64,000 nucleotides of DNA from assembly GCF_905120355.1 (NCBI RefSeq), contig NZ_CAJHOB010000004.1, positions 62,001-126,000 on the forward strand, written 5' to 3'. Below are positions 1 through 64,000 of this stretch, piece by piece. A program made the position numbers and the translations under genes. Within the stretch, counting starts at the first letter, position 1. Every line of letters begins with the position of its first letter. The notes under the pieces are model-generated. The model worked only from the letters and a program-made list of their open reading frames with translations, was not told where the DNA came from and made no database searches. Source of the DNA: Azonexus hydrophilus. Its GTDB lineage: Bacteria; Pseudomonadota; Gammaproteobacteria; Burkholderiales; Rhodocyclaceae.

Positions 1-21
1 GGCCAGCAGCGAACGCGGCAT
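1..21 (-). CDS. Sensor histidine kinase (EnvZ-like), first codons only
   Basis: Only the first seven codons lie in the window, reading MPRSLLA. The ATG at 21-19 shares one base with the TGA stop of the upstream ompR gene (TGATG), the tight coupling usual for an ompR-envZ pair. The identity as a sensor kinase is inferred from this arrangement alone; no kinase sequence is visible. Confidence 0.45.
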
Positions 22-752
22 CAGTTTTCCCGGCGGGCACCGTCCGGCACGAAGACGTAGCCAAAGCCCCAGACGGTCTGCAGGTAGCGGGGTTGTGCCG
101 GGTCGGCTTCGATCAGCTTGCGCAACCGCGACATCTGCACGTCGATGGCCCGGTCGAATGGCCCTTGCTCGCGGCCCCGGGCCAAGGTCATCAGCTTGTC
201 GCGCGACAATGGTTGGCCGGGATGCTGCAGCAGCACCTTGAGAACGGCAAATTCGCCGGTGGTGAGGGAGAGCACTTCGTCGCCGCGCTTGAGGGTGCGG
301 GCGGCGTAATCAACCTCGATGTGGCCGAAACGGGTGATTTCCGGCAGGTCTTCCGGGGCGCCCGGTGGCAGGCTGCTCTGCCGGCGTAGCACGGCATTGA
401 TGCGGGCCAGCAGTTCACGCGGATTGAACGGTTTGGGCAGGTAGTCGTCAGCGCCCATTTCCAGCCCGAGGATGCGGTCGATCTCGTCCCCCTTGGCGGT
501 GAGCATGACGATGGGCGTACGGTCGCCCTGGCCGCGCAGGCGGCGGCAGATGGACAGACCGTCCTCGCCGGGCAGCATCAGATCGAGCACGATCAGATGG
601 TAGTGTTCGCGGTTGCGGACCTTGTCCATTTGTGCCGCATCGGCAACGGCGCGGACGGTGAAACCTTGTTCGCCGAGATAGCGAGTGAGCAGATCGCGCA
701 GGCGGGCGTCGTCATCGACGATGAGGATGTGCTGGTGTGTGTTCTCGTTCAT
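21..752 (-). CDS. ompR: OmpR-family response regulator
   Basis: Two-component response regulator of 243 aa. The N-terminal receiver (about residues 7-120) has the acidic pair in ILIVDDDARLRD, the phospho-acceptor Asp57 in IVLDLMLP, and the conserved Lys in DDYLPKPF. The C-terminal winged helix (about 145-238) ends in the usual TVWGFGYVF. Length and receiver sequence fit OmpR closely, so a role in osmotic or envelope control of outer-membrane genes is likely. I start at the ATG at 752, because the longer reading upstream adds 32 residues without similarity to the family. It is followed by a one-base-overlapping kinase start, which supports an ompR-envZ operon. Confidence 0.9.
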   Translation of the reverse strand: MNENTHQHILIVDDDARLRDLLTRYLGEQGFTVRAVADAAQMDKVRNREHYHLIVLDLMLPGEDGLSICRRLRGQGDRTPIVMLTAKGDEIDRILGLEMGADDYLPKPFNPRELLARINAVLRRQSSLPPGAPEDLPEITRFGHIEVDYAARTLKRGDEVLSLTTGEFAVLKVLLQHPGQPLSRDKLMTLARGREQGPFDRAIDVQMSRLRKLIEADPAQPRYLQTVWGFGYVFVPDGARREN

Positions 753-906
753 GCGGCAAGGATAACCCCACGCTATCGGGGCTGTGCGACAAATGGTAAC
801 AAGGCGTCTCGGCTGTGCCGGTACGAAACAAAGCATTACAACTGTCACACTGCGGGTACGCGCTGTGCCGTTTCAGTCACTGGCAAAGACGTTAAAATGC
901 CTCGCC

Positions 907-1191
907 ATGAGGTATCGCATCTTTTCCTTCCCCTGTGCCCTGTTGCTGCTCGTTCTGGCCGGCAGCGTGCACGCTGACGGGCGCTGGCGCGATTTGCCGC
1001 CGGAAGAGCGGCAGGAGTTGCGCGAACAGATGCGCGAACAGTGGCAGAACAGGCGTGAGCGCGCGCTGGAGCGCCCCTACCGTGGGCACGGCGAGGCCCT
1101 GCCGCCGGAAGAGCGGCAGCGTCTGCGCGATGAAATGCGCCAGCAGCAGCGGCTGTATCCGGAGCGAGAGCGGCGGCATCGGCGCGACTGA
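907..1191 (+). CDS. Small secreted protein rich in Arg/Glu/Gln
   Basis: A 94-aa protein of unknown function. Residues 1-23 form a clear Sec signal peptide (MRYRIF then a run of leucines, cleavage probably after VHA). The mature part is highly charged and carries two copies of LPPEERQ followed by helical R/E/Q-rich stretches (LREQMREQW and LRDEMRQQQ), so it should be a helical periplasmic protein. A TAAAAT -10-like hexamer ends only 8 bases before the ATG, which would make the message leaderless. Small DUF3106-like periplasmic proteins share this composition; that link is a guess. Confidence 0.7.
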   Translation: MRYRIFSFPCALLLLVLAGSVHADGRWRDLPPEERQELREQMREQWQNRRERALERPYRGHGEALPPEERQRLRDEMRQQQRLYPERERRHRRD

Positions 1192-1263
1192 CGGGCGCGG
1201 CGGCCAGGTACGGATCGGCGCTAGACAGCCGGTGGCGGCTGCGAATCCGGTAAAATGGCGGGC

Positions 1264-1953
1264 ATGCGGATTCTGGCCCTCGAAACTTCGACTGAACACG
1301 GCAGCTGCGCCCTCTGGTGCGCCGGTGAGGTGTTGCAGCGTGCCTGCCCTGCGGGGCAGGCGCATTCTGAAACCTTGTTGCCGTTGCTGGCAGAATTGCT
1401 GGCAGAAGGGCAGCTGAGCCTGCCACAGATCGACGCCATTGCCTTTGGCTGTGGTCCTGGAGCCTTCACCGGCCTGCGCGTCGCCTGCGGTGTGGCGCAG
1501 GGGCTGGCGGTGGCGGCGGACCTGCCACTGCTGCCGGTGGTCAGTCTGGAAGCCATGGCAGCGGCCAGCGGCGCAGAAAGCGTCCTGAGTCTGCTCGATG
1601 CCCGCATGCACGAAGTGTATTGCGCGCACTACCGGCGCGTTGCCGCGGATGACTATCAACTGATTGGTGATATTCATGTGCTGCCGCCGCAGGCAGTTGG
1701 TTTGCCGGCCGGTACGGGGGCTGCCTGTGGTAACGCCTTGCGGGCCTATCCCGAATTGCAGCAGCGCATTGCGCAACAGGGCTGGGCCATGCAGCCGGAT
1801 ATCCTGCCGGAGGCCCGCTGGCTGGCCCATCTGGCCGCGCCGCGTCTGCGCGCCGGGGCGGGTATTGATGCCGCTGACGCGGCGCCGCTCTACGTTCGCG
1901 ACAAAGTGGCGAAAACGGTGGCCGAGCGCCTGCGTGAAGGCGGCAAGGCATGA
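1264..1953 (+). CDS. tsaB: tRNA N6-threonylcarbamoyladenosine biosynthesis protein TsaB
   Basis: A 229-aa ASKHA-fold protein that pairs with TsaD and TsaE to place threonylcarbamoyl on A37 of ANN-decoding tRNAs. The start MRILALETST is the family signature, and the conserved block GPGAFTGLRVACGVAQGLA lies near residue 65. Length is normal. The ATG at 1264 is chosen for that N-terminus. A TAAAAT box at 1251-1256 leaves almost no leader. The stop overlaps the rimI start (ATGA), the common tsaB-rimI pairing in proteobacteria. Confidence 0.93.
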   Translation: MRILALETSTEHGSCALWCAGEVLQRACPAGQAHSETLLPLLAELLAEGQLSLPQIDAIAFGCGPGAFTGLRVACGVAQGLAVAADLPLLPVVSLEAMAAASGAESVLSLLDARMHEVYCAHYRRVAADDYQLIGDIHVLPPQAVGLPAGTGAACGNALRAYPELQQRIAQQGWAMQPDILPEARWLAHLAAPRLRAGAGIDAADAAPLYVRDKVAKTVAERLREGGKA

Positions 1954-2414
1954 AGGCCGTATTGCCCCATTCGCTTGAGTTTTATCCCATGCAGGCGGCT
2001 GACCTCGATGCGGTCGCGCAGATCGAGGCCGGAATTCAGGCTTTCCCCTGGAGTCGTGGCAATTTCGCAGATTCCCTGCATGCCGGCTACAGTGCCTGGG
2101 TGGCGCGTTTGCCGGATCGGCTGATCGGGTTTTCGGTGGTCATGCAGGTGCTGGATGAGGCGCATATCCTGACCATCGGCATCAGCAGTTCATTGCAGGG
2201 ACAGGGTTATGGTGCGCGCCTGCTGCAGCACGCCATGCACCAGGTCACGACGCATGGGGCGCGACGCCTGTTGCTCGAAGTGCGGCCCAGCAATGCCCGG
2301 GCCGTAGCGTTGTACCGTAATTTCGGTTTTCAGCAGATTGGTGTGCGCAAGGGCTACTACCCTGCGACCGAGGGGCGTGAGGATGGCCTGGTGTTTCAGA
2401 AAGAACTCGCATGA
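1950..2414 (+). CDS. rimI: Ribosomal protein S18-alanine N-acetyltransferase RimI
   Basis: A 154-aa GNAT acetyltransferase. The acetyl-CoA loop reads GQGYGARLL after the beta strand ILTIGIS, followed by LLLEVRPSN and the ALYRNFGF element with YYP, all typical of RimI, which acetylates the N-terminal alanine of ribosomal protein S18. It overlaps tsaB by four bases at its start and the uracil-DNA glycosylase by four bases at its end, so the three genes are translationally coupled. Confidence 0.9.
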   Translation: MKAVLPHSLEFYPMQAADLDAVAQIEAGIQAFPWSRGNFADSLHAGYSAWVARLPDRLIGFSVVMQVLDEAHILTIGISSSLQGQGYGARLLQHAMHQVTTHGARRLLLEVRPSNARAVALYRNFGFQQIGVRKGYYPATEGREDGLVFQKELA

Positions 2415-3157
2415 CACTTAACCGGGAACAGATGCTGCTCGAAATGGGCATCCGCCCTCTGTGGACCCTGCGCGACGCCTTGCCAGTACCGGGTGAAGAG
2501 GCGTCCGCAACAGCCACGGCAGCAGAGGCAGCAGCCGTTGTGGCGGACTGTCCACCGGCCATGGTTGCGCCAGAAAAATCGGCGCCGCTACCGGCAGAGC
2601 TGGCCTGGGATGAACTGGGGCCCGCAATGCAGGCCTGTCGCGCCTGTGTGCTCGGCCAGCGGCGCCGGCAGGCCGTGCCGGGCGTCGGCGATGTCAGGGC
2701 GGAATGGCTGTTCATCGGCGAAGGGCCGGGGAGTGAGGAGGATGCGCAGGGCGAACCGTTTGTCGGTGCGGCCGGGCAATTGCTTGATGCCATGCTGGCG
2801 GCGCTCGATCTGACGCGGCAGAAGGCGGTGTATATCGCCAATGCGGTGAAATGCCGCCCACCCGATAACCGTACGCCGGAGCCGGCGGAGATCGAAGCCT
2901 GCCGTCCCTGGTTACAGCGGCAGGTTGCCTTGCTGCAACCGAAGGTGATCGTCCTGCTGGGCAAGACGGCCGCCCAATCCTTGCTGGGCAAGCAGGATAA
3001 ACTGGCTGCCATGCGCGGGCAGGTATTTGAATATTCAGGGATTCCAGTGGTGGTGACCTACCATCCCGCCTACCTGCTGCGCAACCTGCCGGACAAAGCC
3101 AAGGCCTGGGAGGATTTATTGCGGGCCCGCCGCGCCTGGCGTGCAAAAACGGGCTGA
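2411..3157 (+). CDS. Uracil-DNA glycosylase, family 4 (Fe-S type)
   Basis: A 248-aa family 4 uracil-DNA glycosylase, which removes uracil from DNA. A poorly conserved, Ala-rich N-terminal 75 residues precede the catalytic domain. The domain shows the first iron-sulfur cysteines in CRACVLGQRR, the GEGPGSEED motif with the following GAAGQLLDAML, the NAVKCRPPDNRTP block, a further Cys in EACRPW and the active-site YHPAYLLR. The four Cys needed for a 4Fe-4S cluster are present. It is coupled to rimI by ATGA. Confidence 0.9.
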   Translation: MTLNREQMLLEMGIRPLWTLRDALPVPGEEASATATAAEAAAVVADCPPAMVAPEKSAPLPAELAWDELGPAMQACRACVLGQRRRQAVPGVGDVRAEWLFIGEGPGSEEDAQGEPFVGAAGQLLDAMLAALDLTRQKAVYIANAVKCRPPDNRTPEPAEIEACRPWLQRQVALLQPKVIVLLGKTAAQSLLGKQDKLAAMRGQVFEYSGIPVVVTYHPAYLLRNLPDKAKAWEDLLRARRAWRAKTG

Positions 3158-3214
3158 ATTGAGGCGGTTTCCCCGCACTTGAAGGTTTTGCAGTGTTTGA
3201 TCGACTGACCGGAC

Positions 3215-3664
3215 TCAGCGCATTCTTTCCTTGATCGCCCGTTGCGCCTCGCGTTTGCCTTCCTTTTCCAGCTGGTCAGCCCGCTTGTCGTGCTGTTTTT
3301 TGCCCTTGGCCAGGCCGATTTCCAGTTTGATCCGTCCGCGCAGGAAATGCAGGTCGATCGGCACCAGGGCATAACCGGCGCGCTCCACCTTGCCGATCAG
3401 CCGGCTGATTTCGCGCTCATGCAACAGCAGCTTGCGGGTGCGGACCGGGTCGTGCGTGTTGTGGGTGGATGCGGAGGTCAAGGGGGAGATGTGCATGCCG
3501 ATGAGGAACAGCTCGCCGCCCTTGATGATGACGTAGGATTCCTTGATGTTCATCCGCCCGGCGCGGATGGCCTTGACTTCCCAGCCTTCGAGGACGATGC
3601 CGGCCTCGTATTTTTCCTCGATGAAGTAATCGTGAAAGGCTTTTTTGTTGACGGTGATACTCAT
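3215..3664 (-). CDS. smpB: SsrA-binding protein SmpB
   Basis: A 149-aa tmRNA-binding protein needed for trans-translation of stalled ribosomes. Features are the N-terminal [12 protein letters not shown], the core [19 protein letters not shown] and the C-terminal basic tail with KGKKQHDKR. Start [10 protein letters not shown] at 3664 matches family length; the upstream extension of this frame runs into the divergent ratA gene and is not real. The smpB/ratA head-to-head order is widespread in beta- and gammaproteobacteria. Confidence 0.95.
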
Positions 3665-3724
3665 GCCGGCGCGCAGTTCCCTTAAAATGGCCGATTCTAC
3701 AGGTTTACAAGGGTTTTCTGCGGC

Positions 3725-4171
3725 ATGGCATCGGTTGAAAAAACGCTTCTCATCGAACACAGCGCGGCCCAGATGTTCGAGCTGGTCGATCGCTGTGAGG
3801 ACTACCCGGCCTTCCTGCCCTGGTGCAGTCGGGGCGAACTGAAGCAGCGTGATGCACAGAAAACCGTCGCCACGCTGCACATCAACTACCACGCAGTGAA
3901 ATCCAGCTTTACGACGGAAAACGACAAGACCTTTCCGACACTGATGATCATCCGTCTGCTCGATGGCCCCTTCCGCAAGCTGGAAGGTTCATGGGCCTTC
4001 AAGCCGCTGGGTGAAACGGCGTGCAAGATCGAATTTCGGCTGCGTTACGAATTTTCCAGCAAATTGTTCGAGAAGGTGATTGGCCCGGTTTTCAATCACA
4101 TCGCCAACACCTTCGTGGACGCCTTCGTGCGCCGTGCTGCACAGGTGTATGGTCCGGCAGGGGGACAGTGA
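3725..4171 (+). CDS. ratA: RatA-type START/polyketide cyclase-like protein
   Basis: A 148-aa START-like (SRPBCC) protein. The signature is the N-terminal [17 protein letters not shown], then [12 protein letters not shown] and [10 protein letters not shown], with the C-terminal helix [18 protein letters not shown]. The family is named after Escherichia coli RatA, reported to block 70S assembly, and is also related to the coenzyme Q-binding Coq10 proteins. Either role fits the fold. It is divergent from smpB and overlaps the rnfH start region. Confidence 0.88.
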
Positions 4172-4173
4172 AC

Positions 4174-4464
4174 ATGCAGGTCGAAGTCTGCTATCTCGCT
4201 CCCGGAATTCAGGATTGCCGTACCCTGCAACTGCCGTCCGGCAGCACGCTCGAAGAGGCTGTGCACGCCTCGGGATTGCTGGCGCAGCATGCCGCAATCG
4301 ACCTCAATCAGCACAAGGTCGGCATCTGGAACAAGGTGGTCAGCCTGCAGACTGTGCTGCGCGAACATGATCGCGTGGAAATCTACCGTCCGCTGACTGC
4401 CGATCCAAAGCTCGTCCGTCGGCAGCGGGTGGCAGCGGGGCGGACCATGGGGGGCGGGGCCTGA
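4174..4464 (+). CDS. rnfH: RnfH-family ubiquitin-fold protein (RatB)
   Basis: A 96-aa beta-grasp protein of the RnfH/RatB family. It has the VEVCYLAPG start, GSTLEEAVHASGL, VGIWNKVVSL and DRVEIYRPLTADPK with the basic RRQR tail that follows in this family. Two starts are possible: a GTG at 4168 overlapping the ratA stop (GTGA), and the ATG at 4174. I use the ATG because the GGGGG Shine-Dalgarno-like run at 4160-4164 is better spaced for it. Function is not firmly established; it is nearly always next to ratA-smpB. Confidence 0.85.
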   Translation: MQVEVCYLAPGIQDCRTLQLPSGSTLEEAVHASGLLAQHAAIDLNQHKVGIWNKVVSLQTVLREHDRVEIYRPLTADPKLVRRQRVAAGRTMGGGA

Positions 4465-4494
4465 GTCCGCCGGGGCATTCCGGCTGCTCGTCTT

Positions 4495-5304
4495 TCACTG
4501 GCCAGCTGTGCGCAGGCTTTTTTTTGCGTAGATGTCGTAGCGGCTGGATTTGCCTTCCAGAGTATGGCTGGGTGGCGGGCCATCGATCAGCGGTGCCTTG
4601 CGTGGCCGCTTGACGACCACGCGGTGGCTGGCGAGCGCCAGGGCGGCGGCCAGCAACTCGGGGGCGTCGGTATCGTTGCCGACCAACGGGCGGACCAGGC
4701 GCATTTCCTTTTTGACCAGTGCGCTTTTGTCGCGGTGGGGAAACATCGGATCGAGGTAGATCACCTGCGGGACGGTTTCTGTCCACTGGCGCAGAAGTGA
4801 GCAGGCGTCGCCGTTCAGCAGACGCATGCGGGCCACGGTGGCGGCGGTGTCGGCATGTTCCGCGGCACGGCGCAGGCCGTCGGCGAGAAGTGCGGCGATG
4901 ACGGGATGGCGTTCGATCAGGGTGAGCTGGCAGCCGAGTTGCGCCAGCACGAAGGCGTCGCCGCCCAGGCCGGCGGTGGCATCAAGAATGCTGGGCCGCA
5001 TGCCGGGCTGGAGGCCGGCGGCACGGGCGATCATCTGGCCGCTGCCGCCGCCGAACTGACGCCGATGACCGGCAGCGCCGCCGATGAAGTCGACATGCAG
5101 CGGGCCGGGCGCGTCGGCGGCCAGTTCGCGCAAGTGCAGGCCGGCTGGCCCGAGCTCGAGAATGAAACCGCTGTTTTCCCCCGTCGCGGCGCTATCGACC
5201 ACTGGCAGGCCGAGTTCGAGCGCCAGTGCACGGGCTGCTTCAGCATGGTCCGGGGTCAGGGCGACAACGCGTACCGTGGTGGCTGGGGTGGGTGTTTCGC
5301 TCAC
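4495..5304 (-). CDS. rsmJ: 16S rRNA (guanine1516-N2)-methyltransferase RsmJ
   Basis: A 269-aa SAM-dependent methyltransferase. The SAM-binding motif I is [18 protein letters not shown], motif II has LIERHP, and the catalytic region reads YLDPMFPHR followed by KSALVKKEM, diagnostic for RsmJ. The C-terminus RYDIYAKKS is also typical. I take the GTG at 5304, which overlaps the parC stop as GTGA; an ATG at 5355 in the same frame would add 17 residues inside parC. Transcribed behind parC. Confidence 0.88.
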
Positions 5305-7619
5305 TTGCGAGGGGCTTTCACGGGCTTGCCTTTGCCGCCGCGATTGCCACGACACAGCGCCAATCGTTCGCCCTTGAGTTTCCCGGCGCTGCCGTCGATC
5401 ACTGGTTCGATGGCGGTCAGTGCTTCCTTGCCCGGCTGGGCAGCAATCAGCTTCAGGCCGCGTCCCTTGGCGAGCGGACGGATTTCGGTGAGCGGAAAGA
5501 CCAGAGCCCGGCCGTCCTGGGTGAAGACGGCAATTTCATCGGCACTGGGTGCGGGCTGGAAAACAGCGGGTTTTTCGCCGGCGTCGAGGCTGAGAAAAGC
5601 CTTGCCTGACTTGCCACGCGACAGCAGATCTTCGCCCTTGACCAGGAAACCATAACCGCCCTGACCGGCGACCAGATAGTGTTTGTCCGCGCTGACGGCC
5701 AGCGCCAGCAGCAGTTTGCCACCGTCCTGAAAATCGACCAGCGAGGTGGCCGGCACACCATCGCCCTTGCCGCCGGGGAGGTCGGCAGCCGGAATGGAAT
5801 AGGCGCGGCCGTTGTCATCCAGCAGGACGAGGTGATCGATGGTGCGGCAGGGCAGGCAGGCGAGCAGGGCGTCACCGGAACGGAAGTTGAGTTGCGCCGG
5901 ATCGACGTTGTGGCCGCTGCGCGAACGCAGCCAGCCGTGCCGGGAGACAATCAGTGTGGTCGGCTCGTCGGGAATGGAGACGTTCTTGGCATCCGACAGC
6001 GTGACGCGTTCGGCGGCTTCGATCAGGGTGCGGCGGTCGTCGCCATATTTGCTGGCGTCGGCTTCGATTTCGCTTGCGACACAGGCGCGTAGAGCCGCTT
6101 CGGAAGCAAGCAGGGTGTTCAGGCCGGCGGCTTCTTCGCGCAGACGGGCCAGTTCTTCGCCGATCTTGAGGCCTTCGAGGCGGGCCAGCTGGCGCAGCCG
6201 GATTTCCAGGATGTCCTCGGCCTGGATTTCAGTCAGCTTGAAATGCGCCATCAGATCGGCCTTGGGCTCGTCGGATTCGCGGATGACGCGGATGACGCGA
6301 TCGATGTCGAGCAGGATGGCCTGCCGGCCTTCGAGGATGTGGATGCGTTTTTCTGCTGCTGTCAGGCGGTGGCGGGTGCGCCGTTCGACCGTTTGCAGGC
6401 GGAAGCGGCACCATTCGGAGAGCATGTCGTACAGCGTGCCCTGGCGGGGAGCCCCCGTGAGGCCGAGCAGGGTCAGGTTGATCGGGGCATTGGTTTCCAG
6501 GCTGGTATGGGCGAGCAGCAGGCGGATCAGGTCCTGCTGGTCCTGGCGTGAGCTGGCCGGTTCGATCACCAGGCGGACGGCGTGCGCCTTGCCCGATTCA
6601 TCGCGTACACCGCTTTCGGAAATGGCGGCCAGGAAGGCGGCCTTCAGATTCAGCTGTTCCGGCGTGAATACTTTTTTGCCGGCTTTTTCCTTGGCCAGCG
6701 GATTCGAGCAGGCTTCGATTTCCGACATCACCGTGGCGGCCGATACGCCGGGGGGTAATTCAGTGATGGCCAGCCGCCACTGGCCACGCGCCAGGGCTTC
6801 GATCTTCCAGCGCGCCCGCACGCGCAGGCTGCCCCGTCCGGTTTTGTAAGTGCTGGCGATGTCTTCCGGGCTGGAAATGATCTGTGCGCCGCCCGGGTAA
6901 TCCGGCCCGGGCACCTGGCGCAGGATCTCATCCTCAGGCGTCAGGGGATCGCGGATCAGGGCAACGGCCGCAGCAGCAATTTCGCGCAGATTGTGCGCCG
7001 GAATCTCGGTGGCCATGCCAACCGCGATGCCGGAGGCGCCGTTGAGCAGGCAGAAGGGCAGGCGGGCGGGGAGCAGGCAGGGTTCGTCGTTGACGCCGTC
7101 GTAATTGGGCTTCCACTCCACTGTGCCTTCGTCGAGTTCGCTGAGCAGCAGTTCGGCGATGGGCGTCAGCCGCGCTTCGGTGTAGCGCATGGCGGCGGCG
7201 TTGTCGCCATCGCGCGAGCCGAAGTTGCCCTGGCCATCGACCACCGGGTAGCGCAGGCTCCAGTCCTGCGCCATGCGGACCATGGCGTCGTACACCGAGG
7301 AGTCGCCGTGCGGGTGGTATTTACCGATGACATCGCCGACCACGCGTGCCGATTTCACATGCTTGGGGCTTTTGTACAGGCCCATCCGGTGCATGGCGTA
7401 CAGGATGCGCCGCTGTACCGGTTTCTGTCCGTCGGCATTGGCCGGCAGGGCACGCCCGGTGACCACACTCATGGCGTATTCAAGATAACGGCGGGCGGCG
7501 TAATCGGCTGGCGACGGGATGTCTGCAGCCGCCGCCAGCGCCGCAGGCGGCAGGGGAGGGGCTGGCGGCTGCGGTGTATCCGTCGGTGCGGACAAGAAGA
7601 GGTCGGGCTGATTGCTCAT
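5301..7619 (-). CDS. parC: DNA topoisomerase IV subunit A
   Basis: A 772-aa type IIA topoisomerase A subunit, partner of ParE in chromosome decatenation. A Pro/Ala-rich leader of about 36 residues precedes the breakage-reunion domain. The catalytic Tyr146 lies in [10 protein letters not shown]. The quinolone-resistance region reads [12 protein letters not shown] with Ser107 intact and Asp111 where E. coli has Glu84, so no classical resistance change is seen. The GyrA-like C-terminal propeller is reduced to a few blades, as in ParC. parE is not adjacent. Confidence 0.95.
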
Positions 7620-7828
7620 GGATCGGGTGAGGTGATTCGGGCGGGGGCGATGTTAACCGATTTGTACGCGGGTCTGCGCGCAGCTGTGTGCGTGAATTTA
7701 CCGGCCGGCGGGCATGAGGGGGATCGTGAAAAGTGGGGGGCAGCCGGGTTTTTATGTCCCCAATGGGAGAAATTTCAGGTTCTCTGTTTTTACATTACTT
7801 CACCGAAGCGTAAATCGTTCCTCCGTAT

Positions 7829-7841
7829 ATTCAGACTGAAT
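7829..7841. promoter_or_regulatory. 13-bp palindrome upstream of the regulator gene
   Basis: ATTCAG A CTGAAT is a perfect dyad 38 bases before the ATG of the pseudo-receiver regulator. The surrounding 7620-7878 region between divergent parC and the regulator turns AT-rich here. It could be an autoregulatory operator; no other evidence. Confidence 0.25.
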
Positions 7842-7878
7842 TTCTAATTCCAATACCTTTTTGTCGGTGTGAATACTT

Positions 7879-8580
7879 ATGTTTCATATTTGTCTGGTTG
7901 ACCAAAATCTGCATCCCGAGCACCAACTAGCGCAGCAGATATCTGCTGCAGGCTATGACGTCGAGTGTTTTGCCGATATCAAGCACCTCTATCTCCACCT
8001 GCTGCAGGGCCGCTGCGATGCGGTGCTGATCAACGCGTCGCAGCTGGCGCGGGAAGATGCCGGCGCCATCCCGGCGCTGCGACGTTCCAGCCGACCGCTG
8101 GGCATCATTACGCTGGTCGAGCCAGACTGCCTCGACCAGCGTCTGCAGTGCTATGCCTGGGGCAGTGATGTCTGTGTTGAGCAACCTGCGCCGGCAAGTG
8201 AGGTGTTGTGCATCCTGCCCAATCTGATCGAACGCATCTATGTTGCGGGGCAAGGTATGCGGGAAGAAAACACGGCCTGGCGCATCCATAACGATGGCTG
8301 GTCGCTTGTCGGCCCGTGCGGCAATGTGTTCCAGCTGACCGCCAAGGAGCGGCTGTTCATGCTGCGTGTGATGCGTTCACCGGACGAGGTCGTGTCACGC
8401 GACGAGATGGTTGAAGCCTTGAATGAAGACGCCTACGACTACGATCAGCAGAGCATGGACACCATGCTGTCACGCCTGCGCCGCAAGCTCGACAAGGCAG
8501 GTGTGTCCCTGCCACTACGCACCGTGCGCGGGCAGGGCTACATGTTTTTGACGCATTCGCAACGTTCTCGCGAGCGTTGA
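7879..8580 (+). CDS. OmpR-type DNA-binding protein with degenerate receiver domain
   Basis: A 233-aa protein with the two-domain layout of OmpR/PhoB regulators. The receiver-like half (1-120) has lost key chemistry: the N-terminal acidic pair is Asp8-Gln9, the phospho-acceptor position is Asn52 (AVLINASQ) and the conserved Lys of the KP turn is replaced (CVEQPAP). The C-terminal winged helix (about 133-226) is well preserved, with the recognition helix region MLSRLRRKL and RTVRGQGYMF. It should therefore bind DNA without phosphorelay control. It sits directly upstream of the giant adhesin gene and in the same direction, so it is a likely regulator of that locus. No partner kinase is nearby. 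Confidence 0.85.
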   Translation: MFHICLVDQNLHPEHQLAQQISAAGYDVECFADIKHLYLHLLQGRCDAVLINASQLAREDAGAIPALRRSSRPLGIITLVEPDCLDQRLQCYAWGSDVCVEQPAPASEVLCILPNLIERIYVAGQGMREENTAWRIHNDGWSLVGPCGNVFQLTAKERLFMLRVMRSPDEVVSRDEMVEALNEDAYDYDQQSMDTMLSRLRRKLDKAGVSLPLRTVRGQGYMFLTHSQRSRER

Positions 8581-8659
8581 CCCCGGGTTTTGTAAAGAAG
8601 CGTGAGGGGTGGAGTACTGGTAAACCCCTACGAAAGTAAGAAAGTGTCAGTTTGTGAAT

Positions 8660-8688
8660 TTCACTTACTGGAATGTCTCTCTTATAAA
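8660..8688 (+). promoter_or_regulatory. Predicted promoter of the adhesin operon
   Basis: TTCACT at 8660-8665 and TATAAA at 8683-8688 are 17 bp apart and give a leader of about 44 bases to the ATG at 8739. The region is strikingly AT-rich for this genome. AGTAAG and CTTACT half-sites flank it at about 8634-8639 and 8664-8669. The -35 match is weak. Confidence 0.4.
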
Positions 8689-8738
8689 AGAAAAGTTCTG
8701 AAATTTTCACAATAGCCTCCTTTTTGAAAGATCTGGCC

Positions 8739-11700
8739 ATGCAGAAGAAAAACCGCACCTCTTTCCGCTCCTCCAGCCGCGCCCTCGCACTTGAACCGCG
8801 CCTGCTGTTCGACGGTGCCGGCGCCGTTGCAGCGGTAGATCACTTCGACACGGCCGGTGAGCATCAAGCCGAAACCCAGCCGCAGGCAGCCCAGCCGGCG
8901 GCGGATGCGCGCCCGAGCGAGGTGGCGGAAAAACCGGCGGCCAGCCTGCCGCTGCTTGACCTCGCCGCCAATGCCAGTGACTACCAGCTTCTGCTCGGCG
9001 ATGCCGCCAGCCTGGCGCAGCAAAAGCTGGTCGAATGGGTGGGCAGCGACGCCTTCCGCGCCCAGGCCGCCAAAATCTTCAGTGCCGACGCCGGCAGCGC
9101 CGAATGGGAGGCCCAGCTCGATGCCCTGCGCAACGACGTCCTCAACGGCAGCTACAGCATCCGCGTCGAAACGCGCAGCAATGCCGAACTGCAGGGCTTG
9201 TACGCCGCCTACAGCGCCACGGGAAGCACCGGGCAGCCGACGATCTACCTCAATGCCGGCTACCTTGCCGGCGCCAATGCCGAACAGGTGCAGCAATTGC
9301 TGATCGAGGAAATCGGCCACGACATCGACCAGCGCCTGAACGGCGGTCTGGACAGCGAGGGCGACGAAGGTCATGCCTTTGCCGCCCTGCTCACCACCGG
9401 CAACGCCGATCTCGCCGCCAACCAGATTCGTGGCGATCATCACACCCTGGCGATCGATGGCGTGCCGCTCGCAGTGGAAAGCGCCAGCCCCTACAACATC
9501 GCCCAGGTGCATTTCGTGCCCATGCCGGAAGACCAGATCTGGTCGGGCATCCAGAATATTTACAGCAGCAGCAGCGACAACAAGATCGAAAGCATCATCG
9601 CCATTACCGCCACCAGCAACGACACCTATGTGGTGTATGACCACTGGGAAGACGGTTACGAGGCCGACATCAAGAATCCGCAGTCCGCCACGACCAGAAT
9701 CTGGTATTACAACAATGGCGTCTGGACGGACGTCAAGACAGGGGTGACGCTCACCGATGGCCAGACGGTCAATGGCGTCACCGCCCAGGGCCAGTCCCTC
9801 ATCCTGCGCAACCAGGTGAACAAAAACTCGCTTGCAACCGTCGATTTCGATGGCCGCGACAAGATCGGTTCCACCAAGGCCATTTCCGTTACCCGTGCCG
9901 GTTGGGATACCAAGATCGGCACCATCGTCGGCGGTGCGGTGAACGTGATCGACGTCGGCAATGCCGGCAAGGAATTCGTCATTCCCGTCGGCTCGGATAC
10001 CACGGAAGCACCCAAGATCAGCGGTAACTCGATCTTCCAGAAAAACTCCCTCTACATCATGGCCTACGAGGACAACACGACAGTCACCGTCGATCTGGGC
10101 GGCGGCAAGTCCATCACTCGTACTTTGCAGCAAGGGCAGAGTCTTTACATCAAGGGTCTGGTCACCGGCGGCACCTTCAAGGCTGGTACCGGGCTGAACG
10201 ATGCCGAAGCCGTCATCAACGACGGCACCACGGTGACTGCCAACAAAGCCATTGGCGTCAATATGCTCTCCGGCAGCAACACCTCGCAAAACCGCTGGTA
10301 CAGCATCGCGCCGACCGAAAGCTGGGGCAACAGCTACTACGCCCCGGTGGCGACCGTCGGCGGGGCCACCTCCCATATCTACCTCTACAACAACAACAGC
10401 GATGCCATTACGGTCAGTTATGAGACGCGCGGTGCCGGCGGAACCGTCACGACCAACACGGTGACCATTGCCGCCAACTCGGCCAGGGTAGTGGCCATGC
10501 CCGCCTCGGCGGCGCATTTCTGGACAGCCGACGGCAAGAACTTCTACGCCGTCGCCACCGTCGACCCCACCACCAGCCGCGACTGGAGCTATTCGCTGGT
10601 GGCCGAACGCACCCTGACCGACCGTTTCGTCGTCGCCTGGGGGCCGGGTAACGGCAATACCGCGGATTCCAACGGCGTTATTTCCGGCAAGAACGGCAGC
10701 CCGGTGTGGGTTACGGCGGTGGATGACACTTGGCTCTACATCGACAGCGCCACCACCGAACTCAAGGACGCCCAGGGCAATACCGTCGCCAAGGATGCGA
10801 GCCTGTCGACGGGCTCGGTCAGCGTCTACAAGATCGACCGCCTGCAGTCCTACCGCCTGCGCGACACCTCGGACAACAACCAGACCGGCCTGGTCGTCTA
10901 CACCCTGGACGGCACCCTGATCACTGCCGCCTGGGGTGAAGATGCCAGCGTGGCCGATACCGGCAGCCCCTATCTCGACATGGGCACCACGATCAGCCCC
11001 TACCCGGATTACGTGCTGGAAAAGAAGGCCGCCGAAATCGTCAACCATGGCCGTGAAAATGGCGTGATCGAGGCCGGTGACGAAGTCAGATATACCATCA
11101 CCCTGACCAACCGCGCCGTCATCGAACTGCTCAACATCAAGATCACCGACACGATCGAACCCGCCGGCAGCGCCGAATACGTCCCCAACAGCCTGACGCT
11201 CACCTCCTTCGATGAAAACGGCAAGAAGGTCTGGGAAATCGTCAGCGATGGAAGCGGCGGCACCAAAACCTACTATCTGGCCGATGGCGTCACGGTCGAC
11301 ACCAGCAAGGGGAGCAACGGCGTTGACACCTTCACCGATTTCGATGGCAATGCCCTGGCGCTGGTGGCCGGCTACACCATCACCGATGCCATCGACCGCA
11401 ACGGCAAAACCGGCCTGCAAATCGGCGGCTACATCCAGTTCACCTACAAGGTGACGATCAACGAGAGCATCGACAAAACCCTGGCCGACGCCAATTTCAT
11501 CGTCAGCAACAGCGTCAAGCTGGAAGCCGATGGCGTGACCAAAGACAAGATCAGCAAAATCGACCTCCGCGGCACCATCACCGACGGTGAGGTTTTCTTC
11601 ATCTCCGGTCCAGGCGGCACCCCGGTCAGCGGCTACGAACCCGGCAATGAAATATGGCTGCGTGTCGTGGATAACGACCAGAACAAGGATGCCGCCACGG

Positions 11701-14700
11701 CCCAGACCCTGACCGTCATCCTCACCAACGCCACCACCGGCGAGAAGGAAACCGTCACCCTCACCGAAACCGGCGTCAATACCGGCATCTTCGAAGGCAA
11801 GGTCAACACCGTCAGGGGCACCGGCAACGCCAGCGATTCCGATCACGACGGCAGCTTCAAGCTCAAGCGTGGCGATGAGATCAGGGTGGAATACACCGAT
11901 CCGTTCAGTGGCAATCCCGCTGACCCCAGCAACGGTATCGACAACCCCACCAACCCCGGTATCAACGGCGATTACCAGAACGGCGGCATCAACAACAACG
12001 TCAAGACCGCCACCGTCGAAGACTCCGGTATCAGCGTCAACGACATCCTGGTGAACGAAGCCTCGCCGCACGGCGTCTTTACCGTGCAGGGCGTGCAAGG
12101 TCAGATCGTCTCGCTCGAATTGGTACCCGGCACCGCCGATAGCAATGTGGACTACACCAACAGCCTGGAGTATTACAACGGCACGAACTGGGTGGCTTAC
12201 ACCCCCGGCGACAAGGTGGCCATCACTAATGCCGACGGCACCCTGCTGGTGCGTAACCCCATCATCAATGATTCGGTCTTTGAAGGCGCGGAAACCTACC
12301 AGCTCAAGGTCACGCCCTACAAAACCGATGGCGTCACCCCCGGCAGTTCCACCACCGGCACCGCCACCATCCTCGACGACGGCACGGGCGATATTTACGA
12401 CCCGACCGATGGCAGCAAAACGCCTTCCGACCCGGGCGATCCGGCCTACGTTCCCCACGACCACGACCGCTTCCCGCAGGTGGATAACCCGGTGGTGAAC
12501 GAGGCGTCCGGTCATGTGGTCTTTACCGTCACCACTCAGCCGGGCGACAAGATTACCAAGCTGGATGTTGCCAATGGCACGGCTACGGGTGGCGCTACGG
12601 GGCATGGCACGACGGATGGCAGCGTCGATTACCTGATGGACGCTTTCGAGTACTCCACCGACGGTGGTTCGAGTTGGACCCCCTTCACGCCGGGAACTGC
12701 GCTGAACATTACCTCCCCGTCGGATGGCAAGGTGCTGGTACGCACCACCATCGTTAACGACAGCAGCTACGAGCAGAGCGAAACCTTCACCCTCACCGCC
12801 GAAACCATCACCGGCGGCAAGGCGACCGGCACGGCCACCATCAAGGATGACGGCACCGGCACCGGCGGCACGAATGACGACCGTGGCGCGGTGGATGTCA
12901 AGGTCAACAACCCGGTGGTGAACGAAGCCTCGGGCTACGTGGTGTTCGAGGTAAAAAACGAAAACAGCAGCAGTCCTGTGAATGTCGCGCTGGCCTTGAA
13001 CAATGGCATGGGTAGCAGCGCCATTGGCTCGCCGAACGGCCCCAGCGGCGCGGTCGAACAAGGCAGCAAGGACTACAAGAACGACAGCTTCGAGTATTGG
13101 GATTCGAGTGACAATAGCTGGAAGGAGTACATCCCCGGTACGACCGCCGACGTCCCCATCGTCGCCAGCGGCACGCTCTACGTCCGCGTCGCCATCTACA
13201 ACGACACCACCTACGAAGGCGCGGAAACCTTCGATCTGGTGGTCACGCCCCAGAGCGCCTCTGCCGTCACCGGCACCGCCACCATCCTCGACGACGGCAC
13301 CGGTGATATTTTCGACCCGACCGATCCTTCCGATCCGGGCAAAACCGTCACGAACGATCCCGATGACGGCAACTACAAGCCCCGCGACGACGACCGCACC
13401 CCGGTGGTGAACAACCCCATCGTCAACGAAGGCTCGCCCTACATCGTCTTTGAAGTCACCACCACGCCCAAGGCGGTCATCGGCAGCCTGGTGCTCAACG
13501 ACGGCACGGCCAAGGGCGGCACCACCAGCCCCACCGACGGCAGCGTCGATTACGGCAGCACCGCGCTGCAATATTCGACCGACGGTGGCGTGACCTGGGC
13601 GGATTACTCGGGTGGCAGCATTACCGCCCCGACCGACGGCAAGGTTCTGGTGCGCACCACCGTGGTTAACGACAACGACTACGAAGTCAGCGAGAACTTC
13701 CGCCTCACCGTCACCCTCAACGACATCAACACGAGCCTGCCTACGGGTAACAGCGCCACGGGCGTGGGCACCATTCTGGACGACGGGCGGGGCACGATCT
13801 GGGTGCCTGAGGATAAGGATCAGCCCAACGGCAAGCTCACTCCGATTACCCCGGAAACACCCTCCGGCAGTATTCCCGGCACAGTCGATCCGGCTGTGGT
13901 CAAGTTCGACGACGACCGCCCGGTCAGCGTCAACAGCCCGACGGTGAATGAAGGCTCCGGCTGGATCGTCTTTGAAGTCGGCGGCATCACCGGCACGCCG
14001 ATCACCAGTCTGCTGCTGGGCGATGACGGTTCGCCAGGCGCGAAACAGGCTACTGCCGGGGCGGATTACGGCACCCAGTTGCAGTATTTCGATACATCAA
14101 GCGGCCAGTGGACGGACTGGATCGAAGGCACGACCACGACCGCGATTCCGGCTGGCGGCACCTTCCTGGTGCGCACGACCATCGTCAATGATGCTGAGTT
14201 TGAAAAGAGCGAAACCTTCACCCTGACCGCCAAAACCCAGGGCGGTAAGCAATCCACCGGCATTGGTACCATCAAGGACGACGGCACCGGCACGATCTGG
14301 ATTCCTGAAAATTCCGGCAGTCCCGGTCAGCCCAAGAACCCTGGCGATCCGGCTGACCCAGGCACGGTCAATGACACGCTGATTCCCAAGGTGCCGACTG
14401 GCCCGGCAGTGCCCAACCTGAGCTTCGACGACGATCGCAGCATCCAGATCACCAACGGCGGCAAGCTCTCCGGCGGCAACGTCAATGAAGGCAGCGTCAA
14501 GGAAGACGCCAACCATGTGTTCTTCAATGTGAGCGACGTCGAACCGGGTGAACTGGTGAACCTCGGGCTGGCCAACGGCGATAGCCATTCCGCCACCACG
14601 GGCGGCTTCGTCATGGATTACTCCACCGACGGCGGCGCCACCTGGACGCGCTACACCTGGAACGGCAGTACCGGCAGCCGCCCCGTTGCTCCGGCAAACG

Positions 14701-16343
14701 GCGAGATTCTGGTGCGGGTGGATATCAGCAGCGAGGACGACGAGGTTTACACGGAAGGTAATGAAACCTTCAAATTGACGGCCCATTACGCCAGCAATGC
14801 CAGCAAGAGCGCCACCGGTGTCGGCACCATTGCCGACAAGAGCGCCGGTCCCCTCATTGCGGTGGATGACAAAAACGGGCCTGCCGATGGCGACATCACC
14901 GTCCATGAAGGCGGTCTGGTCGGCAAGGACCCGGCAAAACCCGGCAAGGCGACGGGCACCGTGACGATCACGTCGGATGAGCCGATTGACACGGTGGATA
15001 TTGGCGACAACGACAGGTTCACTCTCACCGAACTGCAAACCTTCACCCCCGACCATCCTTCGCAACCCGTGGATACCAACAAGGGTTATGTCCGGGTGAC
15101 CGGCTTCGAGGACCATGGGGATGGTACCTATACCCTGACTTACGAGTATGAACTGCATACGCCGCAGGTGCACGCTCCGGGCCCGGGCGAGCAGCAGGTG
15201 ACCGACCAGATCGACATCACCGTGACTGATACCGACGGCGGCAACAACACTGGGTCAGTGATCGTGCGTATTCTCGACGACGAGCCGCTGGCGCGTAACG
15301 ACGAAAACAACCTGCTCCAGGTGACCCCTTCGGTCAGCGGTAACGTGATGGACAACGACTATCACGGCGGCGATACCAGCCAGGTAACCGGCATCCAGGC
15401 GGGCAGCGGCACGGCGGACGTTTCGGGGAATGTGAATACGCGCATCAAGACCGAATACGGCTGGATTACCGTGCAGCCGGACGGCAGCTATGTGTATGAA
15501 TTGGACCGCGCCGATCCGCGCGTCGCCACGCTGACCGACGGCTTCAAACTGCAGGATCACGTGACTTACACCATCACTGATGAAGATGGCGATACCAGTA
15601 CCGCAGTGCTGACCATCACGATCAATCCGGAAGCTCCAGGGGCCGTGGTTGCTCCGCCGCCGACCGACTCCGTGCCGCCGTCGCCGCTGGATGGGCCGGC
15701 GGGTTCGCAGACGCCGATTTCCATTCTGAATGGGCCGGTGATTACCGATCCGAGCGTGTATTTCGCTAACGAGCGGCATGACAATGTCCAGCGCATGCCC
15801 TTGCCCTTCCACCCCATCGTCTATGTCAACCGCGAGGTGGCGAGCTCGCAGGCGCAGCGTGATCAGGACGATCCGCGTGGGTTCAGCGATCCGTCGGCAG
15901 CGGTGCCGGGTGAGCGTCCGCCGGTGTCGCTGGGCGCTGGCCTGGGCCAGGACCCCAATCTGTTCGTGAGCCATGCCATCCGTGATTCGCAAAGCGTGGC
16001 GAGCTTCCTGCGCAGCACGGTCGAAGGCCGCTACAGCCGCCTGGGCCTGGGTAGCGATGGTTATCTGGCGTCGCCCGGCCTGTTCAGTCAGCCGGCGACC
16101 GAGATTTCCGAACTGTTGAAAGAGCAGCGCAAGAAGCTGAAGAAGGCCGCAGGGGAAGCGTCTGCAGCGGTGGCCGAGAACGGGCAGGGCGATGCGCCGG
16201 CCACGCAGCCGCAGATTGCCAGAGCGGCAGGCCAGCCTGACAGGGCGGCGGCGCGGGCAAGCGGCGGTGTTGCCGCCCCCTCGTTCAACGAGCAGTTGCG
16301 CAGTGGCGCCGCTCGTTTGCCGATGGCAGCGCGCAAGGTGTGA
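8739..16343 (+). CDS. Giant LEPR-motif surface adhesin with Calx-beta repeats
   Basis: A 2,534-aa protein, probably a surface-exposed or released adhesin. Residues 18-28 read LEPRLLFDGAG, the motif seen at the N-terminus of many giant proteobacterial surface proteins; there is no Sec-type hydrophobic signal. Residues 80-235 resemble the peptidase-like region of such proteins, with EEIGHDID (190-197) in place of HExxH. About 240-760 is a beta-rich region like IgGFc-binding N-terminal domains; 763-928 is DUF11-like. Six Calx-beta-type repeats start near 1105, 1252, 1393, 1561, 1734 and 1913, and a VCBS/cadherin-like domain lies at 2184-2298. The last 235 residues are Pro/Ala-rich and end in SFNEQLRSGAARLPMAARKV. 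No RTX nonapeptides are visible. ATG 8739 is used because the frame's upstream start is only a TTG at 8724. The exporter genes follow directly. Confidence 0.88.
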   Translation: MQKKNRTSFRSSSRALALEPRLLFDGAGAVAAVDHFDTAGEHQAETQPQAAQPAADARPSEVAEKPAASLPLLDLAANASDYQLLLGDAASLAQQKLVEWVGSDAFRAQAAKIFSADAGSAEWEAQLDALRNDVLNGSYSIRVETRSNAELQGLYAAYSATGSTGQPTIYLNAGYLAGANAEQVQQLLIEEIGHDIDQRLNGGLDSEGDEGHAFAALLTTGNADLAANQIRGDHHTLAIDGVPLAVESASPYNIAQVHFVPMPEDQIWSGIQNIYSSSSDNKIESIIAITATSNDTYVVYDHWEDGYEADIKNPQSATTRIWYYNNGVWTDVKTGVTLTDGQTVNGVTAQGQSLILRNQVNKNSLATVDFDGRDKIGSTKAISVTRAGWDTKIGTIVGGAVNVIDVGNAGKEFVIPVGSDTTEAPKISGNSIFQKNSLYIMAYEDNTTVTVDLGGGKSITRTLQQGQSLYIKGLVTGGTFKAGTGLNDAEAVINDGTTVTANKAIGVNMLSGSNTSQNRWYSIAPTESWGNSYYAPVATVGGATSHIYLYNNNSDAITVSYETRGAGGTVTTNTVTIAANSARVVAMPASAAHFWTADGKNFYAVATVDPTTSRDWSYSLVAERTLTDRFVVAWGPGNGNTADSNGVISGKNGSPVWVTAVDDTWLYIDSATTELKDAQGNTVAKDASLSTGSVSVYKIDRLQSYRLRDTSDNNQTGLVVYTLDGTLITAAWGEDASVADTGSPYLDMGTTISPYPDYVLEKKAAEIVNHGRENGVIEAGDEVRYTITLTNRAVIELLNIKITDTIEPAGSAEYVPNSLTLTSFDENGKKVWEIVSDGSGGTKTYYLADGVTVDTSKGSNGVDTFTDFDGNALALVAGYTITDAIDRNGKTGLQIGGYIQFTYKVTINESIDKTLADANFIVSNSVKLEADGVTKDKISKIDLRGTITDGEVFFISGPGGTPVSGYEPGNEIWLRVVDNDQNKDAATAQTLTVILTNATTGEKETVTLTETGVNTGIFEGKVNTVRGTGNASDSDHDGSFKLKRGDEIRVEYTDPFSGNPADPSNGIDNPTNPGINGDYQNGGINNNVKTATVEDSGISVNDILVNEASPHGVFTVQGVQGQIVSLELVPGTADSNVDYTNSLEYYNGTNWVAYTPGDKVAITNADGTLLVRNPIINDSVFEGAETYQLKVTPYKTDGVTPGSSTTGTATILDDGTGDIYDPTDGSKTPSDPGDPAYVPHDHDRFPQVDNPVVNEASGHVVFTVTTQPGDKITKLDVANGTATGGATGHGTTDGSVDYLMDAFEYSTDGGSSWTPFTPGTALNITSPSDGKVLVRTTIVNDSSYEQSETFTLTAETITGGKATGTATIKDDGTGTGGTNDDRGAVDVKVNNPVVNEASGYVVFEVKNENSSSPVNVALALNNGMGSSAIGSPNGPSGAVEQGSKDYKNDSFEYWDSSDNSWKEYIPGTTADVPIVASGTLYVRVAIYNDTTYEGAETFDLVVTPQSASAVTGTATILDDGTGDIFDPTDPSDPGKTVTNDPDDGNYKPRDDDRTPVVNNPIVNEGSPYIVFEVTTTPKAVIGSLVLNDGTAKGGTTSPTDGSVDYGSTALQYSTDGGVTWADYSGGSITAPTDGKVLVRTTVVNDNDYEVSENFRLTVTLNDINTSLPTGNSATGVGTILDDGRGTIWVPEDKDQPNGKLTPITPETPSGSIPGTVDPAVVKFDDDRPVSVNSPTVNEGSGWIVFEVGGITGTPITSLLLGDDGSPGAKQATAGADYGTQLQYFDTSSGQWTDWIEGTTTTAIPAGGTFLVRTTIVNDAEFEKSETFTLTAKTQGGKQSTGIGTIKDDGTGTIWIPENSGSPGQPKNPGDPADPGTVNDTLIPKVPTGPAVPNLSFDDDRSIQITNGGKLSGGNVNEGSVKEDANHVFFNVSDVEPGELVNLGLANGDSHSATTGGFVMDYSTDGGATWTRYTWNGSTGSRPVAPANGEILVRVDISSEDDEVYTEGNETFKLTAHYASNASKSATGVGTIADKSAGPLIAVDDKNGPADGDITVHEGGLVGKDPAKPGKATGTVTITSDEPIDTVDIGDNDRFTLTELQTFTPDHPSQPVDTNKGYVRVTGFEDHGDGTYTLTYEYELHTPQVHAPGPGEQQVTDQIDITVTDTDGGNNTGSVIVRILDDEPLARNDENNLLQVTPSVSGNVMDNDYHGGDTSQVTGIQAGSGTADVSGNVNTRIKTEYGWITVQPDGSYVYELDRADPRVATLTDGFKLQDHVTYTITDEDGDTSTAVLTITINPEAPGAVVAPPPTDSVPPSPLDGPAGSQTPISILNGPVITDPSVYFANERHDNVQRMPLPFHPIVYVNREVASSQAQRDQDDPRGFSDPSAAVPGERPPVSLGAGLGQDPNLFVSHAIRDSQSVASFLRSTVEGRYSRLGLGSDGYLASPGLFSQPATEISELLKEQRKKLKKAAGEASAAVAENGQGDAPATQPQIARAAGQPDRAAARASGGVAAPSFNEQLRSGAARLPMAARKV
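12050..14840 (+). repeat. Six tandem Calx-beta-type coding repeats
   Basis: Each unit of about 140-180 codons begins VNEASG/VNEGS, carries a DG..DY segment, then VRTTIVND..YE.SE(T/N)F and closes with GTATILDDGTG or a close variant. Linkers between units are Asp/Pro-rich. Calx-beta folds usually bind Ca2+ and act as rigid spacers. DNA similarity between units is high enough that recombination could change repeat number. Confidence 0.85.
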
Positions 16344-16385
16344 TGTTTGGAATTCAATAATTCAACAATGGATCGAGAGAAGACA

Positions 16386-17912
16386 ATGCAAAGCAACTAC
16401 ATGAAGACCTGTTTCACCCGCCCGGCGCTGCTGGTGGCGGCCTGTTTCACTGTGGCCCTGAGCGGCTGTGGTTCGCTGGCGCCGGTACCGTTCGAGCAGC
16501 AGGAGATCAAGGCGCGGGTGACGCAGGATCGTGTTCAGATGTACGCCGAACAGGAACCGGTGACGGGGGCCATCACCTTCCACGAGGCGGCGGCGCGGGC
16601 CCTGAAATACAACCTCGATTACAAGCTCAAGCTGATGGAAAGCGCGCTGTCGCGCAGCCTGCATGACGTTTCGACCTATGAAATGCTGCCGCGCGTGGTG
16701 GCGGGGGCAGGTTATGCCTGGCGCAATAACGATTCGGGCGGCACCTCGGTCGGGATCGAGGATGGCCAGGTTTCCCTGCGGCCTTCCACCTCGCAGGAGC
16801 GTGAGCGGACCCTGTCCAACCTGACCTTTTCGTGGAGCGTGCTCGATTTCGGCGTCTCCTACTACCGTGCGCAGCAGAAGGCTGACCAGGTGCTGATGGC
16901 GGAAGAGCGTCGGCGCAAGGTGGCGCAGAACGTGTTGCAGGATGTGCGTAACAGTTACTGGCGCGCCCTCGGGGCGCAGCGTTTGATTGGTCGCGTCGAT
17001 GCCCTGCTGGCACGGGTCAATACAGCGCTGGATCGGGCCCGGCAGGTCGAGAAGGATGGTCTGATGCCGCAGCCGCAGGTGCTGGCCTACCAGCGCGCCT
17101 TGCTCGATGCGGTGAATCTGCTCACCCTGCGTCGTCAGGATCTCGAACTGGCCCGGGCCGAGCTGTCCGCGCTGATGTCGATTCCGCCGGGGACGCGTTA
17201 TACGCTGGCGGAAGAAAAGGAACTGGGTTTGCCGGCGGTGCCGGGCAATCTGGAGGATCTTGAGCAGATGGCTCTGGAAAAGCGTCCGGAAATCATGGAA
17301 GAGTGGTACCGCAAGCGCGTCACCGAGAATGACATCAAGGCGGCAAAACTCTTGCTGTGGCCGAATCTGAGCCTGGATGCGGGCCTGCAATACGATTCCA
17401 ACAAATACAACTACAACAGCCACTGGTCGGATCTGGGTATGCGTCTGTCGTGGAACATCCTGAAGCTGGCGCAATACCCGGCGTTGAAGGCTGCGCACGA
17501 GCATCAGAACAAGACCGATGACATGCGCCGGATGGCCTTGTCGATGGCGGTGCTGACGCAGATTCGTGTGGGCGTGCAGCGTTACAGCCTGGCATTGTCG
17601 GAATTGAAGTTTGCCGAAGAAAGCCTGCGCGTTGACCAGCGCTTGCACAACTTCGCCAGTGCCAGCGCCAGCAGCCAGGCCGATTCCGAGCTTGAACTGA
17701 TCCGTGCCGAAGCGCGCGCCCTGCTGGCTGAATACCAGCGCTATGCCTCCTACGGCAATGCGCAGGCGGCCTGGGGACGGGTGTACAACTCGGTGGGTCT
17801 GGATGTGCTGCCGGAAACCATCGACAGCAATGACGTGAAAACCCTGGCGGGCGCCATGGCAAGCACCATGCAGGAATGGCAGAGCCTGGTGTTCAAGAGC
17901 GCTGCGAAATAA
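16386..17912 (+). CDS. TolC-family outer-membrane efflux lipoprotein
   Basis: A 508-aa TolC-type channel. The N-terminus is a lipoprotein signal (hydrophobic run then LSGCGS lipobox), followed by long alpha-helical hairpins rich in Gln/Ala/Arg with two OEP-type halves (about 60-270 and 280-490). Start ATG 16386 has GAGAGA spaced upstream; ATG 16368 in the same frame is possible. It lies 42 bases after the adhesin stop and would supply the outer-membrane pore for its export. This is the only TolC homologue in the window. Confidence 0.88.
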   Translation: MQSNYMKTCFTRPALLVAACFTVALSGCGSLAPVPFEQQEIKARVTQDRVQMYAEQEPVTGAITFHEAAARALKYNLDYKLKLMESALSRSLHDVSTYEMLPRVVAGAGYAWRNNDSGGTSVGIEDGQVSLRPSTSQERERTLSNLTFSWSVLDFGVSYYRAQQKADQVLMAEERRRKVAQNVLQDVRNSYWRALGAQRLIGRVDALLARVNTALDRARQVEKDGLMPQPQVLAYQRALLDAVNLLTLRRQDLELARAELSALMSIPPGTRYTLAEEKELGLPAVPGNLEDLEQMALEKRPEIMEEWYRKRVTENDIKAAKLLLWPNLSLDAGLQYDSNKYNYNSHWSDLGMRLSWNILKLAQYPALKAAHEHQNKTDDMRRMALSMAVLTQIRVGVQRYSLALSELKFAEESLRVDQRLHNFASASASSQADSELELIRAEARALLAEYQRYASYGNAQAAWGRVYNSVGLDVLPETIDSNDVKTLAGAMASTMQEWQSLVFKSAAK

Positions 17913-17930
17913 GCGGGCTGTGCTTTTGAG

Positions 17931-17960
17931 CGTGGGCGGTGTTCGCGGACTCCGCCCACG
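17931..17960 (+). terminator. Hairpin after the TolC gene
   Basis: CGTGGGCGG and CCGCCCACG form a perfect 9-bp stem with a 12-base loop, followed by TTGTTT. It lies between the tolC-like gene and the first adaptor gene, so it may partly terminate or process the message inside the export cluster. Confidence 0.55.
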
Positions 17961-18055
17961 TTGTTTCAGGCCGTGGGGCGCGACCGCCGTGGTGGGTAAA
18001 TATTTTTGCGATGGCTGTAGCAAATTCCCCGGCTGTCGAGTGAATGAGGTGGAAC

Positions 18056-18880
18056 ATGATTCATCCCTGGCGTAAGGCTGCCGCGCTGGCAGTGTTTTCC
18101 TTGAGCGCGGCGGCGCTGGCGCAATCGCCCGTGCCGCCGGCGGGGGTCAAGCCCGCCGCGCAGTCCGCGGCCAAACCCGCTGCGCCGGTGGCGAAGGCGG
18201 CAGCCCCGGCGGAAAATCCGGATACGATCCGCGTGCTGCTGACCCCGGAGCTGGAAACCACGCTGGTGGCCCAGATGGTGGGGCGCATTTCCAGCCTGAA
18301 GGCGGAATTGGGCGGCAAGGTGCAGAAAGGCAAGGCGGTGATCGGTTTCGACTGTGGCGAGGCAGCGGCGCGGCTGAACATGGCGCAGGCGGAGTACAAC
18401 TCGGCCCGGGAAACGCTGAATGCCAAGGAGCGCCTGCGCAAACTCGACGCGGCGGGCGACATGGAAGTCACGCTAGCCGCTGCCGGGGCTGACAAGGCGA
18501 AGGCGGCGATTGCGATGAGCCGCGCGCAACTGGCGCAATGCACGGTGGTGGCGCCGTTTACCGGACGGGTGGTGAAGGTGCATGTGAAGCCGCACCAGGG
18601 CGTGAATGTCGGCGCGCCTCTGCTCGAGATGATCAGCGACGGGCCGCTGAAACTGCGGCTGAACATTCCTTCGCGCTGGCTGCGCCAGGTCAGTGTGGGC
18701 ACGCCGTTCGAAGTGGATATCAACGAAACCGGGCGCACCTATCAAGCCAAGGTGACTTTGATCAACGCCCGTGTCGACGCCGTGGCGCAAACCATCGAAC
18801 TGGAGGCGCGCATGGACAAGGCTGAGCCGGAGCTCCTGGCCGGCATGAGCGGCATCGCGCGCTTCAAGGTGGCGCCTTGA
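18056..18880 (+). CDS. Periplasmic adaptor (HlyD/MFP family), short form
   Basis: A 274-aa membrane-fusion-type adaptor. A signal peptide (MIHPWRKAAALAVF to about AALAQ) leads into a Pro/Ala-rich linker of about 40 residues, then a lipoyl/barrel-sandwich pair split by a short helical hairpin (about 85-150), with VAPFTGRVVKVHVKPHQGV as the second lipoyl half, and a beta-barrel ending GMSGIARFKV. It should be periplasmic and join the TolC-type pore to an inner-membrane partner. ATG 18056 has GAGGTG just upstream; ATG 18044 is an alternative. Confidence 0.85.
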   Translation: MIHPWRKAAALAVFSLSAAALAQSPVPPAGVKPAAQSAAKPAAPVAKAAAPAENPDTIRVLLTPELETTLVAQMVGRISSLKAELGGKVQKGKAVIGFDCGEAAARLNMAQAEYNSARETLNAKERLRKLDAAGDMEVTLAAAGADKAKAAIAMSRAQLAQCTVVAPFTGRVVKVHVKPHQGVNVGAPLLEMISDGPLKLRLNIPSRWLRQVSVGTPFEVDINETGRTYQAKVTLINARVDAVAQTIELEARMDKAEPELLAGMSGIARFKVAP

Positions 18881-20226
18881 GCACACCGGCGCCGGTGAGT
18901 GTCGAAGCATTCGCCGCCCACCTCGAAGCACGGGCGCGGGCGGCGGTGAATTTGACCGAACTCGGATTTTCCATCGCCAATGACGTGCATGCGGTGCTGA
19001 ATTTCCGGCAGGCGCTGGTCTTCGACGCTCGTGACCAGGTCATGACCGTTTCCGGGCTGGTGAAACTCGCCGAGGACAGCCCCTATACGCTGTGGTTGAA
19101 GCGCGCCTGGCCGTGGGTGGTGGGCCAGTTGCCCGAGGCTGGCAAGCACGGCGGCTGGTTGGCGCCGACGCCTGCGCAACTGGCGGCCGCACCGGAGGAT
19201 GTGGCGGATGGCTGGGCGGAGTGGTGGCCGGCGGGCGTGCTGGCCTTGCCCTTGCGCCGGCGCGATGGTGAGCTGCTCGGCTGGGCGGCGTTTCTACTCG
19301 ATCAGCCGCCCGCAGAGGAACTGATTCATCTGCTCGGACGGCTTGGAGAGAGCTGGTCTTATTGCTGGGAGATGCTGGCCGGCACGCCGCGCCGGGGTCT
19401 GCGGGCACGTTGGCAGGCGGCGGGGCAATGGCAGCGGCGGATCGCACTGACGGTTTTGCTGGCGCTGTGCTTCCTGCCGGTGCGGCAAAGTGCGTTGGCA
19501 CCGGCAGAAGTGGTGGCGGAAGATGCCATGGCGATTACTGCGGCCATCGACGGGGTGATCAAGAACATTCACGTGCGCCCCAATCAGCTGGTTAAGGCCG
19601 GTGAGCCGCTGTTCTCGCTGGACGACACGACCTTGCGCAACCGCCTTGAAGTGGCCCGTAAATCGGTGGCGGTGGCCGATGCTGAACTGCAGGCCGCAAC
19701 GCAGATGGCGTTCGACGATAGCCGCAGCAAGTCGGAGCTGGCCGCCCTGACCGGCCGTGCGCAGGAGAAACGCGCCGAACTGGCGGCAGTTGAGGCGCAG
19801 TTGGCGCGGGTCGATGCGCTGGCGCCGTACGACGGTATCGCCGTGTTCCCCGATCCCGATAACTGGCAGGGGCGGCCGGTGGTCACCGGCGAGCGCATCA
19901 TGCTGCTCGCCAATCCAGCCAAACCGGCCTTGCTGGTGCATCTGCCGGTGGCTGATGCGATCAGTCTGGAAGTGGGGGCGCCGCTCAAGTTCTTTCTTAC
20001 GGTGCGCCCGCTCTCGCCAGTGTCGGGAGTTATCACTGAAACCAGCTATCAGGCCAGCGTCGAAGGCGATGGCGTGGCCAGTTATCGTCTGCGGGCCAGC
20101 CTGGCAGAAAAGGATGTCCGCATTGGCCTGCGCGGCACGGCCAAGGTCTATGGCGGCTGGGTGACCTTGGGTTACTACATCCTGCGCCGGCCACTGGCGA
20201 AGCTGCGCGAATGGAGTGGCTGGTGA
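18877..20226 (+). CDS. HlyD-family adaptor with N-terminal cytoplasmic (GAF-like) domain
   Basis: A 449-aa protein. Residues 1-185 are soluble and resemble a GAF-type sensor fold (NLTELGFSIANDVHAVLNFR, then ALPLRRRDGELLGWAAFLL). One membrane helix follows (about 188-205, RRIALTVLLALCFLP). Residues 215-449 are a periplasmic barrel-sandwich adaptor (IDGVIKNIHVRPNQLVKAGE ... APYDGIAVF). The start is a TTG overlapping the previous stop as TTGA, with AAGGTGG four bases upstream, which supports coupled translation. A cytoplasmic sensor on an adaptor is unusual. Next gene overlaps the end of this frame only in its leader. Confidence 0.82.
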   Translation: MSTPAPVSVEAFAAHLEARARAAVNLTELGFSIANDVHAVLNFRQALVFDARDQVMTVSGLVKLAEDSPYTLWLKRAWPWVVGQLPEAGKHGGWLAPTPAQLAAAPEDVADGWAEWWPAGVLALPLRRRDGELLGWAAFLLDQPPAEELIHLLGRLGESWSYCWEMLAGTPRRGLRARWQAAGQWQRRIALTVLLALCFLPVRQSALAPAEVVAEDAMAITAAIDGVIKNIHVRPNQLVKAGEPLFSLDDTTLRNRLEVARKSVAVADAELQAATQMAFDDSRSKSELAALTGRAQEKRAELAAVEAQLARVDALAPYDGIAVFPDPDNWQGRPVVTGERIMLLANPAKPALLVHLPVADAISLEVGAPLKFFLTVRPLSPVSGVITETSYQASVEGDGVASYRLRASLAEKDVRIGLRGTAKVYGGWVTLGYYILRRPLAKLREWSGW

Positions 20227-20236
20227 GGACAGCCGC

Positions 20237-22327
20237 ATGAACGAAGCGCCTTTACCCCAGGCGCTGCGGCAGGATTTGCGCTTGTACGCGTCCGGTCCCG
20301 GTGCCGATGGCGGACCGACCTGGGCGATTCAGGACCCGGTCAGCAACCGTTTTTTCCGTATCGGCTGGCTGGAATATGAATGCCTGCTGCGCTGGCCGGG
20401 CAAGCCGGACGAGATTGCTGCCGCGATCGAGGCCAGCACGCCATTGGCGGTGGAGGCTGAGCAGGTGGCTGATTTCGCCCGCTTTCTCGATTTGCATCAA
20501 CTGACGTTGCCGTCCGGCGACACACGCCAGCGTCTGCTGCGCCATGCACGTGAGCCGGGCTGGCGCCATTGGCGCTGGTGGCTGCACAATTATCTGTTCA
20601 TTCGTGTTCCGTTGGTCCGGCCGCAGCGTTTTCTCGACAAATTGACGCCGGCGCTGGCGCCCTTGTTTACGCCACTGGCCTTCTGGCTGGTGTTCGCCGC
20701 GACCTTGCTGGGTCTGGTGCTGGTGGTGCGGCAATGGGAACACTTCACACACAGCGTGCTCGACAGCCTGACACCCACCGGGATGCTCGGTTTCGTGCTG
20801 GCCCTGATCGTCTCCAAAACCTTGCATGAACTTGGGCATGCGGTGGTGGCGACTCGTCTCGGGGTGCGGGTGGCGCACATGGGGGTGGCCTTTCTGGTGA
20901 TGTGGCCCATGCTCTACACCGATACCGGCGAATCCTGGCGGCTGCGTTCACATCGGCAGCGGCTGGCGATTTCGCTGGCGGGCGTCAGTGTTGAAATCAT
21001 CCTGGCCGGCTTGGCAACGCTGGCCTGGGCATTGCTGGATGAGGGGGCCTTGCGACAGGCCGCACTGTATCTGGCCACCACGGGCTGGGTCGTGTCGCTG
21101 GCGCTGAATATCAGCCCCTTCATGCGTTTCGACGGCTATTTCATTCTTTCTGACCTGCTCGATTTTCCCAATCTGCATGAGCGTTCCGGCGCCCTGGCAC
21201 GCATCTGGCTGCGCCGCAGCCTGCTCGGCTTGCCGGATGCGTGGCCGGAAACCCTGCCCAGTAAAACGCGCCGCACCCTGATCGTTTTTGCTTTCACGAC
21301 CTGGGTGTACCGCCTGATCGTTTTCCTGGGCATTGCCCTGATGGTGTATTTCTTTTTCTTCAAGGCGCTGGGGATTTTTTTGATGCTGGTCGAATTGGTC
21401 TGGTTTATCGGCCGCCCGGTGTGGATGGAGGTTGCTGTGTGGAAAAAACGTTGGCCGGAGGTGCATTTGCGGCGCCGGCAGTTGCTTCATGGGGTCCTGG
21501 CCGGACTCTTTCTGCTGGCGCTGATTCCCTGGCCGTTCAGTGTCGACACCCACGGTCTGGCGCGCGCCGAGCGGCAGCAACTGGTCTTTGCGCCCTTTCC
21601 GGCCGAATTGGTCGAGTTGCACGCCGGTGGGGTGGTGGCGGCAGGGGCGACGCTGGCCGCATTCTCGACCCCTGATCTGCTTGCCCGGCAGGCACAGGTG
21701 CTGGCCGGCACCCAGGCGCTGGAGCGCCGCCTGGCGGGGTTGCTTGAGCTTGACGGAGGCGTCAACAAACAACGGGCGCTTACGCAGCGCCTCGACGAGC
21801 AGCACGCCGAGTTGCGCGGCATCGCCGAGGAAACCGGGCGGCTTGCGGTGCAGGCTGAATTCGCCGGGCAGTGGCGCGATGTGTCGCCGCTGCTGCGCCC
21901 TGGAACCTGGCTTGGTGTGCGTGAGGCACTGGGGGTGCTGATTGATCCGCACAGCTGGGTGGTTGATGCCTATGTCGAACAGCGCCTGGTTGATCGTATC
22001 GAAGCCGGCGCCCGCGTCAGTTTTTTGCCGCAGAACGGTGTGTGGGCGCTGGCTGGCGAAGTTGTCGCGGTCGACAGTACAGGTAGCCCGCGGCTACCGC
22101 ACCCGATGCTGGACAGCCGCCATGGCGGCGGCTTCACTACCCAGCCCGATGGTCGCGAAGCGACGCCACGCGAGGCGCTCTACCGTGTGCGCATCCGGTT
22201 GCACGATGTGCCCGCAGAAATCCGTGAAATGCGCGGCAGTGTGCGTATTGCCGGCAAGCCACGTAGTCTGGTCTGGGAAAGCCTCAAGGGGGCTCTGGCA
22301 ACGTTGGTACGGGAAAGTGGGTTTTGA
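20237..22327 (+). CDS. M50 site-2-protease-like membrane protein fused to a HlyD-type domain
   Basis: A 696-aa polytopic membrane protein. An N-terminal soluble domain (about 1-110, PqqD-like winged-helix block DPVSNRFFRIGWLEYECLL) precedes several membrane helices. The zinc site is HELGH (197-201) with the third ligand region FMRFDGYF (Asp299), as in site-2 proteases and the YydH-type peptide metalloproteases. After more helices, residues about 430-690 form a periplasmic HlyD-like arm with a coiled coil. It has GAGGA seven bases before its ATG. Since the cluster lacks an ABC transporter, this protein may be the inner-membrane core of the exporter and may also process the adhesin; that is inference. 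Confidence 0.85.
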   Translation: MNEAPLPQALRQDLRLYASGPGADGGPTWAIQDPVSNRFFRIGWLEYECLLRWPGKPDEIAAAIEASTPLAVEAEQVADFARFLDLHQLTLPSGDTRQRLLRHAREPGWRHWRWWLHNYLFIRVPLVRPQRFLDKLTPALAPLFTPLAFWLVFAATLLGLVLVVRQWEHFTHSVLDSLTPTGMLGFVLALIVSKTLHELGHAVVATRLGVRVAHMGVAFLVMWPMLYTDTGESWRLRSHRQRLAISLAGVSVEIILAGLATLAWALLDEGALRQAALYLATTGWVVSLALNISPFMRFDGYFILSDLLDFPNLHERSGALARIWLRRSLLGLPDAWPETLPSKTRRTLIVFAFTTWVYRLIVFLGIALMVYFFFFKALGIFLMLVELVWFIGRPVWMEVAVWKKRWPEVHLRRRQLLHGVLAGLFLLALIPWPFSVDTHGLARAERQQLVFAPFPAELVELHAGGVVAAGATLAAFSTPDLLARQAQVLAGTQALERRLAGLLELDGGVNKQRALTQRLDEQHAELRGIAEETGRLAVQAEFAGQWRDVSPLLRPGTWLGVREALGVLIDPHSWVVDAYVEQRLVDRIEAGARVSFLPQNGVWALAGEVVAVDSTGSPRLPHPMLDSRHGGGFTTQPDGREATPREALYRVRIRLHDVPAEIREMRGSVRIAGKPRSLVWESLKGALATLVRESGF

Positions 22328-22417
22328 AGTCTTTCTGTGGCGAGGCTGACAGAAGGCTGATGCGCCATCACAGGATTTGGCCTGGAGCGCGTGCGCTTTT
22401 TCGCTTGGCCTGAAATT

Positions 22418-22447
22418 GACAATGGCCCGGAAATCCGGGCCATTGTC
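22418..22447. terminator. Bidirectional terminator between export locus and nrdJ
   Basis: GACAATGGCCCGG and its exact complement form a 13-bp stem with a 4-base loop between the convergent M50 and ribonucleotide reductase genes. T-rich stretches on each side are short. Confidence 0.75.
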
Positions 22448-22481
22448 TTGATCCTGCGGGAGTGTGACCCCTGGTGCTGCT

Positions 22482-25382
22482 TTAGCCGCAGGTTCCCACT
22501 GCGCCGCAGGCGGTACAGAAGTCACAGCCGTCCTTGCGGATCATGGTGTGGTTGCCGCATTCGCTGCACAGCTTGCCGACGGTGGGCAGCACCTTGTTGC
22601 TGGTGGTGTCTTCCGGGGCTTCGAGGATGCCCATCTGCTGCAGCGGGAAACCTTCCTCGTCGAGGATGCCGAGCATGGCGTAGCGGTGGATGATCAGCTG
22701 GGCGATGTAGGCGACGGTCGATGGCCAGGTCTGCTGTTTGCGCGAGCCGGGAACGAAGGCCATGAAGTCGCCGAGTGGCTCGGAATAATCCAGCAGTTTG
22801 CGCAGCTTCATGCCGATCCAGGCCGGGTCGATGACGCGCATGTCGAGCGAGAGCAGCTTGCACAGGCCGTCGAGGGCGCGCGGGTAGTTACCGGAGAGCC
22901 ACATCGAGTAGGGGCGGGTGACGCCGTCGGGCAGGGTGATTTCCTTCAGGCCAAGGACGAAATCCTCGCCGGTGGAAGGGTTGCTGACGTCCACCGTCCA
23001 CGACAGGGTGCCGTCGGTGCCGGTTTTGGGTTCCTTGGTGCTGAACAGGGCATCCTTCACCAGGGTCGGGCCATCATGGTTGAGGGCGCCGAGTTGTTCC
23101 ACGCGCCAGCGGATGACTTGCGCCATGGCGGAAACCACGGACGGCATGCGTTTGCGCTCGCCGTGCGGTGGCATCGGCATGTCGAAAGCGTCGCCCGGGG
23201 TCTTGGCCAGCGCGTCGAGTTTCATTTCCAGCCAGGCGTGATCCTTGGCGCGCATGTCCATCGACAGGGTTTTGGCAATGGCGCCCAGACCACGCGGTTC
23301 GGCCGGGCCGTTGGCCCAGACTTCGAACGGCCAGGCACGGCCTTCGGTTTCCGGTTCGACGTGGCCGACGAAGAGGGCGAATTTGCCGAGCGGCGAGTCG
23401 ACCATGTAGGTCCAGCACAGGTTGCCTTCCGGCAGGCTGGGGCGCCCCGGCCAGCGCAGGCTGGCGAGCACCGGGGCCGGCAGGTTCTTGATCGACAGGC
23501 GACGGTTGGCATCGGAAACGAAATCCTGTGGTGCCTTGGCGTCGCTGTCTTCCTTGGCCGGTGCGCTGGGTTCGACCGACAGCACCGAACCCAGTACGCT
23601 GTTCGGGCGATAGGTGGCGAGGCCCTTCAGGCCGGATTTCCAGGCTTGCAGGTAGAGATCCTGGAAGTCTTCGTAGGGGTAATCGGCCGGCACGTTGACC
23701 GTTTTCGAGATGGAGGTGTCGATGAAGGGGGCCACCGCAGCCACCATGTCGGCGTGCGCCTTGGCCGAGATTTCCAGCGCCGTGACGAAATAATCCGGCA
23801 GCTTGCTGACGTCGCCGCCCTGATGCTTGTACAGGCGCCAGGCGTAGTCTTCGACCGAGTATTCCTTGATCGTGCCGTCCTGCATCCGCTTTTTACGGTT
23901 GTAGGTCCAGGAGAAGGGCGGCTCGATGCCGTTCGAGGCGTTGTCGGCGAAGGCCAGCGAGATGGTGCCGGTGGGGGCGATCGACAGCAGGTGCGAGTTG
24001 CGCAGGCCGTGCTGGCGGATTTCATTCTTGATGTCGGCCGGCAAGCGCGAGGCGAAGTTGCCGCCGGACAGATAGAGTTCGGCGTTGAACAGCGGGAAGG
24101 CGCCGCGTTCCTTGGCCATGTCGACCGAGTACAGATACGCCGTATCGCGCATGAATTCGCTGATGCGGGCGGCCATGGCGCGGGCTTCCGGCTTGTCGTA
24201 ACGCAGGCGGAGCATGGCCAGGGCGTCACCGAGGCCGGTGAAGCCGAGACCGACACGGCGCTTGTTGGCGGCTTCCTGCTGCTGACGCTCGAGCGGCCAG
24301 TGGGTGGCGTCGAGCACGTTGTCGAGCATGCGGGTGGATACGCGGCAGACTTCGGCGAAGGCGTCGAAATCGAAGCTGGCCTTGTCGGAGAAGGCGTCGC
24401 GCACGAACAGGGTGAGGTTGATCGAACCCAGGCAGCAGCAGCCGTACGGCGGCAGCGGCTGTTCGGCGCAGGGGTTGGTGGCCTCGATGACTTCGCAGTA
24501 ATTGAGGTTGTTGTCCTTGTTCATCCGGTCGAGGAACAGGATGCCCGGTTCGGCGTGGTCGTAGGTGGATTTCATCACCTGATCCCACAGTTCGCGGGCG
24601 CGCAGCTTGCGATAGACCCAGATGCCGTCGTCGCGCTGGTAGGCGCCTTCCGCACGCATGTCGGCATTGGGTTCGGCGCGATGGGTGAGTTCAACGAAGC
24701 CATCGCTATCGACGGCCTGCATGAAGGCATCGGTGACGCCGATGGAGATGTTGAAATTGGTCAGGTCACCCTTGTCCTTGGCGTGGATGAATTCTTCGAT
24801 GTCCGGATGGTCGCAGCGCAACACGCCCATCTGCGCACCGCGGCGGGCGCCGGCAGATTCGACGGTTTCGCAGGAACGGTCGAAGACGCGCATGTAGGAC
24901 ACCGGGCCCGAGGCGCGCGACTGGGTGCCCTTGACGCGGGCGCCTTGCGGTCGGATCGAGGAGAAATCGTAACCGACGCCGCCACCGCGACGCATGGTTT
25001 CAGCCGCTTGCGCCAGCGCGGTGTAAATGCCGGGTTTGCCGTCGGTATCTTCGACGATGGAGTCGCCAACCGGTTGCACGAAGCAGTTGATCAGGGTGGC
25101 CTGCAGGTCGGTGCCGGCGGCGGAGTTGATGCGCCCGGCGGGGATGAAGCCGTTTTCTTGTGCCCACAGGAAGCGCGCTTCCCAGTGCGGGCGATCTTTT
25201 TCCTGCTCGACTTGCGCCAGCGCCCAGGCGACCCGTTTGCGTACGTCATGGACATTGGTTTCCTTGCCCTTGGCGTATTTTTCGACGAGCACCTCGCCGG
25301 AAATCTCCTGCTCCGGCAGCGGCGCGAATTGCGGCGGGGCGGGAATGTCAGTGAGGGACAACTGCTCGGCTTGCGGGTTCAT
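22482..25382 (-). CDS. nrdJ: Adenosylcobalamin-dependent (class II) ribonucleotide reductase
   Basis: A 966-aa class II ribonucleoside-diphosphate reductase, making dNTP precursors with or without oxygen using adenosylcobalamin. Active-site blocks are [11 protein letters not shown] (first redox Cys), [21 protein letters not shown] region (the radical Cys in NPCAEQ), and [10 protein letters not shown]. The C-terminal third has two NrdJ-specific repeats and ends in a zinc-ribbon-like tail, CSECGNH...[14 protein letters not shown], that also holds the shuttle cysteines. ATG 25382 follows GAGGAG. Its promoter has tandem NrdR-type boxes. A huge open frame on the opposite strand is a composition artefact. 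Confidence 0.95.
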
Positions 25383-25439
25383 CCAGGGCTCCTCTCGATT
25401 GTTTTGTGGACGTGTGGTGTGTTTTCGCTGGGGGAGTAA

Positions 25440-25457
25440 TCTACTAGATGTAGTGGT
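25440..25457 (-). promoter_or_regulatory. NrdR-type box, proximal
   Basis: On the minus strand this reads ACCACTACATCTAGTAGA, an imperfect palindrome close to the NrdR consensus ACACwATATaTwGTGT. It lies 58 bases before the nrdJ ATG and pairs with a second copy exactly 31 bp (three helical turns) away, the spacing typical of NrdR operators. Confidence 0.7.
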
Positions 25458-25470
25458 GTGTGACAAGGGC

Positions 25471-25488
25471 TTGACTATATGCAGTGGT
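25471..25488 (-). promoter_or_regulatory. NrdR-type box, distal
   Basis: On the minus strand this reads ACCACTGCATATAGTCAA. It shares ACCACT and ATAGT/CTAGT with the proximal box, start-to-start distance 31 bp. Together they predict repression of nrdJ by NrdR when dATP/ATP levels are high. nrdR itself is outside the window. Confidence 0.65.
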
Positions 25489-25532
25489 TTTGTTTGTCTG
25501 CGCTCAACGTCTGTGATGACGGAAAAATTGCC

Positions 25533-25570
25533 GAAAAAACAAGGGCTCCGCCCGTTTCCGGGGGAGCCCT
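25533..25570 (-). terminator. Rho-independent terminator of the fabI-ackA operon
   Basis: Reading on the minus strand, AGGGCTC and GAGCCCT flank a C/G-rich inner stem and are followed by TTGTTTTTTC. It sits 25 bases past the ackA stop. Confidence 0.8.
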
Positions 25571-25594
25571 GGCTGCGGCTGATTTTATTTTTAC

Positions 25595-26776
25595 TCAGAG
25601 CGCGAGCAGTGTTTGCGCATGGTGCGCCATCATCCATTCTTCATTGGTCGGGATGACCAGCACATCGACGCTGCTGTTGCCGGCACTGATGAAAACATCG
25701 TGACGGGCGTTGGCTTCCGGATTGACCCGGATGCCCAGCCATTCCGCCTGCAGGCAGACACGACGGCGGACTTCGGCAGCGTGCTCGCCGATACCGCCGG
25801 TGAACACCACGGCATCCAGGCCGCCGGCAGCAGCGGCGAGCGAGCCCAGTTCGCGGGCGATGCGGTAGCAGAAGAGTTCCACTGCTTCATGCGCTTCCGG
25901 TTTGTCGGACGCGAGCAGGGTGCGCATGTCCTGGCTGATGCCGGAAACGCCGAGCAGGCCGGATTCCTTGTAGAGGATGCGGGTCATGTCCTTGACCGAC
26001 AGCTGTTTGCTTTCCATCAGATGCAGGATCAGGCCGGGGTCGATGTTGCCGCACCGGGTGCCCATCATCAGGCCGTCGATGGTGGAAAAGCCGAGGGTGG
26101 TGGCGACGCATTTGCGGCGGACCATGGCCGCCATGCTGGCGCCGTTACCCAGATGGCAGACGACGACGCGGCCGTCGGCGCGGTGCGAATGCTGCGGCAG
26201 CGCCCGGGCGATGTATTCGTAGGAGAGGCCGTGAAAGCCGTAGCGTTTGATGCCTTCGGCCGTGAAACTGCGCGGCAGCGCAAATTGCTGCGCGATGTCG
26301 GGTTGGCTGCGGTGAAATGCCGTATCGAAGCAGGCAACCTGGGGTACTTCCGGCAACAGGGTGCGCAGGGCTTCGATGCCGGCGACGTTGTGCGGCTGGT
26401 GCAGGGGAGCGAGCGGGATGAAACTTTCCAGGTGGCCGAGAACGGTGTTGTCGATCACGATCGGCTGCGCGTAACGTTCGCCGCCATGAACGACGCGGTG
26501 ACCGACCGCGATGATCTTCCAGCCGCTGTAACTGCCGATGAACCATTGCAGCAGGGCGTCGAAGGCGGCGCGGTGATCGACCTTGTCGCCTTCGATGATC
26601 TGGTCGGCAACGCGTTCGCCAGCCCGGTTTTTGGCGACCAGGCGGGTGGTGCTGGTGCCCAGGCCGTCGATCTGGCCGGAGACCTCGGCTTCTGGTGAGA
26701 TCGGTGTGGCGAGCGGAAAGAGAGCGAACTTGATCGAAGAGGAGCCGGCGTTGATGGTGAGAATGCTGGGTTTCAT
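25595..26776 (-). CDS. ackA: Acetate kinase
   Basis: A 393-aa acetate kinase (acetyl phosphate + ADP to acetate + ATP). Signatures are [16 protein letters not shown] at the N-terminus, [10 protein letters not shown], the catalytic [25 protein letters not shown] and FTGGIGEH. Length is normal. Its ATG overlaps the maoC-pta stop (ATGA), so the two enzymes of the acetyl-CoA/acetate route are made together. Confidence 0.95.
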
Positions 26777-28203
26777 GCGTTTTCCTTGGCGCGTTTGGCG
26801 TGGGCGATGAGTGCGGCGATGACGCAGGAGGCGGTGCGTGTTTCGGCCGTGTCGGCGCGACTGGTGAGGACGATGGGTACCTTGGTGCCGAGTACGATGC
26901 CGGCGGTCAGCGCGTTGGCGAGATATTCGAGCTGCTTGGCCACCATGTTGCCGGATTCGAGATCCGGTACCACCAGGATTTCCGCCTGGCCTGCCACAGC
27001 GGACTGAATGCCCTTGGTTTTGGCGGCGACGATGGAGACCGCGTTGTCGAAGGCCAGCGGGCCGTCCAGCAGTCCGCCCTTGATCTGGCCGCGATCGGCC
27101 ATCTTGCACAGGGCCGCGGCGTGCAGTGTCGATTCAATCTTGGGGTTGACCGTTTCCACGGCTGACAGGATGGCGACCTTGGGTTCGGCGATACCCAGGA
27201 CGTGGGCGAGATCGATGGCGTTCTGGATGATGTCGACTTTTTCTTCCAGCGTCGGCGCGATGTTGATGGCGGCGTCGGTAATCAGCAGCGGTCGGTGGTA
27301 GGTCGGTACCTGCATGACGAAGACGTGGCTGATGCGGCGATTGGTGCGCAGGCCGTTGGCGCGGGCGATGACTTCGCTCATCAATTCGTCGGTGTGCAGG
27401 CTGCCTTTCATCAGGGCTTCAGCATCGCCAGTCTTGACCAGCGACACCGCCAGTGCGGCTGAATCGTGACTGTGGGCAGCATTGACGATGCGGATGCCGG
27501 AGAGGTCGAGGCCGTTTTCCTCCGCGACCGAACGGATCTTGCTTTCCGGGCCGACCAGGATGGGCTCGATGATGCCGGCCTGGAACGCCTGGATCGGGCC
27601 TTTCAACGATTCGACATCGCACGGGTGGGCGACGGCGGTCGGGATGGGCTCCAGGCCCTTGACGCGGGCCAGTAGTTCGGTGAAACGGGCGTGCTTGTCG
27701 TCGATGCGGATGGCAGGGGCGTGGCCATCCTGCAGCAGGCGGGTGATTTTTTCGCTGGGAGCGAGGACTTCGGCTGTGCCGTGCACGACCTCGAGACCTT
27801 CCTGATTGATGCAGACGCAATCGAACAGCACGTGCCGGTTGTGGGTGAATTTCTGCTTGACGGTCAAGGTCAGTTCGATACGGTCGCCGATGCTGACTGG
27901 GCGGGTGTAGCGCAGCGACTGGTCAACCAGGATGGTGCCCGGGCCGGGAAACTGGGTGGCGAGGACGGTGGACACCAGGGAGCCGCTCCACATGCCGTGC
28001 GCAATGGCCTCACGGAACATGCCGCTTTCCGAGTATTTGGGGTCGATGGTGGCCGGGTTGATGTCGCCCGTCAGGATGGCAAACAGCTTGACGTCTTCCG
28101 GCATCAGCGTGCGGGTCAGGCTGGCACAATCGCCGACAGCGATTTCGTCGAAGGTTTTATTGCTCAGGTAGCGGCTTTCGCTGGTCTGGCAGCTTGGTGA
28201 CAT
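26773..28203 (-). CDS. Fusion of MaoC-type enoyl-CoA hydratase and phosphate acetyltransferase
   Basis: A 476-aa two-domain enzyme. Residues 1-155 are a MaoC hot-dog hydratase (LTGDINPATIDPKYSE with the catalytic Asp, and AHGMWSGSLVSTVL with the His). Residues 170-476 are a phosphotransacetylase/phosphotransbutyrylase domain (VETVNPKIESTLHAAALCKM, GGLLDGPLAFDNAVS). This fusion is known from Rhodocyclales and relatives, next to ackA. The substrate could be acetyl-CoA or a short acyl-CoA such as butyryl/crotonyl-CoA; the hydratase half and nearby fabI and PHA synthase favour short-chain acyl-CoA overflow. Confidence 0.9.
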   Translation of the reverse strand: MSPSCQTSESRYLSNKTFDEIAVGDCASLTRTLMPEDVKLFAILTGDINPATIDPKYSESGMFREAIAHGMWSGSLVSTVLATQFPGPGTILVDQSLRYTRPVSIGDRIELTLTVKQKFTHNRHVLFDCVCINQEGLEVVHGTAEVLAPSEKITRLLQDGHAPAIRIDDKHARFTELLARVKGLEPIPTAVAHPCDVESLKGPIQAFQAGIIEPILVGPESKIRSVAEENGLDLSGIRIVNAAHSHDSAALAVSLVKTGDAEALMKGSLHTDELMSEVIARANGLRTNRRISHVFVMQVPTYHRPLLITDAAINIAPTLEEKVDIIQNAIDLAHVLGIAEPKVAILSAVETVNPKIESTLHAAALCKMADRGQIKGGLLDGPLAFDNAVSIVAAKTKGIQSAVAGQAEILVVPDLESGNMVAKQLEYLANALTAGIVLGTKVPIVLTSRADTAETRTASCVIAALIAHAKRAKENA

Positions 28204-28233
28204 GACGGTTTCCTTGCGAAAAATTGAAATGGG

Positions 28234-28716
28234 TCAGGCGCGCTGCGCCAGGCGCCGCTCGGTGCAGGCCTCCGGGCGCGGAATGTCGATGGTCAGGCCC
28301 GGATGGAGGTTTTCCAGGGTCTCGATCACCCAGGTGTTGGCTTCGTAGGTGAATTCGCGTGCCGCCAGCGGAGCACCGGTGGTGGCCGAAGCGAAGAGGG
28401 CGATGGCAGCCGAGCGACTGACGCCGTATTCACAGTGCACCATGAGCGAGAGTTCGAATGGTGCGGCGTGCAGTTCCTGGACGAAGGTGTCGATCTGGCG
28501 TGCCATGTCGCGGTTGAACAGGCCGGGGAGCGGCGGCATGAACTGGTCGGCCGGTATCGCATCGAAGAATGACAGGCGCAGGATATGGCGAAAGAGCGGA
28601 TCGAGACGGGCTGCCGGCGTGGTCGGATCAGTGATCGAAATGACGGCCATGTAGGGATTGCCGGCCAGTGTTTCGGCCAGTTTGCGCGAGGTGTAGAAAA
28701 CCTGGGTAATGCTCAT
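28234..28716 (-). CDS. Dual-specificity/tyrosine phosphatase-like protein
   Basis: A 160-aa protein with the cysteine-phosphatase P-loop HCEYGVSRSAA (HCx5R) near residues 94-104, preceded by a beta-strand LSLMV, and an Asp-containing segment (LSFFDAIPAD) that could supply the general acid. This matches small DSP/PTP-type phosphatases. It lies 10 bases after a kinase-like gene and 30 bases before maoC-pta, all in one orientation. Substrate unknown; the pairing suggests it could reverse the neighbour's activity. Confidence 0.7.
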   Translation of the reverse strand: MSITQVFYTSRKLAETLAGNPYMAVISITDPTTPAARLDPLFRHILRLSFFDAIPADQFMPPLPGLFNRDMARQIDTFVQELHAAPFELSLMVHCEYGVSRSAAIALFASATTGAPLAAREFTYEANTWVIETLENLHPGLTIDIPRPEACTERRLAQRA

Positions 28717-28726
28717 GTGCGTGTCT

Positions 28727-29305
28727 TCATTCCATGAAAACCGGGTCCGAGAAGACCAGGGTGCCGTCCTTGCGCATCATCAGGTTGTCAGCCTTGATCA
28801 GGTCAGGCAGCGCCCCGTATTCCTCGGCAAACACTTCCAGTGCCTTGAGTGACTCATTGACCGTCTGGGTCCAGCCCATGGGCGTGGTGGTAAGGTGGTG
28901 CAGGGCGATGCGGCCCATGTCCTGGGCGAGATTGCGCCACATCATGCAGGCATCGAAATAGGCGGAGGAGATCTTGGTTGCAGCTTCGGCTGCTTCGCCG
29001 CCCCCATGGAGTGGATAGAGGCGTTCGACTTCGACCAGATAGTAGGGAAAACCGCGGCTGGAGCGGCCAAAGCTGCCATGATCGGCGAATACGATCGGAA
29101 AATGTCGGCCGGTTGGGCGATCTGGCGCCGTGTAATAGGCGTGATCGGTGGGGGAGGTGAGCACTTTGTAGACCCGCTCCTGGCCGTCGACAGAATCGGC
29201 CTCGATGACGATGGTGCTCTCACCACGGCCGATTTCCTTGCGGCCGGCAAGCAGGGGATGGTCAGGAATGGGATCGGGCAGCAGCGGCGGTGGAGTGTCA
29301 GCCAT
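28727..29305 (-). CDS. Small kinase-like protein of unknown function
   Basis: A 192-aa protein without a firm family assignment. It starts with a Pro-rich leader, then EIGRGESTIVIEA (Gly26-Gly28, a glycine-loop-like turn) and VYKVL with Lys47, as in the N-lobe of protein kinases. Near the C-terminus DLIKADNLMMRKDG (Asp168, Asn174) and VFSDP (Asp187) resemble a catalytic loop and a metal-binding DFG equivalent, without the usual HRD histidine. It is too short for a full kinase domain. I use ATG 29305, since the longer reading adds a low-quality leader. It lies between fabI and the phosphatase gene. Confidence 0.6.
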   Translation of the reverse strand: MADTPPPLLPDPIPDHPLLAGRKEIGRGESTIVIEADSVDGQERVYKVLTSPTDHAYYTAPDRPTGRHFPIVFADHGSFGRSSRGFPYYLVEVERLYPLHGGGEAAEAATKISSAYFDACMMWRNLAQDMGRIALHHLTTTPMGWTQTVNESLKALEVFAEEYGALPDLIKADNLMMRKDGTLVFSDPVFME

Positions 29306-29374
29306 GGCGTTGCCTTTCGCTGAGGTAATCAATGCGGCTGCCGGCAGGCGGCAGCCGTCGGGACGCGTCGACAA

Positions 29375-30163
29375 TCAGGCGACGATATGGGCGCCGGCGT
29401 CAACGTAGATGGTCTGGCCGGTCATGCCGGAAGAACCCGGGGAGCACAGGAAAGCCGTCAATGCGCCGACTTCTTCAATGGTGACAGTGCGGCCAAGCGG
29501 TGCTTTCTGGGCATCGGCTTCCAGGAGGTTGTTGAAATTGGCGATGCCGGAAGCAGCACGCGTCATGATCGGACCAGGCGAGACGGCAAAGACGCGGATG
29601 CCCTTGGGGCCAAGATCGTGCGCCATGTAGCGCACGGCGGATTCGAGCGCGGCCTTGATGATGCCCATGACGCCGTAGTTGCGCACCACGCGCTCGGCGC
29701 CGAGGTAGGACATAGTGATCAAGGCGCCACCGTTGGTCATCAGCGGTTCCAGAGCCTTCGCCATGCGCAGGAAGCTGTGGCAGGAAATGTTCATGGCCGA
29801 GTCGAAGCCTTGTTCGGTGGCGTCGATGACGCGGCCGTGCAGGTCGTCGGCGTTGCAGAAGGCCATCGAGTGAATGGCGAAATCGATCTGGCCGAAGGCC
29901 TTGCCGCATTCTGCGACGACGTTTTCCAGGCTGCCCGGTTCGGCGACGTCGAGTTTCAGGAACAGCTTGGCGCCAAGAGCGTCGGCAAGCGGTTGGGTGT
30001 AGCGGGCAGTTTTGTCATTCTGATAGGTGATGGCAACTTCGCCCCCCAGGGCGACGATGGCCTGCGCAACCGCATAGGCGATGGATTTGTCGTTGGCGAC
30101 ACCAATGATGAGACCTTTTTTACCGGCCAGCGGCAGAGCGGGGGATGAGGCTTGGCAAGTCAT
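29375..30163 (-). CDS. fabI: Enoyl-[acyl-carrier-protein] reductase (FabI type)
   Basis: A 262-aa short-chain dehydrogenase of the FabI group, which reduces trans-2-enoyl-ACP with NAD(P)H. The cofactor motif is the FabI-specific GLIIGVANDKSIAYAVA; the catalytic Tyr and Lys are in NYGVMGIIKAAL, six residues apart; SPGPIMTRAASGI follows. It diverges from housekeeping FabI at several conserved places (HSMAFCNADDLHGR rather than HSIAFAP), so it may be a paralogue serving this acyl-CoA/PHA gene cluster. AAGGAAAG precedes the ATG. Confidence 0.85.
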   Translation of the reverse strand: MTCQASSPALPLAGKKGLIIGVANDKSIAYAVAQAIVALGGEVAITYQNDKTARYTQPLADALGAKLFLKLDVAEPGSLENVVAECGKAFGQIDFAIHSMAFCNADDLHGRVIDATEQGFDSAMNISCHSFLRMAKALEPLMTNGGALITMSYLGAERVVRNYGVMGIIKAALESAVRYMAHDLGPKGIRVFAVSPGPIMTRAASGIANFNNLLEADAQKAPLGRTVTIEEVGALTAFLCSPGSSGMTGQTIYVDAGAHIVA

Positions 30164-30269
30164 GTTCTTTCCTTGTGTTTTTGAATGGCAAAGTATTTTT
30201 TGTTGCGTTGCGGCAAAGCGGAGATTAGCACACGCGTGTAAGGAAATTATTTCATTGCGATGTGTACGT

Positions 30270-30309
30270 AAAAGGGCGGCTGCAGTGGCACCAGGCCATG
30301 CAGCCGCCC
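30270..30309 (-). terminator. Rho-independent terminator of the stress-protein gene
   Basis: GGGCGGCTGCA and TGCAGCCGCCC (11-bp perfect stem, 14-base loop) followed on the minus strand by TTTT, 14 bases after the usp stop. It separates usp from fabI. Confidence 0.88.
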
Positions 30310-30322
30310 TGCGTCAGTGCGG

Positions 30323-30766
30323 TCAGCGGTAGACGAGAACCGGGATTTTTGAATGCGTGAGCACCTTGTTGGTTTCGCTGCCCAGCAACAGGCCGGTGAT
30401 GCCACGGCGACCGTGCGAGGCCATGAAGATCATGTCACAGCCCGCATCGGTGGCGGCATTGATGATGGCTTCGTAAGGCAGGTCACTGGTGGTGGAGCGT
30501 GTGTCGCAGGGGACGCCGGCTTCCTTGCACCAGGCGGCGACCTTGCCCAGGACCTCGGCAGCTTGCTTCTCGGCCATTTCGGCGAAGGTGGCGGGTGTGG
30601 TGGAATCGATCAATGCGCCTTCGCCAAAATAGGCGATGCGATATTCCGGCTTGGCATAAAAGGCGGTGATGCGGGCGCCGGTTTCTTGGGCGTAATCCAC
30701 GGCGCGCTTGGCAGTGGCGCTGGACAGCTCGGAACCATCGGTGGGAACGAGAATGTGCTTGAACAT
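30323..30766 (-). CDS. Universal stress protein (UspA family)
   Basis: A 147-aa single-domain Usp. The N-terminus MFKHILVPTDGSELS and the ATP-binding-type C-terminal motif GRRGITGLLLGSETNKVL (G2xG9GS/T) with IPVLVYR are clear, so it probably binds ATP. GAGGAG lies before the ATG at 30766. Such proteins next to PHA and acetate genes are common in facultative anaerobes, where they are induced by redox and energy stress. Confidence 0.9.
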   Translation of the reverse strand: MFKHILVPTDGSELSSATAKRAVDYAQETGARITAFYAKPEYRIAYFGEGALIDSTTPATFAEMAEKQAAEVLGKVAAWCKEAGVPCDTRSTTSDLPYEAIINAATDAGCDMIFMASHGRRGITGLLLGSETNKVLTHSKIPVLVYR

Positions 30767-30992
30767 GTAGAAACTCCTCAAATGGCTTGCCGGCGCTCTT
30801 TTGTGCCGGGCCAGGGGATGCTACGCCAAGTCGGGGGGAAAGCAAAATTGCGCGGCCGGAAGGTGATGTGCATGACCTGAGATGTCGTCGCAATGGCGTA
30901 TTGCTGTCGTTATTCCGTACTCATCCGCTGGATGTGTGCGGGGCGTCTCGGTAGCCACCGGGGGCAGGATGCTGGCATGCGTTTGATCTAAT

Positions 30993-31023
30993 TTGTCACG
31001 GGGCGTGTGCGAGACGGTAAAAT
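30993..31023 (+). promoter_or_regulatory. Possible promoter of the PHA synthase gene
   Basis: TTGTCA at 30993-30998 and TAAAAT at 31018-31023 stand 19 bp apart, slightly long for sigma-70. I see nothing else in the 300-base stretch 30767-31066 between the divergent usp and phaC genes. Confidence 0.35.
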
Positions 31024-31066
31024 CTCGAGTTGAAAGTGAAAATGGTTCACTTAACAGGAGATGACC

Positions 31067-32815
31067 ATGCCGCAAAGCCCCGTTGCCGATCGTGGTGCCC
31101 TTGATTTGCACACCTTGAGTCCCGTCGAAAGTGCCTTGCGTGCGATGAGCAATGCGCTTGACCCTTTTGGTGTCGTGTCGTCAGCCATGCGCGCCCAGCT
31201 GGCCTGGTGGATGCATCCGGTGGAGCTGTCGCGTGCCGTTCACGGTCTGAGCGGGGATTTGCTCGCCTTGCAGGCGCACGTTGCGCGGCGAGCGCTCGGC
31301 CTGCCGTCGACCGATGTGGTCACGCCGCATCCGGATGATGCGCGTTTCGCCGATCCGGCATGGACCGATTCTGCCACCTGGGACATCATCAAAGAGTGGT
31401 ATCTCGCTTTCACCCACCGCTTGCAGGACATGGCCTTCGAGACGCCGGGGTTGTCGGAGAAGGAGCAGCGCCGGGCTGCGTTCTGGTTGCGCAAATGGCT
31501 CAATGCGGTGGCGCCGACCAATTTCTTCTGGCTCAATCCCACGGCCATCGAGCGTGCGGTAACCAGCGGTGGCGAGAGCTTGCGCCAGGGTTGGGTGAAT
31601 TTTCAGCGTGATGCCAAGGCCAAGAATATTCAGATGGTGCCGCCGGACGCATTCACCGTCGGCAAGGATCTGGCGACGACGCCGGGCAAGGTGGTGTTCC
31701 GCAATCGCATGCTGGAGTTGATCCACTACACGCCGACGACGGAAAAAGTGCAGGCGATGCCGATCGTCATCATCACGCCGTGGATCAACAAGTTCTACAT
31801 CCTGGACTTGAATTCCCGTAAAAGTCTGGTCAAGTACCTGACCGATCAGGGGTTTTCTGTATTCATCACCAGCTGGAAGAACCCGGATGAAACGATGCAC
31901 GACATCCGCTTCGACGATTATCTGACCGAAGGTGTCAGTGAGGCGGTGCGGGTGGCGCGGGAGTTCTGTCAGGTGCCGCAAGTGCATCTGGTGGGGTATT
32001 GCATCGGCGGGACGCTGGTCAGTACGTATATGGCCTGGGCCAACAAGCGCTATGCCGAAAAAGACATGCCGGTGGCTGACTGGACGCTGTTTACCACCCT
32101 GGTCGATTTTTCCAATCCGGGTGACATCGATGTGTTCATCGATGAGGTCTGCATCGAAGCCCTGGAGAAGATGATGGCCGAGCAGGGCTATCTCGATGGT
32201 GCGCAGATGGCATCCTCCTTCCGTCTGCTGCGCTCGAACAGCCTGATCTGGCATTACTGGGTGCATAGCTATCTTCTCGGCGAACCGCTGCCACCCTTCG
32301 ATGTGCTGTTCTGGAACGTCGATTCGACGCGCATGCCGCAGGCCATGCACAGCTACTACCTGCGTGAGATGTATCTGCACAACAATCTGATCAAGCGCGA
32401 CCATCTGACGATTGCCGGCGAAAGCATCGACCTGGGCCGAATTACCCAACCGCTGTATGCGGTGACTGCGTTCGATGATCACATCGCGCCCTGGAAGCAG
32501 TGCTATCGCATCCGCAAATATGTCAACGTGAGCGCACCGGTGCGTTTCGTCTTGTCTACTTCCGGGCATATCCTGGGCATCGTCAATCCGCCGGTGAATC
32601 CACCCAAACGTGCCTATTGGGCGGGTGAGCCGGAGCATAACGAGCACTGGGAACGCTGGCAGGGGCGCACCGAGAAAACACCCGGGAGTTGGTGGGGAGA
32701 CTGGACGGCCTGGCTGCGCCAGCGTGCTGATGCCGTGGTGGATGCCTACCCGGTATCGAATCGTAAATTCCCAGCCTTGGCCGATGCACCGGGTACTTAC
32801 GTGCTGGAAAAATAA
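31067..32815 (+). CDS. phaC: Poly(3-hydroxyalkanoate) polymerase (PhaC class I)
   Basis: A 582-aa PHA synthase that polymerises (R)-3-hydroxyacyl-CoA into storage granules. The PhaC N-terminal domain is followed by the alpha/beta-hydrolase core: ITPWINKFYILDL, the lipase-like box GYCIGGTLVS with the nucleophilic Cys, the Asp of FDDHIAPW and the His of SGHILGIVNPP. Length fits class I. ATG 31067 has AGGAG six bases upstream; the ATG at 31061 is too close to it. phaA/phaB are not adjacent, so this may be one of several synthases. Confidence 0.92.
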   Translation: MPQSPVADRGALDLHTLSPVESALRAMSNALDPFGVVSSAMRAQLAWWMHPVELSRAVHGLSGDLLALQAHVARRALGLPSTDVVTPHPDDARFADPAWTDSATWDIIKEWYLAFTHRLQDMAFETPGLSEKEQRRAAFWLRKWLNAVAPTNFFWLNPTAIERAVTSGGESLRQGWVNFQRDAKAKNIQMVPPDAFTVGKDLATTPGKVVFRNRMLELIHYTPTTEKVQAMPIVIITPWINKFYILDLNSRKSLVKYLTDQGFSVFITSWKNPDETMHDIRFDDYLTEGVSEAVRVAREFCQVPQVHLVGYCIGGTLVSTYMAWANKRYAEKDMPVADWTLFTTLVDFSNPGDIDVFIDEVCIEALEKMMAEQGYLDGAQMASSFRLLRSNSLIWHYWVHSYLLGEPLPPFDVLFWNVDSTRMPQAMHSYYLREMYLHNNLIKRDHLTIAGESIDLGRITQPLYAVTAFDDHIAPWKQCYRIRKYVNVSAPVRFVLSTSGHILGIVNPPVNPPKRAYWAGEPEHNEHWERWQGRTEKTPGSWWGDWTAWLRQRADAVVDAYPVSNRKFPALADAPGTYVLEK

Positions 32816-32851
32816 GTCGCAGACCGTTGCGGCGGTAGCTGGAGGCGGGCT

Positions 32852-32865
32852 TTGATGCCTATCAA
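32852..32865 (+). promoter_or_regulatory. FNR/DNR-type box
   Basis: TTGATGCCTATCAA is a perfect match to the TTGAT-N4-ATCAA consensus of FNR, ANR and DNR regulators. It lies 64 bases before the hemerythrin start, suited to anaerobic or NO-linked activation of the following four-gene operon. Confidence 0.85.
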
Positions 32866-32928
32866 TGCCCGTCTTCGCTGCATCCCGGAGAATAACCGTA
32901 TACCAGTAATCATTCCGGGATGTACGTC

Positions 32929-33369
32929 ATGACTCTGCAGCAGTTCCTTCAGCAAGACCACCGCGCCTGCGACGATTTGTTTGCTGTTGCCGAGCAGGCC
33001 GCCAGTGGTGGCGATCTGGCCCTGGCAAAGGACGGTTTCGAGCGTTTTCGGCAGGCGGTGTTGCGTCATTTTGCTGCCGAGGAGGGAATGCTTTTCCCGG
33101 CATTTGAGGACGCTACCGGCATGCGCATGGGGCCGACCCAGGTGATGCGCATGGAACACGAACAGATGCGCGCCATGATGAATGCCGCTGCTGCGGCGCT
33201 TGCGGGGGGTGACCGCGAAGGTTTTCTCGGGCAGGTGGACAGTCTGCTAATTACCATGCAACAGCACAACATGAAGGAAGAAAACGTGCTTTATCCGATG
33301 TGCGACCAGCATTTGGCGGCTGCTCCTGCTTTGCTTGAGCGTCTGCAGGCTGCCTTGCGGGAGGGATGA
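32929..33369 (+). CDS. Hemerythrin-like domain protein
   Basis: A 146-aa four-helix HHE protein. Metal-binding positions are visible in QQDHRACDD, RHFAAEEGMLFPAFE, RMEHEQMRAMM and QQHNMKEENVLYPMCD, enough His/Glu/Asp ligands for a di-iron site. Such proteins bind O2 or NO and often belong to nitrosative-stress regulons. ATG 32929 is preferred over 32920 for leader spacing. A perfect FNR/DNR box lies upstream, and the stop overlaps the DUF2249 gene. Confidence 0.88.
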   Translation: MTLQQFLQQDHRACDDLFAVAEQAASGGDLALAKDGFERFRQAVLRHFAAEEGMLFPAFEDATGMRMGPTQVMRMEHEQMRAMMNAAAAALAGGDREGFLGQVDSLLITMQQHNMKEENVLYPMCDQHLAAAPALLERLQAALREG

Positions 33370-33593
33370 TGGATTTTCCTGCCGAACGTACCGTTGACGC
33401 GCGTTTCATGGAACCACCCCAACCTTTTGTGGCCACCATGGAAATGCTGGATACCTTGCAACCGGGCGAGGAAATGCTGCTGCTGCTTTTTCGCGAACCG
33501 CATCCGCTGTACCGTGTGTTGCAGAAGAATGGACACAACTGGGTGAGTGAGTTGCGCGCGGATGGCACATTTGCCATTCGTATCACCTGCTGA
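33369..33593 (+). CDS. DUF2249 domain protein
   Basis: A 74-aa single-domain protein of the DUF2249 (TusA/SirA-like) group. Signatures are TVDARFMEPPQPF, LDTLQPGEEMLLL and REPHPLYRVLQ, ending in ELRADGTFAIRIT. DUF2249 proteins are recurrent partners of hemerythrins and denitrification/NO-response genes; the exact activity is unknown. GGGAGGG lies before the tandem ATGATG start, which overlaps the hemerythrin stop. Confidence 0.85.
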   Translation: MDFPAERTVDARFMEPPQPFVATMEMLDTLQPGEEMLLLLFREPHPLYRVLQKNGHNWVSELRADGTFAIRITC

Positions 33594-33610
33594 TCGCGTG
33601 CCGCACTTAG

Positions 33611-34909
33611 ATGCAGGCCTTACTCGCCTTTGAGCAAGGGCCGCCGGTGGCGGTACCGGCGCGTTTCTTCCTGACGGCGCCGTTGTATTTGGTGCTGGCA
33701 GGGGTCTTGCTCGCGTTTGAAGGGCAGGCTGTATTTGCTTCGCGCTGGACGCCGGCGGCGCTGGCGTTGACCCACCTGCTGACGCTGGGGTTCATGCTGC
33801 AGATTATGCTCGGTGCCCTGATCCAGATCCTGCCCGTGGTGGCGGGGGCCCATCTGCCACAGCCTCGTCTGCTGGCAGCAGTGGTGCACCCCGCGCTCAA
33901 TCTTGGCGTCCTCTCTCTGGCGCTTGGTTTCCTGCAGGGGGCCAGTACATGGATGTATGCTGCGGCTGTATTTCTGGTCATTGCCTTGGGGGTTTTTATT
34001 GCGGCAAGCGGCTGGGCGCTGTGGCGGGTACCTTCAACGAGTCCAAGTATTCGCGGCCTGAAAATTGCATTGCTGGCGCTGCTGATCACCGTGGTCAGCG
34101 GTGTGTATATGCTGCTTGCCCTGGCCGGGGGGTGGCCGCTTGTTCTGGATCGGGTGGCCAATCTGCACGCGGGTTGGGGTTTGGGGGGCTGGACGGCGAT
34201 TTTGCTGGCAGCCGTGGCTTATGTGGTGGTGCCCATGTTCCAGCTGACGCCTGGTTATCCGGCACGCCTCGCCTGGTGGTTCCCGCGGCTGGTTTTCCTG
34301 GCGTTGCTGCTGTGGAGTGTGGGTGCTCTGGTGGGGGTTGAGTGGCTGGTTACCGTTGCCCGTGTCCTGTTGGTGTTGACTACGGGGGGCTTCGTCATTG
34401 CCACCCTGTTGCTGCAGAAGAAACGCCGCCGGGCGAGAGTGGATGTGACATTTCGCTACTGGCAGTTTGCACTGTACGCAGTACTGGCGGCGCTGACCAT
34501 GGCGCTTGCTGAAGGCGTATGGCCAGCGCTGGGTGAGTTCAAGGCGTGGCCGCTATTGCTGGGTTTGCTCGTTGTGCTGGGGGGGGATGTCGCTTTTATT
34601 ACGGGCATGCTGTACAAAATCGTGCCTTTCCTGCTCTGGTTTGACTTGCAGAATCGTTCTGCGATCGGCCAGCCGCCTCCGGCCATGAATCGTTTGCTGG
34701 CTGAGGTGGAAGCTGAATATCAGCTCTACCTGTTTTACCTTGCCGGGGGGGGCTTGCTGGCGGCCTGGATCTGGCCTGCCGCGATGGTCATACCTGCCGG
34801 AGTGCTGATCGTGCTGACCGGGGCCGGTTTGTTTCTCAATCTGGTGCGCGCATGTTGGCGTTATCGGGGTTTTCGCCTGCAGGCTGTCGTGAATGGGGAA
34901 AGAGCATGA
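33611..34909 (+). CDS. Polytopic membrane protein, NnrS/haem-copper oxidase subunit I-like
   Basis: A 432-aa protein with about twelve membrane helices. Conserved His in ALTHLLTLGFMLQIMLG and in NLHAGWGLGGW resemble the haem-ligand region of NnrS and cytochrome oxidase subunit I-like proteins. I cannot decide between these families. Its place, 17 bases after the DUF2249 gene and four bases overlapping the SirB2 gene, argues for a role in NO or low-oxygen physiology. No strong Shine-Dalgarno precedes its ATG, so translation may be coupled. Confidence 0.65.
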   Translation: MQALLAFEQGPPVAVPARFFLTAPLYLVLAGVLLAFEGQAVFASRWTPAALALTHLLTLGFMLQIMLGALIQILPVVAGAHLPQPRLLAAVVHPALNLGVLSLALGFLQGASTWMYAAAVFLVIALGVFIAASGWALWRVPSTSPSIRGLKIALLALLITVVSGVYMLLALAGGWPLVLDRVANLHAGWGLGGWTAILLAAVAYVVVPMFQLTPGYPARLAWWFPRLVFLALLLWSVGALVGVEWLVTVARVLLVLTTGGFVIATLLLQKKRRRARVDVTFRYWQFALYAVLAALTMALAEGVWPALGEFKAWPLLLGLLVVLGGDVAFITGMLYKIVPFLLWFDLQNRSAIGQPPPAMNRLLAEVEAEYQLYLFYLAGGGLLAAWIWPAAMVIPAGVLIVLTGAGLFLNLVRACWRYRGFRLQAVVNGERA

Positions 34910-35289
34910 GTTACGTTGCGCTGAAGCACCTGCATGTCACCTGTGTCGTGCTCTCGGGACTGGGGTTCGCGGTGCGCTTTTTCTGGGTGCTGACGGAGTC
35001 GCGTCTGGCGCGTGTCCGTATGACCCGTATTTTGCCGCATGTGATCGATACAGCCTTGCTCTGTAGCGCACTCGCCATGGTCTGGTTGAGTGGTCAATAT
35101 CCGTTTGTGCACGCCTGGCTGACCGCCAAGGTACTGGCGCTGCTGGTTTACATTGGATTGGGGGCTATGGCTTTGAAAGCGGGGCGGACGTCAGTGTCGC
35201 GCCTCAAATTCGGCCTGCTTGCCGCTCTGGCTTTCGCCTACATTGTAGGCGTGGCCTTGAGCCGGCAAGCGAGCCTGGGACTGTTCTAA
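34906..35289 (+). CDS. SirB2 family membrane protein
   Basis: A 127-aa protein with four predicted membrane helices and the SirB2 hallmarks YVALKHLHVTCVVLSGLGF, RILPHVIDTALLCSA and the C-terminal FAYIVGVALSRQ. The family name comes from a Salmonella invasion-gene locus, but its molecular function is unknown. It closes the hemerythrin operon and overlaps the preceding gene by ATGA. Confidence 0.85.
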   Translation: MSYVALKHLHVTCVVLSGLGFAVRFFWVLTESRLARVRMTRILPHVIDTALLCSALAMVWLSGQYPFVHAWLTAKVLALLVYIGLGAMALKAGRTSVSRLKFGLLAALAFAYIVGVALSRQASLGLF

Positions 35290-35295
35290 CAGCCC

Positions 35296-36639
35296 TTAGA
35301 TGACGCCTTGCGCGAGCATGGCGTCGGCTACTTTGACGAAACCTGCGATATTGGCTCCGTCGACGTAGCTGACCTTGCCGTCAGCATGGGTGCCGTGGCG
35401 TACACATGCTTCGTGGATACTGCACATGATCTTGTGCAGACGGTCATCCACCTCTTCCTGGGTCCACGACAGCCGCATGGCGTTCTGGCTCATTTCCAGA
35501 CCGGAAGTAGCCACGCCGCCGGCATTGCTGGCTTTGCCCGGGGCGTAGAGTACGCCTTGCTGTTCGAAGAATTTGGCAGCTTCGGCTGTCGAAGGCATGT
35601 TGGCGCCTTCGGCAACGCAGATGACAGCATTCTTGACCAGGGTCTTGGCGTCTTCCAGGTTCAGCTCGTTCTGCGTGGCGCAGGGCAGGGCAATGTCTAC
35701 CGGCACGTGCCATGGGGTGGCACCGGCGATGAATTGTGCGCCGACGCGGCTGGCGTAATCGCTGACGCGGCCGTATTTCTCGTTCTTGATTTCCATCAGG
35801 ATGGCGAGTTTTTCCGGCGTAAAACCGGCATCATCGACGATGCAACCGGACGAATCCGACACCGTGACGACCTTGGCGCCCAGGGACATGGCTTTTTCTA
35901 CCGCGTACTGGGCGACATTGCCGGCACCGGAGACGCTGACGCGCATGCCGTCAAAGCTCTTGTTCTTGAGCTTGAGCATTTCCTGCGCAAAATAGACGGT
36001 GCCATAGCCGGTGGCTTCCGGACGGATGAGCGAGCCGCCGAAGCTGATGCCCTTGCCGGTAAATACGCAGTCGGAGCGGTTGGACAGCTTCTTCATCATG
36101 CCGGCCATGAACCCGACCTCACGTCCGCCGACGCCGATGTCGCCTGCCGGTACGTCAGTATCACTGCCGATATGGCGGAATAGCTCGCTGACGAATGCCT
36201 GGCAGAAACGCATGACCTCGCCGGGGCTGCGACCCTTCGGATCGAAATCCGACCCGCCCTTGCCGCCGCCCATGGGCAACGTGGTCAGCGCGTTCTTGAA
36301 GGTCTGCTCGAAAGCAAGGAATTTGAGGATGGAGAGATTGACCGAAGGATGGAAGCGGATCCCGCCCTTGTAGGGGCCGATGGCAGAGGAGTGCTGGATA
36401 CGGTAGCCACGATTGACCTGGACTTGCCCGCGATCGTCGAGCCAGGAAACCCGGAACATGATGACGCGCTCCGGTTCGACCAGGCGGTCGAGCAGAGCGT
36501 GATCGGTGTAGCGCGGGTTCTTCTCAAGGAACGGCCAGAGGCTTTCAATCACCTCGGTGACGGCCTGCTCGAACTCGGGTTGTCCTCGGTTTCGTGTGCT
36601 AACTTGGTTGAGAAAATCTTGTAATGAGGTATAGCGCAC
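35296..36639 (-). CDS. gdhA: NADP-specific glutamate dehydrogenase
   Basis: A 447-aa hexameric-type glutamate dehydrogenase (2-oxoglutarate + NH4+ + NADPH to glutamate). Substrate-site residues lie in GPYKGGIRFHPSV and the catalytic Lys in PMGGGKGGSDFDPKG; the nucleotide fold starts at VSVSGAGNVAQYA. Length and motifs match the NADP-dependent biosynthetic form. The start is GTG at 36639 with GGGAGA upstream. Convergent with the SirB2 gene with only six bases between stops. Confidence 0.94.
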   Translation of the reverse strand: MRYTSLQDFLNQVSTRNRGQPEFEQAVTEVIESLWPFLEKNPRYTDHALLDRLVEPERVIMFRVSWLDDRGQVQVNRGYRIQHSSAIGPYKGGIRFHPSVNLSILKFLAFEQTFKNALTTLPMGGGKGGSDFDPKGRSPGEVMRFCQAFVSELFRHIGSDTDVPAGDIGVGGREVGFMAGMMKKLSNRSDCVFTGKGISFGGSLIRPEATGYGTVYFAQEMLKLKNKSFDGMRVSVSGAGNVAQYAVEKAMSLGAKVVTVSDSSGCIVDDAGFTPEKLAILMEIKNEKYGRVSDYASRVGAQFIAGATPWHVPVDIALPCATQNELNLEDAKTLVKNAVICVAEGANMPSTAEAAKFFEQQGVLYAPGKASNAGGVATSGLEMSQNAMRLSWTQEEVDDRLHKIMCSIHEACVRHGTHADGKVSYVDGANIAGFVKVADAMLAQGVI

Positions 36640-36664
36640 GATAGGTTTCTCCCGAGGAAAAATG

Positions 36665-37063
36665 TCAGCGCTGCGGTGGCAGCACCGACGGACTGGTCGT
36701 GGGGTGGACGACCTCCACGACGACTAAACGGCGGCTTGCGCCACCAGGAAATTCCCAGTCGATTTCGTCGCCGACGGCAAGACCGATCAGCGCAGCACCG
36801 ACTGGGGCAAACACCGACACCTTGCCCTGTGCAGGATTGGCGTCGGATGGATACACGATTTCAACTTCGCGACGATTGCCTGTGCCCTTCTCTGCATACG
36901 CCACGCGCGAGCCCATGCTGACCACGTTGGCCGGCACGGCATCATCGGCCACGATGCTGGCGCGCTCGAGTTCGCTCGCCAGATCTTCTGGTGGGCGCAG
37001 GTGCATCAGACAGAGATAGTCTGTCTTGCCGATGGTGAGGGAGTTGTTGGTTGGATTGTTCAC
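36665..37063 (-). CDS. rnk: Nucleoside diphosphate kinase regulator (Rnk/GreA C-terminal family)
   Basis: A 132-aa protein with a short helical N-terminus and a GreA/GreB-type C-terminal domain (VVSMGSRVAYAE, EVEIVYPSDANPAQGKVSVFAPVGAAL region, VGDEIDWEFPGG). This is the layout of Rnk, which lacks the coiled-coil finger of Gre factors and binds RNA polymerase. The start is GTG at 37063 with no clear Shine-Dalgarno, and a good promoter lies upstream. Confidence 0.85.
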   Translation of the reverse strand: MNNPTNNSLTIGKTDYLCLMHLRPPEDLASELERASIVADDAVPANVVSMGSRVAYAEKGTGNRREVEIVYPSDANPAQGKVSVFAPVGAALIGLAVGDEIDWEFPGGASRRLVVVEVVHPTTSPSVLPPQR

Positions 37064-37123
37064 AGAGCAGTTACGTAGCGGTGGAAAGGATCTGGTGTCC
37101 TTCGAAAATTGTCAAACCCGCCT

Positions 37124-37151
37124 ATTCTACAGCGAGATACTTTTCCGTCAA
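37124..37151 (-). promoter_or_regulatory. Sigma-70 promoter of rnk
   Basis: On the minus strand TTGACG (37151-37146) and TAGAAT (37129-37124) are 16 bp apart; predicted start near 37117, about 54 bases before the GTG. The rest of 37152-37318 shows no gene. Confidence 0.65.
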
Positions 37152-37318
37152 GAAAATCCCCGGAAAATCTGGCTGGCGGCCCTATTCCTGTTGATCTTGG
37201 CTGGCTCGGCCTGTGCTGTGTGTTGAACTGGGGCGCAGGCGGGGGGCATGCCGCAAGGCAGCTCTTGCGCGTGCCGAATGGCTGAAGCTGTTGCCCGGAA
37301 GCGCCAGGGTTGCAGTAC

Positions 37319-38062
37319 TCAGGCGCGTTGATTGAGCAGTGCTTTCAAACCGTCAACGTTCAGGATGCGCACGTGTTTCTGCTGTACGGCAATGTGGCCT
37401 TCTTCCTGGAACCGTGAGAAGGCGCGCGACACCGTTTCCAGCTTGAGGCCGAGGTAACTGCCGATTTCTTCGCGGGTCATGCGCAGGTAGAACTCGGTGT
37501 GGGAGAACCCGCGCGCGGTGAATCGCTGTGACAGATTGAGCAGGAAAGCCGCCAGGCGCTCTTCGGCACGCATGGTACCAAGCAGCATCATGACGCCATG
37601 GTCGCGCACGATTTCCCGGCTCATCACCTTGTGAAAATGTCGCTGCAAGGTGTGAATTTCGCGCGACAGGCTTTCCAGGCGGGCAAAGGGAATGGCGCAG
37701 ATTTCGCTATCTTCGAGGGCGATGGCGTTGCAGGTGTGATGTTCGGTGCTGATGCCGTCCAGGCCCAGCAATTCGCCACCCATCTGGAAGCCGGTGACCT
37801 GTTCGCGGCCATCTTCGAGCAGTACGTCGGTTTTGAAGAAGCCGCTGCGGATGGCGTAGATGGCGTCAAAGCTGTCGCCAACCCGGTACAGGTAGTCACC
37901 GCGCTTGATGCGGCGGCGCGTCGAGATCAGATCGTCCAGCCGCTCCAGTTCTTCCAGGCTGAGCCCGAAGGGCAGGCACAATTCGCGCAAGTTGCAGGTG
38001 GAACAAACCGTCTTGATGACGGTCAGTGACAGATCCTGGTTCAACGGTTGCGTGTTGGGCAT
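37319..38062 (-). CDS. fnr: FNR-type oxygen-sensing transcription factor
   Basis: A 247-aa CRP/FNR regulator. Four cysteines for an oxygen-labile 4Fe-4S cluster are present: Cys20, Cys23 and Cys29 in CSTCNLREL-C and Cys111 in EHHTC. A cyclic-nucleotide-type fold follows, then a helix-turn-helix with the recognition helix LKLETVSRAFSRF, whose E-x2-SR pattern reads TTGAT half-sites. The ATG at 38062 (AGG upstream) is better than the TTG at 38083. It is divergent from hemN with an FNR box between them, and matching boxes occur elsewhere in the window. Confidence 0.93.
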   Translation of the reverse strand: MPNTQPLNQDLSLTVIKTVCSTCNLRELCLPFGLSLEELERLDDLISTRRRIKRGDYLYRVGDSFDAIYAIRSGFFKTDVLLEDGREQVTGFQMGGELLGLDGISTEHHTCNAIALEDSEICAIPFARLESLSREIHTLQRHFHKVMSREIVRDHGVMMLLGTMRAEERLAAFLLNLSQRFTARGFSHTEFYLRMTREEIGSYLGLKLETVSRAFSRFQEEGHIAVQQKHVRILNVDGLKALLNQRA

Positions 38063-38094
38063 GTACAACCTGCATTGGGACAAGCTGCTTCGGC

Positions 38095-38108
38095 TTGATC
38101 CACGTCAA
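38095..38108 (+). promoter_or_regulatory. FNR box of the hemN/fnr intergenic region
   Basis: TTGATCCACGTCAA, one mismatch from consensus. Its centre (38101.5) is 41.5 bp from a start predicted by the CATAAT element at 38131-38136, the textbook class II activator position for hemN. A TATAAT at 38116-38121 lies between and could serve a second promoter. Confidence 0.8.
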
Positions 38109-38130
38109 CCGGGAATATAATCCGCGCCCA

Positions 38131-38136
38131 CATAAT
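38131..38136 (+). promoter_or_regulatory. -10 element of the hemN promoter
   Basis: CATAAT, predicted start near 38143, 20 bases before the hemN ATG. Chosen over the TATAAT at 38116 because it places the FNR box at -41.5. Confidence 0.55.
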
Positions 38137-38162
38137 CAAACCAGTCACCTCTTTGATCCCAA

Positions 38163-39566
38163 ATGAATTTTTCAACTGAAAATCTTGTCTTCGATCCGCA
38201 ACTGATCCGCCGCTTTGACGTCAATGGCCCGCGCTACACGTCTTACCCGACGGCCGACCGTTTTGTCGAAGCTTTTGATGCCAAGGCTGCCGAGCTGTGG
38301 TTGGGCAAGCGTAACATTGGCGGGATCAGCCGACCGCTTTCATTATACTTCCACATCCCCTTCTGTAACACCATCTGCTATTACTGCGCTTGTAACAAGA
38401 TCATTACCAAGGATCACGGGCGTAGCGCGAAGTACCTCAAATACCTGGGCAAGGAGCTTGCTTTGCAAAGTGCCGCCCTGGAGGGAGAGGGGGGTAAGCA
38501 TGAAGTGATCCAGTTGCATTGGGGTGGGGGGACGCCGACCTTCCTGGCGCATGATGAAATGCGCCAGCTGATGGCGGAGACGCGCAAGCACTTCAAGATG
38601 CTCGATGGTGGGGAGTATTCGATCGAGGTCGATCCGCGCAAGGTTGATACGGCGACGGTGGCCTTGCTGGGAGAGCTGGGTTTCAACCGCATGAGCGTCG
38701 GCGTGCAGGATTTTGACGAGCGGGTGCAGATCGCCGTGAATCGTGTACAGAGCGAGGAAGAAACGGCGAACGTGATTCGCGCGGCGCGCGCCAGTGGCTT
38801 CAAATCGGTGTCGGTGGATCTTATCTACGGCTTGCCGCACCAGACCGTGGCCGGTTTTGACCGGACCCTGGAACGGGTGCTGGCAATGGACCCCGATCGT
38901 CTGTCGATCTACAACTATGCCCACTTGCCGGGCTTGTTCAAGCCACAGCGGCGGATTGCTGACGCCGATCTGCCAACACCGGAGGAGCGCCTGCAGATTC
39001 TGGCGCTGGCGATCAAGAAACTGACCGATGCGGGTTATGTCTTCATCGGCATGGATCATTTTGCCAAACCGGATGATGAGCTGGCGGTGGCTCAGCGACA
39101 GGGACGTCTGCACCGTAATTTCCAGGGCTACTCGACCTATGCCGACTGCGACATGCTGTCCTTCGGCATTTCGTCGATCAGTAAGGTTGGCCCGACCTAC
39201 TACCAGAACGTCAAAACGCTGGACGAATACTACGACCGGTTGGATGCGCCCATGCTGCCGGTGCATCGTGGCATTGAGCTCAATGCCGACGATATCCTGC
39301 GCCGCTCCATCATTCAGGCCTTGATGTGCCATTTCGAGTTGTCGATTGAGAGCATCGAAAGTGCCCATCTGATCGATTTCCATAAGTATTTCGCTGGTGA
39401 ACTGGAAGAGTTGCGCGAGATGGAGCGTGGCGGTCTGCTCAAGATCGAGAAGGACTGGATTACGGTCCTGCCGCCCGGGCGCATGCTGGTGCGTGTCATT
39501 TCGATGGCATTTGACCGCTATCTGCGTGCCGACCGCCAGCGTACACGCTATTCCAAGGTGATTTGA
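38163..39566 (+). CDS. hemN: Oxygen-independent coproporphyrinogen III oxidase
   Basis: A 467-aa radical-SAM enzyme that decarboxylates coproporphyrinogen III to protoporphyrinogen IX without O2. The cluster motif is CNTICYYCAC (CxxxCxxC) after LYFHIPF; GGGTPTFL, the SVGVQDFDERVQ block and the HemN-specific C-terminal domain are all present. N-terminal RYTSYPTADRF is typical of true HemN rather than HemW. Its promoter carries an FNR box, fitting use under low oxygen. Confidence 0.95.
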   Translation: MNFSTENLVFDPQLIRRFDVNGPRYTSYPTADRFVEAFDAKAAELWLGKRNIGGISRPLSLYFHIPFCNTICYYCACNKIITKDHGRSAKYLKYLGKELALQSAALEGEGGKHEVIQLHWGGGTPTFLAHDEMRQLMAETRKHFKMLDGGEYSIEVDPRKVDTATVALLGELGFNRMSVGVQDFDERVQIAVNRVQSEEETANVIRAARASGFKSVSVDLIYGLPHQTVAGFDRTLERVLAMDPDRLSIYNYAHLPGLFKPQRRIADADLPTPEERLQILALAIKKLTDAGYVFIGMDHFAKPDDELAVAQRQGRLHRNFQGYSTYADCDMLSFGISSISKVGPTYYQNVKTLDEYYDRLDAPMLPVHRGIELNADDILRRSIIQALMCHFELSIESIESAHLIDFHKYFAGELEELREMERGGLLKIEKDWITVLPPGRMLVRVISMAFDRYLRADRQRTRYSKVI

Positions 39567-39737
39567 GCCGGTTGTCCGGATTATCCTGTTCGGCGTGATG
39601 ATCGCAGTCCGTGGCGCTGGATGCCGAACTTTTTTCGGTTATGGCTGCACACAGCCGAGGTGCAGCCGTTCCGGTGACTCGGGTGATACCCCTCATGTGA
39701 GAAGCGGATCGACCCCCGTGATGTTTGTGGCGAATAC

Positions 39738-40406
39738 ATGCTGAGCACCAGTTTTTTTGCCCTCTTTCTCGTTGGCCTGCTTGGCGGCACGCATTGTGTC
39801 GGTATGTGCGGTGGCATTGTCGGTGCCTTGTCCATGGGGGGCGGGCGCTGGTCCTTGCATCTGGCCTACAACACGGGGCGGATTCTTTCTTATGGACTGG
39901 CTGGTGCGCTGGCTGGCGCGCTGGGCGCGGCCAGCCTGGGTCTGGCAGGGCAGACCACAGCGCGTCTTGTGTTGTACGTCTTCGCCAACCTGATGCTGGT
40001 GGCGCTGGGGTTATACCTGCTGGGTGTGACCGGGGCGCTGGCGCTGACGGAAAAGGCCGGGCAGAAATTATGGCGCCGCATCCAGCCGCTGACGCGCCGT
40101 TTCCTGCCCGCGCGCACGGTGGCGCAGGCTTTGCCGCTTGGGCTGTTATGGGGATGGTTGCCCTGTGGTCTGGTCTATGGCGCCCTGGCGAGCGCGTTGT
40201 CCGCAGGCTCAGCCTGGCATGGCGCCGGGTTGATGCTGGCCTTTGGTCTGGGAACCTTGCCCAATTTGCTGCTGGCGGGGGTGGTGCTGGGGCGCTTCAA
40301 TCATTTCGTCAGAAATGTCTGGGTGCGCCGTATTTCCGGGATTTTAGTGCTGGGTTTCGGGGTCTATGGGCTCTTCGGGGTACGCCATCTATTGCAAGGA
40401 GGCTGA
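39738..40406 (+). CDS. TauE/SafE-like membrane protein (CcoI-associated)
   Basis: A 222-aa protein with six membrane helices. It begins [21 protein letters not shown], a Cys/Met motif that suggests copper handling, and has [13 protein letters not shown] midway. This COG2836-type family typically sits next to the CcoI copper ATPase and is linked to cbb3 oxidase assembly. Here it ends one base before the Shine-Dalgarno-led TTG of the copper ATPase gene, so they form one operon. The 171 bases before it show no FNR box. Confidence 0.82.
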
Positions 40407-40407
40407 A

Positions 40408-42624
40408 TTGCCGGACCAGGAATTTGTGAGTGAAGGCGCGGAAAGTGTCGTTGAGTTTGCCATCGGTGGCATGACGTGCGCGGCGTGTTCGACACGCCTG
40501 GAGAAAGTGCTCAATCGACAGCCGGGAATGCAGGCCAATGTCAATCTGGCGGCTGAACGGGCACGGGTGCGCCTGCAGGGGGCGGCAGTTGAAGCGGTGA
40601 TTGCCGCAGTGGCAAAAGCTGGCTTCACTGCCGTGCCGGTCGATGCGGGAACGCGTGAGCGGGAAAAAATCGCCAAACAGCAGGCCTACCGGCAGGAGTT
40701 ACGGCATTTCTGGGTGGCGCTGGCGCTGACCTTGCCCCTGGTTGGGCAGATGGTTTTCATGTTTGGCGAGGGGGGGCACGACAATGAGTTGCCGCGCTGG
40801 CTGCAGCTCGCGCTGGCGACGCCGGTGCAGTTCTGGATCGGTGCGCGCTTTTACGACGGCGCCTGGAAATCACTGCGAGGCGGTGGGGCGAACATGGATG
40901 TCCTGGTGGCCCTGGGAACCAGCATGGCGTGGATTTTCTCCACCGTGGTGACCGTGTTCGGTCTGCACGAGCAACATGTCTATTTCGAGGGGGCGGCGGC
41001 GGTGATCACCCTCGTCCTGCTCGGAAAATTGCTGGAAGCACGGGCCAAGGCACGTACCTCGGCGGCCATTGAATCCCTGATTCGGCTGCGTCCGAAGGTG
41101 GCGCGCATCGAGCGTGCGGGCCACTGGGTCGATGTGCCGGTCGATGCGTTGATGCCGGGCGACGTGTTTCTGGTGCGCCCGGGCGAAAGTGTGCCGGTCG
41201 ATGGGGTGGTCGAGGAGGGTGACTCCAGTGTGGATGAAGCCATGCTGACGGGCGAGAGCATGCCGGTCGGCAAACGTACCGGCGACCAGGTCTTTGCGGC
41301 GACCAGCAATGGCTCTGGCAGCCTGCGTTGTCGGGCGACAGGCGTGGGTGAGGCGACCTTGCTCGCCGGCATCATCCGCATGGTGGGCGAGGCGCAAGGC
41401 TCGAAGGCGCCGGTACAGCGGCTGGCTGATCGAATTTCCAGCATTTTCGTGCCCGCAGTGTGTGCTATCGCCCTGCTGACTTTTCTGTTGTGGTGGTGGC
41501 TGGGGGGCGATTTCGCCGCAGCCTTGGTCAATTCTGTGGCCGTGTTGGTCATCGCCTGTCCGTGTGCGCTTGGGCTGGCGACGCCGACGGCGATCATGGT
41601 GGGCACGGGGCAGGGTGCGCAGGCTGGCATCCTGGTGCGCAATGCCGAAGCGCTTGAACGCGCGGAAAAAATCACTGTCCTGGCGCTGGATAAGACGGGG
41701 ACTTTGACCCAAGGTCGACCGCGCCTGACCGATCTGTTCGCTCTGGTCGGTGACGAGCGGCAGGCACTACGACTGGCGGTGGCTCTGGAACAGCACTCCG
41801 AGCATCCGCTGGCGCGTGCCGTGCTGGCAGCCTGGCAGGAGCAGGCGGGCGCGGCGGCAACAGGACACGAGTTGCCGGCTGTCAGTCAGTTCAACGCCAT
41901 CACTGGTCAGGGTGTGGAAGCGTGGGTTGATGACCAGCAGTTTCGCCTGGGAGCGCCAGACTGGCTTGGTCAGGCCGAGGCCCCCCAGGTGCTGGCGTTG
42001 CAGGGCCAAGGCAAGACGGTGATCGTGCTGGCCCGGATCGAGGCGGCCGGTGTTGTCGTTCCGCTGGCTTATCTGGCAGTGGCCGATACCCTGCGTGCCA
42101 GTTCCCGGGCCGCGGTACAGCGGCTGCAGCAGCGGGGCATCAAGGTGGTCATGCTGACGGGCGATAACGCGGCAACGGCCGCAGTGATTGCCAGGGAAGC
42201 GGGTATTGAGGATTTTCGCACCGGTATTCTGCCCGCCGGCAAGGCAGCAGCAATCAATGCGCTCAAGACGGCGGGCAGTGTGGTGGCGATGGTGGGTGAC
42301 GGTATCAACGATGCGCCGGCACTGGCTGCCGCCGATGTCAGTTTTGCCATTGGCGCTGGTTCGGACGCGGCGATCGAGGCGGCCGACCTGACCCTGATCC
42401 GTAGTGACCTGATGGGCGTTGCCGATGCCATTTCCCTGTCGGCAGCGACGCTGGGGAAAATTCGGCAGAACCTCTTCTTTGCCTTCATCTACAATGTGGT
42501 TGGTATTCCGCTGGCTGCCCTTGGCTACCTTAATCCGGTATTTGCCGGAGCAGCGATGGCACTGAGTTCGGTGTCGGTGGTCACGAGTTCGCTCATGCTG
42601 CGGCGCTGGCGGCCGGGACAATGA
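40408..42624 (+). CDS. Copper-translocating P1B-type ATPase
   Basis: A 738-aa P1B-1 ATPase. One N-terminal HMA domain ([16 protein letters not shown]) precedes the membrane domain with the CPC metal site ([13 protein letters not shown]), the phosphorylation site [16 protein letters not shown] in the N domain and [10 protein letters not shown]. The start is TTG at 40408 with AAGGAGG five bases upstream; no ATG fits better. It could be CopA (detoxification) or CcoI (cbb3 oxidase copper supply); the SafE-like neighbour and FNR/HemN context favour CcoI, the CopZ neighbour favours CopA. Confidence 0.92.
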
Positions 42625-42642
42625 ATGCGCAAGGAGTAGATG

Positions 42643-42849
42643 ATGCAAACGACGGAAATCAGGATTGAGGGCATGAGTTGCGAAGGCTGCGTCAAAAATA
42701 TCAGCAGCGTCCTGGCGGCTTTGCCGGGGGTGTGTGCTGCCGAGGTGTCGCTGGAGAAGGCGAGTGCGGATGTTGAGTTCGATCCGGCACAGATTGATCG
42801 CGCTGCGTTGTGCGCCGCGATCGAAGATGCTGGCTTCGACGCCAGCTGA
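42643..42849 (+). CDS. CopZ-like copper chaperone
   Basis: A 68-aa single HMA domain. The metal site is GMSCEGCVKNI with CxxC, and the C-terminus AAIEDAGFDAS is typical. AAGGAG lies six bases before the ATG at 42643 (an ATG three bases earlier is also open). It probably hands Cu(I) to the ATPase encoded 18 bases upstream. Confidence 0.88.
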   Translation: MQTTEIRIEGMSCEGCVKNISSVLAALPGVCAAEVSLEKASADVEFDPAQIDRAALCAAIEDAGFDAS

Positions 42850-42874
42850 ATTTATTCCAGGGACGCAGCAGCCC

Positions 42875-43135
42875 ATGTGCGGCACCACGTCCGGTACTGA
42901 GCACTGCGTGTTGTCCGTCTCTTTCCCCGGCGGCGTAGAGGAGCGTGCGCTGTTGCTGCGCGTGCTACGTTGTTTTTCCGCTACGGTCAGTGCCGAGGAG
43001 TGCAGTAGTGAAGGTGGTTCCGGGTCCCTGCACGAGGGGGCGGCCCTGAAGGTCTGCTGTACGCGGGAAGGCCTGGCGGAAATACTGGCCGTGCTGTTGC
43101 AGGCCGGCTGTGTGGATTTCAAAAAAATCGCGTAA
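42875..43135 (+). CDS. Small hypothetical protein after the copper chaperone
   Basis: An 86-aa frame starting MCGTTSGTEHCVLS, with a helical and hydrophobic C-terminus (GLAEILAVLLQAGCVDFKKIA). Alternating strand/helix patterning (HCVLSVSF, then ERALLLRVLRCF, then ALKVCCTREG) suggests a small ferredoxin-like or ACT-like fold. It holds seven Cys, notable beside copper genes. No Shine-Dalgarno is visible at this ATG; the frame is open upstream to an ATG at 42827 inside copZ. I do not recognise the family. Confidence 0.45.
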   Translation: MCGTTSGTEHCVLSVSFPGGVEERALLLRVLRCFSATVSAEECSSEGGSGSLHEGAALKVCCTREGLAEILAVLLQAGCVDFKKIA

Positions 43136-43210
43136 TTGCCGCGTGGATGCTGCGGGGTGATGTGTTACTGCTGCGGCGTTTGTAATGTGGTGTTAGTGAC
43201 CGGGTACCGG

Positions 43211-43414
43211 TCAGGCTGCGTGGCGTGCAACTTTCCCTGGTTTGGCCGACATGCCGTGTGCTTCTTTCAGGCAATTGTGGGCGCATGAGGCACAACGGGC
43301 GCAGTCGCGCGTGACGCCCAGATCGCGACGCAGATCTTTCAGGCTACGTGCGCCGCTCTGGGCGGCTTCCCGGATTTGTCGGTCGGTGACGGCATGGCAT
43401 ACGCAAACGTACAT
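43211..43414 (-). CDS. bfd: Bacterioferritin-associated ferredoxin
   Basis: A 67-aa Bfd-type [2Fe-2S] protein. The four ligands are in MYVCVCHAVTD and CARCASC, with the helix-loop pattern REAAQSGARSLKDLRRDLGV. Bfd reduces the haem of bacterioferritin to release stored iron. Its promoter carries a Fur-like dyad inside a much longer palindrome, consistent with induction by iron shortage. No bacterioferritin gene lies next to it. Confidence 0.92.
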   Translation of the reverse strand: MYVCVCHAVTDRQIREAAQSGARSLKDLRRDLGVTRDCARCASCAHNCLKEAHGMSAKPGKVARHAA

Positions 43415-43420
43415 GGTCGA

Positions 43421-43467
43421 CTCATTTTGAAGAAATGCGAACTGTTCGCATTATTCTTCAAAATGAG
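43421..43467. promoter_or_regulatory. 47-bp nested palindrome with Fur-like box at the bfd promoter
   Basis: Outer arms CTCATTTTGAAGAA and TTCTTCAAAATGAG match over 14 bp. The inner dyad TGCGAAC-T-GTTCGCA (43436-43450) is a 7-1-7 Fur-like box. On the minus strand TTGACA (43479-43474) and GAATAA (43456-43451) are 17 bp apart, so the inner dyad covers the predicted start site. Confidence 0.75.
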
Positions 43468-43504
43468 AATTGCTGTCAATACTGTCGGACCAGGTTGAGG
43501 GTGA

Positions 43505-44761
43505 TTACAGTAGCTGGAAAGCAAAAATGGCGACCAACGTGGGGGGTAGGGCGGAAACCAGCAGGCCCAGCGGGTTTACAGCGCCGTCATTGAAATGCCG
43601 GCGCAGGATGGAGAAACCTGCCGGGTTGGGGGCATTGGCAATGACGGTGAGGCCGCCGCCAGTGACTGCGCCCGCCACGAGCGCATATTTGAACTCGTCG
43701 GAGAGGCCCTCGACCAGAGAACCGAGATAGGTCAGGGCCGCATTGTCGGTAATGGCGGTGAGCGCCGTGGCACCAAAATAGACTGTGGTGGCATCCATGT
43801 CTTGCAGCAGCGGTTGCAGCCACCAGGCCTGCTGCCCCCCCAAGACCACCAGTCCGGCGAGGAAGAAGGCAACCAGCAAGCCTTCCCGCAGGATCAGGCG
43901 CTCCTGGAAACCCGGGTAAGCCGAGGCAATGCCCATGAAGAACAGGAAGGCACCGACGAAGATCGGGGGGTGATGAGCAAATACCACCACAATCAGCAGC
44001 AGCAAAAGGTGCAGGCCGGTCACCAGTAACGGAATTCTGTCTGCGCTTTCCACCTCACCCTCGGGTAAGGTGCGCAACTCGTTCTGGAACAGCAGGGTGA
44101 CGATGGTGGCGTTGATGACCGTGGCGGTGGCCGCTTTCCAGCCGAAATGGCTGAGCATGAACCAGCTGTCCCATTGCCAGGTGCTGGCGACCATCAGCAC
44201 TGGCGGCGCGGCAAAATTGGTCAGCGTGCCGCCGATCGAGATGTTGACGAACAACGTACCGAGTGTGCCGTACATCAGCTTGCGCGACAGGTTGTGCTGA
44301 TAAAAACGGTCGCGCAGCAGCAGCGCAGCCAGCGTCATGGCGGCGGGTTCGGTGATCAACGACCCCACCAGCGGCACTACGGCCATGATGGTGAAGTAGG
44401 TCGATACGGCGCCGGGAAGCGGTGCGTAACGGGCAATCATGTCGATCACGGTGGTGCTGATGCGCAGCACCGGCTTGCTGGCGGCAATGACCATGATGAC
44501 GAAGACGAATAGCGGTTCGGTGTAGTTGCGGCTGTCGAGGTAGTCCACCGCGAAATCGCGCCCCTCCAGCAGCATCATGGCGATGATCAGTACGGTGGCC
44601 CAGATGCCGAACACGACTTCCACCTCGCCCAGCAGGTGCCACAAACCGGAATGGGCAGGCTTGCGATGCGCCAGTTGCTCGAAATATTTGGTGGAGAAAG
44701 TGTGGATGATGGCAATCGCAAAAAGCGCTGCACCCACCATCTGGATTGTGTTTGGGGACAT
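43505..44761 (-). CDS. Putative Na+/H+ antiporter (Na_H_antiport_2 type)
   Basis: A 418-aa protein with about eleven membrane helices. Blocks such as GSLITEPAAMTLAALLL, NISIGGTLTNFAAPPVLMVA, and TALTAITDNAALTYLGSLVEGL with the charged Asp in a helix are shared with the ion-transporter superfamily (NhaD/ArsB). The family is annotated as a putative Na+/H+ antiporter; the ion has not been shown here. It follows the regA gene in the same direction with 75 bases between. Confidence 0.8.
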   Translation of the reverse strand: MSPNTIQMVGAALFAIAIIHTFSTKYFEQLAHRKPAHSGLWHLLGEVEVVFGIWATVLIIAMMLLEGRDFAVDYLDSRNYTEPLFVFVIMVIAASKPVLRISTTVIDMIARYAPLPGAVSTYFTIMAVVPLVGSLITEPAAMTLAALLLRDRFYQHNLSRKLMYGTLGTLFVNISIGGTLTNFAAPPVLMVASTWQWDSWFMLSHFGWKAATATVINATIVTLLFQNELRTLPEGEVESADRIPLLVTGLHLLLLLIVVVFAHHPPIFVGAFLFFMGIASAYPGFQERLILREGLLVAFFLAGLVVLGGQQAWWLQPLLQDMDATTVYFGATALTAITDNAALTYLGSLVEGLSDEFKYALVAGAVTGGGLTVIANAPNPAGFSILRRHFNDGAVNPLGLLVSALPPTLVAIFAFQLL

Positions 44762-44836
44762 GATGAAGCCGTGTGCTGCAGGAAAACGCGCAATTTTACG
44801 CGATTTTTCCGGTGTGGCTGGCGGCGCTGCCGGCCC

Positions 44837-45367
44837 TTATTGCCGTACGGGGTGTTTGGACAGCTTGCGCTGCAGGGTGCGGCGGTGCATCTTGAGGGCA
44901 CGGGCGGTGGCTGAAATGTTGCCTTCGTTCTCGGTGAGCACACGCTGGATATGCTCCCATTCTAGTCGGTCGACCGACAAAGGTTCGTCGGGCGGCGTCA
45001 CGGTTTCATTTGGCTGCGTATTGGTGAACGCAGCCAGAATGGCATCGAGGTCGACCGGTTTCGTGAAGTACTGGGTGGCGCCGCGCTTGATGGCTTCGAC
45101 TGCGGTGGCGATGCTGCCGTAACCGGTCAGGATGACGATGCGGCAGTGTGTATTGGCAGCAAGCAATTGTGGAATCAGGTTGAGGCCGGAATTGCCCGCC
45201 AGATTGAGATCGAGGATGACGCGCTGCGGGCGGATTTCAGTAATCAGCTGTTCCGCGGCATCGATGGTTTCGGCGCCCAGCGCATGCAGGCCACGACGAT
45301 TCAGGGTGCGCACCAGGATGGCGTTGAAGGTGGGGTCATCATCAATGACGAGAATGGGAGTACTCAT
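44837..45367 (-). CDS. regA: RegA/PrrA-type response regulator
   Basis: A 176-aa response regulator with a receiver (ILVIDDDPTFNAIL, phospho-Asp in VILDLNLAGNSGL, Lys in YFTKPVDL) and a Fis-type helix-turn-helix, NISATARALKMHRRTLQRKLSK, close to identical with the RegA/PrrA/ActR signature. It should control redox-dependent genes with the adjacent RegB kinase, five bases away. The linker (TQPNETVTPPDEP) is longer than in Rhodobacter proteins. Confidence 0.92.
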   Translation of the reverse strand: MSTPILVIDDDPTFNAILVRTLNRRGLHALGAETIDAAEQLITEIRPQRVILDLNLAGNSGLNLIPQLLAANTHCRIVILTGYGSIATAVEAIKRGATQYFTKPVDLDAILAAFTNTQPNETVTPPDEPLSVDRLEWEHIQRVLTENEGNISATARALKMHRRTLQRKLSKHPVRQ

Positions 45368-45372
45368 CGGGG

Positions 45373-46668
45373 TCAGCAGGCAGACAGACGGGGAAGGTCG
45401 ATGCGGGCTGCAGCGCCGCCGCCGTCCCGCTGTGAGAGGTGCAATTCACCACCGAGCTGGTTGATGGCGGAGCAGGTCAGCAAGAGCCCGATGCCACAGC
45501 CGCTGGCGTGCGCGGGCAGGGCGTGACGGCCGCAAAGATCAAGCACTTCCGGAGGAAAACCGGGGCCACGGTCGAGGACTTCGATGCTGATCCGGCTGGC
45601 ATCCCAACTCAGGCGGATTTCAATCGGCGTGTCGCTGGCCTGGGCGGCATTATTGAGCAGGTTCAGCAGCGCCTGTTCCAGGCGCGGGTCGGCAGCCAGT
45701 TCCGGCGCGTTGCCCAGACTGATGATGTTCAGCTGGCTCGTGGTTTGTGGGCACAGGCTGTGCCAGTGCTGGCGCAACTGATCGAGCCAGCGGTCCGCTG
45801 CCTGCCGCTCGATGTTTTCCAGGCGCTCGGCGCCCGCGCGGCGCGACAGATTGCTGATGATGTTCTTGCACAGCCCGATTTGCTGCCGCAGCAGCGTGGC
45901 ATCCGCACGGGTCTCGGTGGGCAGGCGCTGATCTTGCTCAAGTTCGCCGACGACCAGCGCCATGGTGGCGAGTGGTGTGCCGAGTTCATGGGCTGCACCG
46001 GCGGCCAGTGTGCCGATGGCGGTGACGCGCTCATCGCGCAGCGCCTGTTCGCGGGTGGCCGCCAGCTCTGCATCGCGCATGCGGATACGCTGGCTCATCC
46101 GCAGCACGATCCAGCCGATCAGGCCGGCCGAGACGACAAAGGTCAGCCACATACCGATCAGATGCAGTTGCGTGGCGCGTGCGACATCGGCAATCGGCAG
46201 GGGCAGGTAAAACAGCATCAGCAGCGAATAAGCGGCGATGGCAGCGATGCCGATCAGGGCGACCTGCATTCCGGGGAGCGCCAGGGCAGCGAAAGCAATT
46301 GGTGGTAAAAGTAGGGAAATCAATGGGTTGGTGGCGCCACCGCTAAGGTAGAGCACGGCGCTCAAGGTGGCGAGATCGAACAGCAGTTGGCTGCAGAGTT
46401 CAGCGGCGCTGCTGCCGCGATCTGTCCCGTCTTGCCGACGGCTGGCCAGAGAGCTGACCAGGGTCAGACTGGCGGCTAGAAAGAGGACGCTCAGCAGATA
46501 GATCTGTGGTAGCTCGATGGCGAGCAGCGTAGGCGTGATCAGGACACACACGGCCAGACAGGCGAGCGTGATCAGACGCGCCAAGCGTAAGCGGCCAAGA
46601 TGGAGCGAGTATTCCTGTGGAGAAGGCGTGACGAACTGCATGCGCGGATTATCGGTGATTTGTTGCAT
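45373..46668 (-). CDS. regB: RegB/PrrB-type redox sensor histidine kinase
   Basis: A 431-aa membrane sensor kinase. Six membrane helices (about 25-180) include SGGATNPLISLLLPP, the GGxxNP quinone-binding motif of RegB. The H-box is AAGAAHELGTPLATMALVV with the phospho-His, and a Cys in RQQIGLCKNIISNLSRRAG matches the redox-active Cys of RegB. HATPase boxes are LLNLLNNAAQAS, VLDRGPGFP and GCGIGLLLTCSAI. Start at ATG 46668; an ATG at 46641 is possible. A CAACAGCTGTTG palindrome lies just upstream (46671-46682). Confidence 0.92.
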   Translation of the reverse strand: MQQITDNPRMQFVTPSPQEYSLHLGRLRLARLITLACLAVCVLITPTLLAIELPQIYLLSVLFLAASLTLVSSLASRRQDGTDRGSSAAELCSQLLFDLATLSAVLYLSGGATNPLISLLLPPIAFAALALPGMQVALIGIAAIAAYSLLMLFYLPLPIADVARATQLHLIGMWLTFVVSAGLIGWIVLRMSQRIRMRDAELAATREQALRDERVTAIGTLAAGAAHELGTPLATMALVVGELEQDQRLPTETRADATLLRQQIGLCKNIISNLSRRAGAERLENIERQAADRWLDQLRQHWHSLCPQTTSQLNIISLGNAPELAADPRLEQALLNLLNNAAQASDTPIEIRLSWDASRISIEVLDRGPGFPPEVLDLCGRHALPAHASGCGIGLLLTCSAINQLGGELHLSQRDGGGAAARIDLPRLSAC

Positions 46669-46733
46669 AACAACAGCTGTTGAATGGGCTGTCAGGTGCG
46701 ACAGATTGTCGCGGGCGGGTGCCGCTTGGTGCT

Positions 46734-46739
46734 TATAAT
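46734..46739 (+). promoter_or_regulatory. -10 element upstream of the GGDEF/EAL gene
   Basis: A perfect TATAAT 18 bases before the GTG at 46758. No -35 at normal spacing, so an activator may be needed. Confidence 0.4.
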
Positions 46740-46757
46740 TAGGCACGTTTTTCCTGA

Positions 46758-49700
46758 GTGTCATCTGCCGTGTCCTTCCAATTGCGACTCAACCTGAAGC
46801 TTGCGCTGGCTTACGCTCTGGTCGGCGTTCTGATGTTGCAGTTTGCAATTCCTCCCGGTTATGTCACGCCGCTCTTTCCCAGTGCCGGGATTGCCTTGTT
46901 TGGCGTGTGGCGGTACGGCTTGCACAGTCTGCCGGGGATCTTTGCCGGGGCCACGGTGGTGCACGCAGCGGCAATGTTGCGTAGCGATTCGGAGCAACTG
47001 GTCTGGGCGTTTATCCTGATTGCGGCAGCGGGGGCGGTGGTACAGGCGGTCGCCGGCTATTACCTGATCAGAAAAATTCTCGGGCAGCATAACCCGCTGC
47101 GTGATCAGAAAAGCGTGTTGCGCTTTGTGTTCCTGGTCGCGCCGATTGCCGGTTTGTTCAGCCCCATGCTGGGGGTGGGGCTACTGCTGCTGCAGGGCAT
47201 TGTGCCCGCGCAGACACTTGTGTTTACCGCCATCAACTGGTGGACCGGCGATTTTATTGGCATATTGATTGCCACGCCGCTGCTGCTGGTTTTTTTGGGT
47301 CGTCCGGCCGAAGCCTGGCGCAAGCGCCGTTTGAGCGTTGCCTTGCCGCTCGGGTTTGCCCTGCTGATATTGATGCTGGTTTTTTATGTCGCGCGCGGTT
47401 GGGAGCATGATCGACTGCAGCGTAACCTCGAGCGCGATGCCCAGCAGATCAGCCATTTGCTGAGCAAGCGACTGGATACGCAGCTCGATCTGATGCTTGC
47501 CCTGGAGCGTCTGGCCAGTGTGCATCCCCGGCTCACGCAGCAGGTGTGGCGGACATTTGCCTTGCCTTTGCTGGAGCGGCATCCCGGGACACAGAATTTC
47601 GGTTGGAGTCCATTGGTGCAGGATTCGGCGCGGGCAAGTTTCGAGGCACAGGCGGCGGCTGAATCAGGGCGGGCATTCAGGATTCTGGGGCGCGACGAGG
47701 TGGGGCGGATCACTTACACGCTGGCGCAGCGTCCGGAGTATTTGCCCATCCTCTATGTCGAGCCGCGGGAAAACAATCTGAGCGTAGTTGGCCTGGATAT
47801 TCTGGTGCACTCCGGGACCGGGCAGGCAGCCAGACGTAGCCAGAGCGAGCGGCGGGCGATTGCCACGGCGCCTTTCAATTTGGTGCAGGATGCCGGGGCG
47901 CAGCGCAGTATTGCGGTTTATCAAGCGGTGTTCAAGGATGATCAGGTGCGGCCGCTGGGGGTGATCTCCGGTGTGTTTCGCATGGGCGATGCCATCAATG
48001 CAGTACTCGATGGGCGTTTGCCGTCGGGGTTGTTGCTCTGTCTCAGTGATCAGGGCGACTCGATGCCGCAGCGTCTCTATGGTCCGGCGGACTGCGCTAG
48101 CCCGGGCTGGCAGGCGAAAGCCCTGCGCTGGCAGGAAGAGCTTGACTTTGCGGGTCGACAATCGCGCTTGCAAATTGTGGCGACCCCGAGCTATCTGTTT
48201 TCCCTGCGCGATTGGGGCGGCTGGTTGATTCTCTGGGTGGCCGCTTTCTGTACCAGTTTGCTGGTGGTGTTCGTGTTGTTGATGAGTGCGCGTGCGCTCC
48301 GGGTGGAGCACCTGGTCGACGCCCGTACCCGCCAGCTGGCGGCGGCGGGCCGGCGGATGGCCTTGCAGCAGGAAGAGTTGAATCAGGCGCAGCGGATTTC
48401 CCTGATGGGGAGTTGGGAAATGCCTCCAGGCGGGCAAATGTGTCACTGCTCGCAGGGGTTGTGTGAGTTGATGCACTTGGGGCCTCCCTCCGTGTTGCCG
48501 TTTTCTTCCCTGCTTGAGCGGCTTGCAGAGGAAGACCGTACGGCGCTGGAATGCGCGCGCGCAGAACTGTTGCAGGCACCCGGGTTGTTGACACTCGACG
48601 CTCGCCTGGACTATGGCGGGGTGGCATCCACCGTATTGCATTTCCGGCTGGAAAGTACGTTGGCCGACGATGGTGAAACCTTGCGTTTGCGTGGTACGGC
48701 GCAGGATGTGACGGCGGCGCGGGCGGCCGAAGAGCACATTGCCTTTCTCGCACATTACGATGTGCTTACCGGGCTACCCAATCGCGCCCAGTGGAATGAG
48801 CGCATCCAGCGTGAGCTGCGCAAGGCTTCGCGTGGCCAAGGTAAGTTGGCGGTGTTGTTCCTCGACCTCGACCACTTCAAGAGCATCAATGACACTTTGG
48901 GGCATCAGGTTGGCGACCATCTGCTTGCCACTGTGGCGCGGCTTTTACGCGAGGGCTTGCGTGAATCCGACTTCTTCGCCCGCCTGGGAGGAGACGAGTT
49001 TGTCGTTCTGCTGGTCGATCTTGAACGTACTGAAGATGCCGCAATCGTCGCCCGCAAGTTGATTGAACTGCTACGGGCGCCGCTCATGATCGATGGTCAC
49101 GAGTTGATGGTGTCCACCAGCGTCGGTATTGCCATTTATCCCGAGGATGGCCGCGATGCCAGTGCCTTGCTCAAGCACGCCGATACCGCGATGTACAGCG
49201 CCAAGAGCCAGGGGCGCAACACGTACTGCTATTTCCGGGCCGATATGGACGTGCTGGCGCTGGAACATCTGATGCTGCGCAATGCCTTGCACCGGGCGCT
49301 GGAACGGGAGGAGTTACGTCTGCATTATCAGCCGCAGATTGCCGCAGCGGATGGTCGGGTCCTGGGTTGCGAGGCGCTGGTCCGCTGGCAGCACCCCGAA
49401 TTGGGATTGCTGCCTCCTGTCCAGTTCATTCCCCTGGCCGAGGAAAATGGTCTGATCGTGCCGTTGGGGAACTGGGTGTTGCGCACCGCCTGCCAGCAGT
49501 TGGCCTGCTGGCAGGAAAGAGGGTGGGAGCTGACGATTGCCGTGAATATTTCCGCCCTGCAGTTTGCTCAGCCTGATTTTGTCGAGCAGGTGGCACAGGC
49601 ACTGCGCGAGAGTGGCGCCCAGGCGCATGCACTGGAACTGGAACTGACCGAAAGTGCGCTCATGCAGCCCAACGACGCATTACTGACCCGCATGCGGGCG

Positions 49701-50033
49701 CTCGGGGAAATGGGCATCTTGCTGGCGTTGGATGACTTCGGCACGGGTTACTCCAGCTTGTCGTATCTGAAACGTCTGCCGATCCGCCGCCTGAAGCTGG
49801 ATCGTGCCTTCGTGCAGGAACTGCCGCATAACACCGAAGATGCAGCCATTGCCACCGCCACCCTGTCGATGGCGCGGGAACTAGGGATGGACGTTGTAGC
49901 AGAAGGTGTTGAAACGGTAGAGCAGAAGGGTTTCCTGGCCGAGCGTGGGTGCCAGGTGATGCAGGGCTATTTGTACAGCACGCCTTTGCCGGTGGACGAT
50001 TTTGAGCGTTGGTTGCTCAGCCGGCAGGAGTAG
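46758..50033 (+). CDS. MASE1-CHASE-PAS-GGDEF-EAL cyclic-di-GMP protein
   Basis: A 1,091-aa membrane protein. MASE1 (about 10-205; PLFPSAGIALFGVWRYG, NWWTGDFIGILIATPLLL), a periplasmic CHASE domain (about 235-440; FGWSPLVQ, LPILYVEP, YQAVF), a second membrane helix near 492-515, and a PAS-like segment precede GGDEF (about 660-820) and EAL (about 840-1085). The diguanylate cyclase site is RLGGDEFVVLL, with RESD five residues before it as an inhibitory I-site. The phosphodiesterase site retains EALVRW and DDFGTGYSSLSYL. Both activities look intact. Start is GTG 46758 (GTG 46770 possible). It is divergent from regB. Confidence 0.9.
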   Translation: MSSAVSFQLRLNLKLALAYALVGVLMLQFAIPPGYVTPLFPSAGIALFGVWRYGLHSLPGIFAGATVVHAAAMLRSDSEQLVWAFILIAAAGAVVQAVAGYYLIRKILGQHNPLRDQKSVLRFVFLVAPIAGLFSPMLGVGLLLLQGIVPAQTLVFTAINWWTGDFIGILIATPLLLVFLGRPAEAWRKRRLSVALPLGFALLILMLVFYVARGWEHDRLQRNLERDAQQISHLLSKRLDTQLDLMLALERLASVHPRLTQQVWRTFALPLLERHPGTQNFGWSPLVQDSARASFEAQAAAESGRAFRILGRDEVGRITYTLAQRPEYLPILYVEPRENNLSVVGLDILVHSGTGQAARRSQSERRAIATAPFNLVQDAGAQRSIAVYQAVFKDDQVRPLGVISGVFRMGDAINAVLDGRLPSGLLLCLSDQGDSMPQRLYGPADCASPGWQAKALRWQEELDFAGRQSRLQIVATPSYLFSLRDWGGWLILWVAAFCTSLLVVFVLLMSARALRVEHLVDARTRQLAAAGRRMALQQEELNQAQRISLMGSWEMPPGGQMCHCSQGLCELMHLGPPSVLPFSSLLERLAEEDRTALECARAELLQAPGLLTLDARLDYGGVASTVLHFRLESTLADDGETLRLRGTAQDVTAARAAEEHIAFLAHYDVLTGLPNRAQWNERIQRELRKASRGQGKLAVLFLDLDHFKSINDTLGHQVGDHLLATVARLLREGLRESDFFARLGGDEFVVLLVDLERTEDAAIVARKLIELLRAPLMIDGHELMVSTSVGIAIYPEDGRDASALLKHADTAMYSAKSQGRNTYCYFRADMDVLALEHLMLRNALHRALEREELRLHYQPQIAAADGRVLGCEALVRWQHPELGLLPPVQFIPLAEENGLIVPLGNWVLRTACQQLACWQERGWELTIAVNISALQFAQPDFVEQVAQALRESGAQAHALELELTESALMQPNDALLTRMRALGEMGILLALDDFGTGYSSLSYLKRLPIRRLKLDRAFVQELPHNTEDAAIATATLSMARELGMDVVAEGVETVEQKGFLAERGCQVMQGYLYSTPLPVDDFERWLLSRQE

Positions 50034-50063
50034 TTCGGCTGCAGCAGGCGGGGGTTACTCAGT

Positions 50064-50101
50064 AAAAAAGCGTGCCGCCCGGTCCGGACGACACGCTTTT
50101 T
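50064..50101. terminator. Bidirectional terminator
   Basis: AAAAAGCGTG and CACGCTTTTT flank a C/G-rich hairpin (CGCCCGGTCCGG), between the convergent GGDEF/EAL and iron-binding-protein genes. U-runs exist in both directions. Confidence 0.88.
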
Positions 50102-50121
50102 ATTATCTGCCTGACGGAGAA

Positions 50122-51144
50122 TCAGCGGAAACCGTTGCGATCAAAGATCATCTGCGCCTTGGCCTGGTACATCGCCAGGCTGTTCACCGGCAGGGTGTCG
50201 GCCTTGAACTTGCCGAGACGGTTGAGCGCCGGATTGTCGATCTTCACCGAGGTGACAACCGGCCATTCATTGTTGCCGTCGGCAAAGTAGCGCTGGGCAG
50301 AATCGGAGGCCAGGTATTCCAGGAATTTCTGCGCCGCTGCCTTGTTCGGGGCGTGTTTCAGAATGCCACCGCCGGAGACATTGACGTGGGTGCCGGTGGT
50401 TTTCTGGTTCGGCCAGATGATGCCGATCTGGGCCACGGTTTCCTGGTCGGCCGGCTTGTCCGAGCGCATCAGGCGGGCGACGTAATAGCTGTTGGAAATG
50501 GTGACGCCGCATTCACCGGCCGCCACGGCGCGGATCTGGTCGGTGTCGCCACCTTTCGGGGTGCGGGCGAAGTTGGCGACCATGCCGCGTGCCATCGCTT
50601 CCGCTTTGGCCTCGCCCTCATGGGCAATGACCGAGGCGAGCAGGGACAGGTTGTAGGGGTGGGAACCTGAACGTGAGCAGAATTGCCCCTTCAGCTTCGG
50701 GTCGGCCAGATCGGCGTAGTTCTGCACATCGGCAGGCTGGATGCGCGTCTTGTTATAGACGATGACGCGGGCGCGCAACGAGAACGCTGCCCATTCGTCA
50801 GTGCGCAGGTGGGTCGGAATGCGTTTTTCCAGTACGGCTGACTTGAGCGGTGCAAACAGGCCCATGTTGCGCGCCTTGGCCAGGCGCGAGGCATCCACCG
50901 TCAGCAGCACGTCGGCCGGGCTGTTGGCGCCTTCGTTGCGGATGCGCTCAAGCAACTCGTCTTCCTTGGCCTCGATGCGCTTGATCCGGATGCCGGTCTG
51001 CTTGGTGAAATCGGCATAGAGCGCTTCATCGGTCTGGTAATGGCGAGCGGAATAGATGTTGAGCACGTTTTCTTCGGCGCCTGCCGGGGTTAGCGTGGCG
51101 GCCAGGGTGGTCAGTGCGAGTGCAGCGGTTGAGGCAAATTTCAT
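50122..51144 (-). CDS. Fe(3+) ABC transporter substrate-binding protein
   Basis: A 340-aa periplasmic ferric-binding protein of the FbpA/FutA type. Signal peptide residues 1-23 (MKFASTAALALTTLAATLTPAGA), then NVLNIYSARHYQTDEALY, the conserved VDASRLAKARN, SRSGSHPYNLSL and the paired iron-ligand tyrosines in SNSYYVARL. No permease or ATPase gene is nearby, so it must use a transporter coded elsewhere. It follows the Fur-boxed DUF2325 gene with 77 bases between and may share its transcript. Confidence 0.93.
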   Translation of the reverse strand: MKFASTAALALTTLAATLTPAGAEENVLNIYSARHYQTDEALYADFTKQTGIRIKRIEAKEDELLERIRNEGANSPADVLLTVDASRLAKARNMGLFAPLKSAVLEKRIPTHLRTDEWAAFSLRARVIVYNKTRIQPADVQNYADLADPKLKGQFCSRSGSHPYNLSLLASVIAHEGEAKAEAMARGMVANFARTPKGGDTDQIRAVAAGECGVTISNSYYVARLMRSDKPADQETVAQIGIIWPNQKTTGTHVNVSGGGILKHAPNKAAAQKFLEYLASDSAQRYFADGNNEWPVVTSVKIDNPALNRLGKFKADTLPVNSLAMYQAKAQMIFDRNGFR

Positions 51145-51221
51145 GAGGTGGCTACTCCGGGGATCGTGTGAGGGAAATGGGAAAGGGGTTCTGGGTAGAA
51201 GGGCTGTGGCATTCAGGGAAA

Positions 51222-52469
51222 TCAGGTTATCTCGGCGCAGGCATCGCTGATGACGCGTTCGAAACTGGACAGTCCGGCGTTGCGGACGAAGCGACAAGGC
51301 TTGCCGGTGCGCTTGCACTGGTCCTTGATGCGCCAGTAGGCATTGTGGCTGATGCAGCCAGCCTGGCAGATGACCAGATCAGCGCCGGACAAGGCGCCAT
51401 CGATGCGGTGCAGACTTTCTTCGACACCACCGTCGTGGTGGATGAAATGTCCGCCATAGTGCTCGACTCGTTGCCGGTAGGCGTCTATCGCACCGGTCCG
51501 GCCGCCGACACAGAGCACGCATTTGCCGGCCAAGCCTTTGCTCAGGTTGGTGACGGAACACTCGGTGGCTGCGGCGTCGGCCATAAGGTAATCATTGAGG
51601 ATTTCCTCGGTGTGTTGCAGGCGCTGGCTCTGGCGCCCGATTTCGGCTTCGAGGCTGTTGGCCCGTGCGCTCAGCAGCAGGTTGCGGGCTTCGGCCGCAC
51701 TGGCGCGCTGCAGGAGCTGCTGGCGCTCTCTGAGTTCGGGTAGTTGTGCGTGCAGTTGCTCAAGCTGCTGCTGCAGATGGGCGATAGCGGCATCGCGCCC
51801 GCTTAGTTCGGACCGCAGGTCGATGATGTGCTGGTTAAGTTGCCGCTCATCTTTGGCTCGCTCCTGCCGTAGTGAGGAAGTTTCCTGCCGGGCCTTGTCG
51901 AGTTGCTGGCGCAGATCTTGGTTTTCTGTGCGCAGCTTGTTCAGCATTTTTATATCGGCACGGGCGCCGCTGCCGATCTGGTGCTGGATCATGTGGATGT
52001 CTGCATAGACTTCATGCTCTAGCGGCGCATCGCAGGCCGGGTGCGTCCACGTTGCCCAGAGCGCACCGGGAATGCCGCTGCCCGCTGCTGTGGCTTCACG
52101 CCACAAGAGGCGCAGGCTGTTGGTGTCACGGGCGGTGGCAAAGCGACGCACGGTTTGCGGATAGCGTTTTTCCAGCTGTTTTTGCAGCAATTCGGCTAGT
52201 GGCGTCCGGCTCTCGCTGTTGCCCACGGCCGTGGTGTGCAGGACAAAATCGCTTGTTCCGTGGGGAATGTGCATCAGCTTTTTCATCAATGCCCGCAGTT
52301 CGGCAACGTCGAAGCAGGTGCCGATCACCGGACAGTGAAATTTGTGCGGGATTTCCCACAGCTTGCGCCGGCGCGTTGTTTTTCCCGCCGCAGGACGACT
52401 GTCCACTGGCGTGGTTGCCAGAGAAAGGGCGAAGCTATCAGCCGTCGTGTGTGGCGAGGTGGGTTCCAT
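51222..52469 (-). CDS. DUF2325 protein with long coiled coil
   Basis: A 415-aa protein. An N-terminal region with HCPVIGTCFDVAELRALM (like the HPC half of related iron-regulated proteins) is followed by a long coiled coil (about 165-300, heptads rich in Q/L/E) and a C-terminal DUF2325 domain (about 315-400: VLCVGGRTGAIDAYRQ, HHDGGVEESL, ADLVICQAGCISHNAYW). DUF2325 has a Rossmann-like pattern and conserved Cys; its function is unknown. The gene has a Fur-like box at its promoter and precedes a ferric-binding protein gene, so iron starvation should induce it. Confidence 0.82.
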   Translation of the reverse strand: MEPTSPHTTADSFALSLATTPVDSRPAAGKTTRRRKLWEIPHKFHCPVIGTCFDVAELRALMKKLMHIPHGTSDFVLHTTAVGNSESRTPLAELLQKQLEKRYPQTVRRFATARDTNSLRLLWREATAAGSGIPGALWATWTHPACDAPLEHEVYADIHMIQHQIGSGARADIKMLNKLRTENQDLRQQLDKARQETSSLRQERAKDERQLNQHIIDLRSELSGRDAAIAHLQQQLEQLHAQLPELRERQQLLQRASAAEARNLLLSARANSLEAEIGRQSQRLQHTEEILNDYLMADAAATECSVTNLSKGLAGKCVLCVGGRTGAIDAYRQRVEHYGGHFIHHDGGVEESLHRIDGALSGADLVICQAGCISHNAYWRIKDQCKRTGKPCRFVRNAGLSSFERVISDACAEIT

Positions 52470-52511
52470 GATCGGATTCCGTGAGGCGTGCGCAGATGGC
52501 TGCGTTCAGAA

Positions 52512-52551
52512 TAACAAGAATTATTCTCAATATAAAGCGCTGCGCTGTCAA
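52512..52551 (-). promoter_or_regulatory. Fur-like box and promoter of the DUF2325 gene
   Basis: On the minus strand TTGACA (52551-52546), 17 bp, then GAGAAT (52528-52523) inside the dyad TGAGAAT-A-ATTCTTG. This repeats the layout of the bfd and 53.9-kb promoters. Confidence 0.7.
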
Positions 52552-52591
52552 TAGAAACGCGCCGGCAGAGGCGGACGCAGGTGGGATAGGA

Positions 52592-52622
52592 GGAAGGCAC
52601 CGCTGTCTGGACGGTGCCTTCC
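52592..52622 (-). terminator. Hairpin after hemP
   Basis: GGAAGGCACCG and CGGTGCCTTCC form an 11-bp perfect stem with a 9-base loop, 49 bases past the hemP stop. No long T-run follows. Confidence 0.6.
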
Positions 52623-52671
52623 GGTGAGCGGTCGGGGTGGCCTGCCTTCCGCTCGGGTGGGATCGGTGCGT

Positions 52672-52911
52672 TTACTTGGTCAGGATCAGCTTACCCTGGC
52701 GGGTGATGCGCAGACGGTAGTCGGTGCCCATGTGGTGAATGCAGATTTCGCTGGCGTTGCCGAACAGGGCTTGACTGAGGAGGGTCCTGGTCGGTGGAGG
52801 ACAGGCGTCTGCTGCGTTGGTGCCGACCATTGGCGCGGCGGCATCGCTGCCGAGACAGTCGGTGGCAGAGTGCCGGGGTGTCGTCGAAGTCCGGGAAGGC
52901 GGCTGGTTCAT
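52672..52911 (-). CDS. hemP: Hemin uptake protein HemP
   Basis: A 79-aa protein. The last 45 residues match the HemP family: LLSQALFGNASEICIHHMG, then YRLRITRQGKLILTK. The N-terminal half is a Ser/Thr/Pro-rich, poorly conserved stretch longer than in most HemP proteins. HemP/HmuP acts as a small regulator needed for haem-receptor expression in Bradyrhizobium and Burkholderia. It lies 14 bases after the S4-paralogue gene in a Fur-type operon. Confidence 0.88.
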   Translation of the reverse strand: MNQPPSRTSTTPRHSATDCLGSDAAAPMVGTNAADACPPPTRTLLSQALFGNASEICIHHMGTDYRLRITRQGKLILTK

Positions 52912-52925
52912 GATGTGGCCGCTAT

Positions 52926-53543
52926 TTACATGCGGGTGGCGTAGTACTCGACGATGCGTTGCAGGTCGAGAGGAAAGGGGGCGGCATCGGCATCTGGCAG
53001 GTGGCTCAGGCGGGCCGTTAGCGTCGTGTCGTCCAGGCTGATCCATTCCGGGCGTTCCAGCGAAGGAGCTTCGCGGGTGAAGCGCACCAAGTCGATCTTG
53101 CTGCCGGCTTCGGTCGGGCCGAAGCTGTCGCCGACGCGCAGGCGGATCGAAGGAATGGTGACGCGCTTGCCGTTGAGTTGGAAATGGCCGTGGCTGACGA
53201 GTTGCCGTGCGGCGGGGATGGTCGGGGCGAAACCCGCGCGGAAAACCAGGTTGTCGAGGCGGCGTTCGAGCAGTTCGACCAATTTGTCGCCTGTGGCACC
53301 ACGGTGCCGCTTGGCATCGGTGACGGCGCGGCGCAACTGGCGCTCGGTCAGCCCGTAGTTGTAGCGCAGTTTCTGCTTTTCCATGAGCTGCAGGCCGAAT
53401 TCGGATTTGCGCGCGGCGACCTTGCGCGCGCCGTGCTGACCAGGCGGCTGGTTGCGTTCCTGCATCGATTTGCGTGACAGACCAGGGAGATCGACGCCGA
53501 GGGCGCGCAGGACTTTCAGGCGAGGGCCGGTGTAACGGGACAT
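52926..53543 (-). CDS. Ribosomal protein S4 paralogue, cysteine-less form
   Basis: A 205-aa S4-family protein (PGQHGARKVAARKSEFGLQLMEKQKLR region, the S4 RNA-binding domain LDNLVFRAGFAPTIPAARQLVSHGHF region). The N-terminus MSRYTGPRLKVLRALGVDLPG is closer to the cyanobacterial/plastid type than to the usual proteobacterial one, and it has no cysteine at all. The place, in an iron-regulated operon with hemP and away from the S13-S11-S4-rpoA cluster, marks it as an extra copy. It could replace housekeeping S4 under iron starvation or regulate translation of its operon; neither is shown. Confidence 0.88.
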   Translation of the reverse strand: MSRYTGPRLKVLRALGVDLPGLSRKSMQERNQPPGQHGARKVAARKSEFGLQLMEKQKLRYNYGLTERQLRRAVTDAKRHRGATGDKLVELLERRLDNLVFRAGFAPTIPAARQLVSHGHFQLNGKRVTIPSIRLRVGDSFGPTEAGSKIDLVRFTREAPSLERPEWISLDDTTLTARLSHLPDADAAPFPLDLQRIVEYYATRM

Positions 53544-53564
53544 GAGTTCTCTCGTTTCGATGAT

Positions 53565-53831
53565 TCAATGGGTTGAGTAGCCAGGAGCGATTGCGGGGTA
53601 ATGGTTCACTGCAATCGAAGCCGGGTGACAGGAGACGCCTTGCCAGCTGTCGAGTACCTCCCGCAAGGCGCTGTGCAGGCAGGGGTCGATGTCTTCCGCC
53701 GTGGCCGCCTGCTGCAGGTGATGGCACAAGGCCACGGTCTTGTTGAAGGTGGTGCCGCGCAGTGCCGACGAAGACAGCAGCTGAATGATGGCGGCGAGTC
53801 GCAGAGCGAACGGCAGCGTGACGCTTTCCAT
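53565..53831 (-). CDS. Small hypothetical protein, first gene of the iron operon
   Basis: An 88-aa protein without a family I recognise. The N-terminal half is helical (LPFALRLAAIIQLLSSSALRG), the C-terminal half holds three His and two Cys (ALCHHL, DPCLHSAL, GVSCHPASI), which could bind metal. It directly follows the Fur-like promoter at 53.9 kb and lies 21 bases before the S4 paralogue, so it probably serves iron starvation. Confidence 0.7.
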   Translation of the reverse strand: MESVTLPFALRLAAIIQLLSSSALRGTTFNKTVALCHHLQQAATAEDIDPCLHSALREVLDSWQGVSCHPASIAVNHYPAIAPGYSTH

Positions 53832-53890
53832 AGGTGTTCCAGTCGTAGATGGGGGCTGGCTGGCTAACCGGGAGAGGTGGGCTGGCTGGT

Positions 53891-53926
53891 AATGCGAATT
53901 ATTCGCAATATGTAAATTGATGTCAA
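53891..53926 (-). promoter_or_regulatory. Fur-like box and promoter of the hemP operon
   Basis: TGCGAAT-T-ATTCGCA (53893-53907) is a perfect 7-1-7 dyad. On the minus strand TTGACA (53926-53921) and GAATAA (53904-53899) are 16 bp apart, the -10 lying within the dyad. Nothing else is seen in 53927-54072. Confidence 0.78.
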
Positions 53927-54072
53927 GTGATATCGACGCGTCGCTGGGATCGAGTATGAGACTTCCGAAAAACCGAATCTTAAGTCCGCATCTGTCTGTT
54001 TGTTTCGAAGTTATGCCTGCGGATAATCGCGCTCTTGTTGTGCATGATCATATTTGAACGACAGGAGCAGCT

Positions 54073-55038
54073 ATGCAACGCGAACAAAACCACGCCATTC
54101 TTGCTATTGCCATTCACGCCGCCTTTGCCGATGGTGCCAAGGATGAGCGGGAGCGCGAGGCGGTCCGCCGTGTGGCGGAAAATCTGGCGGGCGCAGAAGG
54201 TGCGCCCGATCTTTCCCGTCTGTATCAGGATGTGCTGCTCAAGCGCTCGACCCTGGCCGACGCCACAGCGGTATTGAGTGATATCGGCGAGCGCCAGTTT
54301 GCCTATGAAATGGCGTTGTGCGTGTGTGAGGCGGATGGCCGCCTGGCGGATAGCGAACGGGCTTTTCTGGATCAGTTGCGCCAGCTGCTCGCCCTGCCGG
54401 GGGGAGAGGCGGCGCAGATCGAGGCGGCAGTCGAGCGGCAGTTCGATGCGTACGATTTTGGCGCTCATCCTGCACTGCAACCGGCACCCGTTCCTGTCGC
54501 CGCACCTTCCATCACCGCGGCTGCGCCGGCGGCAGCGCAGGATAAAAGCATCCTCAATTACGCCCTGCTGTGTGGCGCACTTGAACTTCTGCCGCAATCC
54601 TGGGCTTCGATGGCGATCATTCCCCTGCAGATCAAGCTGGTGTACAGCATTGGCAAGGCGCACGGCGTCACCCTCGATCAGGGGCACATCAAGGAATTCA
54701 TCGCCGCTGCCGGTGTTGGTCTGACTTCGCAGTATCTTGAACAGTTCGGGCGCAAGTTGCTGGGAGGTTTGCTCGGCAAGGCGGCAGGCAAGACCTTCGG
54801 CAAGGTTGGCAGCGCAGCCACCGGCATGGCCTTTTCCTTTGCCACCACCTATGCCCTGGGGCAAGTGGCGCAGCGTTACTATGCCGGTGGTCGGGTGATG
54901 TCGACGGCCTTGTTGCGGGAAACCTTTCAGGGTCTGCTCGGCCCGGCCAAACAGCTGCAGACGCAATACTTGCCGCAGATCGAGCAGAAGGCAGCAACCC
55001 TCGATGCCGGTCAGATTACTGCCCTGCTGCGGGCCTGA
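54073..55038 (+). CDS. TerB-like/DUF697 domain protein
   Basis: A 321-aa protein. The N-terminal 125 residues look like TerB-type helices (ILAIAIHAAFADGAKDERERE and MALCVCEADGRLADSERAFLDQL, each an acidic metal-site-like repeat). After a Pro/Ala linker, residues 150-320 fit DUF697 (IPLQIKLVYSIGKAHG, GGLLGKAAGKTFGKVGSAATG, FATTYALGQVAQRYY), a membrane-associated GTPase-partner domain. AGGAG lies upstream. It is followed after 23 bases by a TerC-family gene, echoing tellurite/stress modules. Confidence 0.78.
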   Translation: MQREQNHAILAIAIHAAFADGAKDEREREAVRRVAENLAGAEGAPDLSRLYQDVLLKRSTLADATAVLSDIGERQFAYEMALCVCEADGRLADSERAFLDQLRQLLALPGGEAAQIEAAVERQFDAYDFGAHPALQPAPVPVAAPSITAAAPAAAQDKSILNYALLCGALELLPQSWASMAIIPLQIKLVYSIGKAHGVTLDQGHIKEFIAAAGVGLTSQYLEQFGRKLLGGLLGKAAGKTFGKVGSAATGMAFSFATTYALGQVAQRYYAGGRVMSTALLRETFQGLLGPAKQLQTQYLPQIEQKAATLDAGQITALLRA

Positions 55039-55061
55039 GTTGATTAGCGAAGGATAATGTG

Positions 55062-56042
55062 ATGAGTACGTTTGCAACGGGCCCGATGTGGGCAGGCTTC
55101 ATTGTTTTTGTGCTGCTGATGCTGGCACTTGATCTGTTTGTTTTCGGCGGCCGCAAGGCACATCGTGTGCCGGTGCGCGAAGCCCTGGCCTGGGTGCTGG
55201 CCTGGGTCAGTCTGGCACTGACGTTTGCCGGCCTGCTCTGGTGGTATCTCAACGATACCCAGGGCGCCGAAGTGGCGCGCACCAAAACGCTGGAGTTTCT
55301 GGCGGGTTATCTGATCGAACAGTCGTTGTCGGTGGATAACATGTTCGTGTTCGTGATGATCTTCACCTACTTCGCGGTGCCGCCCGAGATGCAGCGGCGC
55401 GTGCTGCTCTACGGCGTGCTCGGGGCGATCGTCATGCGGGCCGGCATGATCCTGGCCGGGGTCTGGCTGGTACAGCAGTTCGCCTGGATTCTCTACGTTT
55501 TCGGTGCCTTCCTCGTCATTACCGGCATCAAGATGCTGGTTTTTGCCGAAGCTGAGCCCGACCTCGAACAAAATCCCTTACTGCGCCTGTTGCGCCGTCG
55601 TCTGCGTATCACCCCGGAGTTTCATGGCGAGCATTTCTTCGTCCGCCACAAGGGAGTTCTGTGGGCAACGCCGATGTTCCTGGTGCTGATCCTGATCGAG
55701 GCGAGCGACCTGGTGTTTGCCGTCGATAGCATCCCGGCCATTTTTGCGGTGACGACCGATCCCTTCATCGTCTTCACGTCCAACATCTTCGCCATCATGG
55801 GCTTGCGTGCCATGTATTTCCTGCTGGCCGACATGGCGGAGCGCTTCCACCTGCTCAAGTACGGCTTGTCGCTGGTCCTCATCTTCATTGGTGGCAAGAT
55901 GCTGATCATGCCCTGGTTCCACATTCCGGTGCAGTGGTCGTTGTCGGTCGTTGGCAGCATCATCCTCATTTCCATCGTCGCCAGCCTGACACTGTCGCGC
56001 AAGGCTGTCGCCGCCAGGGCGCCGGCGGGTGAGGAGGGCTGA
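55062..56042 (+). CDS. TerC family integral membrane protein (Alx-like)
   Basis: A 326-aa membrane protein with about nine helices. TerC hallmarks are EQSLSVDNMFVFVMIF and LIEASDLVFAVDSIPAIFAVT, each with intramembrane Asp/Glu that may bind Mn2+ or another metal, and the C-terminal KYGLSLVLIFIGGKML. Members such as Alx export manganese in alkaline conditions; others take part in tellurite resistance or co-translational metal loading of exoenzymes. ATG 55062 has GAAGGA upstream. Confidence 0.9.
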   Translation: MSTFATGPMWAGFIVFVLLMLALDLFVFGGRKAHRVPVREALAWVLAWVSLALTFAGLLWWYLNDTQGAEVARTKTLEFLAGYLIEQSLSVDNMFVFVMIFTYFAVPPEMQRRVLLYGVLGAIVMRAGMILAGVWLVQQFAWILYVFGAFLVITGIKMLVFAEAEPDLEQNPLLRLLRRRLRITPEFHGEHFFVRHKGVLWATPMFLVLILIEASDLVFAVDSIPAIFAVTTDPFIVFTSNIFAIMGLRAMYFLLADMAERFHLLKYGLSLVLIFIGGKMLIMPWFHIPVQWSLSVVGSIILISIVASLTLSRKAVAARAPAGEEG

Positions 56043-56081
56043 AGCCGTGGCCGCTGCTGGATTGAATGTCCGCAAGGAGAC

Positions 56082-57017
56082 ATGTTGCCTGGCGCAGATC
56101 TGAAAAAAAGGGTGTTCGCGCGCGTCTTTCTCGGTTGTGCGTTGGTGCTGCTGGCCGGTGTCCTGCTGCACTACAAGCTGCCGACGCTGGCTTACTACTG
56201 GGTACAGACGACGGCCAGTGCCGATGAGTGGCGTAGTCGGAGTGTCTGGCTACCCGATTACCGGGTTCGCATCGAAGCACGGCCGATTGAGGGCGTACCG
56301 GCGAATGTGTCCGGGTTGACCTTCAACCGGCAGAGCGGCACCCTGTTTGCGGTCATCAATCATCCCGCGCAGATCGTGGAACTGGATACGCGGGGGCGTC
56401 TTCTCCGACGGATCACGGTTGTCGGGGCGGAAGATCTTGAAGGCATCAGCCATGTGCGTGACGATGATTTCATTCTTGCCGATGAGCGCCGGCAGCAGCT
56501 GTACCACATCCGTCTTGGTGCAGGGCAGACTCTGGTCGATCTGGCGCAGAGTGCGCGTTTCGAACTGGGGATCGATCTCAATGGCAACCGTGGTTTCGAA
56601 GGGGTGTCGTGGGATGGCGCGCAGCAGCGTCTGTTCGTCGTCAAGGAGAAAAAACCGCTGCGTATCCTGGCGATTTCTGGTTTGTCTGCCCTGTATCAGG
56701 GCAAGCGCTTTGATGTGCAGGTGAACGAGTGGCGGCCAGTGCCGAGAAATGCCTTGTTCCTGAAAGATTTGTCCTCGATCACCTTGCACGAGGAAACTGG
56801 CAATCTGTTCTTACTCAGTGACGAATCGGCCCTGGTGGCGGAATATAACGAGCAGGGGCGATTGTTGAGCATGCTGCCCATGTGGCCGGGTTTGCATGGT
56901 CTGCGTGGTCGCGTGCCACGGGCAGAAGGAATTGCCATCGGGCCGGACGGGAGTCTGTATATCGTGTCCGAACCTAATTTGTTTTACCGTTTCGAGCGGG
57001 AAGTCGGGCCGCAATGA
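56082..57017 (+). CDS. SdiA-regulated/YjiK-like beta-propeller protein
   Basis: A 311-aa protein anchored by one N-terminal membrane helix (about 10-30, VFLGCALVLLAGVLL) with a periplasmic YjiK/SdiA-regulated beta-propeller: NVSGLTFNRQSGTLFAVINHP, DLEGISHVRDDDFILADE, GNRGFEGVSWDGAQQRLFVVKEKKP, DLSSITLHEETGNLFLLSDES, AEGIAIGPDGSLYIVSEPN region. The repeating E-G-I/V turns are Ca2+-site-like. Molecular role unknown. AAGGAG lies only two bases before the ATG, so a TTG at 56085 is possible. Confidence 0.82.
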   Translation: MLPGADLKKRVFARVFLGCALVLLAGVLLHYKLPTLAYYWVQTTASADEWRSRSVWLPDYRVRIEARPIEGVPANVSGLTFNRQSGTLFAVINHPAQIVELDTRGRLLRRITVVGAEDLEGISHVRDDDFILADERRQQLYHIRLGAGQTLVDLAQSARFELGIDLNGNRGFEGVSWDGAQQRLFVVKEKKPLRILAISGLSALYQGKRFDVQVNEWRPVPRNALFLKDLSSITLHEETGNLFLLSDESALVAEYNEQGRLLSMLPMWPGLHGLRGRVPRAEGIAIGPDGSLYIVSEPNLFYRFEREVGPQ

Positions 57018-57111
57018 AAGTGCTGCTTTCCCCGTTACCCGGTGTGTCGGTGCGTTGGACTGATGTCCGTACCGCCGCTGTTTTTTTCCAATGATGGACA
57101 GGAGATCACAC

Positions 57112-57609
57112 ATGAACATGCCTTTGCTCCAACACAGCGAGCGCGATGCCGACGGGCGTCTGGTCGGTCTGGTATTTGCCAGTGGCACACAGTCGCCGGC
57201 AGCGACAGAAAATAGCTGGCTACTGGCGGTTGACGGTTCTGACCATGCCTGGCGTGCGGCTGCTGCAGTCATTCGTCTGGCCGAGGCGGCGGGCACGGAG
57301 GTGGCGGTTCAGCTCATCAACATCCAGCCCTGGCTGGCGCGCGAGGCGGCGGAAAATGGTCTGGCACAGCGCGCCCTGGCGGATACGGAGGCGGTGCGTG
57401 AACTGTTTGCCAAGGCCCGCAGGGCATGGTGCCTGCATGTCGTCATGGGCGAAGCGGCTGACTGCATTCTGAACGCGATCGGGCGCCTGCAACCGCAAGG
57501 TGTGGTCCTCGGCCGGCGTGGTTTGAATGCGGCGCAGAGCCTGCTGCTTGGCTCGGTGACCGACAAGGTGCTGCAGCAATCGCCGGTGCCGGTGCTGGTC
57601 GTGCCGTGA
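57112..57609 (+). CDS. Universal stress protein, second copy
   Basis: A 165-aa Usp-family protein. An N-terminal 40-residue extension precedes the fold (SWLLAVDGSDHAWRAAAAVI), and the C-terminal loop reads GRRGLNAAQSLLLGSVTDKVLQQSPVPVLVVP, close to the G2xG9GS ATP site. It is shifted from the UspA at 30.3 kb in the N-terminus and is not a recent duplicate. ATG 57112 follows AGGAGAT at good spacing. Confidence 0.87.
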   Translation: MNMPLLQHSERDADGRLVGLVFASGTQSPAATENSWLLAVDGSDHAWRAAAAVIRLAEAAGTEVAVQLINIQPWLAREAAENGLAQRALADTEAVRELFAKARRAWCLHVVMGEAADCILNAIGRLQPQGVVLGRRGLNAAQSLLLGSVTDKVLQQSPVPVLVVP

Positions 57610-57715
57610 CCGGCTAGGCGAGTGGTGCTTGCCGGCGCGCATGCGTGTGTGTCGTTCGGCATCAATGTCTGGCGCACGCTGTGGTGCGCGTTAGCTGTTT
57701 TTCCGGAGAGTTGTG

Positions 57716-58699
57716 ATGGCTGGTGCCAGTCTGTTGACCTTGCTCGATGATATTGCCGCCGTTCTTGACGATGTGGCGGTGATGACCAAAGTGGCCGCCA
57801 AGAAGAGTGCTGGGGTGGCTGATGACGTTGCTGCCATGACCAAACTGGCAACGAAAAAAACGGCGGGCGTACTCGGCGACGATCTGGCGCTGAATGCCCA
57901 GCAGGTCACCGGTGTGCGGGCAGACCGTGAGTTGCCGGTGGTGTGGGCGGTGGCCAAAGGGTCGCTGCTGAATAAAGTGGTTCTGGTGCCCGCCGCCCTG
58001 GCCATCAGCTTCTTCCTGCCCGGGCTGATCACGCCGCTCTTGATGCTGGGAGGTGCCTTCCTGTGTTACGAAGGCGTGGAGAAACTGGCCCACAAATTCC
58101 TGCACCGTGCCAGTGACGATGCCGCCGCCCACGCCGCGCACGTCGCCGTGAATGCCGATGCGGCGCGCGACATGGTGGCGTTCGAGCGGGGCAAGATCAA
58201 GGGCGCGATCCGTACTGATTTCATCCTCTCGGCGGAAATCATCGTCATTGCCCTGGGCACGGTCGCCAGCGCGCCCTTGCCGCAGCAGGTCGCGGTGCTG
58301 GTAGGTATTGCCTTGCTGATGACTGTGGGGGTGTATGGTCTGGTTGCCGGTATCGTCAAACTCGATGATCTGGGCTTGTGGCTCAACGGCAAGCGCAGCG
58401 TACTGGCACAGGCCTGTGGACGAGGCTTGCTGGTGACTACGCCGTGGCTGATGCGCTTTCTTTCGGTGGCCGGTACCGCTGCCATGTTTCTGGTGGGTGG
58501 CGGCATTCTGGTGCACGGCGTGCCGTTCCTGCATCACGCCGTCGAAGCTGCTGGGGCTGCGGCAACAGTGGGTTCTTTTGCCGGGTTGTGGTCGGCTCTG
58601 ACCACCAATGCGCTCAATGGGCTGGCTGGCATTGCCGCCGGCGCAGTGCTGCTGGCGGCAGTGACGCCGCTGTTGAAATTACGCGCCGGTAAGGGGTGA
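57716..58699 (+). CDS. DUF808 family membrane protein (YedI-like)
   Basis: A 327-aa protein with about six membrane helices. DUF808 hallmarks are [30 protein letters not shown] at the start, [42 protein letters not shown], and the C-terminal [14 protein letters not shown]. Function unknown; the family is usually annotated as an inner-membrane protein. GGAGAG precedes the ATG. Confidence 0.87.
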
Positions 58700-58760
58700 T
58701 GGTTCGTTCTGTGTATTTCGGTGGTGTGCTGTTGATGACAGTGCGAACTACCAAGCCTGT

Positions 58761-59153
58761 TCAGCGCTGCTTCCACCCCGCCACACCCAGGGCCAGCCAG
58801 CCGCCGATCAGGCAGAAACCGCCGAAGGGAACGACGTTGATGAGCGGCCCGGTGTGGATGCCGGCAAAGATACGCAGGACATAGATGCCGCCGGCGAAAC
58901 AGAGAATGCCGAGGGAGAACAAGCCACCAGCCAGATTCAGCCACCCGGATGGCGCCTGGCGTGACCACAGGGCGACGCCGAACAGGGCCAGGGTGTGCAG
59001 CAGGTGGTGCAGGCTGGCGGCGCGGGCGCGCTCGGCGGCTACCGCCAGTTGCTCGGCAGGAATGAAACTGGCCAGCCCATGCGAACTCCAGGCGGCGAGG
59101 GCGACCCCGACGGCACCGAACAGACTGACCAGGGTGATCCAGGTACGGAACAT
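58761..59153 (-). CDS. DUF423 family small membrane protein
   Basis: A 130-aa protein with four membrane helices and DUF423 signatures: LFGAVGVALAAWSSHGL, RAASLHHLLHTLALFGVAL, GGLFSLGILCFAGGIYVL and PFGGFCLIGGWLAL. The function is unknown. AAGGAG lies before the ATG, immediately after a strong hairpin, so translation could be influenced by that structure. Confidence 0.88.
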   Translation of the reverse strand: MFRTWITLVSLFGAVGVALAAWSSHGLASFIPAEQLAVAAERARAASLHHLLHTLALFGVALWSRQAPSGWLNLAGGLFSLGILCFAGGIYVLRIFAGIHTGPLINVVPFGGFCLIGGWLALGVAGWKQR

Positions 59154-59164
59154 GCTTTCTCCTT

Positions 59165-59196
59165 GTGGCGGGCGCCCCTCGGGAGGTGCCCGCCAC
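59165..59196 (-). terminator. Hairpin between the DUF2149 and DUF423 genes
   Basis: GTGGCGGGC and GCCCGCCAC pair over 9 bp with a 14-base loop. It lies past the end of the TonB/CobN-type operon and just before the DUF423 Shine-Dalgarno. No T-run, so it may be a processing or attenuation structure. Confidence 0.5.
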
Positions 59197-59226
59197 ATTG
59201 TAGCCGGCTAAGACTATTGCAGTGGC

Positions 59227-59574
59227 TCAGTTGCCGGAGGGCGCGGCAGGTTCTGACGTGCCCTCCGGTACATAGACCATCGAGCCATCCTTCATCTTGT
59301 AGGCAACGCCGGCCTTTTCGCCATCGCCGCCGCCGATTTCGCCGCTGGCCTTGTATTTCTCGATCTTCTCGCCCTTCTTGATGAGCACTTCCATCGTCGG
59401 TTTGCCGGGATCGGTAATGACTGTCACGTCCTGCTGGTTGAAGGGGTTGATCAGTGGGTTCTGCGCCACGGTGATGAGCAGGGCCGCGATGATGACGAGA
59501 AAGATGTCGATCAGATTGACCACCGACAGGATCGGATCTTCGGTTTCCGGTTCGTGCAGCAGTTTGAGGCTCAT
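59227..59574 (-). CDS. DUF2149 protein (ExbD-like, HmuV-type)
   Basis: A 115-aa protein with one N-terminal membrane helix (DPILSVVNLIDIFLVIIAALL, an ExbD/TolR-like Asp-bearing pattern) and a short periplasmic domain (KGEKIEKYKASGEIGGGDGEKAG is split by loops; then YKMKDGSMVYVPEG). DUF2149 proteins accompany MotA/TolQ/ExbB partners in operons with CobN-like proteins and TonB receptors. It overlaps the channel gene by four bases (ATGA), so the pair probably energises the TonB receptor. Confidence 0.85.
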   Translation of the reverse strand: MSLKLLHEPETEDPILSVVNLIDIFLVIIAALLITVAQNPLINPFNQQDVTVITDPGKPTMEVLIKKGEKIEKYKASGEIGGGDGEKAGVAYKMKDGSMVYVPEGTSEPAAPSGN

Positions 59575-60053
59575 GCGTTTGCTCCGCGTAGCGCCTGGAT
59601 TTCCAGAAGTTCTTCGGCCAGCCAGCGGCGGCGCACGTTGACCGCCCAGTAGGTGATGGAAGCGGCGATCAGCGCCAGGATGACTGCCGAAAAGGCGATG
59701 GTCAGATTGTGCGAAACGTCGGCGAGATTGCCGTCGGAGAGTGATTTCAGCGCCGGACCCATCGGGATCATGGTGGCGACCAGACCGAGCATCGGTGTCA
59801 CCCGGCTGGCGATGCGCTGATTTTCCAGCAGTTTGTGGGCGAAAACGTCGAGTTCATCGTCGGAGAGCCTGGGCTGGCGGATGAAATGTGCCAGCAGCGG
59901 GCGGCCCTTGCCGCTTTTGCGGCGCAGGGCTAGGACGAGGAATTCGCCGAGGACCCAGAAGGCGTAGAGGAACAGGGCAGCGATCAGTACCAGGGTCGGT
60001 AGCAGGAACAGCTGCGAGATCTGGTACATGGTGAGTTCGACAAGGTGCGACAT
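59571..60053 (-). CDS. MotA/TolQ/ExbB proton-channel family protein
   Basis: A 160-aa protein with three membrane helices: QLFLLPTLVLIAALFLYAFW, VTPMLGLVATMIPMGPALKSL and NLTIAFSAVILALIAASITYW. These correspond to the ExbB/TolQ channel helices with the TMIP.G turn. It should form a proton-driven complex with the DUF2149 protein. ATG 60053 follows GGAG at five bases; the longer frame upstream overlaps the receptor gene and is not real. Confidence 0.88.
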   Translation of the reverse strand: MSHLVELTMYQISQLFLLPTLVLIAALFLYAFWVLGEFLVLALRRKSGKGRPLLAHFIRQPRLSDDELDVFAHKLLENQRIASRVTPMLGLVATMIPMGPALKSLSDGNLADVSHNLTIAFSAVILALIAASITYWAVNVRRRWLAEELLEIQALRGANA

Positions 60054-60100
60054 GGTGACTCCGTGTGTGTTGTCAGGGGAAAATAAATGAAAACAGTTGC

Positions 60101-62260
60101 TTACCACTTGCCTTCGAGTGATAAAAGCAGCGTCCGCTGGCCGCGTTCGGTGCTGGCCAGACGCCAGTCGTCGCTGCCGGCGGCGTAGGTGGACAGGCGG
60201 CGGGTGTCGGCGCGCAGCACGTTCTGGGCGTCCAGGCGCAGGTTGAGTTGCGGTGTCAGGCGGCGGCTGAGGTAAAGGTCGAGCAGTTCGCGGCGGTTTT
60301 GCCTGCTGGCGGTTTCGCCCGCAATGGCGGTACGGTTGCGTCCGTGCAGGGTGAGATGGAAACCGGCGCTCATCTGCCAGGCCGGCAGCGCCTGGTCGAC
60401 GCCCAGTGTCCATTGGTAGCGCGGCAGTTCGCGGGCATCGCGCTGGCGGTTCAGGCGCTGGTCGTCGACGCGGGCGCGCGGCAGGGTCAGGTGGCTGCGC
60501 AGTGCCGCACCTTTCCAGCCGAGGGCATCGGTTTTCAGCTTGGCGTCGAGTTCCAGCCCCCAGTGGCGGGCGGTGCCTTCGTTGTAGGGGCGTTCGACCC
60601 AACGCGTACCTTCGCGTTGCGTGCGCCGCTCGATGAAGTTCTCGGTGCGGCGCAGATAGACGTTGGCGCCGACGGTGCCGAGTTCGTTGAGCAGGCGTTT
60701 TTCCAGCGCGGCTTCCCAATTGACGTTGCGCTCGGCCTTGAGGTTGCCATTGCCGGCGCGGTCAGGTTCGAGCGGGCTGTTGGCGGTGGTGGCATGCACG
60801 GTCAGGCCGGAAATTTCGTCGAGTTTGGGCGCCTTGATGCCGGCGCCGATGGAGGAGCGCAGGACGAGATCGGCGGCCAGTTCATAGCGGGCGGCGAGCG
60901 AGGGGGCGATCTGGCTGGCGTGCTGTGAGCGGCCATCGGCTTCGAGCGCGATGTGTTCGCCGCGCAGGCCGCCGGTCAGGGTCAGCTTGTCGCTGACCGG
61001 CGCTTCGTGTTGCAGCCAGGCGGTCCACTGTTTCGCGGTGGCCTCGTGGTCGCCGCGCCAGGCGGTGTTGCCGCCAGCGCTGCCGGTGATGCGCTGCGTT
61101 TCCTCGCGTCGGAGCCAGCTTTGCTCCAGGCCGAGGGAGAGTAGCCCCAAGCCGACGCCGCGATCCAGGCGCACTGCCGAGGATACTTCGTTCTCGTCGC
61201 GGCGCAGGCGCTCGTTGTTGGCGGCGGTAACGAGGCCGGCGGCATCGCGCCAGCGGCGGTCGGTATTGGTGTGGCGCTGGCCGTCGAGGACGGCGATGCG
61301 ACCCGAGAGCTTGCCGAGGTCGAGCTTGGTTTCACCCTCGGCGCGCAGGCGCAGCAGGGTGATGCGGCTGTCTTCATCCTCGCGCCGGCTGCCGTCGGCG
61401 GCAAGGCCGGTGCCGGCAGCCGGGTTGGCGTAGGCGGCGCGTTGGGCGCGCGTCGTGCGCTCGCCTTCGTTGTGGTAAATGCTCGGCCACAGGGTGAAGC
61501 TGCCCGTCGCGCCGCGCCAGGTGAGGCGTGGCGCGAGGACGAATTCGTTGAGCGTGTAGGCGCCGCGCTCACGCTCGCTTTGCCATTGGTCGCGGACGCC
61601 GGCGCTGGCGTGCTGGCGGTCGAGCTTTTTGTCGGTGGGCAGGCCGTGGTGGTTGATGGAGATCGGCAGACTCCAGGAAAAATCCTTGTCGCCGCCGCCC
61701 AGGCTGGTCGAAAACTGGCCGTTGGCCTCGTCGCCGCGCGTGCCGGCGGCTAGGCGCAGGGTGGTGGACGGGGCGTTCGGCGTGTTCGGGCGCGCCTTCT
61801 TCATGATGAGGTTCACCGTGACCGCTGCCGCGCCGCCGTGTTCGGCGGAAGCGCCGCGCAGGATCTCGATGCGTTCGAGTTCGCCGGAGGGCATGCGACC
61901 CACCGTGGTCAGCGCGTAACGGGCGTTAGCGCTGGGGCGCTCGCCGTCGACCAGGAACTGCACCGCGTCGCGGCCCATGCCGCGGGCGTTGCCGGACGGC
62001 CCGCCGTCGCCACTGTGGCCGCTGGCGTCGATGCCGGGCAGCTTGCGGATCACTTCATTGACGGTCAGCCCGCCCAGCGCCTCGATTTCGGCACGGTTGA
62101 TGATGGTTTTCTGGGTGACTGACGCCTGTTGTTTCTCCAGCGCATCGCTGCTGGCGGTGACGGTGACTTCCTTGAGCGTGCGGGTTTCCTCGGCGGCGGT
62201 GGGAAAGGCCGCCAGGCCGAGGGCGATGCAGGTCAGATGCGGGGTGAGGCGTTTTTTCAT
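60101..62260 (-). CDS. TonB-dependent outer-membrane receptor
   Basis: A 719-aa receptor. Signal peptide residues 1-23 (ending FPTAAEE), a TonB-box-like LKEVTVTAS, the plug domain (VNEVIRKLPGIDAS, DAVQFLVDGERPS, GELERIEILRGASAEHGGAA) and a 22-strand-type barrel ending in LLLSLEGKW with the terminal aromatic. Within the operon its partners (CobN-like, ExbB-like, DUF2149) suggest a tetrapyrrole such as haem as substrate; the plug motif itself does not decide between haem and cobalamin. The ATG overlaps the CobN-like stop as ATGA. Confidence 0.92.
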   Translation of the reverse strand: MKKRLTPHLTCIALGLAAFPTAAEETRTLKEVTVTASSDALEKQQASVTQKTIINRAEIEALGGLTVNEVIRKLPGIDASGHSGDGGPSGNARGMGRDAVQFLVDGERPSANARYALTTVGRMPSGELERIEILRGASAEHGGAAAVTVNLIMKKARPNTPNAPSTTLRLAAGTRGDEANGQFSTSLGGGDKDFSWSLPISINHHGLPTDKKLDRQHASAGVRDQWQSERERGAYTLNEFVLAPRLTWRGATGSFTLWPSIYHNEGERTTRAQRAAYANPAAGTGLAADGSRREDEDSRITLLRLRAEGETKLDLGKLSGRIAVLDGQRHTNTDRRWRDAAGLVTAANNERLRRDENEVSSAVRLDRGVGLGLLSLGLEQSWLRREETQRITGSAGGNTAWRGDHEATAKQWTAWLQHEAPVSDKLTLTGGLRGEHIALEADGRSQHASQIAPSLAARYELAADLVLRSSIGAGIKAPKLDEISGLTVHATTANSPLEPDRAGNGNLKAERNVNWEAALEKRLLNELGTVGANVYLRRTENFIERRTQREGTRWVERPYNEGTARHWGLELDAKLKTDALGWKGAALRSHLTLPRARVDDQRLNRQRDARELPRYQWTLGVDQALPAWQMSAGFHLTLHGRNRTAIAGETASRQNRRELLDLYLSRRLTPQLNLRLDAQNVLRADTRRLSTYAAGSDDWRLASTERGQRTLLLSLEGKW

Positions 62261-64000
62261 GCTTGTCTCCGGTAAGCCGAGATACCGCCGCCGAAGCCGG
62301 CAAAGAGCAGCAGCGAAGCGCCAAAGAGAGCCAGCGGCGGGACGGGCGGTTCGTTGTCATCCACTTTTTTCAGCACCATGCCTTCGACGGGCGGCGGCGG
62401 GGCGGGCGGCGTCATGACCAGATCTTCGGCGCTTTGCGGGCGGGTCGGCGCGGGGGCAGCGGGCAGGACGGCGGCGAGGCCGAAGCCGGGGGCGACGAAT
62501 TTCTCGAATACGGCGTTGTCGGTCTGCACGTCGAAGCGGCGGGCGAGGTCGTTGTAGCGATCCTTGAGTTCGGCCACCGTCTTGGCGTCGGCCTGCCAGT
62601 AGCCGTGGCGGGCCATTTCCAGCATCTTCTCGATGGTCTGCGCCAGCGCGTGCGGGTTGTTCTGCTCGAACCAGTTCTTCAGGCCGAGCTGGTGCTTGTC
62701 GCGCACGTAGACGTCGACGAACTCCTGCCACTGGTCGTCGCGCACGATTTCGCGGGCCACGGTGGTCCAGCCGGTGAAGTTGTTCATCGAATCGAGCACT
62801 TGCAGCGTGCCGGAGTAGCCCTCGGCCATCAGCCCCTTGATGTAGCCGGGATGGAAATTGCGGGTGGCGAGTTCCTTGGCGAGAAACTTGTCGGCCCCTT
62901 CGACCTTGCCGGAACCGCTGCCGCGCAGGTTGGAGATGTAGAGTTCCGGCGCCTTGCCGTCGAGATGGCGCACCGCCGCGCCGATGCCGCCGAGGTACTG
63001 GAAGGGGTCGTCGGTGGTGAGCATGCCGTAGAGGTTGGAGGTGCGCGACAGCACCGCGCCCTCGGTGCCTTTCAACTGCTCGGCGTAGAGGTTGACGTCG
63101 ACGCCGTCGGCCCCGGCGATGCCCTTGGTGTTCCAGGCGGTTTCGTCGGCCCCGAAGGCGTACTGCATGTTCTTCAGGTAAAGCTGCGCCATCTTGCGGT
63201 CGGCTTCGGCCTTGCTTTTCCAGGTGTCGGTGGCCAGCGCCGCGTCGTCGAGGCCGGTGCCGTAGCGGCCCGATTCGTTGGAGAAGATGCGGGTTTCCGC
63301 CGCCCGCCGTGCTGCTGCTTCCGGCACGCCGCGCTGCTTGAGGCTGGCGGCGATGCGCAGGCTGTTGGCGTGCACCGGGTTGTCGGCCTCATTGGCGCGG
63401 GCGGCGAGTTCGACCGCTTTCGCCAGTTGCTTCATGGCGTTGGGGAAATGGTCGCGGTACAGGCCGGTAGCGGAAATCACGACGTCGACACGCGGGCGCT
63501 GCATGCTTTCACGCGGCATCAGCTTGACGTCGATGACGCGCCCGCCGGCATCCCACACCGGTTCGACGCCCAGCGCCGCCAATACCTGCGCTTCGAGCAT
63601 GCCCTGATGGCGCATGGTTTCGACCGACCACAGCGAGAAGGCGAGCTTCTTCGGCGGCTTGCCGGTTTTCGCTGTGTGCGCCGCGATCAACTGCTCGGCG
63701 GCATCCTTGCCGGCTTCCCAGGCTTGCTTGGTGGGAACGCGCGAGGGGTCGAAGCCGTAGAGATTGCGGCCCGTGGGCAGCGCGTCCGGGTTCTTCATCG
63801 GGTCGCCGCCGTAGGAGGTCGGGCGGTGCTGGCCGGCCAGCGCCGAGAGCAGGCCGGCCATTTCGCCTGCCGCGCCGAGGTCGACGTACCACTGCTTGCC
63901 TTGTTCGAGCTGGGCCTTGAGTTTTTCATCGACGTTCACCGCCGCACCGGCGAGGTGGTTGCGCAGGAGCTTGAAGGGCGGTGTGTCGCTGATTTTTTCG
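62257..64000 (-). CDS. CobN/ChlH-family protein with C-terminal membrane anchor (partial)
   Basis: The C-terminal 580 residues of a large CobN-type chelatase-like protein; the frame is open to the window edge. Recognisable blocks are PTGRNLYGFDPSRVPTK, LWSVETMRHQGMLEAQVL, LYRDHFPNAM, and FHPGYIKGLMAEGYSG. Unlike cobalt-inserting CobN, it ends with a Pro-rich linker (VMTPPAPPPPVEG) and one membrane helix (about 20 residues, LALFGASLLLFAGFGGG) followed by SAYRRQA, a type-I anchor that puts the main domain outside the cytoplasm. Together with its neighbours this resembles HmuS of Bacteroidetes haem operons. No CobS/CobT genes are in view. Confidence 0.85.
   Translation of the reverse strand, partial: EKISDTPPFKLLRNHLAGAAVNVDEKLKAQLEQGKQWYVDLGAAGEMAGLLSALAGQHRPTSYGGDPMKNPDALPTGRNLYGFDPSRVPTKQAWEAGKDAAEQLIAAHTAKTGKPPKKLAFSLWSVETMRHQGMLEAQVLAALGVEPVWDAGGRVIDVKLMPRESMQRPRVDVVISATGLYRDHFPNAMKQLAKAVELAARANEADNPVHANSLRIAASLKQRGVPEAAARRAAETRIFSNESGRYGTGLDDAALATDTWKSKAEADRKMAQLYLKNMQYAFGADETAWNTKGIAGADGVDVNLYAEQLKGTEGAVLSRTSNLYGMLTTDDPFQYLGGIGAAVRHLDGKAPELYISNLRGSGSGKVEGADKFLAKELATRNFHPGYIKGLMAEGYSGTLQVLDSMNNFTGWTTVAREIVRDDQWQEFVDVYVRDKHQLGLKNWFEQNNPHALAQTIEKMLEMARHGYWQADAKTVAELKDRYNDLARRFDVQTDNAVFEKFVAPGFGLAAVLPAAPAPTRPQSAEDLVMTPPAPPPPVEGMVLKKVDDNEPPVPPLALFGASLLLFAGFGGGISAYRRQA

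Follow-up and report, generated by a model that had tools for sequence, protein, structure and literature searches.

The window analysed here, a stretch of 64,000 nucleotides of Azonexus hydrophilus DNA, ends in a row of genes coding for a CobN-like protein, a TonB-dependent receptor, a MotA/TolQ/ExbB-like protein and a DUF2149 protein. The locus raises the question of whether the CobN-like protein serves cobalamin synthesis or the removal of metal from haem, and of what the ExbB-like and DUF2149 proteins do beside it. The first-pass annotation had read the row as an Hmu-like haem dechelation operon, which we find to be right in part.

Gene content and regulation of the operon

Family profiles placed all four genes in the order that had been claimed for them; all lie on the minus strand, with ends that overlap or are closely spaced. 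The features referred to below are as follows.

59227..59574, minus strand: DUF2149 protein (HmuV-like, 115 aa); PF09919, E 1.9e-29
59506..59508, minus strand: Asp23 codon; the residue lies in the DUF2149 membrane helix and is the proposed proton carrier
59571..60053, minus strand: MotA/TolQ/ExbB-like proton-channel protein (HmuU-like), divergent; PF01618, E 5.2e-06, above cut-off
60101..62260, minus strand: second TonB-dependent receptor; PF00593 and Plug
62257..64000, minus strand: CobN-like anchored chelatase, C-terminal part; PF02514, E 8.5e-298
62272..62334, minus strand: predicted membrane helix at the CobN-like C-terminus (hydropathy; limits set by eye)
62371..62388, minus strand: VEGMVL, a motif in the CobN-like tail, within the Pro-rich linker ahead of the anchor; candidate docking site for DUF2149/ExbB
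62986..63021, minus strand: CobN-like active-site segment LTTDDPFQYLGG, aligned with HmuS LSLDHxxEFMGG

The CobN-like gene runs 2195 bases past the window end (L002:4257-8195 in the host genome, 1312 aa), and the full order beyond the edge is Fur-like site, TonB-haemin receptor, ChaN, CobN-like, second TonB receptor, ExbB-like, DUF2149. The supposed likeness to hmuR-S-U-V holds for the four kinds of gene; however, the operon showed no counterpart of hmuT or hmuY and is therefore not a gene-for-gene mirror of hmuYRSTUV, carrying ChaN and a second receptor instead. Likewise the window receptor is indeed a TonB receptor, but the clear TonB-haemin receptor sits upstream, outside the window (TIGR01786 455 bits, cut-off 324; TIGR01785 422 bits). 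As the window receptor scores 115 bits with TIGR01785, where 317 are demanded, its identification as HmuR was rejected; all 17 NCBIfam models listed for it fall far under their cut-offs.

A Fur box had been proposed as a check, and a Fur-like site of 21.7 bits lies upstream of the operon (matrix of 11 orthologous sites, the window site excluded). No shuffle out of 1000 gave as good a score, and it is the only such site in the 69,928 positions of L002 and L003. The site is clear only with the orthologous-site matrix; the plain Fur consensus, at 12/19 matches, is not significant alone (12/100 shuffles). No site was found in the window operon with a Zur consensus, and four loci (L033, L035, L050 and L056) had no Fur-like site of at least 18 bits anywhere in their stretch. 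The ChaN haem-binding family protein and the TonB-haemin receptor stand in the same-strand gene row as the CobN-like protein, and hemP, which occurs in the stretch of 10/36 betaproteobacterial loci, lies 6 kb from the operon. The host genome has FeoB and gave no match to heme oxygenase (PF01126) or the ChuX family. A Stenotrophomonas hemP operon was dropped as a related system, since no CobN is named in the available part of the paper.

As the first-pass annotation had warned, such a protein is readily labelled as one of cobalamin synthesis: NCBIfam NF004644 names it a cobaltochelatase (1385 bits, cut-off 1248). The host genome gave no matches to PF06213 and PF12556 (CobT and the CobS N-terminal family), its single CobN-family gene is the one described here, Rfam found no family, riboswitches included, across the surrounding 20 kb, and no riboswitch was found at the family cut-off in the 14 clade loci searched. 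Neither a grouping with CobN and CobS/CobT nor a B12 riboswitch at the operon start, the two outcomes named beforehand as fatal to the haem reading, was observed. Judged by gene content, we conclude that the operon is not one of B12 synthesis. Sister branches do include loci with B12 riboswitches (L017-L020, L058, L062) and one inside a NiFe-hydrogenase maturation operon (L065).

The CobN-like protein and HmuS

HmuS has been shown to take iron from tetrapyrrole, haem de-chelation by the purified enzyme from a gut Bacteroidota species having been reported in 2025 (PMC12583661); recombinant HmuS without its membrane helices, HmuU or HmuV releases iron, with only 1-2 turnovers. Like HmuS of Bacteroides thetaiotaomicron (PMC12583661; PDB 9d26), the window protein has a CobN/ChlH fold, export and a C-terminal anchor (predicted here) and a place in the third group of the tree described below, and like hmuYRSTUV its operon has ExbB-like and DUF2149 neighbours, a TonB receptor and iron regulation. 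The claimed C-terminal anchor was recovered by hydropathy (Kyte-Doolittle 18-residue maximum 1.92 within the last 55 residues), and the N-terminus beyond the window, where a signal peptide had been suspected, is hydrophobic and signal-like (again by hydropathy, not by a signal-peptide program). The protein is thus predicted to share the export and anchoring of HmuS. With CobNST cobaltochelatase and ChlHID magnesium chelatase it shares the catalytic-subunit superfamily PF02514 and the HxGxHG motif, but those enzymes are cytoplasmic, unanchored and driven by ATP through AAA+ partners (PMC12583661), and by hydropathy the window protein is neither cytoplasmic nor unanchored.

A quick tree of 71 rows, a chosen subset of 118 in which HmuS is represented by Bacteroidota other than B. 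thetaiotaomicron, resolves three groups: CobN, BchH and one whose members are membrane-anchored. This third group (40 rows, SH-aLRT 99) holds HmuS and the window protein, which therefore falls outside CobN and BchH, as the earlier reading required; within it, the window protein belongs to a clade of 32 rows (95) from which HmuS is excluded. By VIA-align, an AlphaFold model of an ortholog fitted CobN 7c6o (Z 47.5, rmsd 7.8, 912 aligned), ChlH 4zhj (Z 45.9, rmsd 7.7, 824 aligned) and, most poorly of the three, HmuS 9d26 (Z 39.0, rmsd 8.4, 974 aligned); Foldseek ranked CobN and HmuS equally (TM 0.60 each by query), with ChlH lower. Likeness of fold thus does not decide between HmuS and CobN.

The features said to define the HmuS family are Met-79, His-254, a Met-rich insertion and LSLDHxxEFMGG (PMC12583661), and the window protein departs from all four. 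At the Met-79 and His-254 haem ligands (numbering of that paper), in a loosely aligned region, Met or His occurs in 0/35 betaproteobacterial rows, the His-254 position being a gap in 34/35, whereas the HmuS rows have His in 3/3 and Met in 2/3. The domain IV span that holds the insertion has 79 residues with 1 Met, as against 138-327 residues with 7-31 Met in three HmuS proteins. In the active-site segment Asp replaces HmuS His-1209 and Gln replaces Glu-1212; Asp is found in 35/35 and Gln in 34/35 of the betaproteobacterial rows, and the same pair in 22/35 CobN, while His at the Asp position is found in HmuS and in 15/22 BchH. With a pair of the CobN rather than the HmuS type, the protein may act on something other than a porphyrin. 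The catalytic His-538 of HmuS, in HFG(T/A)HG, has its counterpart in HYGTHG, with His in 35/35 rows; the motif is common to the superfamily. One relative, L122, aligned without this His. Cleft motifs are among the many invariant columns of the alignment. On the tree and the residue comparisons we conclude that HmuS is one branch of the anchored third group and the window protein another; the identification of the latter as HmuS itself did not survive.

The ExbB-like/DUF2149 pair

Among the 22 related genes followed by 5.5 kb of sequence or more, 21 have ExbB and DUF2149 no further than 6.5 kb from the CobN-like gene; in the sole exception, the first gene of L028, another CobN-like gene intervenes. 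The pair stands beside 9/10 CobN-family genes that have a C-terminal anchor and 0/51 that lack one (61 genes, 60 regions). The regions came from a search matching 110/299 genomes and are, among the matches listed, all 19 middle-scoring places outside the host, 20/42 top and 21 split matches, so that the sampling was not random and low-scoring matches are too few. DUF2149 is rare (9/143 class genomes), and a CobN-family ORF adjoins it in 9/9, two as fragments. The arrangement of CobN-like, ExbB-like and DUF2149 genes is not due to chance. With a small profile, AAA/VWA genes were found near none of the 51 genes having both ExbB and DUF2149. A tail motif, [VIT]xG[MQLFY]x[LM], occurs in 48/59 anchored and 0/58 unanchored tails (shuffled mean 1.4), the pattern having been drawn up after inspecting tails; its strict form fails in 3/3 HmuS rows.

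The DUF2149 protein is predicted to have one N-terminal membrane helix with an acidic residue, as in stators of the ExbD/TolR/MotB type, and then a small extracytoplasmic part. Among 50 sequences above 60 bits, Pro14, Asn20, Gly85, Gly89, Tyr92, Gly97, Tyr101 and Pro103 are invariant and the Asp23 column is 98% Asp, with Glu in Runella among the rows listed. hhalign places Asp23 on the ExbD Asp over 15 columns of one helix at a probability of only 30%, and the AlphaFold model is poor (pLDDT 59). In the ExbB-like protein Thr94, Pro87, Gly90 and Leu91 are invariant (54 sequences).

Receptors are more changeable. Some TonB receptor is near most loci, and the upstream one could be labelled in 32, as haemin-type in 20 and as another type in 12; the three of the latter that were scanned scored best with CirA, below its cut-off. 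Mapped on the chelatase tree, receptor type switches 9 times, with 8 of the switches forced by starred branches, while the pair stays, and the order of receptor types there is at chance level (157/500 shuffles as low); the 9 changes include rows L117 and L118 (L118 haemin-type), and 8 remain without both. At L058, L041, L045 and L020, all of them loci with ExbB, DUF2149 (weak in L020) and CobN, no receptor was found in the surrounding stretch. Control-genome tallies covered archaea, and plasmid records Bacteroidota. Among the 14 control genomes, that of Methanosarcina acetivorans has the CobN, DUF2149 and MotA/ExbB families, as counted over the whole genome rather than as neighbours, and gave no ExbD or TonB receptor matches.

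Two described clusters resemble this one. In Pseudomonas aeruginosa PA1922-PA1925 (PMC4542158, PMC9431628; compared from the papers, not from sequence) a TonB receptor, CobN-like, ExbB-type and DUF2149 proteins recur, but under Zur and zinc starvation as opposed to Fur, with a receptor named CirA first and no ChaN listed in the parts of the papers available. The plasmid cobN cluster of Trichlorobacter (Geobacter) lovleyi (PMC3403914; L062) has an anchored CobN-like, an ExbB-like and a DUF2149 protein, in a strain described there as lacking CobS/CobT; it differs in lying among cobalamin genes with two B12 riboswitches upstream, and in adjoining DUF2162 and a full ExbBD-TonB set.

Proposed mechanism and alternatives

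The operon most likely extracts iron from haem outside the cytoplasm. Judging by family, the TonB-haemin receptor, product of the first operon gene, would bring haem across the outer membrane, and the ChaN-family protein may hold the haem or hand it on. The CobN-like protein, exported and held at the inner membrane by its predicted C-terminal helix, would by analogy with HmuS remove the tetrapyrrole iron in the periplasm, and FeoB may then admit it. The association of genes suggests that the ExbB-like and DUF2149 proteins form a small proton-driven stator resembling ExbBD or TolQR, which would bind the chelatase at its tail motif and anchor and drive its open-close cycle, in the place that ATP-driven CobS/CobT or ChlI/ChlD take in the cytoplasmic relatives. 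Recombinant HmuS alone releases iron, so the chemistry does not strictly depend on a motor. We put the full scheme, a Fur-regulated haem-iron acquisition operon with such a stator on its chelatase, at even chances.

A potential explanation that would not need to invoke a chelatase motor is that the pair is a dedicated ExbBD equivalent powering the operon's outer-membrane receptors via TonB, the CobN-like protein working unaided. This is the published assignment of HmuU/HmuV and PA1924 (PMC10100974, PMC12583661, PMC8456098, PMC4542158) and agrees with the receptors near most loci and with the resemblance of the DUF2149 helix to ExbD around the Asp. However, the pair tracks the chelatase anchor through repeated exchange of receptor type, occurs at loci around which no receptor was found, has its families in an archaeon that gave no TonB receptor match and is accompanied by three other ExbD genes elsewhere in the host genome. 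The comparative evidence agrees better with a link to the chelatase than with the Hmu model in the literature, where ExbB/DUF2149 supply the energy for haem import, and we consider a receptor-powering pair unlikely, if still a serious contender. The same evidence suggests that the anchored chelatase is served by a dedicated motor in the membrane that runs on the proton gradient, where its relatives in B12 and chlorophyll synthesis have one that runs on ATP.

Three further alternatives concern the chelatase itself. Its substrate could be a cobalt corrinoid or another metal complex, with iron regulation because the system replaces or spares iron; the Asp/Gln active site, the sister-branch riboswitches and hydrogenase operon, the 12 upstream receptors of other type and the Zur control of PA1922-1925 (PMC4542158), the best-known operon with this gene set, all count against haem, but the Fur-like site, haemin receptor, ChaN and hemP of the window clade, and its lack of riboswitches in the loci searched, count for it, and we regard a different substrate as rather unlikely. 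An envelope protein that binds or senses haem but is no chelatase would accommodate the missing HmuS ligands and second active-site His, the L122 alignment, and the report that B. fragilis minus both CobN-like proteins still released porphyrin (PMC6460266); it is made improbable by the HxGTHG His kept throughout the 35 rows and by the invariant cleft motifs. A genuine CobN of aerobic B12 synthesis has the NF004644 score in its favour and is very improbable indeed for a protein predicted to be exported and anchored, placed outside the CobN clade, with scanned neighbours that are not B12 genes and with no CobT, CobS_N or second CobN found in the genome.

If iron removal from haem is indeed the role of the operon, this Fur-regulated betaproteobacterial branch would generalise the use of haem iron by de-chelation. 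Slightly short of even, in our estimate, is the wider proposal of a third CobN/ChlH-type class, exported and anchored, in which a stator of ExbB-like and DUF2149 proteins driven by the proton-motive force replaces the AAA+ ATPase, and which strips different metals outside the cytoplasm, HmuS being one branch. Were this so, the metal would be haem iron here and probably cobalt, zinc or nickel in other branches, and the lack of the motor would account for the 1-2 turnovers of HmuS in vitro. Should the chelatase indeed be driven by ExbB/DUF2149, HmuU/HmuV would have another role than the published one, DUF2149 would lose the status of a marker for haem transport only that has been proposed for it (PMC10100974), and the proton gradient would directly power an enzymatic metal-transfer cycle.

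Operon layout and the cobaltochelatase name

The window covers bases 62001-126000 of contig C4 of the 2.88-Mb host genome. The gene row was read from L002, a 20-kb region that starts inside the window and extends past its edge (window position = L002 position + 58000).

Features of the operon (L002 coordinates)
11593-11611, Fur-like site heading the minus-strand row
11516-9246, minus strand, TonB-haemin receptor
about 9186-8242, minus strand, ChaN (PF04187, 6.7e-35)
8195-4257, minus strand, CobN-like protein
4260-2101, minus strand, second TonB receptor
2053-1571, minus strand, ExbB-like protein
1574-1227, minus strand, DUF2149 protein

The order CobN-like protein, TonB receptor, ExbB-like protein, DUF2149 protein described in the first-pass annotation is present, with closely spaced or overlapping genes: the CobN-like and second receptor genes share four bases, as do the ExbB-like and DUF2149 genes, and the gaps upstream of the CobN-like gene are 46 and 59 bases with the starts chosen. 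We infer that the row from the Fur-like site to DUF2149 is a single transcript. Among named organisms, Azonexus fungiphilus has the closest ortholog of the CobN-like protein (81% identity), so that the host is a betaproteobacterium related to it.

It had also been suggested that such operons are mislabelled as cobalamin synthesis, and this is borne out here. The protein scores 1385 bits against NCBIfam NF004644 (cobaltochelatase CobN; cut-off 1248), yet neither CobT nor CobS_N was matched in the host genome. No other CobN-family gene was found there, an Rfam scan of L002, riboswitches included, matched no family, and by hydropathy the protein is exported and, as had been proposed, carries a C-terminal membrane anchor. 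For these reasons we regard the cobaltochelatase name as a mislabel.

Relationship to HmuS and the question of substrate

We aligned 118 CobN-family proteins and placed 71 in a tree (quick IQ-TREE, LG+G4), which deserves moderate trust, being rooted by midpoint only and having some long branches that meet. CobN (22 rows) and BchH (9 rows) form distinct clades, and the other 40 rows make up a third group (SH-aLRT 99) containing three HmuS proteins (Bacteroides, Prevotella and Aureibacter plasmids), a gammaproteobacterial type, Trichlorobacter, Runella, two odd rows (L066 and L124) and the clade of the window protein. The proposed kinship with the haem de-chelatase HmuS therefore holds at the level of this group, but the protein is not on the HmuS branch: it sits in a 32-row clade (support 95) without HmuS.

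The HmuS study names Met-79, His-254, His-538, His-1209/Glu-1212 and a Met-rich insertion (PMC12583661). Among 35 aligned rows from betaproteobacterial loci (one of which, the second gene of L028, is placed elsewhere in the tree), His-538 alone of these residues is retained; position 1209 is Asp in all 35 and position 1212 is Gln in 34. The same two places hold Asp/Gln in 22 of 35 CobN rows, His/Asp in 15 of 22 BchH rows and His/Glu in all three HmuS rows, as well as in L015, L060, L119 and L120 of the third group. The window enzyme therefore carries the CobN-like version of the pair. Unlike HmuS it keeps neither Met-79 nor His-254, and its insertion span has 79 residues with one Met, whereas those of the three HmuS have 138-327 residues with 7-31 Met. 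Judged from these residues, the CobN-like pair weighs against a porphyrin substrate. By sequence, the best solved-structure match is HmuS (413.7 bits, against 363.4 for CobN and 356.8 for ChlH); with a model of the L021 ortholog (pLDDT 79), VIA-align gave Z scores of 47.5 for CobN, 45.9 for ChlH and 39.0 for HmuS, and Foldseek placed CobN and HmuS level. An anchored relative, L122:5826-9869, aligns without the catalytic His of HxGTHG, has lost a domain V motif and is perhaps inactive.

The surroundings point to haem and iron. Receptors were labelled at 32 of 36 loci (28 related loci, the window, Diaphorobacter L056, L117 and L118); the one directly upstream is haemin-type at 20 and of another type at 12, and for three of these 12 that were scanned the best score was CirA, below its cut-off. 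A Fur-like site does lie upstream of the operon. The operon site is not significant in a plain consensus scan alone; against a matrix of 11 Fur-like sites that precede other loci, chosen from the better consensus hits, it scores 21.7 bits and was equalled in 0 of 1000 shuffles. Across the 69,928 positions of L002 and L003 there is no second hit. Two sites within the window, at 52534 and 53888, outscore it. Outside the matrix set, further upstream Fur-like sites occur at L027, L028, L029, L045, L115, L116, L117 and L118, and none of at least 18 bits was found at L033, L035, L050 and L056, among others. ChaN-family ORFs are present in L021, L032, L043, L044 and L051; the match in L033 is weak. 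Profile searches of the host genome found FeoB, and neither heme oxygenase (PF01126) nor ChuX.

The two higher-scoring sites fall in the region of a minus-strand cluster (window 50122-53543) encoding an iron/thiamine-type solute-binding protein (no NCBIfam cut-off reached), DUF2325, hemP (PF10636; 52672-52911) and a ribosomal protein S4 that, by eye, lacks the N-terminal cysteines. In other genomes, the sequence retrieved around 10 of 36 betaproteobacterial CobN-like loci includes hemP, and DUF2325 and S4 are likewise each found at 10 of 36.

The partner of the ExbB-like/DUF2149 pair

In the published view, the ExbB-like and DUF2149 proteins HmuU and HmuV energise the outer-membrane receptor (PMC10100974, PMC12583661). 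Four comparative results speak for the chelatase, not the receptor, as partner of the pair. A search of the phylum with PF02514 supplied 60 regions, selected by score class, that carry 61 CobN-family genes. A C-terminal anchor is encoded by 10, and ExbB and DUF2149 lie within 6.5 kb of nine of these and of 0 of the 51 without an anchor (Fisher 6e-10, for rows related by descent in a non-random sample); the exception, L124, adjoins a true CobN with AAA/VWA genes. DUF2149 is rare, found in nine of 143 class genomes (four weak matches), and in all nine a CobN-family ORF adjoins it, present only as a fragment in L013 and L014; of 11 plasmid records with DUF2149, 10 were fetched and nine have CobN beside it, L059 being the other. 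Receptor type changes nine times (eight forced by starred branches) across the tree of the clade that holds the window protein, a pattern no more orderly than chance (157 of 500 shuffles gave a count as low), and the pair occurs without a receptor in the finite stretches fetched for L058, L041 and L045, and in L020 with a weak DUF2149. Among 14 control genomes, DUF2149 occurs only in Methanosarcina acetivorans, which also has CobN and MotA/ExbB families and gave no ExbD or TonB receptor match; Archaea are not known to have an outer membrane of that kind. E. coli, Caulobacter and Bacteroides ihuae show the converse, TonB receptors with ExbD and no DUF2149. HmuV homologs have been reported from Methanomicrobia (PMC10100974).

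Several other arrangements were seen. Exported, anchored CobN-like proteins are encoded at L124:10222-14271 and, in Cupriavidus, at L066:7452-11594, where a true CobN and AAA/VWA genes are the neighbours and the stretch has no ExbB or DUF2149. On the Paracoccus plasmid L059, a lone DUF2149 (4214-4735) follows a receptor fragment near repABC genes, with no CobN in the stretch, and is likely a remnant. The row at L028:7728-18412 contains two CobN-like genes, one ExbB-like gene and one DUF2149 gene. Within the gammaproteobacterial type, L017-L020 are anchored, with an ExbB-like protein and very weak DUF2149; L072, in a B12 cluster, has no anchor and no ExbB.

DUF2149 has one helix with Asp23 (Asp in 98% of 50 sequences), which hhalign aligned, Asp to Asp, with the helix of ExbD, though at only 30% probability, and Thr94 of the ExbB-like protein is invariant in 54 sequences. 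The motif [VIT]xG[MQLFY]x[LM], lying within a mostly Pro-rich linker before the anchor, occurs in 48 of 59 anchored chelatase tails (shuffled mean 1.4) and 0 of 58 unanchored ones, and is a candidate docking site. HmuS without its helices performs only one or two turnovers and depends on NADH, not on ATP; the activity is found mainly in membranes (PMC12583661). A missing motor would account for this stall, as would further causes named by the HmuS authors (PMC12583661). No proposal of ExbB/DUF2149 as a chelatase motor was found in listings and passages from open-licence papers; the nearest published idea is that HmuT, HmuU and HmuV may influence HmuS activity (PMC13227078).

Other metals and the possible generality of the module

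Proteobacterial and archaeal HmuS/HmuV homologs have been published as counts (PMC10100974), and CobN-like clusters of unknown function have been noted (PMC12583661). The gene slot before ExbB is variously filled, by HmuT (no Pfam match), DUF2162 or, in the Runella module (L065:8317-16351), a membrane protein with a weak, sub-cut-off likeness to NicO/DsbD. That module lies inside a NiFe-hydrogenase maturation operon. B12 riboswitches accompany related modules in L017-L020, L058 (40 bits) and L062, and Bacteroides fragilis has Hmu-like operons with a cobalamin riboswitch (PMC10100974). In P. aeruginosa, PA1922-1925 are under Zur, the CobN-like gene rising 122-fold on zinc depletion (PMC4542158), and PA1925 has been called DUF2149 (PMC9431628). 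Because the contexts include riboswitches, hydrogenase maturation and Zur, the module seems to be a general one in which the receptor and regulator fix the metal.
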